From Halorhabdus tiamatea SARL4B (lineage in GTDB: Archaea > Halobacteriota > Halobacteria > Halobacteriales > Haloarculaceae), in contig NC_021921.1 of assembly GCF_000470655.1 (NCBI RefSeq), positions 806,001 to 870,000 of the forward strand: a stretch of DNA of 64,000 nt, read 5' to 3'. Under the pieces are notes generated by a model. The model worked only from the letters and a program-made list of their open reading frames with translations, was not told where the DNA came from and ran no database searches. Positions 1 through 64,000 of the stretch are shown here, one piece after another (the first letter of the stretch is position 1; every line of letters starts with the position of its first letter). The position numbers and the translations under genes were made by a program.

Positions 1-194
1 AGGACCTCGACGGCGACGGCCACTTCGAGGACGTCAACGGCGACGGCAAGCGGAACATCGCGGACGTCCGGTCGCTGTTGAACAACCGCAACGGTGACAC
101 GGTCCAGGCCAACGCCGGTGCGTACGACTTCGACGGCGACGGCAGCGTCGACGCCGGCGACGTGCTCGCGCTGTTCCGGAAACTCTACAGATAA
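1..194 (+). CDS. C-terminal dockerin type I module of a truncated secreted protein
   Basis: Only the last 63 codons lie in the window, reading from base 3 to a TAA at 192-194. The peptide is a two-EF-hand dockerin: a first loop around DVNGDGKRNIADV and a second around DFDGDGSVDAGDVLALFRK. Dockerins bind calcium and dock on cohesins. The tail is almost identical in DNA and protein to the end of the GH10 gene just downstream, so the missing upstream part is probably a related secreted polysaccharide-degrading enzyme. That identity is inferred, since no catalytic part is visible. Confidence 0.85.
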   Translation, partial: DLDGDGHFEDVNGDGKRNIADVRSLLNNRNGDTVQANAGAYDFDGDGSVDAGDVLALFRKLYR

Positions 195-242
195 GCAAGG
201 CGAGTGCCTCGGGGTCGTACGGAAATCCGATTTCCGGATGCG

Positions 243-317
243 CGTGGGACGAAGTCCCACGAACCTGCGAACGGCGCAAGCGCCGTGAGCAGATGACGAG
301 ACGCTTCCGGCGTCTCG
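243..317. repeat. Three tandem short perfect hairpins
   Basis: Three inverted repeats follow each other: CGTGGGAC/GTCCCACG at 243-250 and 254-261, ACGGCG/CGCCGT at 271-276 and 281-286, and CGAGACGC/GCGTCTCG at 297-304 and 310-317. Loops are 3 to 5 bases. They lie downstream of the truncated dockerin gene, so processing or termination signals are possible, but no T-run follows. The third stem recurs at 53527-53553. Confidence 0.7.
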
Positions 318-445
318 AACCACGTGACCCCGAGGCGGTTCACCAGTAGCGCCGCAGCTCTCACGCAGTTCGGGGATCTGAATTCTCGACCTCACGAAGA
401 TCTGGAAGGTGCGAAAACCCAGCAGCGAGGCGAATGTCATTTCCC

Positions 446-463
446 CATATAATATTTTTATTT
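446..463 (+). promoter_or_regulatory. TATA-rich candidate promoter of the GH10 gene
   Basis: An isolated AT-rich stretch (CATATAATATTTTTATTT) in GC-rich DNA, about 120 bases before the GH10 ATG, resembles an archaeal TATA box. Use of this box implies a leader of about 90 bases. A weaker AT-rich patch at 538-551 would give a leaderless transcript instead. Confidence 0.4.
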
Positions 464-520
464 GACGTAATGCGTGCGGTGCCCAGTTGCAGGACAGCAG
501 TCCCACGGCCTGTGACCGGT

Positions 521-567
521 TGAACGTTCACCCAAAACACTAAGGTAAATCATGTCGAACTGTTCAC
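521..567. promoter_or_regulatory. Pair of GAAC/GTTC palindromes, candidate operators
   Basis: TGAACGTTCA at 521-530 is a perfect palindrome, and GAACTGTTC at 557-565 repeats the same half-sites with one extra central base. Both lie within 60 bases of the GH10 start and flank the proximal AT-rich patch, a plausible place for a sugar-responsive regulator. The regulator is unknown. Confidence 0.35.
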
Positions 568-580
568 GTGCTACGCACAG

Positions 581-3451
581 ATGACAGACGATAGATTACA
601 CATTCACGGCGACAGGCGGACCTTCCTGAAGTCCGTCGGGGCACTGGGGGCGGCAACTGCAGTCGGGTCGGGGACGATTGGGTCGGTGGCAGCCGACAAC
701 CACCTCGACGAGTATCACCAGACACTGCAAAGTGAACTCCAGGAGCAGTATAACTTGCCGGCTGGCTCGTTCCTCTTCGGGGCGACCGAGCAAGCAACGG
801 TCGACAGTTTCGAATTCCAGTCGGGGGACAGCGGGAATCTCTCGGAGATCTCGATCGACAACGACAGCGTCCCGATCACACAGGGCGTCCAAATCGAGGT
901 AAACGAAGAAGGAGCAGATTCCTGGACGTACTCATACCAGCGGTTCCTCGAAGAGCAGTCCTTCGAGGAGGGAGACGTCCTCCTCGGGGTCGCGTACCTC
1001 CGCAGTGAGACCGACGGCGCACAGACGGAGGCGTACTTCAAATACCGGTACAAGGACGCCGAGGGCGACGACTGGAGCTATCAGAACGCGAACTACATCA
1101 CGGACAACGCGGCCGTCCAACCGGGCGAGGAATGGACCAGATATTACTTCCCGATCGAAGTCGGATCCCGTCCGGGTTCGATCCGGGACGCGTACGTCGA
1201 GTTCTGGCTCGGGATGGCCCAGCAGACCATGGAATTCGGCGGGATGGCGCTAATCGATTACAGTGACGCCGATGTCGGGATCGGCAACCTCCCGAGCGGG
1301 GAGGCAGTGCCGCCCGAGGAGAGCAGTGGCTATCAGATATGGACGGACACCGACGGTCCGTATTACTCGGGACTCGTCAGTGACCTCAAAGGGTTCAACC
1401 TGGGTGGCGCGGGCAAGTTCGCGTACGGGACGACTGAAGCCGCGACGTTCGACACCTACGAGGTCGCCGGTGGCAGCTCCGACCTTGCCAATCGGGAATC
1501 ACTCGACGTCGGCGACGACGTCCCGTTCTCGGAGGCGGCCCGGATCGAAGTGACCGAACAGGCCGAGGAGGACTGGCAGGTCAACTTCAAAGCGTACGGC
1601 GATCGGGCACTCGAAAGCGGCGACGTGTTGCTCGGCGTCGCGTACATGCGCGCTCCCGAAGGCGAAACGTCGATCACCTACAAGATGACCTCCTCGGGCG
1701 ACGAGTCGGCCAACTACGTCACCAAACCGCGCCCGCCGCTTACCAGCGAGTGGAAGCGGTTCTACTTCCCGATCGAAGCCGGAAGCGCCGCCGCATCCGG
1801 CGAGTGGTGGACCGAGATCTGGCTCGGCGCACAGGCCCAGACCGTCGACATCGGCGGTCTGGCGGTGATCGACTTCGCCAAGGGCGTCTCGGTCGGTGAC
1901 CTGCCTGCCTGGGAACAAGAGATCAACGAGGAATGGGAAGACGAAGCGGATGCCCGGATCGAAGAGCACCGCAAGACCGACTTCGCGGTCGAAGTCGTCG
2001 ACGGCGACGGCAGCGCGGTCGAGGGTGCCGATGTCGAGGTCGCAATGCAGGAACACGACTTCAGCTTCGGCACGGAGGTCACGGCCGACCATCTGATTCC
2101 GAACACCGAGCCAGGTGATCAATACCGAGAAGTCATCACGGAGAACTTCAACACCGCCGTCCTGGGCAACCACCACAAGTGGCGCTTCTTCGAGGAGGCA
2201 CAGGACATCGCCGACGCGGCCACCGAGTGGCTCGTCGAGCAGGATATGACGATCCGCGGGCACGTCTGTCTGTGGGCGGCCGTCGACTCCTACGCCGTGC
2301 CCGAAGACGTCGTCGCGGCGATGGGCGTCGACTGGTCGGAGGTCGAGAACCCGGAACTCGATCCGGAGTACGTCCGCGATCGGACGATGTCTCACATCGA
2401 GGAGATCATCAACCACTACGCCGACTTCAAGGACTACGGTAGCGTCATCGACGAGTGGGAAGTCCACAACGAGACGACCCACGTGCCCGGATTCATCAAG
2501 GCAGTCCGGGGTGTCGGTCCCGACGAGGAACTCGACATCAATGCCGTCGAAGCACCGGTTCTCGCGGAGTGGCACAACCACGCCGAGGATGTCGCCCCCG
2601 ACGATGTCGGGGTCGCGATCAACGACTACAACACCATCGAGGGGCCGTATCAGTCGACGCGTGACAACCACAAGCGAATGGCCGAGTTCCTGATCGAGAA
2701 CGACGTCGATCTCGACGGGATCGGCCTCCAATCACACTTCAGCCAATCGTCGGCACTCACGCCGTCCGAGATCTGGGAGGCCCTGGAGTTCTACAGCGGC
2801 CTCGGTGCCGGCATCCGGATCACCGAGTTCGACATGTCCGACGACACCTGGATGGAAGCCGACAAGGCCACCTTCTTCAAGCAGTTCCTGAAGATAACCT
2901 TCAGCCATCCGAACGCGGAGACGTTCATGGTGTGGGGCTTCCAGGACTCCCTCCACTGGCGGGACGACGCACCGTTCTTCGACTCCCAGTGGAACCCCAA
3001 ACCGGCACTGGACGTCTGGCAGAACCTGCTGTTCGACGAATGGTGGACAGAGAAGTCGGGCAGCACGGACGCCGACGGGATGTTCTCGACGGACGGGTTC
3101 AAAGGCGAGTATCGGATCACGGCGACCGACGGCGAGATGGCCGGCGAAACTACGGTTTCGATCGACGACGACACCGACGCCGTGACGGTCACGCTCGGCG
3201 AGACCGGCGACGGTGAGGACGAACCGGTCACGCTCCCCGGTGCGGACGGACCGTCCCAGGACCACGACGGCGACGGGCTCTATGAGGACGTCGACGGCGA
3301 CGGCAAGCGGAGCATCGCGGACGTCCGGTCGCTGTTGAACAACCGCAACGGTGACACGGTCCAGGCCAACGCTGAGGCCTACGACTTCACCGGCGACGGC
3401 AGCGTCGACGCCGGCGACGTGCTCGCGCTGTTCCGGAAGTTCTACCGGTAA
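581..3451 (+). CDS. Tat-exported GH10 endo-xylanase with two CBM-like domains and a dockerin
   Basis: Probable endo-1,4-beta-xylanase acting outside the cell. Residues 12-37 form a Tat signal (DRRTFLKSVG, then a hydrophobic stretch). Two homologous beta-rich, CBM-like modules follow at about 50-230 and 265-440, each with a YYFPIE or FYFPIE strand and a final GG-I/V-D strand. The GH10 barrel spans about 490-830, with acid/base E631 in EWEVHNE and nucleophile E749 in RITEFDM. A small beta domain at about 835-885 and a dockerin at about 893-956 end the protein. The 956 residues far exceed a bare GH10 domain. The catalytic family is clear; the CBM families and exact substrate are inferred. It probably relies on the Tat system encoded later in the window. 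Confidence 0.93.
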   Translation: MTDDRLHIHGDRRTFLKSVGALGAATAVGSGTIGSVAADNHLDEYHQTLQSELQEQYNLPAGSFLFGATEQATVDSFEFQSGDSGNLSEISIDNDSVPITQGVQIEVNEEGADSWTYSYQRFLEEQSFEEGDVLLGVAYLRSETDGAQTEAYFKYRYKDAEGDDWSYQNANYITDNAAVQPGEEWTRYYFPIEVGSRPGSIRDAYVEFWLGMAQQTMEFGGMALIDYSDADVGIGNLPSGEAVPPEESSGYQIWTDTDGPYYSGLVSDLKGFNLGGAGKFAYGTTEAATFDTYEVAGGSSDLANRESLDVGDDVPFSEAARIEVTEQAEEDWQVNFKAYGDRALESGDVLLGVAYMRAPEGETSITYKMTSSGDESANYVTKPRPPLTSEWKRFYFPIEAGSAAASGEWWTEIWLGAQAQTVDIGGLAVIDFAKGVSVGDLPAWEQEINEEWEDEADARIEEHRKTDFAVEVVDGDGSAVEGADVEVAMQEHDFSFGTEVTADHLIPNTEPGDQYREVITENFNTAVLGNHHKWRFFEEAQDIADAATEWLVEQDMTIRGHVCLWAAVDSYAVPEDVVAAMGVDWSEVENPELDPEYVRDRTMSHIEEIINHYADFKDYGSVIDEWEVHNETTHVPGFIKAVRGVGPDEELDINAVEAPVLAEWHNHAEDVAPDDVGVAINDYNTIEGPYQSTRDNHKRMAEFLIENDVDLDGIGLQSHFSQSSALTPSEIWEALEFYSGLGAGIRITEFDMSDDTWMEADKATFFKQFLKITFSHPNAETFMVWGFQDSLHWRDDAPFFDSQWNPKPALDVWQNLLFDEWWTEKSGSTDADGMFSTDGFKGEYRITATDGEMAGETTVSIDDDTDAVTVTLGETGDGEDEPVTLPGADGPSQDHDGDGLYEDVDGDGKRSIADVRSLLNNRNGDTVQANAEAYDFTGDGSVDAGDVLALFRKFYR

Positions 3452-3460
3452 CTCCTCGAC

Positions 3461-3484
3461 GCTCGTTTTTCGGTTCTCTCGTTT
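3461..3484 (+). terminator. T-rich candidate terminator after GH10
   Basis: A GCTCGTTTTTCGG stretch begins about 10 bases after the GH10 stop and is followed by more T-rich sequence. Archaeal transcription often ends at such U-tracts. No strong hairpin is seen. Confidence 0.35.
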
Positions 3485-3646
3485 CCGTCCGAACAGCGAT
3501 TGGTACGGGGGTCGAGGTGGGTTTCTCGTGGCCAATCGAACTGCTCGTTGGGCCCCAGAGCAAACCATCCGGCCGACGATCAAGACTCGTACGGTGGAAT
3601 GAAAGCTAGCCAGAACGGTTATTCCCGTCAGCGGCATATCGCTTGC

Positions 3647-6370
3647 ATGGGCAAGCGTCTGATCGGAATTCTCGTCGTCTTCATCGCACTCGGGATCGGT
3701 ATTCCCGCGGTCGGTGGCGTCCAGCTGGGTGACGTCGATCACGGTGGGACGGTCGACGTGTCCGCGGCCTCCCCACCAGCCACGAACGGAACAACGCCGG
3801 TCGATCCCGAATCCGAGCGCGTGTCGGTCCTGATAGTCTTCGAGAACGGGACTGCGCGTGAAGCGGCAACGTTCCCGGACCGGGACGTATCCGTCACCGG
3901 TGGGCACGACGTCGATTTCATGCCGGTGCTATACGCGAACGTCCCCACCGAGGCGATCGAGGCCATCGAGCGACGACCGGACGTCCAGGCTGTCTATCAG
4001 GACAGCAAGGTGTCGAACCCGGACGACGCCGTCGCCAGCGAGACGACCCTGCGATCACAATCTGGCGGCCAGGTCACGCCGTGGGGGGTCGATCGCATCG
4101 ACGCGCCCGAAGCGAACGGGGTCCTCGACGATGCCGCGAAGGCGAACGTCACCGTCGCCGTCCTCGATACGGGGATCGATTACACGCACGCGGATCTCAA
4201 TGCGTCGGTCTCGTGGGGCGCGAACTTCACGGACGGTGTCGACGAAGTCGGCCTCCCGACAGCGATGGACGACAACGGCCATGGGACTGCGGCTGCGGGC
4301 GTCATCGCAGCCGCTGACGACGATCACGGCGTCGTCGGCGTGGCACCCGGCGTCGAATTGTACGCGATGAAGGTCGTGAACAAGAATGGGAGGGGGCGTA
4401 TGAGTTGGCTGATCTCCGGGATCGAGGCCGCGATCGACGGCGAGGACGGCGAACTCGCCACCGCGGACGACGCGGACGTCCTCTCGATGAGTCTGGGTGG
4501 TCCCGTAGGGAACGACGGATTGGCGGACGTGATTGACTACGCAAGCGATCACGCAGTCGTCGTCAGTTCGGCCGGCAACGGCGGGGACGGAGCGACAGAC
4601 ACGAACGACGTCACGTATCCGGCCAAATACCCAGGAGCCATCGCAGTCGCGGCGACGAACCAGTCGGATCAAACGACCACTTGGAGTGCAGAAGGAAACG
4701 AAGTCGAACTTGCAGCACCTGGTCACGCGATCAGGACGACCTGGCCGGACGGCGAGATAGTGATCTCGGGCACGTCGTTTGCAGCCCCGCACGTCTCGGG
4801 CGTGGCGGCGCTCGTCATCGCCCAGGATGTCGCCGACGGAACCCGTGATCTCTCGGAGATGGCCGTCAGGAACCGGCTCCAGAACGCGACGCTGGACATC
4901 GAATCGAGCGGAATCGACCTGCGGAGCGGCCACGGACTGCTCCTCGCCGACGACGCGGTCGGCGTCGACTCGGTATCCGTGACGAACTTCTCGGTGGTGA
5001 ACCTCTCTCCGGGTGAGAAAGCCGTCACGACGGGCGAGACGGTCGACGTCTCCGCGACGGTCGTGAACGTGGGCGACGCGGCAGGATCACAGACGGTCTC
5101 GCTCACACGCAACGGGTCGATCGTGGACGAGACGACGGCGACGCTTTCGGCCGGGGAGACGACGACCGTCACCTTCGCCGGTGTCTTCGGCGGCCTCGGC
5201 CCTGGGACGTACGCCTACGGCGTACAGACCGCCAACGATAGCCAGACGGCGACGCTCAGTGTGGGGTCACCGCCGAACTTCACCGTGACCGCGCTGTCGC
5301 CGGAATCGATCTCACTGGCAGGTGGCGAATCGTTCGACGTCTCCGCAACGATCGAAAACACGGGCGAGCAGGAAGGGACGCAGTCGGTCGCGTTGACAGT
5401 CGATGGACGGGAGACCAGCAGCCGAACCGTAAGTCTTGAGCCGGGAGAGACCCGGACGGTGACGTTTGCTGACGTGAGTACAGCGGACTTCGAGCAGGGA
5501 GAGTACGCCTATCGCGTGGGGACGGCAAACGATAGTCGGACCGGGGCACTGACGATAGCGGACCGCTGGTTCCGGGCTTCCGTTCCGGATCGCGTCGTCC
5601 CCGGAGAGAATGCGACGATACCGTATACGCTCACGAACGCCGGGGACAGCGCTGTCGGCGACGCGTCGTTCGTGGTTGCCGCGGAGCAGAACGGGACGGA
5701 CGTCAGTCCGTCAGTCGGGTGGAAATCGGACGGACTGGCAGCGGGTGCGTCCTGGACCACGAACGTCACACTGGCAGTGGATCGTGATTTCGACGGTGAG
5801 GTCGTCCACGTCAACGCGACCGGACAGCTCGGGGGCGAGCGAACGAGCGTGAACGCGACGATCCCGGTGACGGAGACCGACGTCGAACTGCACGCTCCCG
5901 AGCGGATCACCACGACACCCGGCTCATCGATGAACGTCAGCTACACGCTCGAAAACACCGGGACTACCAAGCCCTCCGCCGGTGGGATATTCGTCGCCTC
6001 GACGACCGGGCCGCTGTCGGTCAACGGATCCAAGGCCCGCTTCCTCGGGTTCCAGGCACCGGTCCCGGCCACCGGGGAGTCGGTCGGCCACAGCTTCACG
6101 ATCGACGTCCCGGAGTCAACACCACCCGGAACCTACCGGATCGCTGGACAGGGTGTCCTCGGGACGGAGATCGACGACTGGGCGAACACGACCGTCGTCG
6201 TCACGGAGGGGCTCGATCGCTTCGATCAGAACGAGCCGGCCGGTGAGATCGGATTCCAGGACGTCCTGGACGCGATCGGGGCGTACAACGAGGGTGAGAC
6301 GGTCGGTGGAAGCCCGGTCACGTTCCAGGACGTGCTCGACGTCATCGGGGCGTACAACAGCGGTTCGTGA
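3647..6370 (+). CDS. Secreted subtilisin-like serine protease with CARDB-like repeats and FQDVL tail
   Basis: Extracellular S8 protease (halolysin-like). The start at MGKRLIGILVV is chosen because a typical signal peptide follows at once; the frame stays open to 3500 but that extension is not signal-like. An I9-type propeptide spans about 60-130. The triad is D174 (AVLDTGID), H212 (DNGHGTAA) and S377 (SGTSFAAPH). About four CARDB-like beta domains follow from residue 443 (NFSVVNLSPGE, NFTVTALSPES and two more divergent units). The tail (859-907) has two copies of FQDVLDxIGAYN, a degenerate EF-hand or dockerin-like module also present on the surface protein at 6716. No PGF-CTERM or membrane anchor is seen, so the tail may retain the protease at the cell surface (inference). 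Confidence 0.92.
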   Translation: MGKRLIGILVVFIALGIGIPAVGGVQLGDVDHGGTVDVSAASPPATNGTTPVDPESERVSVLIVFENGTAREAATFPDRDVSVTGGHDVDFMPVLYANVPTEAIEAIERRPDVQAVYQDSKVSNPDDAVASETTLRSQSGGQVTPWGVDRIDAPEANGVLDDAAKANVTVAVLDTGIDYTHADLNASVSWGANFTDGVDEVGLPTAMDDNGHGTAAAGVIAAADDDHGVVGVAPGVELYAMKVVNKNGRGRMSWLISGIEAAIDGEDGELATADDADVLSMSLGGPVGNDGLADVIDYASDHAVVVSSAGNGGDGATDTNDVTYPAKYPGAIAVAATNQSDQTTTWSAEGNEVELAAPGHAIRTTWPDGEIVISGTSFAAPHVSGVAALVIAQDVADGTRDLSEMAVRNRLQNATLDIESSGIDLRSGHGLLLADDAVGVDSVSVTNFSVVNLSPGEKAVTTGETVDVSATVVNVGDAAGSQTVSLTRNGSIVDETTATLSAGETTTVTFAGVFGGLGPGTYAYGVQTANDSQTATLSVGSPPNFTVTALSPESISLAGGESFDVSATIENTGEQEGTQSVALTVDGRETSSRTVSLEPGETRTVTFADVSTADFEQGEYAYRVGTANDSRTGALTIADRWFRASVPDRVVPGENATIPYTLTNAGDSAVGDASFVVAAEQNGTDVSPSVGWKSDGLAAGASWTTNVTLAVDRDFDGEVVHVNATGQLGGERTSVNATIPVTETDVELHAPERITTTPGSSMNVSYTLENTGTTKPSAGGIFVASTTGPLSVNGSKARFLGFQAPVPATGESVGHSFTIDVPESTPPGTYRIAGQGVLGTEIDDWANTTVVVTEGLDRFDQNEPAGEIGFQDVLDAIGAYNEGETVGGSPVTFQDVLDVIGAYNSGS

Positions 6371-6715
6371 CGATCCAGCGAGAGGTTTGGTCGAGCCGGC
6401 AAAGGGATACTTAAAATCTTTCTGGTAGTGGGAAAATTCTGCCCCCCTCAAACGGCCGAAATCACGAACTACGAGGCCCACGGATCGATTTGCAGCGTGT
6501 TGTCAAACCCGGGGTGAACCAGAAAGCATTTACCACATTCGGGAGATGGATACGAACGTGAACCGTCAGTACCCAGTCTCTGTACGCGGACTCGTCGTGA
6601 CCGAGCGACGGGGACTGAGGGACCTGACGGTCCAAAACATGGATAGACGCTATTCACTCCACACCGACTACGGGTCGTATCGTGCGATAAACGGCGACCA
6701 CGAAACAATCAACAC
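6371..6715 (+). promoter_or_regulatory. Long leader and promoter region of the surface-glycoprotein operon
   Basis: There is no convincing gene in these 345 bases. A TATA-like box with A-rich upstream element lies at 6401-6418 (AAAGGGATACTTAAAATC) and a second candidate at 6521-6534 (AGAAAGCATTTACC). Either gives an untranslated leader of over 150 bases before the ATG at 6716, unlike the leaderless genes elsewhere in the window. Confidence 0.4.
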
Positions 6716-9313
6716 ATGACAGGAAATTCAACACCACAGGAGAAGGTAAGGGCCGTATTCCTTGCCACGCTCATGGTGCTGTCCGTCTTCGCCATGTCCG
6801 CGGCATTCGCGGGCGCGGCAGCGGCAGGGAACTCCGGCGGAGATTGGGGAACCACCCTGCCAGCAGTCGGCGGCACCGACTATACAGATACGGGTAGTAC
6901 AACAACCGAGGCCGTCTCGGAAATCGCAAACGTAACCTTCAGCTCGGAAGGTGACATCAACAACGTCACCGTTAACGCAACGGGCGGCAACGAAGGGAAC
7001 GTTCCGGCCAGCGCGATCGACGAGGTGACGGTTTCCCTCAACACCACTGACGGTGTTGTCACCGACTCGGAGATCTACGACAGCCACGATACGCTTGTCG
7101 ATTTCGCCGATGTCGATGGAAACGTCACGAACGTGTCTGACCTCATCGTCAAGGCACAGATAGCTCAGAATGCCGCCAACAATTCCGTCATCGACGCGAA
7201 CCTGACGGTCAAGACGAACCCGTCGGGTTGGTACGATACGGACGGTACTCAGACAATCCTCAACGACAACATAGGGTACTTCTCGGGCCTTATCACGGAC
7301 CAGAATAACAACCCCATCCCTGCAGAAGTCATCGTCGAAGGCGATGATAGTACCACTAGCGGGATCTACAAAACAACGACCGCCAACGATAACGGCCAGT
7401 ACACGATTGGCGTTCCTGAGGGGAACTATACAGTGACTGCTAATCTGGAAGGGTACAATTCTGCATCCCCGAAGGACAGTGAGGTGACTGCGGGCGAGAC
7501 GACGTCCGCGAATTTCGTCCTCGAACAGATCATCAACGCTGGCGAGATCGACGTAACCCCGTCGACCGATAGCGCTGAGGCTGACGGCTCGACGGAAGTC
7601 GAATACGAGATCGAACTGTTCGACGACGATGACGGATCGCCGTACGAGGACGACGTTGAGGTTACGGTCGACGCACCCGACGAGGGGGCGATTACCCTCA
7701 GTGATACAACAGTTACTACCACTGACGGTAACGCCACCGTGACCGCAACGTCCTCCGAAATCCAGGCTGCAGAGTTCACGTTCACTGCGCAGTCGAACGA
7801 ATCGGTCTCCGAGACCGTGACTACCCAGTTCGTGGCCGCGGACGGTAACCTTGCCCTTTACGGCGATGTCCAAGAATGGGCCACCAACGCTGACGTCGAG
7901 GGCGCAACCGTCTGGGCTGCGTACCCCGGCGTGAACCAGACACAGGCCTTCGCTGAGGAGGAGACGAACCTCTCCACGATGACCGCAGCGAGCGGTGAAT
8001 ACCAGATCAGCGGTATCAACGAGAACCGCCTTGGTGCGAACAACGCGCTCAACGTCTACGTTGCTGCGAGCGGGTACAACAGTATCAACGGGACTGCTGC
8101 GGACGGTAACGTTACTGGCTTCGGAAATGTCAGCCAGTACTACGCAACCAACGCGCAGGTCTCGATGAACCCTGCCGGAAGCGACGTGGACAACACAACG
8201 AGCAAGGACTTCACCGTTTCGCCGGTCGAGATCACGCCGGTCTACGACGTCACGGTCGACGTGACCCAGGATGGCGACTCGATCGCCCGAATGCCGACGC
8301 AGGATGTCGCTGACGTCGAGTACGAGGTCCTGGTCAAAGCCGACACCGACCCGGACAGCGAGTTCGAACCGGTCTCGGAAAGCGACCTTGTGACCCCGAG
8401 TGAGGTCGACGTGGTGTTCAACATCACGACTAACACCTCATCCGGTAACCTGCTCCCGGCTGATGCGAACGATCAGGTTGTCACCTACGGTGACGACGTC
8501 CAGTTCGAGACCACTCGAACACCGTCCCCGGACAACGTGACGATCAACGCGTCCGTCGTGAACGAGAACGACCAGGAATTCAACGACAGCACTGGCGTTG
8601 AAGTCTACGGCGTCGGTGAGATCACCGGCGACGTTGTCAACGACGACTCACCGGCAGACAACCTGCCCGGTGCGAGCGTTACGCTGATCAAAGAACCCGA
8701 CACGGCGAACGAGGAAATCGTGGCGAACACGACTACTGGACCGGAAGGGTCCTACTCGTTCACTGAAGTCGAGACTGGCTTCGACTACCGCATCGACGCG
8801 GAATTCGAAGGCGAGACCGGGTTCAACGACATCACCAAGAACACCGCCGGCACGACGAACGCGGACGTCGTGATCGTCGGTGTGGAAGCCCCCAAAGGCT
8901 TCACCGTCGTTGACATCAACCCTGCCAACGTGACCGTCACACAGGGCGATGTTATCGACGTCACGGCGACGATCAACAACGACGCCCCCGACGAGGACAC
9001 GCGTGACGTCGAGTTCCGCGTGACCGACTCGAACGGCAGCGAAGTCGTGTCCATCACGGAAAGCGTCACTCTCCAGCCTGGAGAGAACACGTACACCTTC
9101 AGTGGCATCGACACGTCCGCTCTGGCTGCCGGTAACTACACGCACGGCGTGTACACCGACACGAACAGCCAGACGGCAACGCTGACCGTCGAGAGTAGTA
9201 GTGGCGGAGACGTCACCTTCCAGGATGTCCTGGGTGTCATCACCGACTACAACAACGATGACGCATCGTTCCAGGATGTCCTCGATGTGATTACCGCGTA
9301 TAACAACAGCTAA
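6716..9313 (+). CDS. Secreted surface glycoprotein with haloarchaeal S-layer signal, CARDB-like domain and FQDVL tail
   Basis: An 865-residue exported beta-domain protein, probably in the cell envelope. The N-terminus (VRAVFLATLMVLSVFAMSAA) matches the haloarchaeal major surface glycoprotein signal peptide. Carboxypeptidase-regulatory-like or Ig-like domains follow, such as GYFSGLITDQNNNPIPAEV near 193-270 and GEITGDVVNDDSPADNLPGA near 637-725. There are many N-x-S/T sites. A CARDB-like domain (about 727-826) precedes two FQDVL repeats (833-865), the same C-terminal cassette as the neighbouring protease. There is no PGF-CTERM tail. The stop is 15 bases before the next surface-protein gene, so the two are almost certainly cotranscribed. 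An S-layer accessory role is inferred. Confidence 0.8.
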   Translation: MTGNSTPQEKVRAVFLATLMVLSVFAMSAAFAGAAAAGNSGGDWGTTLPAVGGTDYTDTGSTTTEAVSEIANVTFSSEGDINNVTVNATGGNEGNVPASAIDEVTVSLNTTDGVVTDSEIYDSHDTLVDFADVDGNVTNVSDLIVKAQIAQNAANNSVIDANLTVKTNPSGWYDTDGTQTILNDNIGYFSGLITDQNNNPIPAEVIVEGDDSTTSGIYKTTTANDNGQYTIGVPEGNYTVTANLEGYNSASPKDSEVTAGETTSANFVLEQIINAGEIDVTPSTDSAEADGSTEVEYEIELFDDDDGSPYEDDVEVTVDAPDEGAITLSDTTVTTTDGNATVTATSSEIQAAEFTFTAQSNESVSETVTTQFVAADGNLALYGDVQEWATNADVEGATVWAAYPGVNQTQAFAEEETNLSTMTAASGEYQISGINENRLGANNALNVYVAASGYNSINGTAADGNVTGFGNVSQYYATNAQVSMNPAGSDVDNTTSKDFTVSPVEITPVYDVTVDVTQDGDSIARMPTQDVADVEYEVLVKADTDPDSEFEPVSESDLVTPSEVDVVFNITTNTSSGNLLPADANDQVVTYGDDVQFETTRTPSPDNVTINASVVNENDQEFNDSTGVEVYGVGEITGDVVNDDSPADNLPGASVTLIKEPDTANEEIVANTTTGPEGSYSFTEVETGFDYRIDAEFEGETGFNDITKNTAGTTNADVVIVGVEAPKGFTVVDINPANVTVTQGDVIDVTATINNDAPDEDTRDVEFRVTDSNGSEVVSITESVTLQPGENTYTFSGIDTSALAAGNYTHGVYTDTNSQTATLTVESSSGGDVTFQDVLGVITDYNNDDASFQDVLDVITAYNNS

Positions 9314-9317
9314 CGAT

Positions 9318-9324
9318 AGGGTGA
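9318..9324 (+). promoter_or_regulatory. Shine-Dalgarno site of the second surface-glycoprotein gene
   Basis: AGGGTGA ends four bases before the ATG at 9329 and matches the haloarchaeal 16S 3' end. A clear SD on a downstream operon gene supports both the start choice and cotranscription with the 6716 gene. Confidence 0.65.
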
Positions 9325-9328
9325 AAAA

Positions 9329-12076
9329 ATGAATATGAAATCACACAAGGCGATCGTACTGACAGCACTGATGGTGTTGTCGGTCTTCGCCATGCCGATG
9401 TCGGCAGCAGCACAGACCGTCGACTCGGCTGACCGTACTGTGGATACCACAGAGGTTCAGCCGGGCGACGTAGTTACTGTGACGGTTGACGTCACAGCCA
9501 CAGAGACCGGAAACATATCCGTTACAGAAGAGTTCAGTCCCGCGTTCGCGGACGTGAGCCTCACAGACCTGCACGGGACCATTCCCGCAGCGCAGGCAGC
9601 GGGCAATGAAGGAGTAACACTCGCCTACCAAGGTGAAGACTCAGTGAGTGTCACTTACGAAGTGACGATCCCGGACGACGCTGAAGCTGGAGACACCTTC
9701 ACGATCGAAGGATCCGCATCGGTTGACGGCAACGCCGCCGACACTGGCACGACCACGCTTACCGTGCCGACCGATGGAGGGAACGGCGAGGAGCCGCCCG
9801 CCGAACCGAGCGCACCCGCACCCTCGGACGTCGACACCATCTACCAGGGTGAGGAACTGACCGTCGACGTGAGCGGCACGTCCGTCGGGTCCGGCGACAT
9901 CCTCCAGATCCGTCAGGGTCTAATCGGTGAGGATGGCGATACGCTCGCCGCGACAGCGACCGTCGACGAAAACGGTATGGCCACGTTCAGCGGTGACGAC
10001 ACGGCTGAACTGGCCGCGGAAGGCGTCGATCGATACCACTTCTTCCAATCGAGTGGTGCGGAGATTGACGGGTCCCAGTTCGAAGTCGTCAAACAGGACC
10101 TCACTGCGGAAAGCTACGGGGACGTCTACTACGACAACGAGGCCCCGAGCGACAACGGCGTGACGATCTCCTCGGACAACATCGACCTTGCCGGTGGATC
10201 GTTCAACGTCACCATCGCCTCCGATGACCTCGATCAGGACGAACTGAACGAGGTCTTCGGCGGTGCGGCGTCCGCCCACGGTGACGAGAAGATCATGCTG
10301 ACGGTCGACAGCGCGGAGAAAGACTTCGATGTGGACTTCTCCGGCTACGACTACGGCACGTACAACTTCACGGTCGAATCGCTGACCTCGAACGCCGAGG
10401 ACACATTCGACATCGAATACGCTGAAGCCGGCGAAGTCTCTGCGTCGTTCGCAGATACCGTCTTCAGTCAGGAGCGCGGTGACTACGCGGAGTTCACCGT
10501 CGACCTCCAGAACACCGAATCGGCCACCGTCCACATCACGGATGGTTCCGGTGAATACGAATCGGAACTCACCGTCACGGACAGTAACGACGGCGAGGAC
10601 GCTGACGACGGACAGGTCACTGTCCAGATGAACACGTTCCTCGCTGGCGGTCACGGTGACGCCTACAGCCCGGCAGACGGCGCTGACTCCGTCACCGTCG
10701 ACAGCGACAGCGAGAGTAGCATCGGTGACTACCGTCTCGCTGCGGGTTCGTACGACCTGACGGTCACGGCCGGCGGCGAGGAGCAGGACGTCGCCACGCT
10801 CTCCCTCGAAGAACGGTCGACGACCGGAATCAGTTCGATCGTCGCACCCAGCAGCGCTGACTTCGGTAGCGCCGACGCCATCACGAACGGCTCCGAGCTC
10901 TCGGAGGTCGCCTTCGGTGACCACCTCGCGCTCGAAGTCGAAGCGTCCGGCGTCTTCACCTACCTCAACGACGACGTCAACGCGCAAGGGATGAGCATCA
11001 CCTTCTCGCAGGAGAACTTCGAAGGCCAGTACGGGAACGCCCCGACCTTCGACGTCAGCGGTAGTGCGTTCGACCTCGTCGAGGACGCGGACAACAACCG
11101 CTTCTTCGTCACGGTCGACACGGACGCGCTCGACAACGTCGATGCCGGTGACGAGTACTCTGTCACCTTCGAAATCAACGGCACCAACAACCCGTACGTC
11201 GCCGACGGTGAGACTGAGTCCGTGAGCACGACCGTCACGTTCCTCGAACGGACGAGTTCCTTCGGCGTCGTCGAAGCACCGTACCAGGTGCTCGCTACTG
11301 ACGACACCGAAGTTCGCGGTACCAGCAATCTCGCACCCGGTAGCGAGATTACTGTCCAGGCACTGAAGTCCGGTGACTTCCTCCGCCAGGACACCAGCGT
11401 CGAAGTCATGGAAGACGGCACGTGGACAGCGACGTTCGACTTCGCCGACCGTCAGGTCGGTGAAGAGTTCGACCTCTCGCTCAAGCGGGCTGGCAACACT
11501 GACGCCGTCGACGCTGTCTTCTCGGACACCGCCGAGTGGGAGACCTCCGGTGCGTCCGAAGAACTCCAGCAACGCGTTAACGAGCTCGAGACGCTCCTGA
11601 GCGAGACGATGGACGAACTCGAGCAGAAGAACGCCACGATCGAAGAGCTGCGCACGCAGCTCAACGAGAGTGGCGGCGCAAGCCAGGAACTCCTCGACCA
11701 GAAGAACGCCACGATCGAGGATCTCAACCAGCAGCTCGCACAGGCTGAGAGCGACCTGCTCAACTCGACCACCACGATCGCCGATCTCAACAGCGAGATC
11801 GAAGCGCTGAACCTCTCGGTCCGCACGCTGGAAGCGGATAACGCTGATCTCGAGAGTCAGCTCGAGAGCCTCCAGAGCACGCTCGACGAGAAGAACTCGA
11901 CGATCGAGGACCAGCAGTCCACGATCGACGAGCAGAAGTCCACGATCAGTGACCTCCAGAGCCAGCTCGAAGAGGCACAGCAGACGACGACCACTAGCGG
12001 ACCCGGCTTCACCGCCGTGCTCGCGCTGGTCGCGCTGATGGGCGCCGCACTGCTCGCCGTCCGCCGCAAGCAGTAA
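9329..12076 (+). CDS. S-layer-type surface glycoprotein with coiled-coil stalk and PGF-CTERM anchor
   Basis: Candidate major cell-surface glycoprotein (915 residues). A signal peptide (ALMVLSVFAMPMSAAA) shares LMVLSVFAM with the upstream gene product. Beta-sandwich domains of haloarchaeal S-layer type follow, including IYQGEELTVDVSG near 171 and a last domain around 645-735. Residues about 743-885 form a long coiled coil built from repeats such as QKNATIEELRTQL and QKNATIEDLNQQL, with several N-glycosylation sites (NAT, NST). A TTTTSGPGF motif near 886-894, one hydrophobic helix and RRKQ form a PGF-CTERM sorting signal, processed by archaeosortase A. Most haloarchaeal S-layer proteins have a Thr-rich stalk here, so the coiled coil is unusual. 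A terminator follows. Confidence 0.87.
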   Translation: MNMKSHKAIVLTALMVLSVFAMPMSAAAQTVDSADRTVDTTEVQPGDVVTVTVDVTATETGNISVTEEFSPAFADVSLTDLHGTIPAAQAAGNEGVTLAYQGEDSVSVTYEVTIPDDAEAGDTFTIEGSASVDGNAADTGTTTLTVPTDGGNGEEPPAEPSAPAPSDVDTIYQGEELTVDVSGTSVGSGDILQIRQGLIGEDGDTLAATATVDENGMATFSGDDTAELAAEGVDRYHFFQSSGAEIDGSQFEVVKQDLTAESYGDVYYDNEAPSDNGVTISSDNIDLAGGSFNVTIASDDLDQDELNEVFGGAASAHGDEKIMLTVDSAEKDFDVDFSGYDYGTYNFTVESLTSNAEDTFDIEYAEAGEVSASFADTVFSQERGDYAEFTVDLQNTESATVHITDGSGEYESELTVTDSNDGEDADDGQVTVQMNTFLAGGHGDAYSPADGADSVTVDSDSESSIGDYRLAAGSYDLTVTAGGEEQDVATLSLEERSTTGISSIVAPSSADFGSADAITNGSELSEVAFGDHLALEVEASGVFTYLNDDVNAQGMSITFSQENFEGQYGNAPTFDVSGSAFDLVEDADNNRFFVTVDTDALDNVDAGDEYSVTFEINGTNNPYVADGETESVSTTVTFLERTSSFGVVEAPYQVLATDDTEVRGTSNLAPGSEITVQALKSGDFLRQDTSVEVMEDGTWTATFDFADRQVGEEFDLSLKRAGNTDAVDAVFSDTAEWETSGASEELQQRVNELETLLSETMDELEQKNATIEELRTQLNESGGASQELLDQKNATIEDLNQQLAQAESDLLNSTTTIADLNSEIEALNLSVRTLEADNADLESQLESLQSTLDEKNSTIEDQQSTIDEQKSTISDLQSQLEEAQQTTTTSGPGFTAVLALVALMGAALLAVRRKQ

Positions 12077-12099
12077 GGCCGCCATCCGAACCACGACTG

Positions 12100-12140
12100 A
12101 CCGCCGAAAGCGGTTCTGACGCACGCGGCTTTCATTTTTT
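12100..12140 (+). terminator. Hairpin and T-tract terminator of the surface-glycoprotein operon
   Basis: ACCGC (12100-12104) pairs with GCGGT (12110-12114) around a CGAAA loop, and the T-rich TTTCATTTTTT lies at 12130-12140. The position just after the operon and before CheF fits termination. Confidence 0.6.
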
Positions 12141-12248
12141 AGCGCGCTACCCTCGAACAGCGACAGGGCTGTGCGTGAACCCAAGCCGGACGGCCGAAAC
12201 GCCTAATCGCCCGGGCGCTGTAGCCACAGGATAGCGAGACCACGAACG

Positions 12249-13112
12249 ATGAGCGAGGGCGAACGCAAGTTGATGGACGACCGGGGGCAGTACCTCCAGG
12301 CAGTCACAGAGGGGAGAGACGTCCAGGACGCCGATTGGACGCAGTGTCGAATCCTCCTCACCACCGAGCGGGTCGCCCTCGTCGCCGACGAGAAACGGGT
12401 CATTCCCCTCTCGGAAATCGACAACGTCGGCGGTCGCTACGACGTCAACCAGAACGCCGCGGGCGTGGCGAGTTACGTCACGCTTCACATTGGGGACGAC
12501 GTCGTGCTCTTGCGGGCCCCGGAACAGGACGCCTTCGAGACGGACCTCTACCGGGCGTTTCTCGACAACACCATCGTCTACGTGAAACACCCGGCCGTGA
12601 AGGGCGGCGTCGTCCAGGGGGCGGAGTGGCAGCGCGCGAAGATCAAGCTGACCGACGAGGCGGTCAAACTTGCCGTCGAAGACGGCCAGTACGTCACTAT
12701 CGGTCGGGACGACATCGGCGACGTCGAGACCGACGACCGGACCGTCGACGGGACCGAACGGCGAGTCTTCGAGGTCGAACATACTGATAGCGAGGACCGG
12801 AGCGTCGAGACGCACCTCACGGGCGAGGGCCAGCAGATCACGATTCTCGAGGCGATCTTCGAGGAGGGCGTCGAGCGCAATCGCGCGAACCTCGACCTCT
12901 CACCGACCGAACAGCAGATCGTGATGGCGCTGCATTCGGGCGTCTCGCCGTTCGACGTACCGGAGTTCGTCGACGAAGACGTCGAGGACATCGAGGAGAT
13001 TTTCGACCGGTTGATCGAACTCGACGTGATCGAGACCATCCGCGAGCGGACAGAGGTCGAGATCACGTCCCGGGGTCGACAGGTCGCCAGCGAGGAGATG
13101 GGATCGCAGTAG
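12249..13112 (+). CDS. cheF: CheF, taxis adaptor between Che proteins and the archaellum
   Basis: A soluble archaeal taxis protein (DUF439 family) known to bind CheY and the archaellum switch ArlCDE. The 287 residues match the family length. An N-terminal beta-rich region has RILLTTERVALV and RVIPLSEID-type strands, a second similar half has KIKLTDEAVKLAVEDG and YVTIGRDDIGDVE, and a C-terminal winged-helix-like region begins near LSPTEQQIVMALHSGV. No other che or archaellum genes are in the window, so this is an isolated copy, either the only CheF or one of several paralogues. Confidence 0.88.
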   Translation: MSEGERKLMDDRGQYLQAVTEGRDVQDADWTQCRILLTTERVALVADEKRVIPLSEIDNVGGRYDVNQNAAGVASYVTLHIGDDVVLLRAPEQDAFETDLYRAFLDNTIVYVKHPAVKGGVVQGAEWQRAKIKLTDEAVKLAVEDGQYVTIGRDDIGDVETDDRTVDGTERRVFEVEHTDSEDRSVETHLTGEGQQITILEAIFEEGVERNRANLDLSPTEQQIVMALHSGVSPFDVPEFVDEDVEDIEEIFDRLIELDVIETIRERTEVEITSRGRQVASEEMGSQ

Positions 13113-13209
13113 CGAGCCCGGACCCGTGGAGGACCGGCCGAACCTACGACGCCAGCGCACGTTTTGTAGAACCCATTAGCTTCAAACCCGATCCCCGCCT
13201 GGACATAGT

Positions 13210-14403
13210 ATGAGCAGCCATACGGCAGTCGTCCTCGCGGCCGGCGAAGGGACGAGACTCCGCCCGCTGACCCGGAACCGACCCAAGCCGATGCTCCCGG
13301 CTGGCAACCGGCCGATTCTGGAGTACGTCCTCGACGCGCTCGTCGAGGCTGGGATCGAGGAACTCGTCCTCGTCGTCGGCTACGAACGCGATCGCGTCCA
13401 GAATCACGTCGGCCCGACCTACCGGGGACGTCCTGTCACGTACGTCCACCAGGAGAAGCAACTCGGCACTGGCCACGCCTTACGTGAGGCCCGCGACGTC
13501 GTCGAAGGGCCACTGGCCGTCGTCAACGGCGATACGCTGATCGACCCGACGATCGTCGCGGACGTTCTCGAACGCTTCGAGACGAGCGAGGACGAGGCGA
13601 CGCTCGCGGTCCTCGACGGGCCGGATCCCGCGGACTACGGGGCCGTCCTCCTCGAAAACGGAACAGTCACGGACCTGGTCGAAAAGCCCGACGCCGGCGA
13701 GTATCGCTACATCAACGCGGGCGTCTACGCGTTCGCGCCGTCGATCTTCGAGGCGATCGAGGCGACGCCACGCGAGGACGGCGAACTCTCGCTGACTGAT
13801 GCTTTGGAGGACGCGATCGAGGACGGCTACGTCGGGGCAGTCGAGACCGACGGAATCTGGGTCGACGCGACCTATCCGTGGGACCTCCTCGAACTGGCGC
13901 GAGAAGTCCTCGCTGATGGCCGACTCGACCCTCCGGAATCGAGCGAGCAGGTCTGGATCGACGCGAGCGCGTCCGTCCACGACGCGGCGACGATCCAGCC
14001 GCCGGCAGTCGTCGGTCCGGACTGTGAGGTCGGGGCTGGCGCAGTGATCGGGCCGAACGTCGCACTCGGCCGGAACGTGACCGTCGGTGCGAACGCGACG
14101 CTCTCGAGGGCTGTCGTCGACGACGACAGCCGAATCGGCCCCGGGTCGACGCTGCTCGACGCCGTCGTCGGGCAGGCGGCCACCCTCGGACCGAACGCGG
14201 TCGTCTCGGGCGGGCCGGGAGACGTTCGCGTCGGGACAGAGATCTTCGAGGACGCACCGCTGGGCGCACTGCTGGCCGACCGAGTCGAGGCCGACGGCGA
14301 CGTCAGCTTCGCGCCGGGGACACTGGTCGGGCCGAACGCCCACCTGGCGACCGGGGTCACCGTCGACGGCTACGTGGCCGAAGGCGCGGAGGTGCGGCGC
14401 TGA
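13210..14403 (+). CDS. glmU: Bifunctional sugar-1-phosphate nucleotidylyltransferase/acetyltransferase, GlmU-like
   Basis: Makes a nucleotide sugar, probably UDP-GlcNAc from GlcN-1-P or GlcNAc-1-P. The N-terminal nucleotidyltransferase domain (1 to about 235) starts with VVLAAGEGTRLRPLT and RPKPMLP, the classic signature. The C-terminal half (about 250-397) shows the hexapeptide pattern of a left-handed beta helix, for example VGPDCEVGAGAVIGPNVALG. Its TGA overlaps the ATG of glmS (TGATG), so the two are translationally coupled and supply amino sugars for surface glycans. The precise sugar is inferred; archaeal members may use Glc-1-P or other substrates. Confidence 0.88.
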   Translation: MSSHTAVVLAAGEGTRLRPLTRNRPKPMLPAGNRPILEYVLDALVEAGIEELVLVVGYERDRVQNHVGPTYRGRPVTYVHQEKQLGTGHALREARDVVEGPLAVVNGDTLIDPTIVADVLERFETSEDEATLAVLDGPDPADYGAVLLENGTVTDLVEKPDAGEYRYINAGVYAFAPSIFEAIEATPREDGELSLTDALEDAIEDGYVGAVETDGIWVDATYPWDLLELAREVLADGRLDPPESSEQVWIDASASVHDAATIQPPAVVGPDCEVGAGAVIGPNVALGRNVTVGANATLSRAVVDDDSRIGPGSTLLDAVVGQAATLGPNAVVSGGPGDVRVGTEIFEDAPLGALLADRVEADGDVSFAPGTLVGPNAHLATGVTVDGYVAEGAEVRR

Positions 14404-16208
14404 TGTGTGGGATCATCGGCTGTGTGGGCCGAGGAACAGAGACGACAGACGTCCTCGTCGACGGCCTCTCGACCCTGGAGTACCGCGGGTACGACTCGGC
14501 GGGCGTCGCGCTGGCCGACGGCGACATCGAGGTCACCAAGCGCTCGGGGACGATCGACGACCTCAGAGAGGCGGTTGCCGCCGAGGGGCCGGCGGGAGAG
14601 TTCGGCATCGGCCACACCCGCTGGAGCACGCACGGGCCGCCGACCGACGAGAATGCCCATCCCCACACCGACTGTACCGGCGACGTCGCCGTCGTCCACA
14701 ACGGCATCATCGAGAACTATCAGGAACTCAGAGACGAACTCGGAGCGGATCACGAGTTCAAGAGCGAGACGGACACCGAAGTCGTCCCACACCTGATCGA
14801 GGAGGCCCTCGAGGCGGGAGCCGATCCCGAGACCGCCGTGCGCGAAGCTGTTTCCCGGCTCGAGGGGAGCTTCGCCGTCGCCGTCGTGATCGCCGGCACG
14901 GAGTCGGTCTTTGCGGCCAGACACGACTCGCCACTCGTGCTCGGACTCGGGAGCGACGGCGAGGGACCGACCGATGCCTACTATCTCGCGAGTGACGTCC
15001 CGGCGTTTCGGGCGTACACCGACCGGGTCGTCTACCTCGAGGACGGCGAGTTCGCCCGGCTCTCGCCCGACGGCTGGACGGTCACGACCATCGACGGCGA
15101 GCCAGTCGAGAAGACGGTCGACGTCGTCGAGTGGGACCCCGAGGAGACGGGCAAGGCTGGCTACGACCACTTCATGCAGAAGGAGATCAACGAACAGCCC
15201 CGGTCACTGCGCCAGGGACTCTCCGAGCGGGTCGACGAACTCGCCGGCGAGGTCGACATCGGCGACCTGGCGTACCTCAACCCCCGTGGCGTCCAGCTTG
15301 TCGCTTGCGGGACGAGCTATCACGCGGCACTGTACGGCGCAGCGCTGTTTCGAGAGGCCGGCGTCCCGGCCCAGGCGTTCCTGGCCCACGAGTACGCGAG
15401 TGCGCCGCCGCCGGTCGGTGACGACCTCGTGATCGGCGTGACCCAGAGCGGCGAGACGGCCGATACGCTCTCGGCGCTCCGGGCGGCCCGCTCGAAGGGC
15501 GCGACGACGCTCGCGGTCACCAACGTCGTCGGCTCGACGGCGGCCCGCGAGTGCGATCACGTCTTCTACATCAAGGCCGGCCCGGAGATCGGCGTCGCCG
15601 CCACCAAGACCTTCGCCTCGCAGTTGACGGCGCTCAACCTGCTGGCGACCGGCATGGTCCCGACCAAGGACGACCGCGAGTCGATTGCCGCACTCAGGGA
15701 TCTCCCCGCCGACGTCCAGGAAGTCCTCGACGACTCGTCGGCCGAGGCCGTCGCCGAAGAATACCTCGACAGCGACGCCTACTTCTTCCTGGGCCGGGGG
15801 CTCCAGTACCCCGTCGCCCTGGAGGGCGCACTCAAGATGAAGGAGATCACGTACAAACACGCCGAGGGCTTCGCCGCCGGCGAGTTGAAACACGGCCCGC
15901 TCGCGCTCGTGACGGCGAACACCCCCGTCTTCGCGTTGGTGACCGGCGACGGCGAACAGGCCCGCAAGACCATCGGCAACGTCAAGGAAGTCGAGGCGCG
16001 TGACGCGCCGGTCGTCGCCGTCACCGACGGCCAGAGCGACGTCGAACGCTACGCCGATCACGTCCTCACGGTCCCGGAAAGTTCGCCCCGGACGGCCGCG
16101 GTGCTGAGCAACGTCCAGTTGCAACTCGCGGCCTACCACACCGCCGCGAAACTCGGGCGGTCGATCGACAAGCCCCGGAACCTGGCGAAAAGCGTGACCG
16201 TGGAGTGA
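14403..16208 (+). CDS. glmS: Glutamine-fructose-6-phosphate aminotransferase (isomerizing)
   Basis: Converts fructose-6-phosphate and glutamine to glucosamine-6-phosphate, the first committed amino-sugar step. The start is fixed by MCGIIGC, where Cys2 is the class II amidotransferase nucleophile after Met removal. The glutaminase domain spans about 2-220 (HTRWSTHG, HNGIIENYQEL). Two SIS sugar-isomerase domains follow (ACGTSYHAALYG and ALEGALKMKEITYKHAE). The ending ends in KPRNLAKSVTVE, typical of GlmS. The 601 residues are the normal length. The gene overlaps glmU-like by one base. Confidence 0.97.
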   Translation: MCGIIGCVGRGTETTDVLVDGLSTLEYRGYDSAGVALADGDIEVTKRSGTIDDLREAVAAEGPAGEFGIGHTRWSTHGPPTDENAHPHTDCTGDVAVVHNGIIENYQELRDELGADHEFKSETDTEVVPHLIEEALEAGADPETAVREAVSRLEGSFAVAVVIAGTESVFAARHDSPLVLGLGSDGEGPTDAYYLASDVPAFRAYTDRVVYLEDGEFARLSPDGWTVTTIDGEPVEKTVDVVEWDPEETGKAGYDHFMQKEINEQPRSLRQGLSERVDELAGEVDIGDLAYLNPRGVQLVACGTSYHAALYGAALFREAGVPAQAFLAHEYASAPPPVGDDLVIGVTQSGETADTLSALRAARSKGATTLAVTNVVGSTAARECDHVFYIKAGPEIGVAATKTFASQLTALNLLATGMVPTKDDRESIAALRDLPADVQEVLDDSSAEAVAEEYLDSDAYFFLGRGLQYPVALEGALKMKEITYKHAEGFAAGELKHGPLALVTANTPVFALVTGDGEQARKTIGNVKEVEARDAPVVAVTDGQSDVERYADHVLTVPESSPRTAAVLSNVQLQLAAYHTAAKLGRSIDKPRNLAKSVTVE

Positions 16209-16268
16209 GCGTCGGCCGGGTGGCCAAGCGAAACCACTTTACACGCCGTGTTCGACCGGTGACATAGC

Positions 16269-18599
16269 ATGGAGATCATCGACAAGCAGGGCCGGTTGTT
16301 CGGGACGGTGAACGTCGTCGATGCTCTCGTCGTCCTCCTGGTTCTCGCGGTCGGTGTCGCCGGAATCGCATTACTCTTCGGTGGTGATGGTGGTGGTGGG
16401 CCGACGGGACCGACCGAAACCCGATACGTCACACTCGACGCCGGCGTCCAGCCGGAGTACGTCGTCGGGGCGGTCGAATCCGGTGACAACGTCACGCTCG
16501 ATGGCGCATACGAGGGCGCGAACGTCACAGACACCTACTTCACGTCGGCCGGGAACGGGACCAGCGCAGTGCTCCGAGTGGAAATCACTCACGCTGCGAA
16601 CACGACGGCCACGGTCGACGGCGAGCCGCTTCGGATCGGCCGCCGACTCGGGGTCGAAAACGACGCGTACATCTTGAACGGGACGATTCGTGGTGTCAGC
16701 ACCGAGCCGGACCTCCCGACGGCGGACCGGCGAGTCGTCCTCCGTGGGACGACCGCCGACGGCATCGCGAGCGAGATCACCGCCGGCGAGGAGATCGAGG
16801 TCGCTGGTAGCCGGGTCGCGACCGTCGAAGACGTGGCGGTGTACGACGCCCAGCAGCCCGGACGGCGAACGCTCTATCTCGACGCCAGCCTCCGAACGTA
16901 CGTCACCAGCGATGGGGTCAGATTCGGCAATACCCGGGTCGAGACCGACCGGACGCTGTCGCTGCCGATTGCGGGCGTCCAGTTCAGCGGGACGATCGAC
17001 CGCGTCGGCGGCGGCCTCGAACGGACCACCGAATCAGTACTCACGACGAGCGTCGTTGACGCCGACGTCGCCCGGCAGATCGAGACCGGCGACACCTACG
17101 AGGTGGCGGGCCACCCGATCGCGACAGTCGAGAACGTCACCGCCTACGACACCGGGAATCCAGACCGCAAACGCGTCTACCTCGGCATGTCCGTCGAGAC
17201 CCTCGGGTACACCGACGGGCACCAGTTCGGGTCCCAGACACTCAGGCGAGGCGCGACGTTACCGTTCCGAACAGACAGCTATGAGTTCACCAGTGAGATT
17301 CGTCAGCTTGGAACAGCAGACTTAGCGAGGACGGGCGAATCCGTGATCGTTCGCAACGTCGTCTCGGCGGAGACGGCCAGGCAAATCGAGACCGGAGATA
17401 CCTACGAAGTGGCGGGCCATTCGATTGCCACTGTCGAGGACGTCATCGCCTACGAGACGAACGATCCGGATCGTAAACGCGTCCACGTCGGACTCTCCGT
17501 CGAGACACTCGGCTACGGCGAGCGAACCCAGTTCGGAACACAGCCGATCGAAGACGGAGTGACGCTCCCATTCAGGACGGACCAGTACGACTTCAGCGGC
17601 GAAGTCACCCGCGTCGGGACCGCAGACCTGCAGGTGACCACTGAAGCGGTGCTGGTCACCGACGTAGTCGACGCCGAAGACGCACGGGCGATGCAGGAAG
17701 GTGACACCTACGACGTTGCTGGCCACTCGATTGCCACCGTCGAGGACGTCATCGCCTACGACACCGGGAACCCCGACCGCAAACGCGTCTACGTCGGCCT
17801 CTCGGTCGAGACACTCGGCTATGGAGAGGAGCCGCGTTTCGATACGCGGACCGTTCAACCGGGCACGACACTCCCCTTCCGGATGGAACGCTACGACTTC
17901 AGCGGCGAAGTAACCCGTGTCGGGACCGCAGACCTTCAGGTGACGTCCCAGGACGTGCTCGTGACGGACGTGGTCGAGACGTCCACCGCAGCGGCGGTGA
18001 GCGAGGGTGACGCGTATCGCGTCAGCGATCGGACGGTCGCAACCGTCGAGAACGTCGCCGTCTACGGGACGAGTAACCCGGACCGCAAACGCGTCTACGT
18101 CGGCCTCTCGGTCGAGGCGCTCGGGTACGGAGAACGCCCGCAGTTCGGGGCGAACAACCCACTGGAAGAAGGAGTGACACTACCGTTCCGCACGCTCACC
18201 TACGAACTGAACGGCCAGATCGTCCGACTCGACGCGCTCGAGCAGCGCGGGCAGGCGACGACCCGCACGGTCACACTCGAGATGGAGAATGTGGTCCCCA
18301 GCCGAGCAGACAGCGTCGAGGCTGGCCAGACCGAGACGAACGCCGGACAGACGATCGCCCAGGTCAACGACGTGACGGTCCAGCCGGCCGTGATTACGCT
18401 CACAAGCGAGGACGGGAACATCTACGAGCGCGAACACCCGGTGAACAAGGACGTCACGCTCACCGCCGCGTTGCAGGTCCGAGAGGACGATCGGACGACC
18501 CGATTCAAAGGCCGAGCCGTGCAGGAAGGCGATAGCATTACCCTCGACCTTGGGGTGACGACCATCCGGGCGACAATCGTCGACCTCGACGCCGCGTGA
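16269..18599 (+). CDS. Membrane-anchored protein with about seven tandem DUF4330-like repeats
   Basis: The N-terminus (IIDKQGRLFGTVNVVDALVV) is the DUF4330 signature with one transmembrane helix at about 15-38. The rest, probably outside the cell, is a tandem array of 101-106 residue units beginning near residues 68, 171, 272, 374, 476, 578 and 684. Typical unit text is GDTYEVAGHxIATVE, then NPDRKRVYVGLSVETLGYGE, then LPFRT. The four central units are very similar even in DNA (period about 306 bases), implying recent duplication. The usual DUF4330 protein, as I recall it, carries one such unit. The gene lies between glmS and a sugar transferase, suggesting a role in envelope glycan, but no catalytic motif is seen. 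Confidence 0.8.
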   Translation: MEIIDKQGRLFGTVNVVDALVVLLVLAVGVAGIALLFGGDGGGGPTGPTETRYVTLDAGVQPEYVVGAVESGDNVTLDGAYEGANVTDTYFTSAGNGTSAVLRVEITHAANTTATVDGEPLRIGRRLGVENDAYILNGTIRGVSTEPDLPTADRRVVLRGTTADGIASEITAGEEIEVAGSRVATVEDVAVYDAQQPGRRTLYLDASLRTYVTSDGVRFGNTRVETDRTLSLPIAGVQFSGTIDRVGGGLERTTESVLTTSVVDADVARQIETGDTYEVAGHPIATVENVTAYDTGNPDRKRVYLGMSVETLGYTDGHQFGSQTLRRGATLPFRTDSYEFTSEIRQLGTADLARTGESVIVRNVVSAETARQIETGDTYEVAGHSIATVEDVIAYETNDPDRKRVHVGLSVETLGYGERTQFGTQPIEDGVTLPFRTDQYDFSGEVTRVGTADLQVTTEAVLVTDVVDAEDARAMQEGDTYDVAGHSIATVEDVIAYDTGNPDRKRVYVGLSVETLGYGEEPRFDTRTVQPGTTLPFRMERYDFSGEVTRVGTADLQVTSQDVLVTDVVETSTAAAVSEGDAYRVSDRTVATVENVAVYGTSNPDRKRVYVGLSVEALGYGERPQFGANNPLEEGVTLPFRTLTYELNGQIVRLDALEQRGQATTRTVTLEMENVVPSRADSVEAGQTETNAGQTIAQVNDVTVQPAVITLTSEDGNIYEREHPVNKDVTLTAALQVREDDRTTRFKGRAVQEGDSITLDLGVTTIRATIVDLDAA
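16779..18330 (+). repeat. In-frame tandem repeat array of about 306-bp units
   Basis: Units begin near 16779, 17082, 17388, 17694 and 18000. Blocks such as TCGAGGACGTCATCGCCTAC recur almost unchanged in adjacent units, so this is DNA-level duplication inside the DUF4330-like gene, not only protein similarity. The outermost units are more diverged. Confidence 0.75.
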
Positions 18600-18640
18600 G
18601 CCTGCCGCAATACCGACCCGACCACCACCCAGATTGACCA

Positions 18641-19270
18641 ATGCGCCTGAATACTCGAGGATCCCGGACTGCAACCGCGGTGACCGAGGGGGCGAAACGC
18701 CTCAGAAGTGCGCTATCCGGTGCCAGCGTCACGGCGGCCGCCCGTCGGACTTTCGCGGTAGCCAGTGGTGCGTTCGCCGACAGCAAAGCCGGACGATTCG
18801 TCCACGGAGCCAAACGAACCGTCCGCACGTCCTGGCTCTACCGGTGGCTCACCGCCGAGCCGGAGCCCGACGTTATCGTGATCGACCTTCGAGAGACGGC
18901 GATCGTCGGCCCGCTGTTAGGCGTCCTGGACTGGTTTCTCGTCAGAGTACTCACGTACGGGGAGGAGTCGGTGGCGTCGGTTGCAGGAAAGCGCGGTGTC
19001 GACATCCTCCGTGCTCGACCGATCCAGGCAATGAGTACGGTCGTCCTCGCGGCGGTCGCCGCGAGCCTGGCGGTAGTGATCGCCGGCGGAACGCCGACGG
19101 CGGGTGCGATCGGCCTTCGGCTCCTCGCGTTGAGTCTCGCGCTCGCGGGAACCCGTCTCAGGTACTCGGCCGAGGACCTCGCCGAGACGCGTGTCTACAG
19201 CGTGCTCGTGGCGTTGCTGGAACCGCCAGAGCCACCAGAGAGTCCCAGGGAACGCCGGGACGATCCCTGA
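18641..19270 (+). CDS. Membrane protein of unknown function in the glycan cluster
   Basis: A 209-residue protein I do not recognise. The first 90 residues are basic with Ala/Thr-rich helices. Hydrophobic segments lie at about 88-105 (VGPLLGVLDWFLVRVL), 128-148 (AMSTVVLAAVAASLAVVIAGG) and 152-170 (AIGLRLLALSLALAG). A proline-rich EPPEPPESP tail ends it. It sits 41 bases after the DUF4330-like gene and 108 bases before the sugar transferase in the same direction, so it may be part of one operon. No enzyme motif is visible. Confidence 0.7.
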   Translation: MRLNTRGSRTATAVTEGAKRLRSALSGASVTAAARRTFAVASGAFADSKAGRFVHGAKRTVRTSWLYRWLTAEPEPDVIVIDLRETAIVGPLLGVLDWFLVRVLTYGEESVASVAGKRGVDILRARPIQAMSTVVLAAVAASLAVVIAGGTPTAGAIGLRLLALSLALAGTRLRYSAEDLAETRVYSVLVALLEPPEPPESPRERRDDP

Positions 19271-19378
19271 GCGATCGCCGGCCGGGATCACCGAGACCAC
19301 GCCGACGAACTCCCGTTTTCGTCCCGTCGTGTGTACCGGTCATAGCCTTTATCCCCGTCGCCGTCACACGCCAGGGTG

Positions 19379-20833
19379 ATGAAAGGTCACTGGCGGTATC
19401 GGGGAGCGAGCGTCCTCGGAACCGCCGTGCTCTCCTTTCTTGCCGTCGTCGTCGTCAATGGCCCCCTGGTACGAACACTACTGGATGCTGTTCCGGTAAT
19501 CCAAACGCTCGCTACCGCGCCGGCGACGGGCTCGGAACTCCTCTTCGAGGCGTCGACGACGACCGCTGTCATCCTCGCGGCGATGGTCCCGCTGTACAAG
19601 CCACGTCCGCGCCGAATCCTCGACACCTGGATGGCAGCGGCTCGTCGGACGACCCTCGCATTCCTCTCGCTTGCGACGATCGGCTACTTCGATTACACCT
19701 ATCGCCTCCCGCGGGCGACGCTACTGGTTTCTGGGGGGCTTCTCCTCGTGGTGCTTCCGCTCTGGTTCGTCGCCATTCGTCGTCGACCGGCGAGAACCGG
19801 TGAACGGACGATCATCATCGGGGACGATCCCGAGACGATCCGGGATATCCTGGCCGCAGTGGACGGAGCCGTGATCGGCTACGTCTCACCTCCCACGGCG
19901 TACGCGACGGGTGATCAGCCCACAACGGTCCGACCGCGTGAGACAGACGGGGGGACAGTCACCGACGAGATCGGCGAACTTTCCTATCTCGGCGGCCTCT
20001 CCCGTCTCGGGGAGGTCCTGGTCGACTACGACGTCGATACGGCCGTCCTCGCGTTCGACCGGCCGGACCGCGCGGAGTTCTTCGGGGCGCTTGACACCTG
20101 CTACGAGCACGGCGTCGCCGCGAAGGTCCATCGCGATCACGCCGACGTGGTGCTGACCGACGGGACGGCCGGCGGTGAGCTCGTCGACGTCGATCTCGAA
20201 CCGTGGGACTGGCAGGACCACCTCGTCAAACGCGTCTTCGATCTCGCGTTCGCGGCGATCGGACTTGCCGTTCTCTCACCGGCGATCGCCGTCATCGCCG
20301 TGGCGATCAAACTCGAAGATAGCGGCCCGATCTTCTACAGTCAGGACCGGACAGCCACGTTCGGCGATACCTTTACCATTTATAAGTTCCGGAGCATGGT
20401 ACCGAATGCCGAGAAACAGAGCGGCGTGAAACTCAGCGAAGAAGACAAAGGGGAACGCGATCCACGGGTGACCAGACTAGGACGAGTTCTCCGGCAGACA
20501 CATCTCGACGAGGTCCCACAGCTGTGGTCGATACTGGTTGGAGACATGAGCGTCGTCGGTCCACGTCCGGAACGGCCGAAACTGGACGACGACATCGAAA
20601 ATAGTGTCTCGGAATGGCGACGACGGTGGTTTGTCAAACCGGGGTTAACGGGATTAGCCCAGATCAACGACTTGACGGGACACGAGCCGGGCCAGAAGTT
20701 CCGTTACGACATGGCGTACATCCGCAAACAATCGTTCTGGTTCGACATCCAGATAGTCATCAGACAAATCTGGAAAGTGCTTTCGGACGTTTCCGAGACC
20801 GCAACCGGAAGCAACGACCCCAGCGAAAAATGA
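19379..20833 (+). CDS. Polyprenyl sugar-phosphate transferase (exopolysaccharide or N-glycan initiation)
   Basis: Transfers a sugar-1-phosphate from a nucleotide sugar to a membrane polyprenyl phosphate, starting glycan assembly. The N-terminus has four hydrophobic helices (about 8-130), a soluble Rossmann-like middle domain follows (about 135-275), then the bacterial sugar-transferase domain from about 280, with KRVFDLAFAAIGLAVLSP, PIFYSQDR, YKFRSM, DEVPQLWSILVGDMSVVGPR and KPGLTGLAQ. I chose the ATG at 19379 over the GTG immediately before it. It converges with the epimerase gene, the stops being only 3 bases apart. Confidence 0.93.
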   Translation: MKGHWRYRGASVLGTAVLSFLAVVVVNGPLVRTLLDAVPVIQTLATAPATGSELLFEASTTTAVILAAMVPLYKPRPRRILDTWMAAARRTTLAFLSLATIGYFDYTYRLPRATLLVSGGLLLVVLPLWFVAIRRRPARTGERTIIIGDDPETIRDILAAVDGAVIGYVSPPTAYATGDQPTTVRPRETDGGTVTDEIGELSYLGGLSRLGEVLVDYDVDTAVLAFDRPDRAEFFGALDTCYEHGVAAKVHRDHADVVLTDGTAGGELVDVDLEPWDWQDHLVKRVFDLAFAAIGLAVLSPAIAVIAVAIKLEDSGPIFYSQDRTATFGDTFTIYKFRSMVPNAEKQSGVKLSEEDKGERDPRVTRLGRVLRQTHLDEVPQLWSILVGDMSVVGPRPERPKLDDDIENSVSEWRRRWFVKPGLTGLAQINDLTGHEPGQKFRYDMAYIRKQSFWFDIQIVIRQIWKVLSDVSETATGSNDPSEK

Positions 20834-20836
20834 CCG

Positions 20837-21757
20837 TCACTCGTCGAACAGCGTCGCCAATCCGTCCGCGAGAGAGACGTCCGACTCGTATCCCAGCCGC
20901 TGGCGTGCCTTCGTGACGTCGGCACGACTCCGTTCGATGTCGCCCGGCCGTGGGTCACCATGGACGATCGACGACCCGGTGTCGACCGTCTCCTGAATCG
21001 TTTCGGCGAGCGCCTGGATCGACGTCTCGTCGCCGGTGCCGACATTGTACGCAGCGCCGACGTGCTCGGTCGTCGCCGCTCGCAGGTTCGCCTGGACGAC
21101 GTCGCGCACGTGGACGAAATCTCGCGTCTGTGTCCCGTCGCCGTCGACAGTGATCGGATCGCCGGCCTGGGCCTGTTCACGGAAGATGCTGATCACGCCG
21201 CTGTAATCACTCGCCGTCTGGCGCGGGCCGTAGACGTTGAAATACCGGAGTGCGACCGTCTCGAGGTCGTAGAGATCGTGATACGTCCGGACGTACTGAT
21301 CGGCGCCACACTTATCGATCCCGTAGGGGGACTGGGGATCCGCCGGCTCGGATTCGGTGATCGGGAGGGTAGTGGGGTCGCCATAGATCGCGGCACTCGA
21401 TGCAAAGACGAGACGGGCGTCCTGTCGTCTCGCCGCCTCGAGGAGCCGGAGCGTGCCGTCGAAATTGACGTCGTGACAGAATTCGGGCTCCTCGATCGAC
21501 TGTTCGACGCTGACGACGGCGGCCTCGTGAAAGACGAGATCGACACCGTCGGTGACGTCGGCGACGATGTCCTCGTCACGGACGTCGCCCTCGACGAACG
21601 TCGCTCCGTCCGGGACGTTCTCGCGTGATCCACTCGAGAGGTCGTCGAGGACGATCACGTCGTTGTCAGCGACGAGGGCGTCGGCGAGGTGGCTGCCGAT
21701 GAATCCGGCACCGCCAGTAATCAGGACAGTCTGTCCGGAGACCGAGGGCTGGCTCAT
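20837..21757 (-). CDS. NAD-dependent sugar-nucleotide epimerase (UDP-glucose 4-epimerase family)
   Basis: An extended short-chain dehydrogenase acting on nucleotide sugars. The NAD motif TGGAGFIGSH is at 14-23, the catalytic Ser at 120-121 and YxxxK is Y145-K149 (SPYGIDK). RYFNVYGPRQ, a family hallmark, follows. The 306 residues match GalE/WbpP-type enzymes. It faces the sugar transferase and likely feeds the same glycan pathway. The exact substrate (UDP-Glc, UDP-GlcNAc or a uronic acid) cannot be read from sequence. Confidence 0.92.
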   Translation of the reverse strand: MSQPSVSGQTVLITGGAGFIGSHLADALVADNDVIVLDDLSSGSRENVPDGATFVEGDVRDEDIVADVTDGVDLVFHEAAVVSVEQSIEEPEFCHDVNFDGTLRLLEAARRQDARLVFASSAAIYGDPTTLPITESEPADPQSPYGIDKCGADQYVRTYHDLYDLETVALRYFNVYGPRQTASDYSGVISIFREQAQAGDPITVDGDGTQTRDFVHVRDVVQANLRAATTEHVGAAYNVGTGDETSIQALAETIQETVDTGSSIVHGDPRPGDIERSRADVTKARQRLGYESDVSLADGLATLFDE

Positions 21758-21792
21758 AATGACAGGAAAGCACCAGCGCGGCCAATAAGGTA

Positions 21793-21830
21793 CTGATCTC
21801 AGTCGATGTACCTGATCTCAGTCGATGTAC
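21793..21830. repeat. Perfect 19-bp tandem duplication across the IF-6 stop codon
   Basis: CTGATCTCAGTCGATGTAC occurs at 21793-21811 and again at 21812-21830. The second copy encodes the last codons and stop of IF-6, the first lies just beyond the gene. It looks like a recent replication-slippage duplication without effect on the protein. Confidence 0.9.
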
Positions 21831-22483
21831 CCGAGCGCGCTCTCGATGCGGCCGAGTTCCGGACCCGTAGTGTCCTGGCCGACGACGTAGCCGTTCCCGT
21901 TGGCGAGAAGGCCGGAACCGACCAGCGGCCCGCCGTAGTTGATCGTCCCGACGTCCGTCGGGACGTCGAGGACGTCGGCTACCCGGTCGAGTTCGGCGTC
22001 GCTCGCCTGGGGATGACAGAGCGCACCGCGGTTGGTGGCGACGGCGGCTGTGCCGACCGTCTGCACACCGGCGAGGTCGCCACGTTCGACGGGGACGTCG
22101 AGCGCGTCTTTGACCGCCTTGACAGCGTCTCGTGAGAGGTCGGGGTGGACGAACGCGCCGTTGTCGTTGGCGAGGACGACGTTGCCGGCGGCGTTGATCC
22201 GCCCCGGGAGGGCAACGACAGGGCGGTCGATCACGTCCTCGATCCGGTCGCGCTCGGCGTCGGTGACGCGACTCGTGACGAGCAGGCCGTTCTCGTTGCC
22301 AGTGGCGAGTGCGCCGACCGTACTCGCCCCGCCGATGGTCGTTTCGACGACGGGGACAGACAACTCGGAGCCAACGGCCTCGATGACGTCGTCCTCGGCG
22401 TCGGGACGAATCAGGAGATACTCGTCAGTAGCGCGTGCATAGACGCCGACGTACGCCGATCCGGCGAAGGCCGTGCGGAGCAA
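21818..22483 (-). CDS. eif6: Translation initiation factor IF-6
   Basis: Ribosome anti-association factor that binds the large subunit. The 221 residues show the fivefold pseudo-symmetric repeats ([75 protein letters not shown]). The start is a TTG at 22483-22481, giving MLRTAF, the usual beginning; it lies 3 bases after the L31e stop, so the genes form one operon with L39e. The 3' end carries a 19-bp duplication. Confidence 0.96.
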
Positions 22484-22486
22484 AGT

Positions 22487-22765
22487 TTACTCTGCGGGTT
22501 CGGCCTCGACGACGCTCTCGCCGTCCTCCTCGAAGCGGGCGGCCCGGACCCGGATCGAACGCGGCGGGTTCGAGCGGCCGTCCGCCCAGACCGTCTCGTT
22601 GATCGACGGGTCGAGGCGAACGTCCTCGTCCGCGACCGAGAAGTGCTGGGCGAGGTGCTCGCGGATGAGGCTCATCGCCTTGCCGGCTCGTTCGCCGTTC
22701 GGTACCGCCTGGACGTCACGGAGCGGGACGGAAACGACCCGCTCTTCGAATTCTTCGGCGCTCAT
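22487..22765 (-). CDS. rpl31e: Large-subunit ribosomal protein L31e
   Basis: A 92-residue archaeal L31e with the core [20 protein letters not shown] and the basic strand [12 protein letters not shown]. The acidic C-terminal tail is typical of halophiles. Its ATG overlaps the L39e stop (ATGA), and IF-6 follows 3 bases downstream, the conserved archaeal order L39e-L31e-IF-6. Confidence 0.97.
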
Positions 22766-22914
22766 TCGTCAGTATCGTTGCGTCGCCAGTGGCGTCGTTT
22801 CGGGTTGCGCTGTACGTCCTGGTCGGTCTTCATCACGACCCACGCAGGGACGCGACTGTTCTGGCGTTCGAGTTTCGCCAGCCGCTTCTTCTTGGCCTTC
22901 GATTTCTTACCCAT
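22762..22914 (-). CDS. rpl39e: Large-subunit ribosomal protein L39e
   Basis: A 50-residue, very basic protein, unlike its acidic neighbours: starts [20 protein letters not shown] and has [21 protein letters not shown] with the RRNDTDE end. Length and sequence are those of archaeal L39e, which lines the exit tunnel. It is the first gene of the L39e-L31e-IF-6 operon. A longer open frame upstream is only the shadow of the ZIP gene. Confidence 0.97.
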
Positions 22915-22961
22915 TGTAGGCCGACGTTCGCTGTCGTCGTTTATAGTTGTGTTCTTTCGAC

Positions 22962-23765
22962 TCAGACTAGCGCGAGTGGAATCATGATCGCTACCCCAAC
23001 CACCACGCCGGCGATCAGTTCGGGTCGGCCCCGCGAGGGCAGGTTCGCGCCCGTCTCTAAGGCCTCCGGAATGAACTCCGTCAGGACGAGGTAGATCATC
23101 GCCCCAGCGGCGAAGCCAAAGCCGTAGGGCAGGAAGTCCCGAGCAATTCGGACGAACGCGAACGCGAGGACGGCCCCGATGGGCTGGGGCAGACTCGAGA
23201 ACACCGCCCACCAGACCATCCGCCACTCGCCGACGTCGAGCGATCGGAGTGGAATGGCGATCGCCGTCCCCTCCGGGATGTTGTGGATCGAGATGGCGAT
23301 CGTCATGAACACCGCCAGGATCGGGACCGTCACGCCGAAGACCATCGGCCCTTGCGCACCTTCGAGACCCAGTTCGGCGAAGGAGACGCCAACGGCGACG
23401 CCTTCCGGGAAGCTGTGGACGGTCAGGATGCCGAGAATGAGCACGAGCTTCTTGTAGTCGGCTTCCCTGTACTTCTTGGGATCGATCTCCGCGCCGTCGA
23501 GGACGCGATGGGCGAGGACAACCAGCACGACACCCGCAGCCATTCCAATCGCGATTTCGATCGCCGTCCCGGCGGCGAGCCCCTCGAATATCAGCCCGAA
23601 CACCGACGCGGCCACCATGATCCCCGAGGCGAGTCCCCAGAGCCCGACGTACCACCGGTCGCTGATGTCTTCGACCAGGAAAAAGGGCAGCGCGCCCAGC
23701 CCGGTCGCCAGCGCGGTGAGCAAACCCGCGACGAACACCAGCGTCAGATTTGCCAGTAAACTCAT
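22962..23765 (-). CDS. ZIP-family divalent metal transporter
   Basis: An eight-helix membrane protein moving zinc or related metals, probably into the cytoplasm. Helix IV carries [10 protein letters not shown] and helix V HNIPEG, the paired ZIP metal-site motifs. The 267 residues match the compact prokaryotic ZIP group (ZupT or GufA-like). A TATA-like AT stretch at 23789-23806 on the minus strand fits a leaderless transcript starting near 23765. The gene ends 47 bases before L39e in the same direction. Confidence 0.94.
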
Positions 23766-23941
23766 TGGATCACCGTTGGGCCGGGGCGCACTTAAGAATT
23801 ATCAATACTCCAACTAATTTTGGTGCGCCTAAGTCGTTTGTCCGGCCTAAATCGTGGTGTCAGCCCGTGTAAAAGCGGTAATAGATGTCTCATCTATGCA
23901 ACAGAACAAGTCAAGACACGTATGTTACAGCAGTACGACTC

Positions 23942-24499
23942 TCACAGTTCGAACGACTCGAGTGTCGAATATTCGGGGCCCTCGTCGGTGAGAACGCTCT
24001 CGGTCAGACGGACGTCAGTGACGTCGAGGGGTCCGACGGAGGGGTCGGCCTCGCGAAGGACGGTCTGAACCTGTTCTTTCCCGCCGGCGTGGTCCATCCG
24101 AGCGACGGTGACGTGGGGTGTAAAGTCGTGGTCCGCCGGGTCGAAGCCCATCGCGACGGTCCGATCCTCGATGGCATCGTGGAGGTCGATCATCGCCGCG
24201 CCGCCCTCACGGACGCCGACCCAGACGACCGTGATGTACTCCTCGCTCGGGAACGCGCCGAGACCACCAAATCGGGCCTCGAAGGGAGCGACGCCGCTCT
24301 CTTCGACTGCCACGGTGAGTTCATCGGTGAGTTCCGGCAGTCGGTCCGGATCGGTGTCACCGAGGAACTTCAGCGTGACGTGGGCCTGTTCGGGATCGAC
24401 GACGTTCAGCCCCGAAGCACCCTCGAAGCGATCCTGGACGGCCGCGATCGCCTCTGCGAGCCCGTCGAGGTCGATGCTGACGAACAGTCGCTTGCTCAT
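23942..24499 (-). CDS. thpR: RNA 2',3'-cyclic phosphodiesterase (LigT/ThpR)
   Basis: A 2H phosphoesterase that opens 2',3'-cyclic phosphates to 2'-phosphate ends, linked to tRNA processing. The two catalytic motifs are HVTLKFLG (about residue 41) and HVTVARM (about residue 129). The 185 residues and the N-terminus MSKRLFVSIDL match the family. The MNT nucleotidyltransferase lies upstream in the same direction with 59 bases between. Confidence 0.95.
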   Translation of the reverse strand: MSKRLFVSIDLDGLAEAIAAVQDRFEGASGLNVVDPEQAHVTLKFLGDTDPDRLPELTDELTVAVEESGVAPFEARFGGLGAFPSEEYITVVWVGVREGGAAMIDLHDAIEDRTVAMGFDPADHDFTPHVTVARMDHAGGKEQVQTVLREADPSVGPLDVTDVRLTESVLTDEGPEYSTLESFEL

Positions 24500-24558
24500 A
24501 GGAGACAGTCAGTTGCCGTCGAGTTCAACTTGGTCACGACAATCTCCTCATCAACCAT

Positions 24559-24999
24559 TTATAGCTCTCCTTTGGCAAGCCGATCGATGAACTCCTGACG
24601 TTCACGTTTCCGCGCGGCTGCGGACGTCTCGTATTCGGCTTCGATCCGCTCGCAATACGCGTCGATGGCCTGCTGATCACCGACAAGTCGAATTCCGTCT
24701 CGAAGTGCGCGACGGACGACGGGCAGCGGGAGGTCCTCGATATCGCTCACATCGATGAACTGCTCGGCATACGCCTGCAGTTCGGCATCGATCCGGTTTC
24801 GCCGATGGAATCGCTCTTTCGGCGTCATCGCCGCTGGAAATTGAACGGCAACGTCGACGTCCGAAGAATCATGAGAAGTGCCGGTGGCATACGACCCAAA
24901 CAGCACTGCGAAGGCCACGTCCGTCCCCGCGAGATACCGTCGGAGTCCCTCGATGTCCACGGAATCCTCGACTGAGGGGTCCGCACGGTCGTTCGTCAT
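24559..24999 (-). CDS. MNT-type nucleotidyltransferase domain protein
   Basis: A small 146-residue polymerase-beta-like nucleotidyltransferase. The motif is LFGSYATGTSHDSSDVDVAV (about 34-53), the GSx(10)DxD signature of MNT proteins. Such proteins usually pair with HEPN toxins as antitoxins that AMPylate the partner, yet no HEPN gene adjoins it. The Arg/Glu-rich C-terminal helix (about 115-146) might replace the partner. Two-part role unknown. A GTACG/CGTAC inverted repeat lies just before the start. Confidence 0.85.
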   Translation of the reverse strand: MTNDRADPSVEDSVDIEGLRRYLAGTDVAFAVLFGSYATGTSHDSSDVDVAVQFPAAMTPKERFHRRNRIDAELQAYAEQFIDVSDIEDLPLPVVRRALRDGIRLVGDQQAIDAYCERIEAEYETSAAARKRERQEFIDRLAKGEL

Positions 25000-25257
25000 A
25001 GTTCAAAGTACGTCCCGGCGTACAAAATAATTCGGGCGTGATTCCCAACTGCTCATTGTATTATCGACGCGAGATAATCCTCGCAAACGAGATCGATGAC
25101 AGTCGGAGTCCACTTGCGTAACTGGCCGTCAGTCGTGTTTCCGAACCGGACTGATTTTACTCGGACAGACACGTGATTAGCACACCCACCGGTTCCGTGG
25201 TCGTTCGCCCGTCTCGCGGACGTAGCCCTTAACCATTCGACTGGCGTAGATGACGAT

Positions 25258-26013
25258 ATGACTGAGGAACCCGAAGACCACGAGTTCTCGGAGGGGCAGG
25301 GCTTTTCAGAGCCCTACGAGGGGTTCGACCTCGAACCGCCGGAACTCAACGTCGACCCCGACAGCGTCGACCCCGTCGACTCCCGCGTCGTGAGCGACCT
25401 CCTCGACGAGCGATCGATCGGCGACGACGAGGTCGACGCCGAGGAGTTGCTCGACGTCGGGATCAGCTACACCCGGATCCAGCGCTTCGAGGAGGCGACC
25501 GAGACGCTCGAACGCGCCGCCCGCTACGCCGAGGACGAGTCGGTCGAACAGGAGGCCAGGGCGAACAAGGGAGCGGCCCACGCCGAACTCGAGGAGTACG
25601 ACGCCGCGATCGGGGCCTACCGCGAGGCGATTTCGATCGATCCCGACTCCGAACACGCCGCGACGGCCGAGACCAACCTCGCGTACGCGCTCTGGGAGTC
25701 CGGCCGGTCGGAGCAGGCGCTCGAACACGCCGAACGCGCCGTCGAGATCGACCCCCGGTTCCCCCAGGCGTGGTACAACCGCGGCTTCTTCCTGCTCGAA
25801 CGCGGCCTCGCCGAGGAGGCGATCGACGCCTTCGACAACGCGATCCGGCTCGGCTTTCGCAACGCGACGCTCTTAGAGGAGAAGGCCCGCGCCCACGAGG
25901 AAGTCGGCGAGGACGAACGCGCCGAGGAACTCGTCGAGGAGGCCGAGGAGATGCGCCAGGAGACCGAAGAAGAGCTTATCGACGACGGTGCCCAGACGGA
26001 ACTCTACGAGTGA
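25258..26013 (+). CDS. Tetratricopeptide-repeat protein
   Basis: A 251-residue soluble, very acidic protein with about four TPR units between residues 60 and 225 (for example AIGAYREAISIDPDSEHAAT, LEHAERAVEIDPRFPQAWYN, AIDAFDNAIRLGFRN). These form a scaffold for protein contacts. The first 55 residues are low-complexity Asp/Glu-rich. The stop is followed within 2 bases by the DUF424 gene, so the two form an operon. Partner unknown. Confidence 0.9.
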   Translation: MTEEPEDHEFSEGQGFSEPYEGFDLEPPELNVDPDSVDPVDSRVVSDLLDERSIGDDEVDAEELLDVGISYTRIQRFEEATETLERAARYAEDESVEQEARANKGAAHAELEEYDAAIGAYREAISIDPDSEHAATAETNLAYALWESGRSEQALEHAERAVEIDPRFPQAWYNRGFFLLERGLAEEAIDAFDNAIRLGFRNATLLEEKARAHEEVGEDERAEELVEEAEEMRQETEEELIDDGAQTELYE

Positions 26014-26014
26014 G

Positions 26015-26347
26015 ATGACCGACGACGAGGGAACGGACGCGCCGGCGGATTCGGGACTTCTGCTCACCGAGCGCGAGACCGAGGAGGGCCTGCTCGTCTC
26101 TGTGTGTGACGAAAACGTTCTGGGCGAGACCTTCGAAGACGGCGAGCTCTCGCTTGCGGTGACCGAGGAGTTCTACGGCGGTGATCCGGCAAGCGCCGAG
26201 ACGGTCGTGGCGAGTCTGGCCCGCTGTGATACGGCGAATCTCGTCGGCTCGACGGCCGTCGAGATCGCCATCGACCAGGGATTCGTCGACGAGGCGAACG
26301 TCCTCGACATCGACGGGACGCGTCACGCACAGTTGCTGTGGATGTGA
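26015..26347 (+). CDS. DUF424 family protein
   Basis: A conserved archaeal protein of unknown function (110 residues here). The core is LLVSVCDENVLGETFEDGE followed by LSLAVTEEFYGGD and a final NVLDIDGTRHAQLLWM. The ATG at 26015 lies 1 base after the TPR stop; an in-frame start upstream inside the TPR gene is less likely. The tight TPR-DUF424 coupling suggests joint function. Confidence 0.85.
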   Translation: MTDDEGTDAPADSGLLLTERETEEGLLVSVCDENVLGETFEDGELSLAVTEEFYGGDPASAETVVASLARCDTANLVGSTAVEIAIDQGFVDEANVLDIDGTRHAQLLWM

Positions 26348-26392
26348 GTGCCAGGGCCGGCCGTGAACTGACGCAAATGGGCCGCGCCGTTC

Positions 26393-27409
26393 TCACTCCA
26401 CCAGCGGCGCGAGTTCGTCGGCGAGGTTGTGCCCGATCTCGACCATGCCGGCGTCGCCGGGGTGGAGGATGTCGTCCATCAGCCCGGGCACGGAGAGCAG
26501 CTTCGAGCCGTCGATGAACGAAAGGTTCCTATGCGGCGATTCAGTGACGAGCGTTTCGAGCGTCTCGCGGTAGGCCGCCGCGCGCTCAGGGTCGTCGCCC
26601 GCAACGACGTCGGCATGGTACGGGAACAGTGAGATGGCAGCGATCGGCTTCTCGGGGTGTGCGCCGGCGACGGTATCGAGCAACTGATCGGCGCGTTCGC
26701 GGAACTGCGCGACGGTAAATCCCCGGTTGGACATATTGACCGAGATGGCGATCGTCGCGACGTCCCAGTCGTCGCGACCCGCGATGTGTTCGGCGATGGC
26801 CGGTTCGCAGTACGCCGAGCCGGCCATCCCGAGGTTGATCGGATCGACGCCGAGCTGTCGGGCCGCCGTGGCGACGTACGCCAGATGTGGGTTCGAGAGC
26901 GCGCCCTCGGTGATGGAGGTCCCGTAGGCGAGGTACCGGGTGGCCGGAAGCTCGTCGGCTTCCGGCGGCCGGGCGTCGCCGGCGACGTCGTGAAGCGCGA
27001 CCCGAGACCACGCGTCGAAGCGGAGCCGACAGACTCGCGAATCGTAGACGGCGTCTTCGGCAGCCGCCGGATCGAGGTTCCGGACGCGGTCCGGGACGGA
27101 GAAAGTGTGCGTCGAGGGGTCCGGGCCGATCTCGAACGGTTCGGCCCCCTGAAAGGGACCCCAGAACGGCTGGACGGTCGTCTCGCCGGCAGCCGAAAGC
27201 GTGATCTCGACAGTCGCCTCGTCGCCGTCGGGGACGAATCGGATCTCACTGCCCGTCGGGCTCTGGACGCGGTCGCGGGCCATGACGTTGAGGTTCGCGG
27301 CCACCGAACGCGGGACGCGATGGAGGTGGCCGCCGCCGTCGGTCCAGTCGGCCGGGGCGAGTTCAGCCACATTGTGCAGCGACACGGACGGAAAGGCCTC
27401 GAGTTGCAT
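26393..27409 (-). CDS. SGNH/GDSL-type hydrolase
   Basis: A probable esterase or acylhydrolase, possibly removing acetyl or similar groups from sugars. The N-terminal half (to about 155) is a beta domain, followed by an SGNH domain: block I YGTSITEGA (about 163), block II GMAGSAY, block III SVNMSN and block V DDILHPGDAGMVEIG with the Asp-x-x-His-type pair. No signal peptide is seen, so it acts in the cytoplasm. The two-domain layout resembles CE2-like or other carbohydrate esterases, which would fit this saccharolytic genome, but the substrate is a guess. Confidence 0.85.
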   Translation of the reverse strand: MQLEAFPSVSLHNVAELAPADWTDGGGHLHRVPRSVAANLNVMARDRVQSPTGSEIRFVPDGDEATVEITLSAAGETTVQPFWGPFQGAEPFEIGPDPSTHTFSVPDRVRNLDPAAAEDAVYDSRVCRLRFDAWSRVALHDVAGDARPPEADELPATRYLAYGTSITEGALSNPHLAYVATAARQLGVDPINLGMAGSAYCEPAIAEHIAGRDDWDVATIAISVNMSNRGFTVAQFRERADQLLDTVAGAHPEKPIAAISLFPYHADVVAGDDPERAAAYRETLETLVTESPHRNLSFIDGSKLLSVPGLMDDILHPGDAGMVEIGHNLADELAPLVE

Positions 27410-27477
27410 GCGGACGCCATTGGTTGTCGCCGTCGCAGGAAAATAACTCCGATATGCCGCCTTCGGAATTCGGAATT

Positions 27478-28005
27478 TCAGCGAAATTCGTCGGCAGTGA
27501 TCGTCTCCAGAACTGCTTCGCTAACGTATCGGAAGTCGAGACAGTCCTCGAAGCCGTGGTTTGGAAGCAACGTCACGGCCGCTCGTCCCGCCGGTTTGTC
27601 CGTCGTCAACAACACAACACGGTCCGCCTCGCCGGCATCCAAAAGTTGTCCAGCAAGCCCAACGAGCGCCGTGTCCGCCTTCTCGATACGATCCTCGTCG
27701 CGGTCGGTCTCGCTGGCGATGAATCTGCGTGTCTCGTCCATCACCGTCGAAACCAACGGATTGGTGTAGTCGAGTTCGTCGGCGACGACGATCCAGCCCG
27801 ATCGGATTCCAGCCGAATACGGCACGTCTCCCGAAGGATATTCCTCCGCAGCAGTATCGCCACCGAGTTCCTCGTAGACGCGTTGTGGAATTCGCAGGGA
27901 GATACCTGCCTGTCGAACAGCCCGGCGAAGCCGCTGGAATTTGTCTTTCTCAGGCCCGCCACAGCGAACGAAAACACCAGTATCAGCGACGTAGACAGTC
28001 GTCAT
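27478..28005 (-). CDS. PIN-domain ribonuclease, toxin-like
   Basis: A 175-residue PIN fold protein. The acidic residues of the active site are visible in YVADTGVFV at the N-terminus, in the central KADTALVGLA and in VVLLTTDKPAG near the end. The ATG overlaps the stop of the upstream HTH gene by 4 bases (ATGA), a layout usual for antitoxin-toxin or regulator-nuclease pairs. It is longer than classical VapC (about 130 residues), so a role in RNA turnover is equally possible. Confidence 0.85.
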   Translation of the reverse strand: MTTVYVADTGVFVRCGGPEKDKFQRLRRAVRQAGISLRIPQRVYEELGGDTAAEEYPSGDVPYSAGIRSGWIVVADELDYTNPLVSTVMDETRRFIASETDRDEDRIEKADTALVGLAGQLLDAGEADRVVLLTTDKPAGRAAVTLLPNHGFEDCLDFRYVSEAVLETITADEFR

Positions 28006-28538
28006 CTGCGATCGTCAGTGTACTCGGTAGCGACTGGTTCGAGCGCCTGTAAGATGATCTCGGCCTCGAGAGGTGAGAGGTCGAGTTCCCTGGCCGCAAT
28101 GCGGTGGTTGACCGTGCCCTCGACGTACTCGAAGGCATACTCGAGTGCGACAGCGAGGCCGTCGAGACCGTGTCGATCGATGTACACGTCGATGTCCTCG
28201 TCTACTTCGCGGCGGGCAACGGCTGCGATCAGTGCCGGCGTGATCGTGGCCGTCTCCTCGGCAGCCGAGAGCGTGAGGGCGATCGGTTCGGCGTCGTATT
28301 CGTACGGACGCCGGTCTCGAGTTTTCTCGAGCAATCCGGCCGTTTCGAGCTTCTGGACGTAATCGTAGGCGGTCCCCTGCGGGATGTCGAGTGCGTCGAC
28401 GATATCGGACACAGTGACCGGACCGTCCCGTAAAACCCGGGCGTAAACCCGGGCGAGTGCCGGCGTTTCGAGGAGGTCGGCAACTGTCTGTAACTGCCGA
28501 ATGGGTGACTGACCCGAGTGTGGTGGGGACTGCGCCAT
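28002..28538 (-). CDS. Winged-helix regulator, partner of the PIN protein
   Basis: A 178-residue TrmB-like helix-turn-helix protein. The DNA-binding part is at about 25-85 (VARVYARVLRDGPVT-type helix, then IVDALDIPQGTAYDYVQKLE as recognition region). The C-terminal half is helical and acidic. The TATA-like CTTATATTG on the minus strand at 28561-28569 gives a leaderless start near 28538. Position in front of the PIN gene with a 4-base overlap makes it the likely antitoxin and autorepressor. Confidence 0.85.
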   Translation of the reverse strand: MAQSPPHSGQSPIRQLQTVADLLETPALARVYARVLRDGPVTVSDIVDALDIPQGTAYDYVQKLETAGLLEKTRDRRPYEYDAEPIALTLSAAEETATITPALIAAVARREVDEDIDVYIDRHGLDGLAVALEYAFEYVEGTVNHRIAARELDLSPLEAEIILQALEPVATEYTDDRR

Positions 28539-28624
28539 CCTAATTGTGAATTATACATAACTCAATATAAGGCTGGCGGCGGGGGGCAAAACAGGACAAT
28601 GCGGTGGAAAGAACGGGGCGACGC

Positions 28625-29503
28625 TTAAACCGTCTCCATCTCGCGTTCGAGTTCCTGGAGACGGTCGATACGCTTCTCCGTCGAGGGGTGGGTTCGGAAG
28701 AGGTTAGCGATTAGCCCCTTCGAGATCGGGATGATGAAGAAGGCGTTCATCTCCGACTGGCTCCGGAGGTCCTCCTGTGGGACGCGATCCATCCGGGTGT
28801 CGATCTTCGCGAGCGCCGAGGCCAGCGCCGAGGGCTGTCCGGAGATGATCGCCCCGCCGCGGTCGGCGGCGTACTCCCGATAGCGCGAGAGAGCGCGGAT
28901 CAAGACGTAGGAGACGATCCAGACGACCAGCGAGACGGCGATGGCGACGAAGATCCCGCCGCCACCGCCCCGGCGGTTGCGTCCCCCGCCGAACAGCCAG
29001 CCCCACCGGACGATCATGAACGCGATCGTCGAGAGGAAGGAGGCGATCGTCATCACCACGACGTCGCGGTTCTTGATGTGGGCGAGTTCGTGGGCGATGA
29101 CACCCTCGAGTTCGTCCTGCTCTAAGGTTTCCATGATTCCCGTCGTCACGCAGACCGTCGAGTTCTTCTTCGAACGCCCGGTGGCGAAGGCGTTCGGGAC
29201 CGACGAATCCGCGACGGCCACGTTCGGCTTCGGGAGGTCGGCCTGCTGGGCCAGCCGGGAGACACTCCGGTGGAGTTCGGGATACTCGTTCTCGTCGACT
29301 TTCCTCGCGCCCATGCTCCGTAGCGCGAGTTTGTCGCTGAAGAACAGCTGGGCAAACGAGAAGATGCCCATCACGACGACTATCCCCGCGAGGCCGACGC
29401 CGGCGCTCGCCAGTACCCCCACGAAGACGATGTAGAGGGCAAACAGCAGGAACATCGTCACGACCATGCGCCCGCGCAAGCCCCAGTCTGGTTGCCACTG
29501 CAT
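28625..29503 (-). CDS. htpX: HtpX-like M48 membrane zinc metalloprotease
   Basis: Membrane protease for quality control of membrane proteins. Two N-terminal helices (about 12-55), zinc motif HELAH at H138, E139 and H142, then two more helices (about 148-205) and the EYAADRGG motif bearing the third zinc ligand. The 292 residues and the ending SKGLIANLFRTHPSTEKRI are typical of HtpX. It is divergent from nmd3. Confidence 0.96.
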   Translation of the reverse strand: MQWQPDWGLRGRMVVTMFLLFALYIVFVGVLASAGVGLAGIVVVMGIFSFAQLFFSDKLALRSMGARKVDENEYPELHRSVSRLAQQADLPKPNVAVADSSVPNAFATGRSKKNSTVCVTTGIMETLEQDELEGVIAHELAHIKNRDVVVMTIASFLSTIAFMIVRWGWLFGGGRNRRGGGGGIFVAIAVSLVVWIVSYVLIRALSRYREYAADRGGAIISGQPSALASALAKIDTRMDRVPQEDLRSQSEMNAFFIIPISKGLIANLFRTHPSTEKRIDRLQELEREMETV

Positions 29504-29602
29504 ACACGCACTCGTAGGTGATCGGGAAAGAAAACCTCTCCGGGTGGGGAATCAGCGACGAGAACGGGTTGCTTTTGGATCGCGGTCTCCTACCTCGGCG
29601 TA

Positions 29603-30736
29603 ATGACGCGATCGGGTGCGTTCTGTCCGCGCTGTGGCGATCCTATCGAGAGCGACCCGGGCGAGCGGCCGGGCCAACCGGATGCGCGCGACCCCGACAG
29701 CGTGCTGTGTGACGCCTGCTACTTCGAGGAGTTCGACCTCGTGGACGCGCCTGACCGGATCGAGGTGCGGGTCTGCTCCCAGTGTGGGGCCGTCCACCGG
29801 GGCAATCGGTGGGTCGACGTCGGTGCCGAGGACTACACCGACATCGCGATCGAAGAGACCAGCGAAGCCCTTGGCGTCCACGTCGACGCCACCGACGTCT
29901 CCTGGCAGGTCGCGCCCGAGCAAGTCGACCGCAACACGATCCGGATGCACGCGACGTTCTCGGGGGTCGTCCGCGGGACGGCCGTCACCGAGGAGGTCGT
30001 CGTCCCGGTAAAGATCTCCCGGGAGACCTGCCAGCGGTGTGGTCGGATCGCCGGTGGCTCCTACGCCTCGACCGTTCAGGTCCGGGCCGTCGATCGAACG
30101 CCGACCGACGAGGAGATGGAGCGCGCCGAGGCGATCGCCCACGAAGTGGTCGCCGACATGGAGGCGACGGGCGATCGAGACGCCTTCGTCACCGAGGTCG
30201 GCGAGGACGACGACGGGCTGAACATCAAGGTCTCGACGACGAACATCGGCAAGCAGATCGCAAACCGGATCGTCGGCGAGTTCGGCGGAACCTTCTCGGA
30301 CTCGGAGACGCTGATCACCGAGGACGAGGACGGCAACGAAGTCTACCGGGTGACCTACGCCATCAGGTTGCCGCCCTACCGGCCCGGGGAGGTCATCGAC
30401 CCCGAAGACGGCGACGGCCCGGTCCTCGTTCGGAGCGTCCAGGGCAACCTCAAGGGGACACGACTAAAGACCGGCAAAGACTACGAGGCGAGTTTCGAGG
30501 CGGGCGACGCACCCGACGCCCGGCGACTGGGCGATCGGTCCGACGGCGTCGAGACGACGCTGGTGGCGATCGAGGACGCCCACGCCGTCCAGGTGCTCGA
30601 TCCAGAGACCTACGAAGCGAAGTCGATTCCGCGGCCGAAGTATCTCGACGCCGACGCCGAGACGGTTCCGGTGTTGAAATCGCGAGCCGGGTTGCACGTC
30701 CTCCCGAGCGACGCAGACGAGACCAACGATGAGTGA
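29603..30736 (+). CDS. nmd3: NMD3-family ribosomal large-subunit protein
   Basis: Archaeal NMD3, related to the eukaryotic 60S export adaptor; in archaea likely involved in large-subunit assembly. Four CxxC zinc motifs occur in the first 155 residues (CPRCG, CDAC, CSQCG, CQRCG), followed by the NMD3 core (IKVSTTNIGKQIANRIV, PPYRPGEV). The 377 residues are typical. The last bases overlap the next gene by 8 bases, so it is cotranscribed with a tRNA methylase, both RNA-related. Confidence 0.95.
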   Translation: MTRSGAFCPRCGDPIESDPGERPGQPDARDPDSVLCDACYFEEFDLVDAPDRIEVRVCSQCGAVHRGNRWVDVGAEDYTDIAIEETSEALGVHVDATDVSWQVAPEQVDRNTIRMHATFSGVVRGTAVTEEVVVPVKISRETCQRCGRIAGGSYASTVQVRAVDRTPTDEEMERAEAIAHEVVADMEATGDRDAFVTEVGEDDDGLNIKVSTTNIGKQIANRIVGEFGGTFSDSETLITEDEDGNEVYRVTYAIRLPPYRPGEVIDPEDGDGPVLVRSVQGNLKGTRLKTGKDYEASFEAGDAPDARRLGDRSDGVETTLVAIEDAHAVQVLDPETYEAKSIPRPKYLDADAETVPVLKSRAGLHVLPSDADETNDE

Positions 30737-31766
30737 CGACGACCTGTTTCCGGACGACGGAGGAGAGGGTGAACTCGCCGTCGTCGTCGAGAAGCCCCGC
30801 GCCCAGCAGGCCATCGACGGCCTGACCCAGGAAGGCGTCTACGACGCCGACCGCAGCGTCCGGGCCTACGGCGAGGCCGGCGTCTCGATCCCCGTGACGG
30901 CCGTCCCCGAAACCGTCGAGTTTCACGAGGTCGTCCGGCAAGTCGGCGACGCCCGACTGCGGACGCTCGCCGACCACCTCCGTGAACGCGGGTGGAGTCC
31001 CGAGGAGATCGACCGTGCGCCGTCGTCGTGGGCCGTTATCGGGAGCGTCGTCCTCGTCGAGATCGACGACGCACCGCGGCCCGTGGAAGTCGGCGAAGCG
31101 CTGCTCGACCTACACGGCGAGGCCGACACCGTCCTCCAGCGTCACGGTATCGCCGGCGAACACCGCGAACCCGACGTCTCGGTGCTGGCCGGCGAGGGCG
31201 ACACCGAGACGATCCACACCGAGCACGGGACGCGCTACGCGATGGACCTCGCCGAGGTGATGTTCTCGCCGGGCAACAAGGACGAGCGAGCGGGAATGGC
31301 CGAGGCGGTCACTGAGAACGAGACCGTCCTCGACATGTTCGCCGGGATCGGCTACTTCACGCTGCCGATGGCCCGGGCCGGGGCCGACGTCACCGCCGTC
31401 GAGCGCAACCCGACGGCGTTCCAGTACCTGCTGGAAAACGCCCGGCTCAACGACGTGACCGACCGGGTCCAGCCCTACCGGGCGGACTGTCGTGAGGTGG
31501 TCGAGGGAGTGAATGCGGATCGCGTCGTGATGGGCTACTACGACGCCTACGAGTACCTCGACAGCGCACTCGAGGCGCTCGAACCCGGCGGAACAGTGCA
31601 CTTACACGAGGCGACGCCGACGGACCTGGTCTTCGAGCGACCGATCGACCGATTGGAGACGGCCGCGAACGAGCGCGGGCGGTCGGTCGAGGTGCTGGAT
31701 ACCCGGCGAGTGAAGAGCTACAGCGAGGGCGTCGACCACGTCGTCGTGGACGCTCGCGTCGACTGA
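30729..31766 (+). CDS. Trm5/Taw2-family tRNA methylase or aminocarboxypropyltransferase
   Basis: A class I SAM-dependent enzyme of the Trm5/Tyw2 family acting on position 37 of tRNA. An N-terminal region (to about 185) precedes the SAM domain with VLDMFAGIGYFTLPMARAGA and AVERNPTAFQYLLENA. The usual Trm5 NPP-type motif is replaced by VVMGYYDAYEYLDSALE, which favours Taw2 (wyosine side-chain transferase) over the m1G37 methylase, an inference from memory of the families. It overlaps nmd3 by 8 bases. Confidence 0.87.
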   Translation: MSDDDLFPDDGGEGELAVVVEKPRAQQAIDGLTQEGVYDADRSVRAYGEAGVSIPVTAVPETVEFHEVVRQVGDARLRTLADHLRERGWSPEEIDRAPSSWAVIGSVVLVEIDDAPRPVEVGEALLDLHGEADTVLQRHGIAGEHREPDVSVLAGEGDTETIHTEHGTRYAMDLAEVMFSPGNKDERAGMAEAVTENETVLDMFAGIGYFTLPMARAGADVTAVERNPTAFQYLLENARLNDVTDRVQPYRADCREVVEGVNADRVVMGYYDAYEYLDSALEALEPGGTVHLHEATPTDLVFERPIDRLETAANERGRSVEVLDTRRVKSYSEGVDHVVVDARVD

Positions 31767-31829
31767 CGGCGAGTGTCGCCACTCGCGACGAGCAGAAACA
31801 CCTATTCGTCCCGGCGCTCAAGCGCCGAT

Positions 31830-31916
31830 ATGGACCGACAACAAGTTCTCGCCATCATCCTCGTGGTGCTGATGGTCGGCTCGTCGTTCGCCTACGCCGC
31901 GGCCAGCATGTTCTAA
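31830..31916 (+). CDS. Small single-helix membrane peptide
   Basis: A 28-residue frame from ATG 31830 to TAA 31916 encodes MDRQQVLAIILVVLMVGSSF followed by AYAAASMF. A charged N-terminus and one strongly hydrophobic helix, with GC-biased third positions as in neighbouring genes, argue for a real membrane or signal-like peptide. I have seen similar tiny haloarchaeal peptides but can assign no function. It lies 64 bases after the tRNA enzyme gene. Confidence 0.6.
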   Translation: MDRQQVLAIILVVLMVGSSFAYAAASMF

Positions 31917-31939
31917 GGCAACTCGGGGCTGAGCCGTCG

Positions 31940-32767
31940 CTACTCGAGTTCCGGGAAGCGCTGGAGCAGCGCCGTGACGTACGCCCGGAGGTCGTCCTCG
32001 ATCGTCTCGATCGTCTCGACGACCTCCTCGTGAGAGAGGGGATCGCCGACGATGCCGGCGGCGTAGTTCGTGATCGTGGACATCCCGACGACGTCCATCC
32101 CGAGCTGGTTGGCGACGATCGTCTCGGGCACGGTCGACATCCCGACGGCGTCCGCGCCGACGGTCTCGAGCATCCCGATCTCGGCCGGCGTCTCGTAGCT
32201 CGGCCCTGTCGTGGCCGCGTAGACCCCGCCGTCGTGGATGGTGAGGGGTGAATCGTCGGCCAGATCGCGAGCCTCGGCCAGCAGGTCGGGGCTGTAAGCG
32301 GTGGTCATGTCGGGGAACATCGGCCCGTCGCCCAGCCCCGCCCGGCCGATCAGCGGGTTGGTCCCCTGCATGTTGATGTGGTCCTCGATGAGCATGATAT
32401 CGCCCGGTTCGTAGTCCGCGTTGATCCCGCCGGCGGCGTTCGTGATGAGGAGTCGCTCACACCCCATCTCTCCGAGCGTCCGAATCGGGGCGACGATCGG
32501 ATCCATGTCACCGGTCTCGTAGTAGTGGACGCGACCGTCCATCCCCAGAACGTCGACGCCGCCGACCGTCCCGACGACGAATCGCCCTGCGTGGCCCTCG
32601 ACAGTAGAACCCGCCAGCCCGGGCACGTCGTCGTAGGAGACCGACAGCGCGATGTCCATCTCGTCGGTCATCCCGCCGAGCCCGGAGCCGAGAATCATCG
32701 CCGTCTCGGGAGCCGACAGATCGTTCGCCTGAAGCTGTTCTTCGAGGTACTCGACTGGTTCCGTCAT
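31940..32767 (-). CDS. Purine-nucleoside phosphorylase
   Basis: Splits purine nucleosides with phosphate to base and (deoxy)ribose-1-phosphate. Signature blocks of the trimeric PNP/MTAP family are VEGHAGRFVVGTVGG, GRVHYYETG, LLITNAAGGIN (substrate pocket), ATTGPSYETPAEI and GADAVGMSTVPE. The start at MTEPVEYLEEQ is chosen because a TATA box lies 24-31 bases upstream; the frame extends to 32809 but through the promoter. The protein has 275 residues. Confidence 0.95.
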   Translation of the reverse strand: MTEPVEYLEEQLQANDLSAPETAMILGSGLGGMTDEMDIALSVSYDDVPGLAGSTVEGHAGRFVVGTVGGVDVLGMDGRVHYYETGDMDPIVAPIRTLGEMGCERLLITNAAGGINADYEPGDIMLIEDHINMQGTNPLIGRAGLGDGPMFPDMTTAYSPDLLAEARDLADDSPLTIHDGGVYAATTGPSYETPAEIGMLETVGADAVGMSTVPETIVANQLGMDVVGMSTITNYAAGIVGDPLSHEEVVETIETIEDDLRAYVTALLQRFPELE

Positions 32768-32790
32768 ACCCGTTTTTATACCTGTTCCAC

Positions 32791-32798
32791 ATAAAAAG
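32791..32798 (-). promoter_or_regulatory. TATA box of the purine-nucleoside phosphorylase gene
   Basis: The minus strand reads CTTTTTATGTGG, 24 to 31 bases before the ATG at 32767, the spacing of a leaderless haloarchaeal promoter. It rejects the longer open frame that begins at 32809. Confidence 0.6.
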
Positions 32799-32847
32799 GG
32801 TGTGGTCACGGGCTGGTGTCGCGTTCGTGAACGGGGACAGTCGCCTT

Positions 32848-32927
32848 ATACTGCCGGCTGTAACAGACTGACGGAATTCGCCACCCCGGTGTGGCGAATA
32901 TCTTTACGAACTTACAGCCGGCAGTAT
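32848..32927. repeat. Nested inverted-repeat element, MITE- or RNA-like
   Basis: Perfect 16-base outer arms, ATACTGCCGGCTGTAA at 32848-32863 and its complement at 32912-32927, enclose a second perfect hairpin, ATTCGCCAC at 32876-32884 with GTGGCGAAT at 32891-32899. The element fills the space between the phosphorylase promoter and the helicase 3' end and touches the helicase stop codon. A structured RNA, a bidirectional terminator or a small mobile repeat are all possible. Confidence 0.8.
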
Positions 32928-34687
32928 TACTCCGTGTCCCAGACGTCGGCGACGGGGTTGGACCGTGATCGAGACGACCGGCGCGAGCGTCGGGAACCGC
33001 TCGATCCGGAACGACCGGAGTCGCGACTCGAGCGCCCGTCCGACAGTCCAGCAAGTGCCGCGTCCGGGTCGGGTTCGGGAAGCGACGGGCGTTCCATCCG
33101 ATCGACCTGCTCGGCGAACCACCCCGGCATGTCGGTCCGGGCGCGCTCGAAGAGGTCAAGCAGGCTCGAATCCGCGAGGTAGGTCACGCCGTGGTCTTCA
33201 GGTGAGCGGACGATCCGCCCGGCAGCCTGGATCACCGTCCGGAGTGCGCTCCGGTAGTACCACGCCCAGTCGCCGTCCTCGAGTCGCTGGGCGACCCGCG
33301 AATCGCGAGTGTTGGGATACGGTGCTTTCGTCAGGAGTTGCCATCGACAGAGGTCGCCGTCGAGATCCAGGGCCTCCTCCATCTTCACCGAGAGAAAGAC
33401 CGTTGGGTCGTCGCTTCGCTTCCAGGCGGCGAGTTGGCCGTCGCGGTCCTCGCTGTCGTGGGAGCGAACCCGCTCCCCGACGCCCAGCGCTTCGAGTTCG
33501 GCTTCGAGAGCGTCCTGAATCGCGTAGGAATGGCAATGCACCAGCCCCGATTCCTCGGGATGGCGCGCCATCAACGCCACGAGCGTCTCGGCGATCTTCG
33601 GAATCGTCGCCTCGCGCTCCTCGTAGGTCATCTTTCCCTGCGTGACGTCGACCAGCGGCCGGTTCTCGACGGGGAAGGTGTGGTCGAGGTCGACCAGCGC
33701 CACGCGGTCGGGATCGAGGCCGGCACTCGCACAGAAGGCGTCCTTGTTGAGGATCGTCGCCGAGAGCAGCGCGAACTTGTTCCCGCGATCCCAGACCGTA
33801 TGTGAGAGGAAGCGTTCGGGGTTCAGGGACTTGAACGTCGTCCGCGTGCCCTCGCCGTCGGGCTGGTCGACGACCCACGTCGTCGGACTGTCGGGGTCGC
33901 GGACGGCCTCCTGGAACCACGTCAGGTCCGACCGGAGTTCCTCCAGGCGGTCGCGTTCGGCGGCCTCCTCGGGTTCGAGTTCGACCTGCGCGCGGAGATC
34001 GGTCAGCCGACGATCACAGACCCGCGAGAGGCCGGCGGCATAGTCGGCGGCCGTCTCGACGTCGTCGATTGCCGGCGGCGGGCGTGCGTCCCAGACGGGA
34101 ACGGTGTCGGGCGCGAGGTCGATCGCGGCGTACATCTCGGCCCACTCGCCCAGGCCGTGGGCCTCGTCGACGACCACCACGTCGCGCGTGCCGAAGACGT
34201 CCGAGCCAGCAGTCTGCATGAAATAGGCGAGCGTCATCGCGGCGATCGACTGGTTGGCGGCGATCGAGCGGTCCGAGAAGTACGGACACCGGTGTTTGAC
34301 CTGGCAGTCGAACGCCCGCTCGCGAGCGCAGGGGGCCTGCGTGACTGGCGTGTCGGTCTCCCCCGAGAGGATGCACTTGTAGTTCGATTTCCCGCGGATG
34401 ATGGAGAGGTCGTCGAGTAGGGGGTCGGCGGCCACGTCGTCGAGCTGAGAGACTTGCGGAGTGGTGTAGTAGGCCCCGATCGCGTCGGTCGCGCTGGCCT
34501 GGCTGCCCTTTCGGGCACACCCGGCGATCGCCCGGGCGAGCAGGGACTTGCCGCTGCCCGTCGGCGCGCGGACGAGCACGACGTCGTTGCCGTCCTCGAA
34601 GGCCGCCCGAATGCGCCGGAGTGCGTCCTCCTGGTTGCCACGATAGGAGGGTGCAGGGAAGGCCGACTCGATGCGGGAGGGATCCAC
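32927..34687 (-). CDS. Rad3/XPD-DinG-type Fe-S DNA helicase
   Basis: A superfamily 2, 5'-3' DNA helicase (586 residues) for repair or recombination. Walker A is APTGSGKS (about 41-48) and the DEAH box is VVVDEAHGLGEWAEM (about 174-188). A cysteine set between them, YKCIL, APCARERAFDCQV and RCPYF, fits the 4Fe-4S cluster of the XPD group. Motif VI-like QAAGRIVRSPED lies near 494. The C-terminal tail (about 540-575) is Ser/Arg-rich and looks disordered. The stop touches the nested inverted repeat. Confidence 0.92.
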   Translation of the reverse strand: MDPSRIESAFPAPSYRGNQEDALRRIRAAFEDGNDVVLVRAPTGSGKSLLARAIAGCARKGSQASATDAIGAYYTTPQVSQLDDVAADPLLDDLSIIRGKSNYKCILSGETDTPVTQAPCARERAFDCQVKHRCPYFSDRSIAANQSIAAMTLAYFMQTAGSDVFGTRDVVVVDEAHGLGEWAEMYAAIDLAPDTVPVWDARPPPAIDDVETAADYAAGLSRVCDRRLTDLRAQVELEPEEAAERDRLEELRSDLTWFQEAVRDPDSPTTWVVDQPDGEGTRTTFKSLNPERFLSHTVWDRGNKFALLSATILNKDAFCASAGLDPDRVALVDLDHTFPVENRPLVDVTQGKMTYEEREATIPKIAETLVALMARHPEESGLVHCHSYAIQDALEAELEALGVGERVRSHDSEDRDGQLAAWKRSDDPTVFLSVKMEEALDLDGDLCRWQLLTKAPYPNTRDSRVAQRLEDGDWAWYYRSALRTVIQAAGRIVRSPEDHGVTYLADSSLLDLFERARTDMPGWFAEQVDRMERPSLPEPDPDAALAGLSDGRSSRDSGRSGSSGSRRSRRSSRSRSNPVADVWDTE

Positions 34688-34765
34688 GCTTGCCTCGAAC
34701 GGACGGACGGTCCTAAGCGCACCGATCGACGGCGTCGGTCGCCGGGACTTTCGTCCTCGGCCGCA

Positions 34766-34812
34766 TCACGTCGCCGAACGCACCGTTTCGGGCTCACGTC
34801 GCCGAACGCACC
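34766..34812. repeat. 19-bp direct repeat in the divergent helicase/cysteine-cluster promoter
   Basis: TCACGTCGCCGAACGCACC occurs at 34766-34784 and 34794-34812, a period of 28 bases. The copies lie between divergently transcribed genes, so they may be tandem regulator sites or a simple duplication. Confidence 0.75.
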
Positions 34813-34851
34813 ACCCACATTTCTTTGGTTCGCGATACCGTGCCAACAGGT

Positions 34852-35709
34852 ATGGAGGTCGATTGTGCGGGGTGTGCGGGCTGTTGCATCGACTGGCGAC
34901 CGCTCGCCACGGGTGACATCGACCACGAACGCCGCGGCCCCTACGAACCGCTCGACGACGAGTACAACCTCGTTCCCCTCCACCGTGAGGAGATCCGCGA
35001 GTTCGTCGATGCTGGGCTGGCTGACGCGCTCGTCCCCAGACTCTTCGCGAGCGAGGACGGGATCGACGCCGGCGGCGTCTCCATGGCGGCGATCGACGGC
35101 CGGCCGGCGTTTTTCGTCGGCCTGCGATCCGTCCCGAAGCCGGTGGCCCCGTTCGGCCACGACCCGACCTGGCTGTCGAGTTGCGTCTTCCTCGACCCGG
35201 AAACGTTGCAGTGTCGCATCCACGACACCGAACGCTATCCTGAGACCTGCGGGACGTACCCGGGCGAGAACCTCGTGCTCGACGTCGAAACGGAGTGTGA
35301 ACGCGTCGAGAGCGAGCACGGCGGCAATCGATTACTCGACGACGAGCCCCCAGCGGAGGCGACGCCGAACTTCGGTCCCGCCGCCGTCGGCGAGACGGTC
35401 TTCGCTCACCCGGACCCGGATCGGATCGGCGACGCAGTGGGACGGCTTCGCGACGGTGAATCGACGCAGCGAGACCGCGCGGAGTTCGTCGCCGTCGCCG
35501 CGGCGTCGAGTCCAGGCACGCTCGAGATCGAGTCGTCGTACTACGAGCGGACTCGCGAGCGGGCGACGAGCGCCGAGTCGTGGGTGAGCTCGGCGATCGC
35601 GGAGTGGCGACAGCGGGCGAACGCCGACGTGGCCGACCCAGGACTCGGGGTCACAATCGAGGCAGATCGCGGGGCTCCACCGACGCCAGGATGGGACACC
35701 AGCCGGTGA
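34852..35709 (+). CDS. YkgJ-type cysteine-cluster protein
   Basis: A 285-residue protein of the CxxCxxCC family thought to bind zinc or an Fe-S cluster. The N-terminal motif is CAGCAGCCIDW, and further cysteines follow in SSCVFLDPETLQCRIHDTE and YPETCGTYPGEN, the family pattern. The second half (about 170-285) is less conserved and acidic. The start at MEVDCAGCAG is preferred to the in-frame ATG 27 bases upstream because the family motif usually begins at the N-terminus. Confidence 0.9.
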   Translation: MEVDCAGCAGCCIDWRPLATGDIDHERRGPYEPLDDEYNLVPLHREEIREFVDAGLADALVPRLFASEDGIDAGGVSMAAIDGRPAFFVGLRSVPKPVAPFGHDPTWLSSCVFLDPETLQCRIHDTERYPETCGTYPGENLVLDVETECERVESEHGGNRLLDDEPPAEATPNFGPAAVGETVFAHPDPDRIGDAVGRLRDGESTQRDRAEFVAVAAASSPGTLEIESSYYERTRERATSAESWVSSAIAEWRQRANADVADPGLGVTIEADRGAPPTPGWDTSR

Positions 35710-35781
35710 CCACTCGCGGGCGCACGTCGACGGAGCTGTCACTGTCGGCGAGCGATCGACGTCAACACAGGGCAGCCAGAA

Positions 35782-35949
35782 TCAGTCGGATTGAATCTCC
35801 TTGAACGTCTCCAGGAGTTCTTCGGTCGAGTCGTCGCTGTCGTAGTCGACACTGCCGTGGTAGTCCGTCCGGTCGTCGTCGAAACTCGCGTCGACCGAAC
35901 TGTTCTTGCGCTCACGGCGCTCGTGTTCCTCGTCGTCGTACGCACCCAT
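35782..35949 (-). CDS. Small acidic DUF5786-type protein
   Basis: A 55-residue protein, MGAYDDEEHERRERKNSSVD and then a region rich in Asp ending TEELLETFKEIQSD. It matches a family restricted to haloarchaea (DUF5786, from memory), with no known function. An alternative start 6 bases upstream (MSMGAYD) is possible. It is divergent from the SDR gene. Confidence 0.78.
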   Translation of the reverse strand: MGAYDDEEHERRERKNSSVDASFDDDRTDYHGSVDYDSDDSTEELLETFKEIQSD

Positions 35950-36138
35950 AGACATGGTGTACCACACAAACCTTCACGATATATCTATTTCAATGTAACG
36001 GACACCCACGGGTAAGTGACACACGGCGTTGAGCGCAGAAGAAGACGGCTGAACAGGCGTCGAATGGCGATTCAAGGTCGGCTGGCCAAATTTGCGTCAC
36101 GCCGAACTGTTTTGACTCACTCCGACAGAGAGGCAGGT

Positions 36139-36876
36139 ATGGAACCGAAAACCTGCGTCGTGACGGGCGCATCGCGAGGGATCGGCCGTGGGATCGCCGA
36201 ACGGTTCGGCGAAGCTGGGTGTGACGTCGCGGTCAACTACCGGAGTTCCGGCGAGGCCGCTCGCGAGGTCGTCGAGACAATCGAGGACGCCGGCGGGTCG
36301 GCAATCGCGGTCAAAGCCGACGTAACCGAACCCGAGCAAGTGCAAGCGATGGCCGAGGACGTCGAAGACGCCTTCGGGACGGTCGACGTACTGGTCAACA
36401 ACGCCGGTATCAACCAGGACGTCTTCTTCGAGGAGATGACCCACGAGCAGTGGGACACCGTCCTCGACGTCCACCTGGACGGGGCCTTTCACTGCACCCA
36501 GACGTTCTACGACGACCTCGCGGCGGCCGCGGACGGTCGCCTCATCAACATCTCCAGCATCGTCGCCAAGGGCGGCAACCTGGGGCAGGCCAACTACGCG
36601 ACGGCGAAGGCCGGCATCTTCGGATTCACGCGAACGCTGGCGCAGGAACTCGCCCGCGAGGGATCGACGGCCAACTGCGTCGCGCCGGGGTTCATCGAGA
36701 CGAGTATGGTGACGGACCTCCCCGAGTCGATCATCGAACAGGTCGAGGAAGACACCCCACTCGGCCGGATCGGAGACGTCGAAGAAGTGGCCGACATCGT
36801 CGCCTTCCTCGCCAGCGAGCGCTCGTCGTTCATCACCGGCGAGGTGATCGACGTCAACGGCGGGATGGATCTGTAA
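36139..36876 (+). CDS. Short-chain dehydrogenase, 3-oxoacyl-ACP/acetoacetyl-CoA reductase-like
   Basis: A 245-residue NAD(P)-dependent reductase. The cofactor motif TGASRGIGRG is near residue 10, NNAGINQD near 86, catalytic Ser in INISSIV and YATAK (Y and K) near 151-155, and the family end SFITGEVIDVNGGMDL. This is the FabG/PhaB group. Haloarchaea lack fatty-acid synthesis but use PhaB-like reductases for polyhydroxyalkanoate, so that role is likely but not proven. The start at MEPKTCVVTG removes an unlikely Arg-rich extension. Confidence 0.9.
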   Translation: MEPKTCVVTGASRGIGRGIAERFGEAGCDVAVNYRSSGEAAREVVETIEDAGGSAIAVKADVTEPEQVQAMAEDVEDAFGTVDVLVNNAGINQDVFFEEMTHEQWDTVLDVHLDGAFHCTQTFYDDLAAAADGRLINISSIVAKGGNLGQANYATAKAGIFGFTRTLAQELAREGSTANCVAPGFIETSMVTDLPESIIEQVEEDTPLGRIGDVEEVADIVAFLASERSSFITGEVIDVNGGMDL

Positions 36877-36877
36877 C

Positions 36878-38863
36878 TCACTCGAACTTCGCGAGCAGAT
36901 CGGCGTAAAACCCGGCGTCACCGTCGTTACCGTCCGCAAGTTTCTCGACGATAAGTTCCGGTGTCGAGCGGGCCAGCGTGTCCTTCCTCGGTGTTCGATC
37001 GACCTGTAGCTTGCCGTCTTCGAGCCCGAGCGCCTGGATGCCGTCGACGCCGATTTCCCGATCGGCCGTCTCCCGGATCTCCCGGGCGAGGTGAGAGACG
37101 AACACGGCCGTCTGGTCGCGTGCTCCGAGTGCCTCCAGAATCCCGGCCATGATCTTCGCGCTCGCGCCGGGTTCGGTGATGCTCTCTAACTCGTCGACCA
37201 GCACGAGCGTCTCGCCCTCGCTCGCGGCATCGGTGACCAGTTCGCCAAAGGAGCGTAGCGTGCTCTCGAAGGCCCCCGCGTCGAGCGTCCCCTGGGTCTT
37301 GGCGTGGTAGTGCAGGGCGTCGATCCGCCCGACGTGCACCCGGTCTGCGGGCACCGGCAAACCCATGTGGGCGAGGATCACGGTCAGGGCGATCAGATCC
37401 AGCATGGAGGTCTTCCCACCGCTGTTGACCCCCGAGAGGAGCCTGACGCCGGAGACATCGTAGTCGACCGGCTCGACGTCACCGAACTCGACGTCGAGCA
37501 ACGGCGAGCGGCCGCCCTCGATCGTGATTCCGTCGCCGCCGAGTTCGGGCATCGTCGCGTCGAAATCGGCAGCGAAGCGGGCGATCGCGAGTTCGACGTC
37601 CAGTTCCAGGGCGGCATCGACGAGAGTCTCCGCGGGCTCGCGCATCGACGCCAGGTCGTCGGCGAGTTCGGTCTTGAGGCGCTCGGCTCGCCGGTCGCGG
37701 GCCGTCGTGAGTTCCTCCCGGAGTCGCGAGACGACGCTCTCCTCGCGCTCGACGGGGAACGTAGGCTCGTCCGGGAAGGCACGCCGGGCGATGTCAGCGA
37801 CGTCCCGGAGATCCAGTGTGTCGATGACGTGTTCGCGGGCCGCTTCGACGGCGTCGTCGTACTCGTCGGCCAGTTCCCTCGAAAGCACCTCGTCGACGCC
37901 AGCGCCGCGCTCGACGAGCGAGAGCAGGTCCGCCCCCTCGATGGTGACGTCCTGGGCCTCGATCGCCTCCCGAAGGCGGTCGTTAGCGACCGATTCGGCC
38001 TCGCCCACGGCGGCATCGAGGTCGTCGACAGCCGTCTGAAGCCGCCGGAGTTCGTCGTCGCCGGTCGGCGTCCCTTCCGCGTCGAGTCGATCCAGCGCGG
38101 CTTCGAGCACGTCGAGATCACAGGGTGCGTCGAGATCGGCCGCCCGGTGGACGGTGATCGCGGCAAGGATGCGGTCGCGGTTGTGGGCGAAGAAGGCGAG
38201 CGGGCGTTCGGGGACGACTGCGGCCGGTTCCGCGAGCGCGTCGGGTTCGACGCGGACGTCACCCTCGACGTCGACGCCGGCGAAGGAGTCATCGAGCGCC
38301 ACCACGGTCGCGTAGCCGCGGGCGAGTTCCGCCAGGTCGCGGCTGTCCTCGACGACTTCGACGCTCAACTCGGGGATCGCCTCCCGGGCGCTGGCATAGG
38401 TCTCGCCGTCAGTCGTCGCGAGACACCGGTCCCGGACCCGGACGTCACCTGGCACTTCGAGTGGTTCGACGTCTTCGAGCGCGGCGAGGACGGCGTCGTC
38501 GGGGTCGCGCTCCATCGCGCGTTCACTCAGAGCACGGACCTCGTCGATCCGGGATTCGCTGGCGCTGGGATAGAACGTCTCCAGTCTGGCGGCCGCGTAG
38601 TCGGTGACGGTGCGGTCCGCCAGGAGGTCGAGGACGTCCCGGTACACTTCCCGGGCGCGCGGCGTCGCGAGGAAGGTTCCCTCGTCGTCGTGGCGCTGCC
38701 TGATCGCCGCGCGGACGATCCGGGCGGCCCGGCCCTGACTGATGCCGGGAGCCCGCGCGACGGCGGCGACGTCGCCCGATTCGATCGCGGCTTCGGGGGC
38801 CTCGAGCTCGGCGAGAGCGTCGGCAGTCTTCGCGCCGACGCCGGGGATCGCCGTCAAATCCAT
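36878..38863 (-). CDS. Archaeal MutS-like ATPase with helix-hairpin-helix domain
   Basis: A 661-residue protein with an N-terminal HhH (IPGVGAKTADALAEL, and APGISQGRAARIVRAA) and a MutS-type C-terminal ATPase. Walker A is GVNSGGKTSM (about 478-487), Walker B LVLVDELESI, and the switch region VFVSHLAREI. The middle is a coiled-coil region without a mismatch-recognition domain I. It belongs to the archaeal MutS5/MutS2-like group, likely acting on recombination intermediates or branched DNA rather than mismatches. Its stop is 1 base from the SDR gene end, converging. Confidence 0.9.
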   Translation of the reverse strand: MDLTAIPGVGAKTADALAELEAPEAAIESGDVAAVARAPGISQGRAARIVRAAIRQRHDDEGTFLATPRAREVYRDVLDLLADRTVTDYAAARLETFYPSASESRIDEVRALSERAMERDPDDAVLAALEDVEPLEVPGDVRVRDRCLATTDGETYASAREAIPELSVEVVEDSRDLAELARGYATVVALDDSFAGVDVEGDVRVEPDALAEPAAVVPERPLAFFAHNRDRILAAITVHRAADLDAPCDLDVLEAALDRLDAEGTPTGDDELRRLQTAVDDLDAAVGEAESVANDRLREAIEAQDVTIEGADLLSLVERGAGVDEVLSRELADEYDDAVEAAREHVIDTLDLRDVADIARRAFPDEPTFPVEREESVVSRLREELTTARDRRAERLKTELADDLASMREPAETLVDAALELDVELAIARFAADFDATMPELGGDGITIEGGRSPLLDVEFGDVEPVDYDVSGVRLLSGVNSGGKTSMLDLIALTVILAHMGLPVPADRVHVGRIDALHYHAKTQGTLDAGAFESTLRSFGELVTDAASEGETLVLVDELESITEPGASAKIMAGILEALGARDQTAVFVSHLAREIRETADREIGVDGIQALGLEDGKLQVDRTPRKDTLARSTPELIVEKLADGNDGDAGFYADLLAKFE

Positions 38864-38976
38864 CTACCCGTGTCTCGCGGCCCCGTGAGAAAAATCTCAC
38901 GCCCGATGTCTTGGGACGTGAGCGGAATCTCCAGCAGTTCTTCGAGACAATTTGGCGCTGTGGACGACGATCTGGG

Positions 38977-39192
38977 CTACTTGCTCGTATCGAGACCGAT
39001 CAACTGGTAGAGCAGACACTGCTGGGTCAGCCCGGTCCCGAGCATGACAACACCGACCAGCAACGCGATCGCGCCGACGACCGTCCCGAGATTCGACAGC
39101 GGCCCGGCGAAGATAGCGAGCCCGATAGCACCGAGGGCGATGCCAACAATGAGGCGAACGTTGCGATCCAGCGCTCCGACGTTTCGTTCCAT
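38977..39192 (-). CDS. Small DUF2892-type inner membrane protein
   Basis: A 71-residue membrane protein: MERNVGALDRNVRLIVGIAL starts it, then two helices (about 14-32 and 36-54) and a Cys in LTQQCLLYQLIGLDT. This is the YgaP-like DUF2892 pattern. The start at MERNVG is chosen over the longer in-frame ATG at 39297, which would overlap the histidine kinase end. Confidence 0.82.
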   Translation of the reverse strand: MERNVGALDRNVRLIVGIALGAIGLAIFAGPLSNLGTVVGAIALLVGVVMLGTGLTQQCLLYQLIGLDTSK

Positions 39193-39297
39193 GACAGCAG
39201 GAAGTTCGACGCCGATCCCCTTACCTGTTGTGGGCGATATTGGCAATACCGCAAAAAGTATCGCGTCCCTGCCGGCGATCGTCCGGGAAATCGCCAC

Positions 39298-41043
39298 TCA
39301 CTCGACGATCTCGACGCCGGAGAACGAAAAGCGTGCGCCGCCCGTCTCGGCGTCGGTGACGGTCACTGACCAGCCGTGAGCCTCCGCGATCTGGCGGACG
39401 ATCGTGAGCCCGAAGCCGGTGCCCCGCTCCTGAGTCGTGAACCCGGGCTCGAAGACGCGCTCGCGGTCGTCTGGATCGATGCCCGGACCGTCGTCCTCGA
39501 GGTAAAACCCGCTCGCGAGGCGACCGATCCGGATCGTGGCCTCGTTGCCGGCGTGCTCGACCGCGTTCCGGAAGAGGTTCTCGAAGACGTGCTGGAGGCG
39601 GTCGCGGTCCGCCCGGACGGTAAACTCGTCGACGATCTCGAGGGTGGCCTCGCCGGTCGCCACCGCGTCCCAGCACTGCCCGACGACGTCGGCGACGTGA
39701 ACGGGCTCAGTCTCCCCGACAGTCTCGCCCTGGCGGGCGAGCGTAAGGGTGTCCTCGATGATCGCCGCCATGCGGCCGAGCGCCCGATCGATCGGCGCGA
39801 GGTGTTCGTGATCTGCGTCACACTCCTCGGCCGCGAGCGTGAGGCGACTCTGAGCGACGTTCAAGGGGTTTCGCAGGTCGTGGGAGATGACGCCCGCGAA
39901 CTCCGCGAGCCGGTCGACCTCCCGCTCGAGCTGTCGTTCGCGCTCCTTGCGGTCGGTGATATCGCGGGCGACGCTCAAAACCGCCTCCTCGCCGAAGTAC
40001 GTCACCAGACTCGACGTGATCTCGACGGGGATCCGCTCGCCGGATTTTGTGACATGAACGGCCTCGAAAGTCAACTCCCCCTCGTCGCGGATCGTCTCGA
40101 TCGCTTCGCTGATGTCTCCCGTCTCTTCGGCCGCGTCGATGTCCCAGGGCGTCATACCCAGGAGTTCGCCCTCGTCGTAGCCCAATCGCTCGCGGGCACT
40201 CTCGTTGACGGCGAGGAACCGGCCGTCGAAGTCATGGACGAAGACAGCGTCGTTGATGCCGTGAAACAGGCCCTGGAAGGTGTCTCTGGTCTCCTGTCGT
40301 TCGCGCTCGCGTTCGGTACGCTCGGTGACGTCCCGTAACGCCGCGACGGCACCCTGAATCGTCCCGTCCGCGTCTTCCAGCGGGAAGTATCGGACGTCAA
40401 ACTCGCGTTCGGTGCCGTCGGCCCTCGACCGCGTCGTCCCGTACTCGATGAGTTCACCGGCCAGCGCCCGGTCGATGTGTGGCTTGATAGTCTTAAACTG
40501 ATCCGAACCCAGCGCGTCTTGGATCGTCTGTCCAGGGAGTCCCCCCTGATCGAGCCCGTAGAACTCCCGGTAGGCACGATTGGCCAGCACGTACGCGTAA
40601 GATTGATCGACAGCGGCCAGCAGGTTCGTCGAACTCTCGACAGTCTGTTCGTACCGTCGGAGTCGGCGTTCGGTCTCGGCCTGTTCGGTGACGTCTGATC
40701 CCGAGACGAGCAGGTGCGTGACCTCGCCGGCGTCGTCGCGCAGTCCGGCGACGTGCCACTTGATACAGCGGATCTCGCCGTCCTCGGTTCGGGCGACGTT
40801 CTCGTGGATGTCGAACGCGTCATCCTCCCTGACAGCCTCGAGCACCGTCGCCAGATCGACGTCACTCGCCGCGGGAACGACCGTTTCGAACCAGTCTACG
40901 CCGAGTAGCTCCGCCCGGTCGTAGCCGAGGACCGCACACCCACGGTCGTTGATCCGCTGGATCGTCCCCTCAGCGTCCAACACCAGCATGATCGCCGCGG
41001 CCTTCTCGAAGGCCATCCGGGCGACTTCGTCCTCAGACACCAT
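39298..41043 (-). CDS. PAS-domain sensor histidine kinase
   Basis: A soluble signal-transducing kinase of 581 residues. Three PAS domains lie at about 10-125, 130-245 and 250-365 (for example DAEGTIQRINDRGCAVLGYD and DFDGRFLAVNESARERLGYD). The HisKA box is FAGVISHDLRNPLN with the phosphoacceptor H388. The ATPase has VFENLFRNAVEHAG (N box), YLEDDGPGIDPDDRERVF (G1) and GTGFGLTIVRQIAEAHG (G2). No transmembrane helix or partner regulator is next to it, so the sensed cue is probably cytoplasmic (redox or light) and the output is unknown. Confidence 0.94.
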   Translation of the reverse strand: MVSEDEVARMAFEKAAAIMLVLDAEGTIQRINDRGCAVLGYDRAELLGVDWFETVVPAASDVDLATVLEAVREDDAFDIHENVARTEDGEIRCIKWHVAGLRDDAGEVTHLLVSGSDVTEQAETERRLRRYEQTVESSTNLLAAVDQSYAYVLANRAYREFYGLDQGGLPGQTIQDALGSDQFKTIKPHIDRALAGELIEYGTTRSRADGTEREFDVRYFPLEDADGTIQGAVAALRDVTERTERERERQETRDTFQGLFHGINDAVFVHDFDGRFLAVNESARERLGYDEGELLGMTPWDIDAAEETGDISEAIETIRDEGELTFEAVHVTKSGERIPVEITSSLVTYFGEEAVLSVARDITDRKERERQLEREVDRLAEFAGVISHDLRNPLNVAQSRLTLAAEECDADHEHLAPIDRALGRMAAIIEDTLTLARQGETVGETEPVHVADVVGQCWDAVATGEATLEIVDEFTVRADRDRLQHVFENLFRNAVEHAGNEATIRIGRLASGFYLEDDGPGIDPDDRERVFEPGFTTQERGTGFGLTIVRQIAEAHGWSVTVTDAETGGARFSFSGVEIVE

Positions 41044-41164
41044 TGCCGTCTCTTGGCGTCAGAACACCTTTAAAGGTCGTTTCGACGGAAAACTTGCTGT
41101 TCGGGATCTCTCTCGAGACGATCGGCCGTCTGATCAATCTGTGTCCGGATTCCCACCCGTCCAG

Positions 41165-42193
41165 TCAGCGCGCGTCGAGCCCGAGGCCCTCGGCCAGCAA
41201 CTCCTGAGAGCGAAGCGCGTCGTCGTGGTCGGCGACGACCTGCTGGATCATGACCTCCTCGACGCCGACCCGGTCGGTGAGCTGTTCGAGCAAGCCTGCA
41301 AGCGTCTCCGGACTTCCGGAGATGGCTCGCGGCCACTCGCCAGCATCGAGGGTGGTCGGTGTCGGGTCGGGGACACCGCCGAGTTCGTCGATAGCCTCGT
41401 CGATCGACGGCGTCGAACCGACGACCCCGCGGGCCATCCGCTGGAAGGACGCCTCAGCTACCGCCCGCTTGCGGGCCGCCTTCTCGTCGGTCTCGGCGGC
41501 GATGGCGTTGACCGCGACCATCCCAGCTGGCTCGTCGAGGCCGCCGTCGCTGGCGGCGGGCTCGAAGTGCTCGCGGTAGGTCTCGAAGGCCTGGGTCGCG
41601 AAGCCGGGGCGGATGAACGCCGCGAAACAGTACCGCAAGCCGAGTTGCCCCGCGACTTTCGCACTGGAGGGACTCGATCCGAGCACCCACGGAACGGGCG
41701 GCTCCTCGCCGGATCGGGGGATCTCGAGGTCGCTGTAGGGGTGGTCGTCGGGAAAAGCGTCGTAGAGGTGGGCGACGACGGCCTCGATCTTCTCGCGGTG
41801 CTCGGCGTCGGGGTTCTCGACCCGGCGCTCGGTCCCCAGCGCGCGATCGGCGGCCGGCGAGCCATTGGCCCGGCCCAGCCCGGCGTCGATGCGACCGGGT
41901 GCGAGACCGTCCAGCGCGCCGAAGACCTCGGCGACCTTGTAGGGGCTGTAGTGATTGAGCAGGACGGCTCCCGATCCAAGGCGGATCGAATCGGTCTCGG
42001 CCGCGAGATGGCCAAGCAGCACCTCTGGCGTCGTTCCCGCGAGCGTGTCGCCCATCGCATGATGTTCGGCGACCCAGAACCGCGAATAGCCGAGTTCCTC
42101 GGCCTGTTTCGCGGCGGTGACGGTGTTCGCGTAGGCGTCGGTCGCGGTGCCACCCTCGGGGACCGGCGAGAGATCGACAAGTGAGAGATCCAT
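41165..42193 (-). CDS. LLM-class flavin-dependent oxidoreductase
   Basis: A luciferase-like monooxygenase family protein (342 residues) binding FMN or F420. The N-terminus (MDLSLVDLSPVPEGGTATDA), the RFWVAEHHAM motif, RLGSGAVLLNHYSPYKVAEV and PVPWVLGSSPSSAKVAGQ are those of the MsnO8-like subgroup. The start is set by that conserved N-terminus; the frame is open far upstream through the divergent larE gene. Substrate unknown. Confidence 0.92.
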   Translation of the reverse strand: MDLSLVDLSPVPEGGTATDAYANTVTAAKQAEELGYSRFWVAEHHAMGDTLAGTTPEVLLGHLAAETDSIRLGSGAVLLNHYSPYKVAEVFGALDGLAPGRIDAGLGRANGSPAADRALGTERRVENPDAEHREKIEAVVAHLYDAFPDDHPYSDLEIPRSGEEPPVPWVLGSSPSSAKVAGQLGLRYCFAAFIRPGFATQAFETYREHFEPAASDGGLDEPAGMVAVNAIAAETDEKAARKRAVAEASFQRMARGVVGSTPSIDEAIDELGGVPDPTPTTLDAGEWPRAISGSPETLAGLLEQLTDRVGVEEVMIQQVVADHDDALRSQELLAEGLGLDAR

Positions 42194-42314
42194 GGCGGCT
42201 GTCGGGGATAGCGCGGGGTAATCGTTGGGCTCCCGGCAGTTTTGTGGCCGGAGGGGGCTGTACCGTCGTCCCGGGACAACGGGCTTTTGCGCGTCCATTC
42301 CGTACCGCGGGCTA

Positions 42315-43139
42315 ATGGCATCCACCCAACGGACCGTCGAGGACAAACTCGCGGCGGCCCGTGCCGACCTGGCCGCCCGCGACGGCGTCCTCGTGGCCTT
42401 CTCGGGCGGCGTCGACTCCAGCGTCGTCGCCGCGATCGCCGAAGACGCACTCGGCGAGGACGCAGTCGCCTGCACCGCCAGAAGCGAGACGCTCCCCGAG
42501 GCCGAACTTGAGGAGGCCAAACGCGTCGCCAGGGAGATCGACATTCGCCACGACGTCGTCGAGTTCTCCGAACTCGAGGACGAGAACTTCGTCGCGAACG
42601 ACGGCGATCGGTGCTATCACTGCCGGTCGATGCGCTTAGAGACGATGTACGACCGCGCGCGAGAGCTCGGCATCGAGACCGTCTGTGACGGCACGAACGC
42701 CTCGGATCCCGGCGAGGGACACCGCCCCGGACTCCAGGCCGTCGAAGAGTTGGACGCCGTCTCCCCCTTGCTCGAACACGACATCACGAAGGAGGAAGTC
42801 AGAGAGATCGCCGACCACTACGACCTCTCGGTGGCCGAGAAACCGTCGATGGCGTGTCTCTCCTCGCGCATCCCGACCGGCCTCGAAGTCACCGAGGAGA
42901 AACTCACCCGGATCGAAGAGGCCGAGCGCGTCCTCCGGACGTGGGGCTTCGAGCAGTTCCGCGTCCGGGATCACGACGGCATCGCCCGGATCGAGGTCGG
43001 CGAGGACGAACTTGAGGCGGCCTTAGACCGGGAGTTCGTCGCCGCTGCGCGCGAGCACATCGGGGATCTGGGCTTCGAGCACGTCACGCTCGACCTGGAG
43101 GGGTATCGGACGGGGAGCGTCAGCCCGGCAAGCGAATGA
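42315..43139 (+). CDS. larE: LarE-type ATP-dependent sacrificial sulfur transferase
   Basis: A PP-loop ATPase that in Lar-type pathways adds sulfur to the nickel-pincer cofactor of lactate racemase. The PP-loop is AFSGGVDSSV (about 27-36), followed by DRCYHCRSMR with two Cys and MACLSSRIPTGLEV with a third. The 274 residues match LarE. No larA, larB or larC is in the window, so the acceptor could be another cofactor. Start is at MASTQRTVEDK; the upstream in-frame extension is Arg-rich and unlikely. Confidence 0.93.
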   Translation: MASTQRTVEDKLAAARADLAARDGVLVAFSGGVDSSVVAAIAEDALGEDAVACTARSETLPEAELEEAKRVAREIDIRHDVVEFSELEDENFVANDGDRCYHCRSMRLETMYDRARELGIETVCDGTNASDPGEGHRPGLQAVEELDAVSPLLEHDITKEEVREIADHYDLSVAEKPSMACLSSRIPTGLEVTEEKLTRIEEAERVLRTWGFEQFRVRDHDGIARIEVGEDELEAALDREFVAAAREHIGDLGFEHVTLDLEGYRTGSVSPASE

Positions 43140-43195
43140 TCCTCGACGTGGACACGGACGAGCGTGAAAATGGGGAAGCGATCGCTCCCTGTCAA

Positions 43196-44998
43196 TCACC
43201 GTTTCAGCGGCAGCCGGTCACCTTCTGCCGGCCGAACGAACCGCCAAACGGCGAGTGCGACCTCGAAGGCGACGATCAAGCCCACGGCCAGACCGCCTGC
43301 CTCGACCGGCGCGAGCGCGATCTCGTTCGCGCGATCGAGCAGGAACGGCTCCGGACTCGCGAAGTACCCGACGACGATCGAGAGGAGCCAGACCGGCGGA
43401 CGTAGCCGACGGAGCGAGAGGCGGCCTGTGAACAACGTCTGCTTCAGACCGCCCATCGGGAGATACCGGGCCAGCAGGATCACGACGAGTTCGTAGGCGG
43501 CGATGAGTGCGCCGCCGACCACGATCGGCGTCATTCCGAGAAGGCCGTTGCTCTCGATGACGCCACTGACCACCGCAGGTAGCTGCTCGTAGTAGCCTGC
43601 CGGCAGCGGGGCGTCGCTGGCGAGATAGCCGGCGACCGCCGCCAGGACCCAGGCATAGGGTCGGCGGGCTGCAACCGCGTTCGGGGACGGAAGCAGCCCG
43701 TCGCTGCCCGTCCAGGAAAGCAGGAGAAGCGTCCCCTCGAACAGCGCGATCATCGTCGCCGCGACGATGAACGGGGCCATGCCGGTCGGGTCGGGGTTGA
43801 AGATGAAGGCGACGCCGGCGAAGGCCGCCCAGAACAACAGCCGGCGGTCGGCCAGCCACTCCCGGGAGGTGACACCCATCATGATCGCGAGCATGATGAA
43901 GAGTGGAATCTGGAAGATCGCGGCGAAAAACCCCATCATCAGGACCATCAGGTCGAACGTCTGGGTCAGCCCGAAGGCGATGTCCGCCGCGCCCTCGGAG
44001 TAATAGAGGAAGTACGTGAAAATGGCCGGGAGGACCAGTATGTACGCGAAGGCCAGCCCGACAGTCGCGAGCACGAGGCTTGTCGGCACGGCCGCGAGGT
44101 AGTACCGGCGCTCACGGGGGAACAACCCCGGGCGCATGAACAGGTACGTCTCGTAGACGAACGCGGGCAGGGCGACGACGAACCCGGCCAGCGTCGCGAC
44201 CTTGAACCGCGCGAGGATCGTCGCCAGCGGGTTGTAGACGCGCGGACAGGCGGGTTTGATCGTCGCGCCTGCCTCGGTAACGACCGTCCCCGTCGTCGGA
44301 CACTGCTCGAGGGTCCCGGGCAAAAACGAGTACCAGATGGTGTTGATGATCTGCTCGCCGAAGGGGAAGACGACGGCGCTGACCCCGGCCATCAACACCA
44401 GCACGACACCGAGCCGACGGACCATCTCCTCGATGTGATCGGACAGCGGCATCTCCTCGTCGTCCGGAGCTTTATCGGCCGCCGTCTCGGTCGGGTCGGT
44501 CTCGAACGTCTCCCGCGGCGGCTCCTGATCCGGCGGTTCGTCCGCGGTCCGGGTCGGCTCCATCGGGTCGACGTCGCCGTCGGAATCTGTCGACGCCTTT
44601 CCTCTCGCCCGGGCGTCTCTCGCGTGGCCTGCGTGGTCTGCGTCCTGGGCGTCGGTGTCTTCTGTTGGTTCCTCCTCCGTAGACGACCCTTCGTCATCGG
44701 CCGACTCACCCGCGTCCTCGGGCTCCCAGTGGTCAGCCAGCGCTGGCTCGGTGTCGGGCACGTCCGTAGTCGTCGTGTCTTTCCCAGTCTCCTCGTCCGC
44801 AGAATCCCCGACATCCCTTGCATCGGACGGGTCCGAATCGACATCGGATTCCCCGGTTGGATCGGATTCGTCGACGGCGTCGTCCCTCGCCGGGTCGGCC
44901 GGGTCGGGTTCGTCGACGGCGTCGTCCCTCGCCGGGTCGGCGTCGTGTCCGTTCCCGGAACGGTCGTCGGTGTCGTCGGGACCGTCGCCGTCGGTCAT
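43196..44998 (-). CDS. tatC: Sec-independent translocase TatC, single-core form with extended termini
   Basis: Membrane receptor of the twin-arginine export system. The first 200 residues are Asp/Glu-rich and probably disordered, with a 14-residue repeat (DPARDDAVDE). The TatC core begins LSDHIEEMVRRLG (about 205) and has the MRPGLFPRERRYY motif, with six helices to about 440. A further 160 residues add about four helices not in bacterial TatC. Haloarchaea have one such protein and one fused TatC (TatCo and TatCt); this gene is divergent from the other. The xylanase at 581 has a Tat signal. Confidence 0.93.
   Translation of the reverse strand: MTDGDGPDDTDDRSGNGHDADPARDDAVDEPDPADPARDDAVDESDPTGESDVDSDPSDARDVGDSADEETGKDTTTTDVPDTEPALADHWEPEDAGESADDEGSSTEEEPTEDTDAQDADHAGHARDARARGKASTDSDGDVDPMEPTRTADEPPDQEPPRETFETDPTETAADKAPDDEEMPLSDHIEEMVRRLGVVLVLMAGVSAVVFPFGEQIINTIWYSFLPGTLEQCPTTGTVVTEAGATIKPACPRVYNPLATILARFKVATLAGFVVALPAFVYETYLFMRPGLFPRERRYYLAAVPTSLVLATVGLAFAYILVLPAIFTYFLYYSEGAADIAFGLTQTFDLMVLMMGFFAAIFQIPLFIMLAIMMGVTSREWLADRRLLFWAAFAGVAFIFNPDPTGMAPFIVAATMIALFEGTLLLLSWTGSDGLLPSPNAVAARRPYAWVLAAVAGYLASDAPLPAGYYEQLPAVVSGVIESNGLLGMTPIVVGGALIAAYELVVILLARYLPMGGLKQTLFTGRLSLRRLRPPVWLLSIVVGYFASPEPFLLDRANEIALAPVEAGGLAVGLIVAFEVALAVWRFVRPAEGDRLPLKR
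44867..44940. repeat. In-frame 42-bp tandem repeat in tatC
   Basis: TTCGTCGACGGCGTCGTCCC and the next 12 bases occur at 44867-44898 and 44909-44940, exactly 42 bases apart. They encode a repeated 14-residue acidic segment of the N-terminal tail. Confidence 0.8.
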
Positions 44999-45127
44999 CG
45001 TTTCGGCGAGTTGGCACCCCCCTATTGTAAGCCTTCTTTTCGCCGACGCGGGTCCGCGCCCGGTCGGCGAGTCCGCCTGCCGATGAATAAATTGATAACG
45101 GCGAGTTCGTTACTCCCCCGAACGAAG

Positions 45128-47305
45128 ATGTCCAGCGCGCTCGACGACGACACACGTCGCACACTTGCCAGTGGCAGGGAGACGCTGGGAGCGATGCTTC
45201 GGTCGGCCCAGAAGGACCTCCAGAAGGTCTTCATCGCGTTCGTCGTCGGCCTCATGGGCTCGATCTGGATTCTGCGGGTGTACGTCTGGGATCGGCTCAA
45301 GACCGACCTCTTCGCCAACATGAGCGAGAGCGTCCGCGAGGGGACGAACGTCGTCGCGGTGACGCCCTTCGACGTGATCCTCCTGCAGGTGAAAATAGGG
45401 CTCGTCGTCGGCGCGCTGCTGGCGATTCCAACCTTCCTGTTTTTTTCGCGTGATGCACTCAGACAACGCGGGTGGCTCCCCCGGGCCCCGATTGCACGCT
45501 GGAAGATGGTACTTCTCGGGGCCGCGATGGTTCTGTTGTTCGTCGGCGGGATCGCCTACGCCTACACCCTCTTCTTCCCGATCATGTTCAGTTTCCTGGC
45601 GGGCAACGCGATCGAAGCCGGGTTCGTTCCGACCTATCACATCGTCAAGTGGGTCGAGTTCATCGTGTTGCTCTCGCTTTCGTTCGGCATCGCGGCCGAA
45701 CTCCCGCTGGTGATGAGCACGCTCGCGTACGCCGACATCATCCCCTACGAGACCTTCAGGGACAAGTGGAAACACGCCGTCTTCGGGCTGTACGCCGCGG
45801 GGGCACTGTTCACGCCGCCGGAGCCACTGACCCAGATCATGTGGGCGACGCCGCTGGTCGCCCTCTATGCTATCAGCCTCCGAATCACGAAACTCGTCGT
45901 CGGGGCCAAACGGTCACGCGGGCAAGTCGACGTGACGGCGACGCTACGGGCCCGGTGGAACCGGCTGGCTGGAACCGGGATCGCGGCCTTCGCTCTCGTC
46001 TACGGTTTCTTCGCCGCCGGCGGCGTGAGCGCACTCAACGAGGGGCTCGCGATGGCCCCCGGCGACCTCGGACCGCTCCCGGCGATCGGGACAGTCCTGG
46101 GTCTGCCGGACGCCTACGCGGCGGGGCTGGTCGCCGCTATCGTCGCCGTACTCGCGGTCGCTGCGGTGGGCTACCGGGCGGTCGCCGAACAGGTCAACCG
46201 CGAGGCTGGCCTCGCCATGGCGACGATGGGCGACCCGACCGAGATCGACCTCGGAACCCTCGATCGCGCGGGAATCGAGGCCGCGCCACCGGAAGCCTTC
46301 GAGTCCCTCGAGGAACACGAGGCGCTAGGCTACGTCAACGAGGCCCTAGAGGAGGGCGACAACGAGAAGGCGGAACTCATCCTCGAGCGCTACGACGAGG
46401 CAACTGAGCGGACTCAACAACGGGAGGACACAGACGAGGGCGAGGAAGCCGACGAGGGGTCTGGCGTCGTCTCGGAGACGGCGACCGGCGTCGTCGACGC
46501 CTTCACCGAGGAGGAGACCACCGAGGACGACATCGGCGGGTACATGTACGACCTGCGGTTCATCCTCGAATCCATCACTTCGAAGGCCTTCAGGCTGGTC
46601 GCCGTCTTCATGGCCGTGCTCGCCGGCGCGTTCATGTACCTGTACTCGGGCGGAATCAACGAGATCCGGCGTGACTTCCTCCGGCGGTTACCCGAAGACA
46701 TGATCGCCCAGGGAGACATCTCCGTGTTGCACCCTGTCGAGCACCTGGTGTTCGAGATCAAAGTCTCGACGTTGCTCGCGGTCGTCGCGGTGCTACCCGT
46801 GCTGCTGTACTACGTCTGGCCGGCGCTGAAAGAGCGCGGGTGGGCCGCCGGCGACCGGCGGACGTTGCTGGTCTGGGGTGGTTCGCTCGTGGTCGGCATC
46901 GGCCTGGGGAGTTACCTCGGGTATAGCTTCATCGCCCCGCGAGTCATGTCCTGGCTCGCGGCGGACGCGATCGACGCCCACATGGTCGTCCGATATCGGG
47001 TCAACACCTTCGGCTGGCTGATCGTGTTCACGACGGTCGGGATCGGGCTCCTCGCGGAGATCCCCGTCACGATGTTGCTGTTCCACCGCGGCGGGATCGT
47101 CTCCTATGAGAGTATGCGAAGACGGTGGCGCGTCGTCGTCCTCGCGTTTTTCGCACTGGCAGCCGTCGTCACGCCCGGCGGGATGTTCTCGCTGCTGTTA
47201 GTCGGTATTCCGGCCGCCCTGGCGTATCTCCTGGGACTCGGTATCCTCTGGCTGTACACGCTCGGCGGCAGGCGGAAGGGGCCGCTGACGCCGGCGGCAG
47301 GTTGA
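45128..47305 (+). CDS. tatC: Double TatC fusion protein (TatCt type)
   Basis: Haloarchaeal TatC with two TatC domains in one chain (725 residues). The first core has LQKVFIAFVVGLMGSIWILR, LLQVKIGLVVGALLAIPTFL and PEPLTQIMWATPLVALY; after a long acidic linker (about 350-480) a second core follows with VFEIKVSTLLAVVAVLPVLL, GYSFIAPRVM and VTPGGMFSLLLVGIPAALAY. About 14 hydrophobic helices in all. Start at MSSALDDDTRR is preferred; a start 45 bases earlier (MNKLITASS) cannot be excluded. The spacer to the divergent tatC holds AT-rich sequence at about 45083-45096, a shared promoter. Confidence 0.93.
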   Translation: MSSALDDDTRRTLASGRETLGAMLRSAQKDLQKVFIAFVVGLMGSIWILRVYVWDRLKTDLFANMSESVREGTNVVAVTPFDVILLQVKIGLVVGALLAIPTFLFFSRDALRQRGWLPRAPIARWKMVLLGAAMVLLFVGGIAYAYTLFFPIMFSFLAGNAIEAGFVPTYHIVKWVEFIVLLSLSFGIAAELPLVMSTLAYADIIPYETFRDKWKHAVFGLYAAGALFTPPEPLTQIMWATPLVALYAISLRITKLVVGAKRSRGQVDVTATLRARWNRLAGTGIAAFALVYGFFAAGGVSALNEGLAMAPGDLGPLPAIGTVLGLPDAYAAGLVAAIVAVLAVAAVGYRAVAEQVNREAGLAMATMGDPTEIDLGTLDRAGIEAAPPEAFESLEEHEALGYVNEALEEGDNEKAELILERYDEATERTQQREDTDEGEEADEGSGVVSETATGVVDAFTEEETTEDDIGGYMYDLRFILESITSKAFRLVAVFMAVLAGAFMYLYSGGINEIRRDFLRRLPEDMIAQGDISVLHPVEHLVFEIKVSTLLAVVAVLPVLLYYVWPALKERGWAAGDRRTLLVWGGSLVVGIGLGSYLGYSFIAPRVMSWLAADAIDAHMVVRYRVNTFGWLIVFTTVGIGLLAEIPVTMLLFHRGGIVSYESMRRRWRVVVLAFFALAAVVTPGGMFSLLLVGIPAALAYLLGLGILWLYTLGGRRKGPLTPAAG

Positions 47306-47449
47306 TTCCCTGAGGCTCCGGGATCGTCTTCGACAGGACACAGGCTCGAAGGGCAGAAAAGACGACTCCAACTGGCGTGTCCGGTCGATCCTCCCCCCGC
47401 GTGTCACCGGCGCTGCCTACTGCCGACAACGGAATCCGAGTCTGAAGGC

Positions 47450-48016
47450 TCACATAGCCTCCGACGGGACTTCAGCGAGTCGCCCCTCGACGAACGCGGC
47501 GAAGTCATCGGTGAACGCCTCGACCTCGCTCCAGTCGGTGTACTCGTGGTCTCGTGAGGTGTCCGTGTCCCCGGTCGACCGCTTTGCGATCTGCTTCATC
47601 AGCAATCGCTTGAGAAAGCCGTACTTCGAGTACCGCAACGCCCCACCGAACAGTCCGACACGATCGGGATGGAAATCAGTCGCTTCCTCGAAGGCCTCGA
47701 CGTAGCCCGCGGCCTCTGCTCGCCGGTCCGGGTCGTCGGTGGCCGACGGCAGCGACACCTGGAAGAAACCTGTCGGGAGACTGCCGAGCGTGTCACGGTG
47801 CTCGCTGACGAACCGTTTCACGCCAGCGTGATGACTCCCGACGTGGATCGACGACCCGATCAGGACCGCGTCGTACCCAGTCGGATCGACCGCAGTCGCC
47901 GCCACGTTCCGGACTGGTGCCCGGTGGCCGCGTTCGGTGAGTCGGTCGCCGATCCGCTCGGCGATCTTTTCTGTCTGTCCCTCTGTCGTGCCGTAACACA
48001 CGAGGATTGTTGGCAT
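47450..48016 (-). CDS. Flavodoxin-domain protein, HemG-like
   Basis: A 188-residue flavodoxin-fold protein related to menaquinone-dependent protoporphyrinogen oxidase. The FMN phosphate loop is CYGTTEGQTEKIAERI at about residue 6-21, the next contact YDAVLIGSSIHVGSHHAGVKR, and FFQVSLPSA and GLFGGALRYSKYGFLKRLLMKQIA match HemG. Start is MPTILVCYG; the frame extends 6 codons upstream. Either heme synthesis or general flavoprotein electron transfer is plausible. Confidence 0.9.
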   Translation of the reverse strand: MPTILVCYGTTEGQTEKIAERIGDRLTERGHRAPVRNVAATAVDPTGYDAVLIGSSIHVGSHHAGVKRFVSEHRDTLGSLPTGFFQVSLPSATDDPDRRAEAAGYVEAFEEATDFHPDRVGLFGGALRYSKYGFLKRLLMKQIAKRSTGDTDTSRDHEYTDWSEVEAFTDDFAAFVEGRLAEVPSEAM

Positions 48017-48114
48017 AGGTAGATGTACGTCCACCGGGAGTAAATAGTTGTCTAAATGACGAGTTTCGGCGACGGAATCGCGACGCTAAAGTATTACCGA
48101 GAGAAGTCCCCAGT

Positions 48115-48291
48115 ATGCCCAAGATAAGTGTCGAAGTGCCCCAGGAGTTGCTCGGGGACTTAGACGATCACGTCGGCGAGGAGGGAAAGTTCGTCAACCG
48201 ATCGGAGGCGATCCGGGCGTCGATCCGGAAGACGCTGGATCTACTCGACGAGATCGACGAGCGCCAGGGGAGGCAGACCGATGAGCGCTGA
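48115..48291 (+). CDS. Ribbon-helix-helix (CopG-like) regulator
   Basis: A 58-residue frame from ATG 48115 to TGA 48291. MPKISVEVPQELLGDLDDHV begins the DNA-binding ribbon, and GKFVNRSEAIRASIRKTLD forms the helix-turn-helix core. The stop overlaps the next gene, which starts at 48281 inside the last codons (11-base overlap). It probably regulates itself and the downstream queuosine-precursor transporter. Confidence 0.85.
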   Translation: MPKISVEVPQELLGDLDDHVGEEGKFVNRSEAIRASIRKTLDLLDEIDERQGRQTDER

Positions 48292-48985
48292 GCGGTCAGC
48301 GACGCCGTTACCGCTTGCCCGTCTCGGCCTGATCGGAATCTTCGTGACGGCGCTGATCACCTCACAGGTGACCGCAAGCAAGCTCGTCGGCATCGACATG
48401 CCGTTCTCGATTCCGCTCGCGGGGTCGACGCTGATCGTCCCCGCGGCCGCCTTCGCCTACGCGGTGACGTTCTTCGCCTCGGACTGTTATGCCGAACTCT
48501 ACGGCCGCAGCGAGGCGACCAAACTGGTCAACGTCGCCTTCGCGATGAACTTCGTCCTGCTGGGGCTGGTGTGGCTCGCGATCGAGGCCCCCGTCTTCGT
48601 CGGCTCGCCGGTCGACCAGTCACCGTTCGCTAGCGTGCTGGGATCGAGTACGGGTGTCGTCGCCGGGAGCATGCTCGCCTATCTCGTCAGCCAGAACCTC
48701 GACGTCTTCACGTTCCACTGGCTGCGGGACCGCACCGACGGCCGGCTGCTGTGGCTGCGCAACGTCGGGTCGACGGCGACCAGCCAGTTCATCGACACGA
48801 TCATCTTCATCACCGTCGCCTTCATCCTCTTCCAGGGGATGCCGCTGGGTGACGCCGCCGGGCTGATCGTCGGCCAGTACCTCGTCAAGATCGGCGTCGC
48901 AGTGTTCGACACGCCGTTCGTCTATGCGGTCGTCGGGCTCGTGAGGAATCGCGAAGTGGGCGCGAGCGTCGTCCCGAGTGACTGA
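48281..48985 (+). CDS. Queuosine/archaeosine precursor transporter (QPTR, VUT family)
   Basis: An integral membrane protein of 234 residues importing a deazaguanine precursor (preQ0/preQ1) for tRNA modification. Family blocks are TALITSQVTASKLVGIDMPF, PAAAFAYAVTFFASDCYAELYG, LAYLVSQNLDVFTFHWLR and LRNVGSTATSQFIDTIIFIT. Six or seven hydrophobic helices are evident. It begins within the RHH gene by 11 bases, so translation is coupled. In archaea the end product is archaeosine. Confidence 0.94.
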   Translation: MSAERSATPLPLARLGLIGIFVTALITSQVTASKLVGIDMPFSIPLAGSTLIVPAAAFAYAVTFFASDCYAELYGRSEATKLVNVAFAMNFVLLGLVWLAIEAPVFVGSPVDQSPFASVLGSSTGVVAGSMLAYLVSQNLDVFTFHWLRDRTDGRLLWLRNVGSTATSQFIDTIIFITVAFILFQGMPLGDAAGLIVGQYLVKIGVAVFDTPFVYAVVGLVRNREVGASVVPSD

Positions 48986-49000
48986 TCGCTTTCACGGCAT

Positions 49001-49393
49001 CTACGAGTAGGCGTCGTTGAATTCACGTTCGCGACGCATCAGCTCCTCGACGCCATACTCGAGAATACCACGACCCATCGCTGTCGGTCGGTAGTAAGTG
49101 AAAAAGCCCTGGCTGTCGGCAGTCCGTCGCTTTCGTCTGTCGACGAGCCCGACATCCACCAGTTCGTCGAGATGATAGTGGAAATTCCCGGGTTCGACAT
49201 CGACCGTCGACTTGAGATCGGAGGCACTCAGCTCGTCGTTTGCAACGAGCGCACGCAGGATCCGAAACCGCGTCGAGTGACCGATCGCCCGCTGCATCGC
49301 GAGGTACTCCTCGAGCGTCAGTCCACTCTCTTCCGGCAGCGGTGGCTCAGGTTGACGAACCTCGTCTGTCCGGTGGCGATCGGTCTCTGACAT
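49001..49393 (-). CDS. ArsR-like winged-helix regulator
   Basis: A 130-residue DNA-binding protein. The wHTH is at about 30-105: HSTRFRILRALVANDELSAS, recognition helix EPGNFHYHLDELVDVGLVDR, and the wing RRTADSQGFFTYYRPTAMGR. Metal-binding cysteines are absent. It is divergent from the next gene and may control it. Ligand unknown. Confidence 0.88.
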   Translation of the reverse strand: MSETDRHRTDEVRQPEPPLPEESGLTLEEYLAMQRAIGHSTRFRILRALVANDELSASDLKSTVDVEPGNFHYHLDELVDVGLVDRRKRRTADSQGFFTYYRPTAMGRGILEYGVEELMRREREFNDAYS

Positions 49394-49470
49394 CTAGGAC
49401 ACTCACTTCGAACAATCGAATGCCACGTACTTAGTCGTTCTTGACTGGAATATTCTTGAAAAGGCCAATG

Positions 49471-49480
49471 TTTATATACC
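49471..49480 (+). promoter_or_regulatory. TATA box for the 222-residue gene
   Basis: TTTATATACC sits 24 to 33 bases before the ATG at 49504, giving a leaderless transcript. This selects MRQRIIDNLP as the start over the longer frame from 49441. Confidence 0.65.
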
Positions 49481-49503
49481 GTCGTTCAGAACTCGTAACA
49501 CGA

Positions 49504-50172
49504 ATGCGGCAGCGAATCATCGACAATCTCCCACGTGCTGTCGGTGACTCAGATGGACACACCCCAGTGAGGCGAGAACAGTTTCTCGTCTATCTGATGG
49601 GACCGTACCGAACGTTCGAGGTCGATGCGCTGCTGCCAGCGGACGCCGACGTCGAAACCGATGCCCCGTCGTTTGCCACGTGGGACGAGAACAGCGGCGA
49701 ATACGCCGAAGATGAGGTCTTGCGGTTACTCGAAGAGACACGAGACTGTCTCCGTGAGCGTGGCTTCAACGCGTTTCTCGCCATTGACGTCGGAATCCCA
49801 CTCGATGAAATGGATGCGGCGACACAGAGTATCGCCTTTGCGCGAGCGAGCAATGCGACAGTTTTCATCGCTCCCCAGGTCGGCGACAATCTCGGCGTCG
49901 GAATCGAGATCGGGAGCGTTCTCGAAGATTTGCTGTCGACGGATGGTATGCATGGACCTGCAACAGATGCGATTCCACCGGAGCGAACGCGACGGATCAT
50001 GGTCGCGACCGAACCATCAGTGCGGAGTGCGATGCTCGGATCCGTGCACGCTCGCTGGGACGCCAGCGTCCGAACGTTTACTGACGGTGTCGACTGTTGT
50101 CGACTCTGTGCACAGTTTTGCACCCACATCCAAAACGAGGAACTCCACGGCTCGCTCGATCGTCTCGACTGA
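49504..50172 (+). CDS. Unknown protein, nucleoside-deoxyribosyltransferase-like fold
   Basis: A 222-residue protein that I do not firmly recognise. After a short helix, FLVYLMGPYRTFEVDALLPA resembles the first strand-loop of nucleoside deoxyribosyltransferase or related TIR/STIR-like folds. SIAFARASNATVFIAPQVGD followed by NLGVGIEIGSVLEDLL gives the second motif, where the Glu of GIEIG matches the catalytic Glu position of that family. The C-terminus has a Cys-rich DCCRLCAQFC patch, perhaps metal-binding. The strict TATA-ATG spacing supports a real gene. Function is inferred only at fold level. Confidence 0.75.
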   Translation: MRQRIIDNLPRAVGDSDGHTPVRREQFLVYLMGPYRTFEVDALLPADADVETDAPSFATWDENSGEYAEDEVLRLLEETRDCLRERGFNAFLAIDVGIPLDEMDAATQSIAFARASNATVFIAPQVGDNLGVGIEIGSVLEDLLSTDGMHGPATDAIPPERTRRIMVATEPSVRSAMLGSVHARWDASVRTFTDGVDCCRLCAQFCTHIQNEELHGSLDRLD

Positions 50173-50271
50173 ACCTGTGTCAGTCTACCGAATTGTTGTC
50201 CGGGGCGGATTTGACTCCGCTTGACGTGATATCGGCATCGACGAAAACGCTGACCTACCGCTACCCGTGGA

Positions 50272-50871
50272 TCACTCGTTGACGATCGCCGTCTCGAAGC
50301 CGCCCGCCGACCCGGAGACACCGGCTGCACAGACCGCGTGTTCGAACTCGTGGTCGTAGACTTCCCGTGCTGCACCCGCGGCGTCATTCGCCCCGAGATC
50401 GAACGGAACTGGATCGTCGCGCTCGTAGGTCGCCACGAGCGTCGGTTCGTCGACGGCCTCGACGAGTAGCGCATCTCGACGGACGATCCCGATGGCTGCG
50501 CCGGCTTCGCCAGCCGTCGGGTCGTCCTCGCTGACGCCGACGATGCCGGCGATCCGGGGCGTGTCGTAGTCGTCCTTCTCGAAATCCAGCGCGTTGAGGG
50601 GCTCAGCCAGCGCGTCCCGGGCCGGGGTTCCGAGCGCGAGTTTCTCGGCGATGGGATCGACATGAGAACCGTTGCCGATCACCGCGCCGCGCTCTGTTAG
50701 CCGGACCGCATTATACGAGATGTAGGGGTTGTCCGTCTCCGGGGCCTCGGCCGTCGGCGCGACGGTGATCGTCCCGTCACGATCGACGGCCTTGCGGTTG
50801 GGAAACGAGCGAGAGGAGACGCGATACGCGCCGACCTCCGGGGCCACGACGACGAATCGTCCGACGTACAT
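50272..50871 (-). CDS. purO: Archaeal IMP cyclohydrolase PurO
   Basis: The last step of purine synthesis, closing FAICAR to IMP, done in archaea by PurO rather than bifunctional PurH. Typical features are the start MYVGRFVVV, the block [36 protein letters not shown] and the ending FETAIVNE. The 199 residues match the family. Confidence 0.93.
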
Positions 50872-50979
50872 GTTCTCTCCTGTGACGCAGACCGGAAAGT
50901 AGGTGTCGGTTTCCGGGATCAGGAGCCAGTCGTAGCCGACCCGGTGGCGTTATCCGGGCCGACCCCCTCCACTCGACCG

Positions 50980-51744
50980 ATGACGAGCAGCCTGGACAGC
51001 GAAATCGTCGGGACCGAGGCCGCCGCCGAGCGCCGCGACGAAGTGGTCGCCGCAGTCACCGAACACGCCGGCCGGATCGCCCGCGAACTCGCCCGATTGC
51101 AGGGTGGCGATTACGGCCAGGCGGACTTCGAGACCGACGCCGGAACCTGGACGCTGAAGTACGAGGCCGGCGACGTCCAGTACCTCCGCTTTGCCGGCCG
51201 GGGCGCGGACGTCTACGTCGTCTCGACCCAGCAACCCCCTGAACCGGACGCCCTCGCCACCGCGATGGCCGACTACGACGCGTTCGTGGCGGCGTTCAAC
51301 GAACACGTCTGCTCGCTCGCGGGCGTGCTCGACGACGTTGGCAGTGACTTCCCCGCTGTGGAATCGGTCGACGCGCTGGTCGCGGAGCGCGAACGTATCC
51401 TCGGGCAGATGCGGGAGGCGACCGACGCCATGGCCCGCCAGCTCCAGCGCTACGAGGGCGGCGACTACGGGACGTTTGCAACGCGGGTGACCGACGGTGG
51501 TGATGCCGCTGGATCGAGCCGAAGCCGTTCGACCAGCGGCTCCCGGTGGGAGCTCAAGTGGGAGGACGGCCGGACCAGCTACCTCCGGGTCGGCGGCGAG
51601 GGCGGGATCTACCTCCTCTCGCAATATCAGCCCCCATCCGCACGAGACCTGCGTGCCCACGCGCCGGACTTCCCGGGATTCGTCGCGGCGTTCAACGAGG
51701 AGATCGCCGCGGAATCCGACTCCCTCGAAGACGTCTCGTTATAG
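50980..51744 (+). CDS. Haloarchaeal protein with two homologous halves, unknown function
   Basis: A 254-residue soluble acidic protein built of two copies of one domain. Half one has RIARELARLQGGDYGQ, WTLKYEAGDVQYLRF, VYVVSTQQPPEP and FVAAFNEHV; half two has AMARQLQRYEGGDYGT, WELKWEDGRTSYLRV, IYLLSQYQPPSA and FVAAFNEEI. A helical region of about 40 residues links them. No family name comes to mind. The start at MTSSLDSEIVG is used because upstream frame text is proline-rich. Confidence 0.75.
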   Translation: MTSSLDSEIVGTEAAAERRDEVVAAVTEHAGRIARELARLQGGDYGQADFETDAGTWTLKYEAGDVQYLRFAGRGADVYVVSTQQPPEPDALATAMADYDAFVAAFNEHVCSLAGVLDDVGSDFPAVESVDALVAERERILGQMREATDAMARQLQRYEGGDYGTFATRVTDGGDAAGSSRSRSTSGSRWELKWEDGRTSYLRVGGEGGIYLLSQYQPPSARDLRAHAPDFPGFVAAFNEEIAAESDSLEDVSL

Positions 51745-51882
51745 CTCGTTTGCGCTGAACCCGATCGTCTCGAGATCGCTTTCGGCGTAGACGAGTCGCC
51801 GGCCGGCGACGTCGACGGTCAACCGAAGGTCGGGGCGCTCGTGGAGGCCGTCGCCAGCGTCGACAGTTGTATTGCGTTTCAT
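51739..51882 (-). CDS. Small acidic protein, 47 residues
   Basis: An open frame from ATG 51882 to TAA 51739 encodes MKRNTTVDAGDGLHERPDLR followed by LTVDVAGRRLVYAESDLETI and GFSANEL. Third positions are GC-biased as in other genes, and the pattern of strands is protein-like. It overlaps the end of the 50980 gene by 6 bases, tail to tail. A GTGGTA/TACCAC hairpin and a TATA-like TTATAAAT (complement at 51940-51948) precede the start. Function unknown. Confidence 0.6.
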   Translation of the reverse strand: MKRNTTVDAGDGLHERPDLRLTVDVAGRRLVYAESDLETIGFSANEL

Positions 51883-51890
51883 ACCGAGAA

Positions 51891-51907
51891 GTGGTAGGAG
51901 ATACCAC
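51891..51907 (-). promoter_or_regulatory. Inverted repeat before the 47-residue gene
   Basis: GTGGTA at 51891-51896 and TACCAC at 51902-51907 form a 6-base stem around GGAGA. On the minus strand it begins 9 bases before the ATG, so it is either an operator or a small leader hairpin. Confidence 0.4.
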
Positions 51908-51979
51908 CAGATACCATCTCCGTCGAACTACTCCGGCATTTATAACGAACACACGGACGCATCACCAGGCCGTTGGCGC

Positions 51980-52693
51980 TCACTCGGTTTCCGTGGCGTC
52001 GGCGGCCGCGTCGGCGACGAGACTCCCGACGACGTGGCCCAGCGCCCGTCGAAGTCGGACCGACATCGTCGATTCGGAGACGTCGAAGCGCTCGGCGAGT
52101 TCAGCGAGAGAAGTCTCCCGGGGAACCTCGAAGTAGCCCGCCTCGAAGGCAGTAGCCAGCACCTCGAAGGCGTCGCGTTCGACGGGCACGGCCATCTCGC
52201 CGACCGGGTCGCTCGCTTCGAAGACGCGAGCGAGCCGGCAGTCGATGTCTTCTTCGGCACAGAACGCCAGAAATTCGCGGATCGACGCGCGATCGGTCGT
52301 CCGGATGCGGACGCGCCAGCCGTCCGCGGTCGAGCGGAGGTCGAGCAGTTCGTCGCCGAAGCTGGCGACGTGTTCGGTCAGCACCGGGACGTCCGGCGCG
52401 ATCGTCAGCCGGTAGGTCCGCCGGTCGCCGTAGGCCGCGAACACCTCGCTATCGGCGACGGTCGGATCCGCGGCGAGAGCGTCCTCGAAGGCCTCGAAAT
52501 CGGCGGTCAGGACCGTCACCTGAAACCAGGTGGAACCCTCGTGGGAGACCGGCAACCGCTCGGCGTAGACGGTGGCGTCAAGATCGCTCGCGAGCGTCGG
52601 CCCGAGGACGACCCGTGGGGAGACGACGTCGAGTTCCGCGATGATGGTCTGGCGATCCACGCGTCCACGTAGGACAGCGAATAGTATGCGCAT
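51980..52693 (-). CDS. Bat-like HTH transcriptional regulator
   Basis: A 237-residue regulator of the haloarchaeal bacterio-opsin-activator type. The N-terminal region (to about 150) is a sensor-like beta/alpha part, and the C-terminal HTH_10 domain at about 170-225 carries FEVLATAFEAGYFEVPRETS and LAELAERFDVSESTMSVRLR. Starts with MRILFAVLRGR, leaving a longer Arg-rich open frame unlikely. Target genes unknown; it is divergent from the HNH gene. Confidence 0.88.
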   Translation of the reverse strand: MRILFAVLRGRVDRQTIIAELDVVSPRVVLGPTLASDLDATVYAERLPVSHEGSTWFQVTVLTADFEAFEDALAADPTVADSEVFAAYGDRRTYRLTIAPDVPVLTEHVASFGDELLDLRSTADGWRVRIRTTDRASIREFLAFCAEEDIDCRLARVFEASDPVGEMAVPVERDAFEVLATAFEAGYFEVPRETSLAELAERFDVSESTMSVRLRRALGHVVGSLVADAAADATETE

Positions 52694-52736
52694 TTCGGCC
52701 CGCGGCTTTTTATGGGAAAACGCACGGAGCCAACGT

Positions 52737-53327
52737 ATGGCGAGCCGGGGCGACTGTATCCGCGCGATCCGGGAGGCGGCCAAGCGTCTCGGGAAATCCC
52801 CGACGAAAGTCGAGTACGAGACGCTCGGACTGACGCCGTCGGCGTCGACGATACTCCGGATCGTCGGTGGGTGGAACGCGGCGAAAGAAGCGGCAGGACT
52901 GACGACGTACGAGCAAGGGGAGAACGGCGGGCCTGACGTCCAGCCCAAGCCGGACTGGGTCGAACTCCCACCCGAGAAGGACTGGGAAAAGTTGTCCGGG
53001 AACATGCGATGGTACTACAAGAATCGGGAGCGGGACATCGCCAAGAAGGACCGCCGGCGTGAACGACTTCGCGGGTGGTTACACGACTACAAAGCCGAAC
53101 ACTGTCGTTGCCAGCGCTGTGGCGAAGGCGATCCGGCGGCGCTCGATTTTCATCACGTAAACGCAGACAAGAAAACACTCGGCGTCTCGAGGATGGTCAT
53201 CAACGGATACGCGAAAGAGAAGATCGAAGACGAGATCGATCGCTGTCGAGTACTGTGTGCCAACTGTCATCGGAAGGAACACTACGAGATCCCCGAACTT
53301 GCGGATTCGGCGGTTGGGAACGAGTGA
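52737..53327 (+). CDS. HNH endonuclease with homing-endonuclease-associated repeat
   Basis: A 196-residue putative DNA nuclease. The first 60 residues (CIRAIREAAKRLGKSPTKVE, then STILRIVGGWNAAKEAAGL) match the helical repeat found beside homing endonucleases. The HNH part has HCRCQRCGEGDPAALDFHHV and CRVLCANCHRKEH: two CxxC zinc ligands and the catalytic His. It precedes tRNA-Gln by about 60 bases, a typical place for mobile genes. Confidence 0.88.
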   Translation: MASRGDCIRAIREAAKRLGKSPTKVEYETLGLTPSASTILRIVGGWNAAKEAAGLTTYEQGENGGPDVQPKPDWVELPPEKDWEKLSGNMRWYYKNRERDIAKKDRRRERLRGWLHDYKAEHCRCQRCGEGDPAALDFHHVNADKKTLGVSRMVINGYAKEKIEDEIDRCRVLCANCHRKEHYEIPELADSAVGNE

Positions 53328-53386
53328 CAGGTCTGTGCTAAAGCGACAGTGTTTAGTTGTGGAACCGCCAGACTTCGAGTACACGC

Positions 53387-53459
53387 AGTCCTGTGGTGTA
53401 GTGGCCAATCATGAGGGCTTCTGGGGCCCTCGACGGAGGTTCGAATCCTCCCAGGACTA
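53387..53459 (+). tRNA. tRNA-Gln (CTG anticodon)
   Basis: Acceptor arms AGTCCTG (53387-53393) and CAGGACT (53452-53458) pair, with discriminator A at 53459. The anticodon arm is AGGGC-TTCTGGG-GCCCT, giving anticodon CTG, and the T arm is GGAGG-TTCGAAT-CCTCC. The D-loop text AGTGGCCAAT is usual for haloarchaeal tRNA-Gln. No CCA and no intron are encoded. The 3' part is copied downstream at 53590-53605. Confidence 0.94.
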
Positions 53460-53605
53460 TTTTGCGACGAACAAACTCGTGAGTCGCAAATATTTCTGAG
53501 ATTCGAACCCCGGAGCGCGAGCGAGGCGAGACGCGCCCGACGGGAGCGTCTCGGAGGCGAGCGGTGCAACCGCGAGCGAGCTTTCAGACGGTTCGAATCC
53601 TCCCA
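53438..53605. repeat. Direct repeat of the tRNA-Gln 3' end, candidate attachment site
   Basis: GGTTCGAATCCTCCCA in the T arm (53438-53453) is repeated exactly at 53590-53605, preceded in both copies by GACG-like text. The 136 bases between have a TTTGCGAC/GTCGCAAA hairpin and GC-rich stems but no gene. This pattern is left by integrases that use tRNA 3' ends. Confidence 0.55.
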
Positions 53606-53655
53606 AAACGACGGTCTCAGAAGGGGAGCCAACAAGAACCTACCGGACGGGGCAT
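53460..53655. other. Gene-free, hairpin-rich stretch downstream of tRNA-Gln
   Basis: A TTTGCGAC/GTCGCAAA stem (53461-53468 and 53483-53490), a CGAGACGC/GCGTCTCG stem (53527-53534 and 53546-53553) and a GCGGT/ACCGC stem (53561-53573) follow each other, then the second copy of the tRNA 3' end. No coding signal is seen. Confidence 0.6.
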
Positions 53656-53949
53656 CTAGAACCCGTAGCGTTTGTGCGCCTCGTCGATCGGAACGATTTC
53701 CAGCACGCGGACCTCCTGGTCGTCTTCCAGGACGGTGTAGATCGCCGTGTAGGTCCGGGAGATGTGCAACCGATAGCGGTCGCGACGACCGTCGATCGGG
53801 AGTTTCTCCTTGTCTCCCGTCCCGCGCCCGGGATGCGGATTCGCCGCCAGCTTCCGGAGGTTGTCCTTGCAAATGCGGGTCGTCTTCTCGTCGGCGGCTG
53901 CCAGAAACTCACGAGCGTCGTCGCCCAGCAATACCTCGTACTCAGACAT
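53656..53949 (-). CDS. RelE/ParE-family toxin
   Basis: A 97-residue protein of the RelE fold, expected to cut mRNA on the ribosome. Typical text is the N-terminal YEVLLGDDAREFLAAADEK, the central LRKLAANPHPGRGTGDKEKL and RYRLHISRTYTAIYTVLEDD, then RVLEIVPIDEAHKRYGF. The start overlaps the antitoxin end by 8 bases, so translation is coupled. Confidence 0.9.
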   Translation of the reverse strand: MSEYEVLLGDDAREFLAAADEKTTRICKDNLRKLAANPHPGRGTGDKEKLPIDGRRDRYRLHISRTYTAIYTVLEDDQEVRVLEIVPIDEAHKRYGF

Positions 53950-54136
53950 CGTCCAGGGCCGTCAACTCGTCGCGACCGGCGTCCTCGAGGTCCCGAAAGC
54001 GTGCCTCGAGTTGCTCGCGGCGGCGTTGCTGGGCCAGTTCCTGGAGGAGTTCGTCGTACGTCTGGCCCGGCTCCTTCAAGTTGTGAAGTTCTTTCCGCGT
54101 CTCCTCGGTCACGGGGATGCGTTTGTCCGCCGACAT
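53942..54136 (-). CDS. Antitoxin partner of the RelE toxin
   Basis: A 64-residue protein: MSADKRIPVTEETRKELHNL is a probable ribbon-helix-helix DNA-binding part, and the rest (ELLQELAQQRRREQLEARFR, acidic end) wraps toxin. Start ATG 54136 is chosen since the promoter palindromes come right before it; the open frame reaches 54238. It precedes and overlaps the toxin gene. Confidence 0.85.
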   Translation of the reverse strand: MSADKRIPVTEETRKELHNLKEPGQTYDELLQELAQQRRREQLEARFRDLEDAGRDELTALDDV

Positions 54137-54140
54137 CGGT

Positions 54141-54174
54141 CTGTAAGTACGTACAGCACTGTTAGTCTTAACAG
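54141..54174 (-). promoter_or_regulatory. Twin palindromic operator of the toxin-antitoxin operon
   Basis: CTGTA-N6-TACAG at 54141-54156 and CTGTTA-N4-TAACAG at 54159-54174 share half-sites and have centres 18 bases apart. They lie 5 to 38 bases before the antitoxin ATG and cover the expected TATA and transcription start, fitting autorepression by the antitoxin or toxin-antitoxin complex. Confidence 0.65.
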
Positions 54175-54278
54175 TTTTTCCCGACACGTCGTCAGGGATA
54201 CGCTCGGAACCAGGAATGCGGACAGAAACAGCCGCCAAGGAACAATGGATCGTGTGGAATCAGTCCCCCTACTGTCGA

Positions 54279-54776
54279 TCACTCCGGCGTGACGTATTCG
54301 ACGCCCGTCGGTTCGCTTTCGCCACGCTCGATCACGATAGTGCCGGAGAGCTTGTTGAACACGCGGACGTACTCGCCGCCCATCGCGAGCCAGCCGATCA
54401 GGCAGTCGAGCGGGAGCAGAAAGGCCTTGCCGAAGGCCTGGATAGCGGCGGTGAGATAATCGATGTCCGCGCCGCGTTCGTCGGTGACGGCGATGTTCAT
54501 GAGGAGTTTCCCGGCTGATTGCCCGCCGTAGCCTTCGAGGACGGTCCAGTAGAGCCAGAAGCCGAGGCCGTTGACGCTCAGGAGTGGCAGCGTCATCGGA
54601 ACGCCGCCGACAGAGAACGAGTAGACGCCGGCAATATCGCCCAGTGTCGAGCTCACGGCACCGACGAGGATGACGTCGATCAACCACGCGAAAAAGCGGT
54701 CCTCCCAGGACGCGAGGTGGATTTTCGTCTCGTCTGTCGATCGGTCCCCGTCGTACGCGGATGTATCAGCGGCCAT
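54279..54776 (-). CDS. RDD-family membrane protein
   Basis: A 165-residue membrane protein with the RDD pattern: ASWEDRFFAWLIDVILVGAV (charged triad R, D, D), a second helix near GLGFWLYWTVLEGYGGQSAG, KLLMNIAVTDERG, and a third helix in AFLLPLDCLIGWLAMGGEY. The function of RDD proteins is poorly known; some act as ion exchangers. It follows the toxin-antitoxin region on the same strand. Confidence 0.88.
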   Translation of the reverse strand: MAADTSAYDGDRSTDETKIHLASWEDRFFAWLIDVILVGAVSSTLGDIAGVYSFSVGGVPMTLPLLSVNGLGFWLYWTVLEGYGGQSAGKLLMNIAVTDERGADIDYLTAAIQAFGKAFLLPLDCLIGWLAMGGEYVRVFNKLSGTIVIERGESEPTGVEYVTPE

Positions 54777-55011
54777 CTTACTATGTCACGTCTCAGCGGC
54801 GAGTGATAACGCATGCGACCGGCGCGATTGCTCACGTGCGGACGGCTCCACGTGAACTGATGGCGCGTCGTCGGGCCGGCCATTCAAGAGCGTCGCCCCC
54901 ATCCGGTCGGGTGATGACAGCGGTGGCCGACGAGCGGGACGTACCGACCAGAAGAGAGGGTCCCGTCCGGCGAAAGGGCGGCTCGAACGTGGCCGAGACA
55001 CGCGAGAAGCG

Positions 55012-56190
55012 ATGACCGAGCGGCGACGTCTCGCGGTCGTCGTCTGGGCGGTACTTGTCTCGCAGGTGTTCCTGTATCCAGGGCTGGAAGGCCTCGTCGG
55101 TGCCCTGGGCGGCGGGAATTCTATCCTGGCACGGACGTGGTTTCTGGTCGCCGAGTTCGGCGCGTTCGTCACCGTCGCGGTCGTGTGGGGCCTGGCGAGC
55201 GACGCGCTCGGCCGGCGGACGCCGCTGGTCGTCGCCGGTGCCCTCGGCGGCGCGGCGAGTTATCTGGGGGTCGCGTTCGCCCCACGGCTCGGCGTGGGCT
55301 TCGACGGTGTGCTGGCGCTGCGGGTCCTCGGCGGCGCGTTCACCATCGGGGCGTTCTCGCTGTCGATCACGAAATTGATGGATCTGTCAGGCGGTCACGG
55401 CCGGAACATGGGTGCTGCCGGTGCCGCGATCGGGTTCGGTGCGGCACTCGGATCGACGACTGGCGGCTTGCTGTCCACGATCGATCCGCTCGCCCCGCTG
55501 TACGCGGGGGCGGTCGTCCTCGGCGAGGCGGCGCTGCTCGCGGCGACGGTCCCGGACCGGACGCCCGAGGGCGGCATCGAACTCGCGCCGCTTCTCGATC
55601 GACTGCGCGGCCGGCCGGCGCTGTTGGTGCCCTACGCGTTCGGGTTCATCGATCGCCTGACGGCTGGCTTCTTCGCACTCACTGGCGTCGCGTATTTCAC
55701 TGACGCGTTCGATGTCGGACCGGCAGTCGCAGGCGTGACACTGGCGTTGTTTTTCCTGCCGTTCGCGGCCCTGCAGTACCACATGGGACAGTTCTCGGAT
55801 CGAGTCGGTCGGTTTGTCCCGGTGGTCGTCGGGTCGCTTCTTTACGGCGTCACGATCATCGCTGTCGGCCTCGCGCCGGTGTTCGTCCTCGCGGCGGCGC
55901 TGATGGTCGTCGTCGGCGTCTGTGGCGCGGCGGTCGCGCCGGCGACGATGGCCCTGGTCACCGATCTGGTTCCCGCGAGCGAGCGCGGCGCGGCCATGGG
56001 CGGGTTCAACGTCTTCGGCAGCCTCGGCATGCTCTCGGGCTTTCTCGTCGGCGGCGTCGTCACCGATCGCTATGGGTTCCTTGCGGCATTTCTGACCGCC
56101 GGCGGACTCGAGATCGCGATCGCACTGGTGGCGTCAAGAAGCGTCTATCGGATGGCTGACGGACAGCTGTGGGCCACAGAAGAAGGTTGA
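55012..56190 (+). CDS. Major facilitator superfamily transporter
   Basis: A 392-residue, twelve-helix membrane transporter. The signature loop between helices 2 and 3 is GLASDALGRRTPLVVAGALGG, and the equivalent second-half loop is FSDRVGRFVPVVVGSL. Helix-breaking Gly-rich segments (GAAGAAIGFGAALGSTTGGL) suit drug or sugar exporters of the group. Substrate unknown. The 235 bases before it have no gene. Confidence 0.9.
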   Translation: MTERRRLAVVVWAVLVSQVFLYPGLEGLVGALGGGNSILARTWFLVAEFGAFVTVAVVWGLASDALGRRTPLVVAGALGGAASYLGVAFAPRLGVGFDGVLALRVLGGAFTIGAFSLSITKLMDLSGGHGRNMGAAGAAIGFGAALGSTTGGLLSTIDPLAPLYAGAVVLGEAALLAATVPDRTPEGGIELAPLLDRLRGRPALLVPYAFGFIDRLTAGFFALTGVAYFTDAFDVGPAVAGVTLALFFLPFAALQYHMGQFSDRVGRFVPVVVGSLLYGVTIIAVGLAPVFVLAAALMVVVGVCGAAVAPATMALVTDLVPASERGAAMGGFNVFGSLGMLSGFLVGGVVTDRYGFLAAFLTAGGLEIAIALVASRSVYRMADGQLWATEEG

Positions 56191-56212
56191 GTCGGGCGGC
56201 CAGACAGCCCTG

Positions 56213-59200
56213 TCAGCGCAGTTCGACGACTATCCGATCGGCTTCCCCGTCGCGAATCCGTCGGCTGTACGGCTCGCCGATCGTCGCGCCGTCGACCTCG
56301 ACGGTCTCGCCGTCGCCGGACGCCGTCCGGCTGTCCGAGGGACTGTGTCCCTCGCCGTCGGCAAATTCGACGGTCACGCTCGCCGGAGAGACGCCGTCTC
56401 CGAACGTGTTTTCGTTCGCAGGGTTGCGGTACTCGACGGTGGTCTCACCCAGGAACGTGCCCGTGAGCCGCCCGTCGTCGAACAGCCAGGCGGGGAGCTT
56501 GGGGTCGAGCGTCAGCGTGAGTTCGCCGTCCTCGAGGGCGAAGGGGTGCTCGCCGAACAGCATGTGATGGAGCATGCTGAGGAACTCGACCGTCGAGCCG
56601 GTCAGCCGGGCGACGAACCCGCGGCCGTGCATCGACTCGTCGGGGTGATCGCTGGAGACGAGGAACGAGGAGTTCTCGAGCGGACTCCGGCCGTACTGCT
56701 CGGGGTCCTGGAACGGGATCGCCGCCGCACGGAAGTCCGCGAAGAACTCCTCGTAGAGGCCGGCCCGCAGCAGCGCCTTGAGGTACTTGTACTCCATGTG
56801 GAGCCAGATGGACTCGTTCTCGAGCCAGCCGGGCGTGAACGTCCGCGCGCGGCCGATCTCGAACGGTTGGCCGGAGAGGTCGGCGTTGACCTTGTACATC
56901 CCCAATTGCTCGTCGTAGAGCCCGCTGTCTCTGACTTGCTCGTAGATGGCCGCGGCGTTGTCGGCCTCGGCACCGCTTTTGAGTGCCCGGACCGGGCCTT
57001 CGAGGAACAGCGGGAGGGCCTCGGGTTCGAAGGATTCAACCTCGACGAAGGGGCCGGGATGATCGAGGTCCTCCGGGACGTCGCCGACCTCGCGTTCGGT
57101 GTAGTCCGCGACGTGGAACCGGAAGTAGGTCGGGACCTCGCCGTCGTTGCGTTCCTTGGCGCGATCGATGCCCTCCCCGACCTTCTGCTCGAAGGCCGCG
57201 AGTGCGTCGTCGAGTTCGCCGAGAGAGACGTCGACGGTCTCGCCGTCGAAGCCCCAGTGGACGCGGTCGCGGTACGTCTCGCGGGCGGTCGCGACGCGGT
57301 CCCAGTAGGTGTGATCGCGCTCGACGCGGTCGGTCTCGCGGTACCACGAAAGCGCCTCGCGGACCGCCTCCAGCAGATCGTATATCTCGACGGGGAGCGT
57401 GAGACTGTCGACGTCTTCCGGGGCGGTCTCGATGGCGTCCCGGACCATCGCGAGCAGCCGGGAGAGTTCATAGGTCTCGGGCATCGACGACCCGAAGATC
57501 GCCGGGAGCCCGGCCATGGCGTCGTCCCAGCCGGGATTGCCGGCCTCCATCTCGATCCCCATCCCCTTCGGGTCCATCGTCGCGAACTTCACCAGCCCGA
57601 GGGTGGTCAGCTTCCCGAGGAGGGTCGTCTCGAAGACCTCGCCGTGCCCGTCGTCGGTGCGGACCGCGAAGGGTCGGGCGTCACGGGACTCGATAAGTTC
57701 GCGCTTCTCGTCGTCGAATGCGAGCGGGTTGGCCTGCCGGACCGCGCCGTCGATCTCGACGTACTTCAGCGTCCGTGGGCGGACCTTGACGTGGGTGTCC
57801 TGGAAGGTGTACGCCTCGCGGCCGAAGAAGAGGTCGGCTTTGCGGTCAGGGTAGATGTCGAGGTACTTCTCGATCGAATCGAGGTTGTACGTCCAGTGGT
57901 CGACCCAGTAGCCGTCCCCGAAGGCGGTTTCGAAGTGCCGGGTCGCCTGCTCGAGAGCGACCGAGAGGAACTCGTCGGGATCGACCGTCAGCCCGCCGTC
58001 CTCGACGATCGCGGCGGTGAGGAGTCCACCAGGGGTGAACGCGTCCTTGAGCGTCTCTTCGACGGCGTCCGGACCCTCGACCAGCTCGAGGATCGCATCG
58101 CGATCGTCGGGTTCGACGAAGAAGCGATTACCTTCCAGCACCAGCGGGTTGTAGCCGTCGGCCTGGAGGAGGTTCATGTAGGAGACGACGTTGAAGTCCT
58201 CGACGCCGGGCTCCAGCCAGACGTCCTCCCGGCGGTTCTGGAGGACGTCCCGGAAGTTGCCGTTGCCCTGGGAGTAGAACTCGGGGGCGACGTAGAAGTC
58301 GTTGTAGTCGCGTTCGAGATCGCCGTGTTTGCGCGAGTAGACGTGCTGGACGACGTCGTCCTCGCCGAGCAGGACCGGCCACCCGCCACGGAGGACGTTG
58401 TCGAAGAACGTCTGGCGGGTGTAGGCGTCGAAGGTGTCGTCGGCTGTCTCGACGGCGACGTGGTCGGTCAGATCGCGGGCGAGTTCGTTCGCGCGCTCGC
58501 GCTGCTCGGCGACGAAGTCGGCGTCGAGCCGATCGGCGTGCTCGAGTGCGCCCTCGTGGTCGGCGGCGTGGCCGACGAGCGCGTCGAGCGAGAGCGTCTC
58601 GCCCGGTTCGAGCGTCGTCTCGGTGCCGAAAAAGCCACACGGCGTCCGACCGACCGTGATCTGGTCGGCGTCAGAGAGCGCGTCGAGGCCGCCTTCGAGG
58701 AACGGGCCGGGGCGCTCCAGCGTGGTGTCCTGCCCGAAGACGACGTCCGGATCGACGAAGGGGTCGAGGCGTTCGCCGTCGCTGACGGCCGTGTAGAAGT
58801 GCCCGCCCTCGACTGCTTCGAGCGTCGCGTCCTCGCCCATCGTCGGGTTGGCCTGATAGAAGGGGACGCCCGACTCGAGGTGGGAGACAGCCATCCAGGC
58901 TTCGGCAGTCCGGGAGACGTTCTTGAGTTCGGCGTCCTCGACGCCGGCGGGGACGACGACGGGGAGGCCATCGAGCACCGAGAGGTCGATCGTCTCTTCG
59001 CCGACGTTTTCGATCGTGACCTCCCGGATGAGTCCGGCGAACGGCTCTTCGGTCACGGTGAAATACCGGACGGTCGTTTCCAGGCCGTACGCGTCGTGAG
59101 TCTCGACGATCTCGAGTTCGTTCGCGCCGACGTGCATGTCGCGGTCGCCATCGGAGTCAGGTGCGAAGGGTTCGTAGAACGTCCCGTCGACGTCGAGGAA

Positions 59201-59443
59201 CGTCCGGAATCCGACGTCGTGGGTCTGTCGGTAGGCCTTGTTCGCCGGCAGGAACTCGGTGATCGCGCCGTCCTTGTCCCCGACGCCCATGCTGGTGATG
59301 GCCTGCCCGCGATTGACGTACAGGACCCACAGCGGGATGCCCATCTCGCCGGCGATGCCGGGCAGGAAACTCGCAAACGGGTCGCGGTCGGCGTAGTCGG
59401 TGATGACGAAACGGTCGCGGTCGTCGAACGAGTGTCGGTCCAT
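56213..59443 (-). CDS. GH94/GH161-like glycoside phosphorylase, long form
   Basis: A 1076-residue protein of the cellobiose-phosphorylase superfamily, expected to split an oligosaccharide with phosphate to a sugar-1-phosphate. It starts MDRHSFDDRDRFVITDYADR with no signal peptide, so it is cytoplasmic. The middle has HGDLERDYNDFYVAPEFYSQ and NGNFRDVLQNRREDVWLEPG, the barrel has YWVDHWTYNLDSIEKYLDIY. GNPGWDDAMAGLP places the probable catalytic Asp at 640 or 641, unlike the DWND of classical GH94. The length and this motif recall GH161 (beta-1,3-glucan phosphorylases), from memory only. Next gene upstream is a second phosphorylase 33 bases away. Confidence 0.82.
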   Translation of the reverse strand: MDRHSFDDRDRFVITDYADRDPFASFLPGIAGEMGIPLWVLYVNRGQAITSMGVGDKDGAITEFLPANKAYRQTHDVGFRTFLDVDGTFYEPFAPDSDGDRDMHVGANELEIVETHDAYGLETTVRYFTVTEEPFAGLIREVTIENVGEETIDLSVLDGLPVVVPAGVEDAELKNVSRTAEAWMAVSHLESGVPFYQANPTMGEDATLEAVEGGHFYTAVSDGERLDPFVDPDVVFGQDTTLERPGPFLEGGLDALSDADQITVGRTPCGFFGTETTLEPGETLSLDALVGHAADHEGALEHADRLDADFVAEQRERANELARDLTDHVAVETADDTFDAYTRQTFFDNVLRGGWPVLLGEDDVVQHVYSRKHGDLERDYNDFYVAPEFYSQGNGNFRDVLQNRREDVWLEPGVEDFNVVSYMNLLQADGYNPLVLEGNRFFVEPDDRDAILELVEGPDAVEETLKDAFTPGGLLTAAIVEDGGLTVDPDEFLSVALEQATRHFETAFGDGYWVDHWTYNLDSIEKYLDIYPDRKADLFFGREAYTFQDTHVKVRPRTLKYVEIDGAVRQANPLAFDDEKRELIESRDARPFAVRTDDGHGEVFETTLLGKLTTLGLVKFATMDPKGMGIEMEAGNPGWDDAMAGLPAIFGSSMPETYELSRLLAMVRDAIETAPEDVDSLTLPVEIYDLLEAVREALSWYRETDRVERDHTYWDRVATARETYRDRVHWGFDGETVDVSLGELDDALAAFEQKVGEGIDRAKERNDGEVPTYFRFHVADYTEREVGDVPEDLDHPGPFVEVESFEPEALPLFLEGPVRALKSGAEADNAAAIYEQVRDSGLYDEQLGMYKVNADLSGQPFEIGRARTFTPGWLENESIWLHMEYKYLKALLRAGLYEEFFADFRAAAIPFQDPEQYGRSPLENSSFLVSSDHPDESMHGRGFVARLTGSTVEFLSMLHHMLFGEHPFALEDGELTLTLDPKLPAWLFDDGRLTGTFLGETTVEYRNPANENTFGDGVSPASVTVEFADGEGHSPSDSRTASGDGETVEVDGATIGEPYSRRIRDGEADRIVVELR

Positions 59444-59476
59444 GATTGTGTGTAGGTGGTGTCTGACCGTCGGTCC

Positions 59477-62227
59477 TTATTCGAGCGTGACGTCGACGTC
59501 GTGGACGGCCTCGCTGTCCAGGCCAGTCACGACCTCGCGGTCGATCACGACGCCGTCGTCGGTGCGTTCGAAGTCGACGCTGTCTCCGTTCAGCGAGACG
59601 GCAGTGATCTCGTAGTCGCCGACGTCGGCGTTCTCGGGGTTGTGGTAGGTCACGTCGAGTCGGCGGTCGGCGAACTGGCAGGTCACGGCCGCCTCGCCGT
59701 CGTCGAACTGCTCGGCCAGGAGTTTCGGTTCGAGGCGCAGGTCGCCGAGTCGGCCCTTCACGCCGAAGACCTCCGTGACGGTCGTCAACAGCAGCCAGCT
59801 CCCCGAGCCAGTCAGGAACGTGTACATCCCGCGGCCGCGCTCGCTGAAGTACTCCGGGATGCCCGGGTAGATCCGGCTGACTTCGAAGTCCTTGCTCTGC
59901 TCGTAGATGCCCGAGAGGACTCTGTGGCCGGCCTCGACCTTCCCGCGGCGGTAGAGGGCGTTAGCGTACATGACGGCCATGTGGCTGAACATCGCGCCGT
60001 TCTCCTTGTGCCCGAACGCGAAGCCGAAGCCACGCCCGAGGTCGGTCTTGAGCTCGTCGAAGTCGGTGTTCAGGCGGTAGCCCCGCATCTTCGGCTCGTA
60101 GAGGTACTCGTCTGCGGCCTCGACGATGGCGTCGGCCTGGTCGTCGGTCGCAACCCCGCCCATCAGGGTGAAGACCTGGCCGGTCAGGGTCATCCGGACG
60201 CCGTTGTCGTGGTCGCCCTCGACGCGCCGGCCGCTGTCGTCGTAGTAGCCGTTGAACCACTGGTGGCCGTCTTCGTCCTCGATGAACTCCTGGTCGCGCA
60301 ACTGCTCGTAGAGCCACTCGGCCTTTTGCTCCAGGTCGGCAGCCAACTCCTCGATCGCGACGGTGGCTTTCTCGCCGGAGACCGTCCGCTCCCAGGTGTC
60401 GAGATAGTCGTCGAGTCGCGCCTGCTTTGCCTCGGGATCGTCGTAATCGACCGGCTCGGAGAGCGTATCGAGCAACGTCTGCAGCTCCCGGGCGATCTCG
60501 ATCTCCTCGACGTCGAGTTCGGCCCGAAGCGCGTCGAGGACGTCGCTCATGTCGCGGAGGTTCCAGGCGTACAGCGCGGTGAACGCGACGCTCTCGCCGC
60601 GTTCGGGGGCCATGTCCATGGCGTCGTTCCAGTCGGCGTCCTCAAGGCGCATCACGTTGTGCTCGCCGACGTTGAAGAACTGCGTGAGGTGCTGGACGAG
60701 GAGGTGCTCCAAAACGGTGCCCTCATAGATCTCGCCGTCGTCGGTGTAGAGTTCGGTGCCGTCCTCGGGCGACCACGCCTCGTCCTGTTCGCTGGCCCGA
60801 TCGACGTGGAGGTCTTTGTAGTATTGCTGGTCGCGCAGCAGGAACTGTAGGTCGCCGCTGAGATCCAGGTAGAAGCGGGTCGTCAGCCACGGCCAGGCAC
60901 CGTGGTCCATCCAGACGCGAGGGATGTTGTTCCGGTCGGCTGTGAACTCGCCCGGTTCGTCGCCGATGATCGTGGCGTTCGACCCGTCGAAGCGGACGCC
61001 CGCGAAGTTGTTGTACAGCAGGTCGGTGACGTTGTCAGGTTCAGTCAGCAACAGCGAGAGGATGTCCTGCCAGAGGTCACGCCAGCCACGGCCGCCGCGC
61101 CCGTAGTCGTGATAGGGCAGGAAGGAGTTGCCGAAGAGGCGACGGAAGACGGGCTGGAGGGTGACCCATCGCATCCACTGATCGAAGGTGTCGTCGCCGG
61201 TGTCGAACTCGACGGCACTCGATTTCTCGCGCCAGTGATCCTGACAGGCAGCGAGTTCCTCGGCGACGGCCTCGCTGGAGCCATAGCGCTCGACCAGAGT
61301 TGCGGGGTCGGGATCGTCCGTCCAGATGGTCTGGATGACGACGTACTCGGCGGTCTCGCCGGGTTCGAGTGCCGTCGTCTCGAAGCGGAGGCCGCCGAGG
61401 CTCTCGTAGCCGTCGACCTCGGTGCCGGCTGAGACGCCCGCGAGATCCTCGACGACGGCCTCGGGCCACTCGAGGTTGCCCCCCTCGCCGATGAAGTCCT
61501 CGACGACGGGGTAGAAGCTCTCGGGGGCCGTCCCGTCGGCTTCCGTGCCGAGGACGCCGTAGGTCGTCTCGTTTCGCGTGTGACCCCGCTCGTCGAACGA
61601 AAGGGTCGGGCGCACGAGGACGCCGTACTCCTCGGTCCAGGTCTCCTGAAGCAGCGACGTGACGTGACGGTGGTCCCGGATGTTGTCGGCGGAGCGACCG
61701 TAGATGGGGACGGCCGCCGTCGGCGTGATCGTCTTCGTCTTCTCGCCGGTGTTCGTGACGGCCACGCGCATCAGTTCGACCATGTCGTCCCGTACCGGTG
61801 CGAAGTTAGTGATCTCGGCGCGCAATCCGCGCTCGTCGTTCTCGCGGGTAATCTCGTGATACAGCAGGCCGCCCTCCATCGAGACGGACTCCGCGCCGCC
61901 GGGGCGTTCTTCGGGAATCTGTGTGGCGCTGTTGCCGGCGGCCGACCACGGCCCCACGCCGTGTTCGCACACCCAGAAGTTCCGGGCGGTGCGCTTGTTG
62001 TGGAGGTTCTCGACGGCGGTCGGCGGCGTCAGGAACTCGTGTTGGCTCGCGTTGATGTCACCGTGAAGTTTCGGCGTGATCGCCGACATGATCCCGGCCT
62101 CGTTGACCAGCGGGAAATACAGGTAACTCGACCGCTGGGGGTCAGCCAGTCGAAACGTCCCCACGTCGTCGACGAACGCCCAGGGATCGACGTTCGTATC
62201 GATATCGTGTAAGTGTCGCTTCGCCAT
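59477..62227 (-). CDS. GH94-family glycoside phosphorylase
   Basis: A 916-residue cytoplasmic phosphorylase, probably of cellobiose or related disaccharides. The start MAKRHLHDIDTNVDPWAFVD is used; an upstream open extension crosses the promoter. GH94 marks are YDYGRGGRGWRDLWQD-like text (HDYGRGGRGWRDLWQD), GEFTADRNNIPRVWMDHGAW, DADWNDAMDMAP with the catalytic Asp at about 532 and KENGAMFSHMAVMYANALYR. It forms an operon with the long phosphorylase downstream and is divergent from a GH3 beta-glucosidase, together a cytoplasmic beta-glucan or cellodextrin pathway. Confidence 0.92.
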   Translation of the reverse strand: MAKRHLHDIDTNVDPWAFVDDVGTFRLADPQRSSYLYFPLVNEAGIMSAITPKLHGDINASQHEFLTPPTAVENLHNKRTARNFWVCEHGVGPWSAAGNSATQIPEERPGGAESVSMEGGLLYHEITRENDERGLRAEITNFAPVRDDMVELMRVAVTNTGEKTKTITPTAAVPIYGRSADNIRDHRHVTSLLQETWTEEYGVLVRPTLSFDERGHTRNETTYGVLGTEADGTAPESFYPVVEDFIGEGGNLEWPEAVVEDLAGVSAGTEVDGYESLGGLRFETTALEPGETAEYVVIQTIWTDDPDPATLVERYGSSEAVAEELAACQDHWREKSSAVEFDTGDDTFDQWMRWVTLQPVFRRLFGNSFLPYHDYGRGGRGWRDLWQDILSLLLTEPDNVTDLLYNNFAGVRFDGSNATIIGDEPGEFTADRNNIPRVWMDHGAWPWLTTRFYLDLSGDLQFLLRDQQYYKDLHVDRASEQDEAWSPEDGTELYTDDGEIYEGTVLEHLLVQHLTQFFNVGEHNVMRLEDADWNDAMDMAPERGESVAFTALYAWNLRDMSDVLDALRAELDVEEIEIARELQTLLDTLSEPVDYDDPEAKQARLDDYLDTWERTVSGEKATVAIEELAADLEQKAEWLYEQLRDQEFIEDEDGHQWFNGYYDDSGRRVEGDHDNGVRMTLTGQVFTLMGGVATDDQADAIVEAADEYLYEPKMRGYRLNTDFDELKTDLGRGFGFAFGHKENGAMFSHMAVMYANALYRRGKVEAGHRVLSGIYEQSKDFEVSRIYPGIPEYFSERGRGMYTFLTGSGSWLLLTTVTEVFGVKGRLGDLRLEPKLLAEQFDDGEAAVTCQFADRRLDVTYHNPENADVGDYEITAVSLNGDSVDFERTDDGVVIDREVVTGLDSEAVHDVDVTLE

Positions 62228-62470
62228 ACATCGAATGACGGAAACGGGACTTGAATAACTTTCTAACGCGTTTCCCCGGGACGCCAAATATTTGATACGA
62301 GACGTGTCGTCCCCAACTTAACGGATTTCGTATGTATAGACGAACCGACGTTTTTTCGCATAGCCGGGGGTTTGAGCGGCTGATCGGGCCAGCATCCGGC
62401 ATCGTGGCTGCTTTTGGGATGAAATTATTCTGCAAAGATTAAATGGGCACGGGGTGTAGCGGTGGGTATC
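62228..62470. promoter_or_regulatory. Divergent promoter of the phosphorylase operon and the GH3 gene
   Basis: A minus-strand TATA-like AAAGTTATT (complement at 62253-62261) is about 26 bases before the phosphorylase start. A second candidate AAATATTT lies at 62286-62293. On the plus side AT-rich text at 62419-62443 precedes GH3. Between them ACGAGACGTGTCGT (62297-62310) is a palindrome with one mismatched pair, a possible shared operator. Confidence 0.45.
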
Positions 62471-64000
62471 ATGGAACTCTCAGACGAACGGCTCGACCAG
62501 TACGTCGACGACGACCGCCGCGCGGAGATCGACGAACGTGTCGAATCGTCACTCGAAGAAATGACTGTCGAGGAGAAAGTCGGCCAGCTCAACCAGCGCT
62601 CAGTACACTTCATCACGGGGACCGAAGACGAGGGAGACGAACTCGAGGGCGCAATCGCCGACGGCGAGGTCGGGTCGTTGCTGAACGTCACCGACCTCGA
62701 GACGAAACGCCGGCTGCAGGAACGCGCCGTCGAGGAGAGTCGCCTCGGGATCCCACTCCTGATCGGCTACGACGTTATCCACGGGTATCGGACCGTCTTC
62801 CCGACGCCGCTGGCACAGGCCGCCTCCTGGAACCCCGAACTGGCGGAGCGAGCCGAGCGGATCGCCGCCACGGAAGCCAGCGCCGACGGACACAACTGGA
62901 CGTTCGCGCCGATGGTCGACGTCTCGCGTGACCCACGGTGGGGCCGAGTCATGGAAGGGGCCGGTGAGAGCCCGGTACTCGGGAGTGCCTTCGCCAGGGC
63001 GCGCGTCCGGGGCTTCCAGGGCGAGGACCTGAGCGCGCCGGATACGGTTCTGGCGTGTGCGAAACACTTCGCCGGCTACGGCGCTGTCGAGGGCGGCCGG
63101 GAGTACAACACCGTCAACGTCTCGGAGACGGCCCTCCGCGAGCGCCACCTCCCGCCGTTCGCGGCCAGCGTCGAGGAAGGCGTCGGGTCGGTGATGAACG
63201 CCTTCAACGTCCACGAGCGGATCCCGGCGAGCGGCAACGAATCGCTCGTCGACGGAATCCTCAAAGGCGAGTGGGACTTCCCGGGGCTGGTGGTCTCGGA
63301 CTGGGCGTCCTTCCGCGAGCAGATCCAGCACGGGACCGCGAGTGACCGCCGTGAGGCCGCGCGCAAGGCGATCCAGGCCGGCTCCGACATCGACATGGCG
63401 AGCGAGGTCGTCGTCGACGAACTCGCCGATCTCGTCCGCGACGGAGACGTAAGCGAGGACCGACTCGACGACGCCGTCCGTCGCGTTTTGACCGTCAAGG
63501 GGTTGCTCGGCCTCTTCGAGGATCCCTACCGATACTTCGACGAGCAACGTCGCGAGGAGGCGATGCTCACAGCGCAGCACCGTGACGCCGCCCGCGAGGC
63601 CGCCCGGCAGTCCTTCGTCCTGCTGGAAAACGAGGACGACCGGCTCCCGCTTGACCCGGCCGACGACGTCGCCGTGATCGGCGCGCTGGCCGACAGCGCC
63701 GAGGACGCCCTCGGAGCCTGGAGTTTCGAGGGGCGGTCCGAGGACGTCATCACGATCCGGGACGGACTCGAATCGTTCCTCGATCGCGAGGTCGCGTACG
63801 CGCCCGGATACAGCCTCCCCAGCGAAGTGACAGACGAATCGATGCCTGGCGAAGTGACGGACGAATCGCTCGAGGCGGCGGTCGACGCGGCGACCGACGC
63901 CGACGTGGCCGTCGCCGTCGTGGGTGAACCGGCCGACATCACGGGCGAAGCCGCGAGCCGGAGCCAGATCGACCTGCCGGGCGACCAGCGGCGACTGCTC
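62471..64000 (+). CDS. GH3 beta-glucosidase, cut by the window end
   Basis: The first 510 residues of a BglX-like exo-beta-glucosidase. The N-terminal barrel has LEEMTVEEKVGQLNQRSVHF, LIGYDVIHGYRTVFPTPLAQ, FAPMVDVSRDPRWGRVMEGA, KHFAGYGAVEGGREYN and the nucleophile Asp277 in LVVSDWASF. The second alpha/beta domain begins near 370 (AAREAARQSFVLLENEDDRL). No signal peptide, so cytoplasmic. It releases glucose or xylose from oligosaccharides. The divergent phosphorylase genes likely respond to the same sugar. Confidence 0.95.
   Translation, partial: MELSDERLDQYVDDDRRAEIDERVESSLEEMTVEEKVGQLNQRSVHFITGTEDEGDELEGAIADGEVGSLLNVTDLETKRRLQERAVEESRLGIPLLIGYDVIHGYRTVFPTPLAQAASWNPELAERAERIAATEASADGHNWTFAPMVDVSRDPRWGRVMEGAGESPVLGSAFARARVRGFQGEDLSAPDTVLACAKHFAGYGAVEGGREYNTVNVSETALRERHLPPFAASVEEGVGSVMNAFNVHERIPASGNESLVDGILKGEWDFPGLVVSDWASFREQIQHGTASDRREAARKAIQAGSDIDMASEVVVDELADLVRDGDVSEDRLDDAVRRVLTVKGLLGLFEDPYRYFDEQRREEAMLTAQHRDAAREAARQSFVLLENEDDRLPLDPADDVAVIGALADSAEDALGAWSFEGRSEDVITIRDGLESFLDREVAYAPGYSLPSEVTDESMPGEVTDESLEAAVDAATDADVAVAVVGEPADITGEAASRSQIDLPGDQRRLL

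Follow-up and report, generated by a model that had tools for sequence, protein, structure and literature searches.

DUF4330 (PF14221) is a known, uncharacterised protein family whose layout is an N-terminal membrane helix followed by a conserved domain, and its Pfam model comprises one unit of 167 positions; a literature search found no paper naming it. To our knowledge, no DUF4330 protein is in use in the bacterial exopolysaccharide pathways that begin with a WcaJ-type transferase (Bac_transf, PF02397). One N-terminal helix followed by seven tandem barrels is also the plan of Escherichia coli LetB. Multi-MCE proteins such as LetB and PqiB were placed only in Proteobacteria and related phyla by a survey of bacteria (PMC10665443), and the role and length of the pore-lining loop of MCE domains have been described (PMC8420772). 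Archaeal exopolysaccharide biosynthesis is itself little known, as pointed out in work on Haloarcula hispanica (PMC9943897).

The window analysed here, a stretch of 64,000 nucleotides from Halorhabdus tiamatea SARL4B (contig positions 806,001 to 870,000), encodes a new long variant of DUF4330 whose genetic context is more telling than its repeat count. The open reading frame, on the + strand at 16269-18599, specifies 776 amino acids. Its GC3 is 0.80, while the two remaining frames of that strand have 0.68 and 0.47. Its product shows the DUF4330 layout and matches the full-length PF14221 profile (98.2 bits, E 7e-28; cut-off 27.6), sharing a conserved first unit, a conserved last unit and the membrane segment I-D-x-x-G-R-L-F-G-x-V-N-x-x-D-A. 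It departs from the Pfam model in having seven units rather than one, and from most haloarchaeal members, which have 2-5. A single hydrophobic segment at about residues 8-42, within which the model places a helix at 16-36 (16314..16376), is preceded by basic residues and followed by acidic repeats.

Seven units lie behind this helix, all on the + strand. Unit 1 (residues 50-147; 16416..16709), which holds five of the six N-X-S/T sequons of the protein, and unit 2 (residues 152-248; 16722..17012) have positional orthologues in relatives. Units 3 (residues 255-351; 17031..17321), 4 (residues 357-453; 17337..17627) and 5 (residues 459-555; 17643..17933) form an expanded central class. Unit 6 (residues 561-658; 17949..18242) is the positional orthologue of unit 4 in five-unit relatives, and unit 7 (residues 664-776; 18258..18596) is a diverged terminal unit and the best conserved between relatives. 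Among units 3-6 identity is 49-71% for protein and 69-80% for DNA, whereas units 1, 2 and 7 have diverged to 17-33% protein identity with the other units. A preliminary description of this DNA had proposed about seven units of about 102 residues, with a 306-bp period, behind one membrane helix, and this was borne out: seven units are found, the period is clear at the DNA level, hydropathy and the structure model agree on a single N-terminal helix, and the model repeats the same order of elements seven times. Its view that four units are nearly alike in DNA, with recent unit duplication, does not survive the identity of only 69-80% among the central four; very recent copying is unsupported, and a recent near-identical tandem duplication is rejected.

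The family had been described as single-unit, but a unit profile run over 80 named haloarchaeal loci found mostly 3-4 units within a range of 2-5, in a sample whose several species per genus and few duplicates make the locus counts non-independent. A few single-unit haloarchaeal members exist, so that unit number spans 1-7 overall, and a multi-unit architecture is ordinary in haloarchaea. With seven units here and 2-5 as the normal range, the family cannot be defined by copy number. Seven is uncommon, as the check on repeat number in relatives shows, yet it is not unique to the window: an 812-residue protein from another haloarchaeal family (locus L111) also has seven units, together with the same membrane segment and, in its genome, the same downstream partner family described below. 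Units 2 and 4 of that protein are 95% identical. It grew by duplication of a two-unit block, whereas the window protein grew by multiplying a single central unit, and seven units are thus an upper extreme that has arisen at least twice through different duplications.

The closest sampled congener has five units. Units 1, 2, 6 and 7 of the window protein have positional counterparts there, while units 3, 4 and 5 jointly match a single congener unit, a class of which the window protein has three copies and the congener one, in keeping with the length variation that had been predicted. Support within the central group of the unit tree is weak (0.4-0.85), so a gain of two units by the window protein and a loss by the congener both fit. 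Other arrangements were seen in passing. A congener carries a single-unit DUF4330 gene between glmS and a sugar transferase, on the opposite strand and with the partner not adjoining (L115:8941-9519). One Halostagnicola has two tandem DUF4330 genes, of two and three units (L090:7875-10547). In Halorubrum amylolyticum one of two DUF4330 copies is split over two frames (L088:2055-3310), which may point to gene decay or to an error in sequencing.

The most conserved neighbour of DUF4330 is the gene immediately downstream (18641..19270, + strand), which encodes a 209-residue protein of an unnamed family with no match in Pfam or NCBIfam. Members share a near-invariant motif, S-x-x-Y-R-W-L-T-A-E-P-D-P-D-V-I-V-I-D-L-R-E-T-x-T-V-G-P, and, towards the C-terminus, a stretch rich in proline; a hydrophobic or membrane stretch is optional, being present in some members only. 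At 62 DUF4330 loci the partner is the very next gene and shares the strand, frequently with a 4-bp start/stop overlap of the kind typical of translational coupling. Among 391 sampled genomes of the class, 185 have DUF4330 and 175 have the partner; 172 have both, 13 have DUF4330 without the partner and 3 have the partner without DUF4330 (Fisher 2e-90). DUF4330 and this downstream family are a two-gene module, newly recognised here. Along the partner chain, in the window gene and in the family alignment, amphipathic-looking segments starting with S or T recur.

Beyond the partner lies a gene for a polyisoprenyl-phosphate sugar-1-phosphate transferase (PF02397; EPS_sugtrans/WcaJ-like by profile matches; 19376..20833, + strand), which probably starts a surface-polysaccharide chain. 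Upstream, a GlmU-like nucleotidyltransferase with hexapeptide repeats (13210..14403, + strand) is followed by a glmS-like aminotransferase gene (14403..16208, + strand). The placement of DUF4330 between glmS and the transferase that had been reported is therefore right on the upstream side, where glmS is directly adjacent, and incomplete on the other, where the 209-residue gene intervenes. Such company is widespread, as glmS-, glmU-, epimerase-, UppP- or glycosyltransferase-type genes accompany DUF4330 at 69 of the 80 loci, in clusters partly named by eye.

The link to the transferase extends across genomes. PF02397 is found in 178 of the 185 genomes with DUF4330 against 63 of the 206 without it (2e-46). 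Since relatedness alone can produce such numbers, the comparison was also made within genera, and the association stays significant for the nine genera in the family of the window where some genomes have DUF4330 and others lack it (Cochran-Mantel-Haenszel p 3e-5). Of the seven genomes in the genus of the window, the four with DUF4330 carry the nearby transferase and the other three do not. UppP, whose role in bacteria is to recycle the lipid carrier, is present in 155 of 185 DUF4330 genomes against 55 of 206 others. Seven DUF4330 genomes lack PF02397, including five with completeness of 98% (G252), 97% (G282), 91% (G383), 88% (G398) and 82% (G406). Conversely, since 63 genomes have the transferase without DUF4330, PF02397 pathways do not all depend on the protein. 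This also sets the locus apart from PF02397 pathways as a group, to which it is otherwise akin through the nearby gene and the tight genome-wide co-occurrence. Co-occurrence points to a shared pathway rather than to contact, and we regard it as strong circumstantial evidence tying DUF4330 to a transferase-initiated surface-polysaccharide pathway.

DUF4330 is probably a component of archaeal surface-polysaccharide assembly that has so far gone undescribed. We propose a model where its one N-terminal helix would anchor the protein in the cytoplasmic membrane and the seven small beta-barrel units would form an extendable stalk outside the cell, extending away from the membrane in the direction of the S-layer. 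From the orientation of the helix, with basic residues before it and acidic repeats after it, and from the sequons, we infer that the repeats face outward. Together with its partner, the stalk would serve the polyprenyl-linked surface-polysaccharide pathway begun by the WcaJ-like transferase. Its action would most likely lie beyond the membrane, on the glycan during or after its growth, as a guide, a length ruler or an anchor. The number of units would set its reach; such a stalk could measure or guide a growing glycan, or keep a finished one near the S-layer. The rod shape, the glycan contact and the role of length are likewise what we infer from this arrangement. Taken whole, as a membrane-anchored extracellular stalk that works with its partner for the WcaJ-like-transferase pathway and acts on the glycan, the proposal has in our judgement about an even chance of being correct. 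The preliminary description had already suggested membrane-anchored extracellular repeats tied to surface glycan assembly, and the helix, the acidic units, the sequons and the transferase co-occurrence all agree with it. The crowding of the sequons into unit 1 counts against the proposal, as does the unreliable geometry between units in the structure model.

A repeated, length-variable ectodomain behind one helix, with an S-layer gene nearby (9329-12076), could also serve to space the S-layer from the membrane or to tether the two, with no direct role in glycan assembly; it would then lie near glycan genes since surface genes cluster, and its unit number would match the height of the S-layer. 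We consider this unlikely. DUF4330 occurs in only 185 of 391 haloarchaea, and its presence goes with that of the sugar transferase even when genomes of one genus are compared, a pattern not required of a general S-layer tether. Unit number also fails to follow the length of the S-layer coiled-coil stalk, since among congeners the stalk measures 153 residues where there are 7 units, 124 where there are 5 and 173 where there is 1, which shows no trend, on three points only. A glycan-acting stalk remains our preferred reading. The module, present in nearly half of the sampled haloarchaea and tied to the transferase, would offer two concrete candidates for extracellular steps in polysaccharide formation, and the series of one to seven units provides natural length variants of one structure.

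Modelling gives a confident picture of the single unit. Unit 5, modelled alone as residues 458-556 in an alignment with 78 others, reached a pLDDT of 94 and forms a compact beta-barrel with one short helix. The full-length AlphaFold model has a pLDDT of 85.7 and a pTM of 0.52, and because of the latter its arrangement of units relative to one another is unreliable. Among solved structures, Foldseek found nothing that matched the single unit below E 0.1, and a library of viral structures yielded nothing with E below 0.001. Its best structural alignments are to the C-terminal barrel of glycine cleavage T-protein and to EF-Tu domain 3 (Z 5.5-6.7), below the value of 8 under which a match means no more than a common arrangement. 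Those barrels differ from the units in having no profile similarity to them (at most 1.8%), and both are intracellular and not tandem. Searching the unit profile against sequences of solved structures returned one match only, to a ribosomal protein at E 0.26, which we attribute to chance.

Repeated barrels in a glycan gene context might instead constitute a substrate-binding or enzymatic ectodomain, for example one that binds or modifies polysaccharide, with copies raising avidity. We hold this to be highly unlikely, as no enzyme family in Pfam or NCBIfam exceeds its cut-off for the window protein, which moreover contains no cysteine. Only three unit positions are 90% conserved (G21, D22 and G75); these look structural, and no conserved cluster of catalytic type was seen. 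The names xylG, CDC48_2 and CbeA also came up and were dismissed, with scores far below their cut-offs.

The resemblance to LetB calls for closer weighing. When the full-length model was compared with the PDB, ten matches had E below 0.001, and all ten were LetB chains (best E 6.5e-9), although this value may be inflated by repeat-to-repeat alignment. Profile comparison of the central units gave a probability of 69% to E. coli MCE domains and 75% to a broader set of 34 MCE domains; the first and last unit classes scored 20% and 7%, with all three classes aligning at the same offset. Controls stayed low, reaching at most 0.9% for 21 unrelated families, 60 column shuffles and a reversal, and at most 1.8% for the EF-Tu domain 3 and T-protein barrels. 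With the shared plan of one N-terminal helix and tandem barrels, seven of them in LetB, these results could suggest an archaeal MCE-like protein whose units oligomerise into LetB-like stacked rings, forming a tube through which a lipid or lipid-linked sugar would leave the membrane and reach the S-layer.

Several observations make such a tube decidedly unlikely in our estimation. MCE domains themselves score 65% against the T-protein barrel in the same profile test, so a shared barrel motif can yield values of this size, and we reject 69-75% as proof of homology to MCE. TM-scores of the full-length model to LetB are low (0.12), because the unit-to-unit geometry differs or is modelled wrongly, and the single unit aligns less well with the MCE domains of LetB, MlaD and Mce4A (Z 4.2-4.7) than with the T-protein and EF-Tu barrels (Z 5.5-6.3 in this comparison), with every value below 8. 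PF02470 has no match in the window protein up to E 1 and none in 59 relatives, and the partners MlaE (PF02405) and PqiA/LetA (PF04403) are absent from all 59 of the relatives' genomes. The long hydrophobic loop that lines the MCE pore is missing as well; loops of the units are short and hydrophilic, with a mean hydropathy of -0.7 to -1.8, against about +0.2 to +0.75 in MCE domains (-0.14 in one). On the absence of PF02470, pore loop and MlaE/PqiA partners, we do not assign the protein to the MCE family, although a LetB-like mode of action keeps a small probability, and there is, unlike for LetB, no outer membrane to connect. Less probable again, in our judgement, is a conduit of MCE-related tandem rings, each chain on one helix, that would carry lipid-linked sugar or polysaccharide between the cytoplasmic membrane and the S-layer with the unnamed partner, and would dispense with both an outer membrane and the known MCE partners. 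If true, the resemblance would extend MCE-type envelope conduits to archaea that have no outer membrane.

Other genes of interest precede the locus in the window. The product of 581-3451 is a GH10 glycoside hydrolase of xylanase type, secreted, with a TAT-like signal in front and a type I dockerin domain at its C-terminus, an archaeal example near surface-glycoprotein genes. It is followed at 3599-6370 by a subtilase-family protease with CARDB domains and, by eye, a dockerin-like C-terminus. The gene at 6716-9313, directly upstream of the S-layer gene, encodes a surface protein of the halo-signal kind; it has carboxypeptidase-regulatory and Ig-like domains, and two C-terminal dockerin-like repeats can be made out by eye. 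The S-layer-type glycoprotein itself (9329-12076) has a coiled-coil-like stretch of about 150 residues before its PGF-CTERM anchor, and the corresponding stretches of congeners measure 124 and 173 residues.
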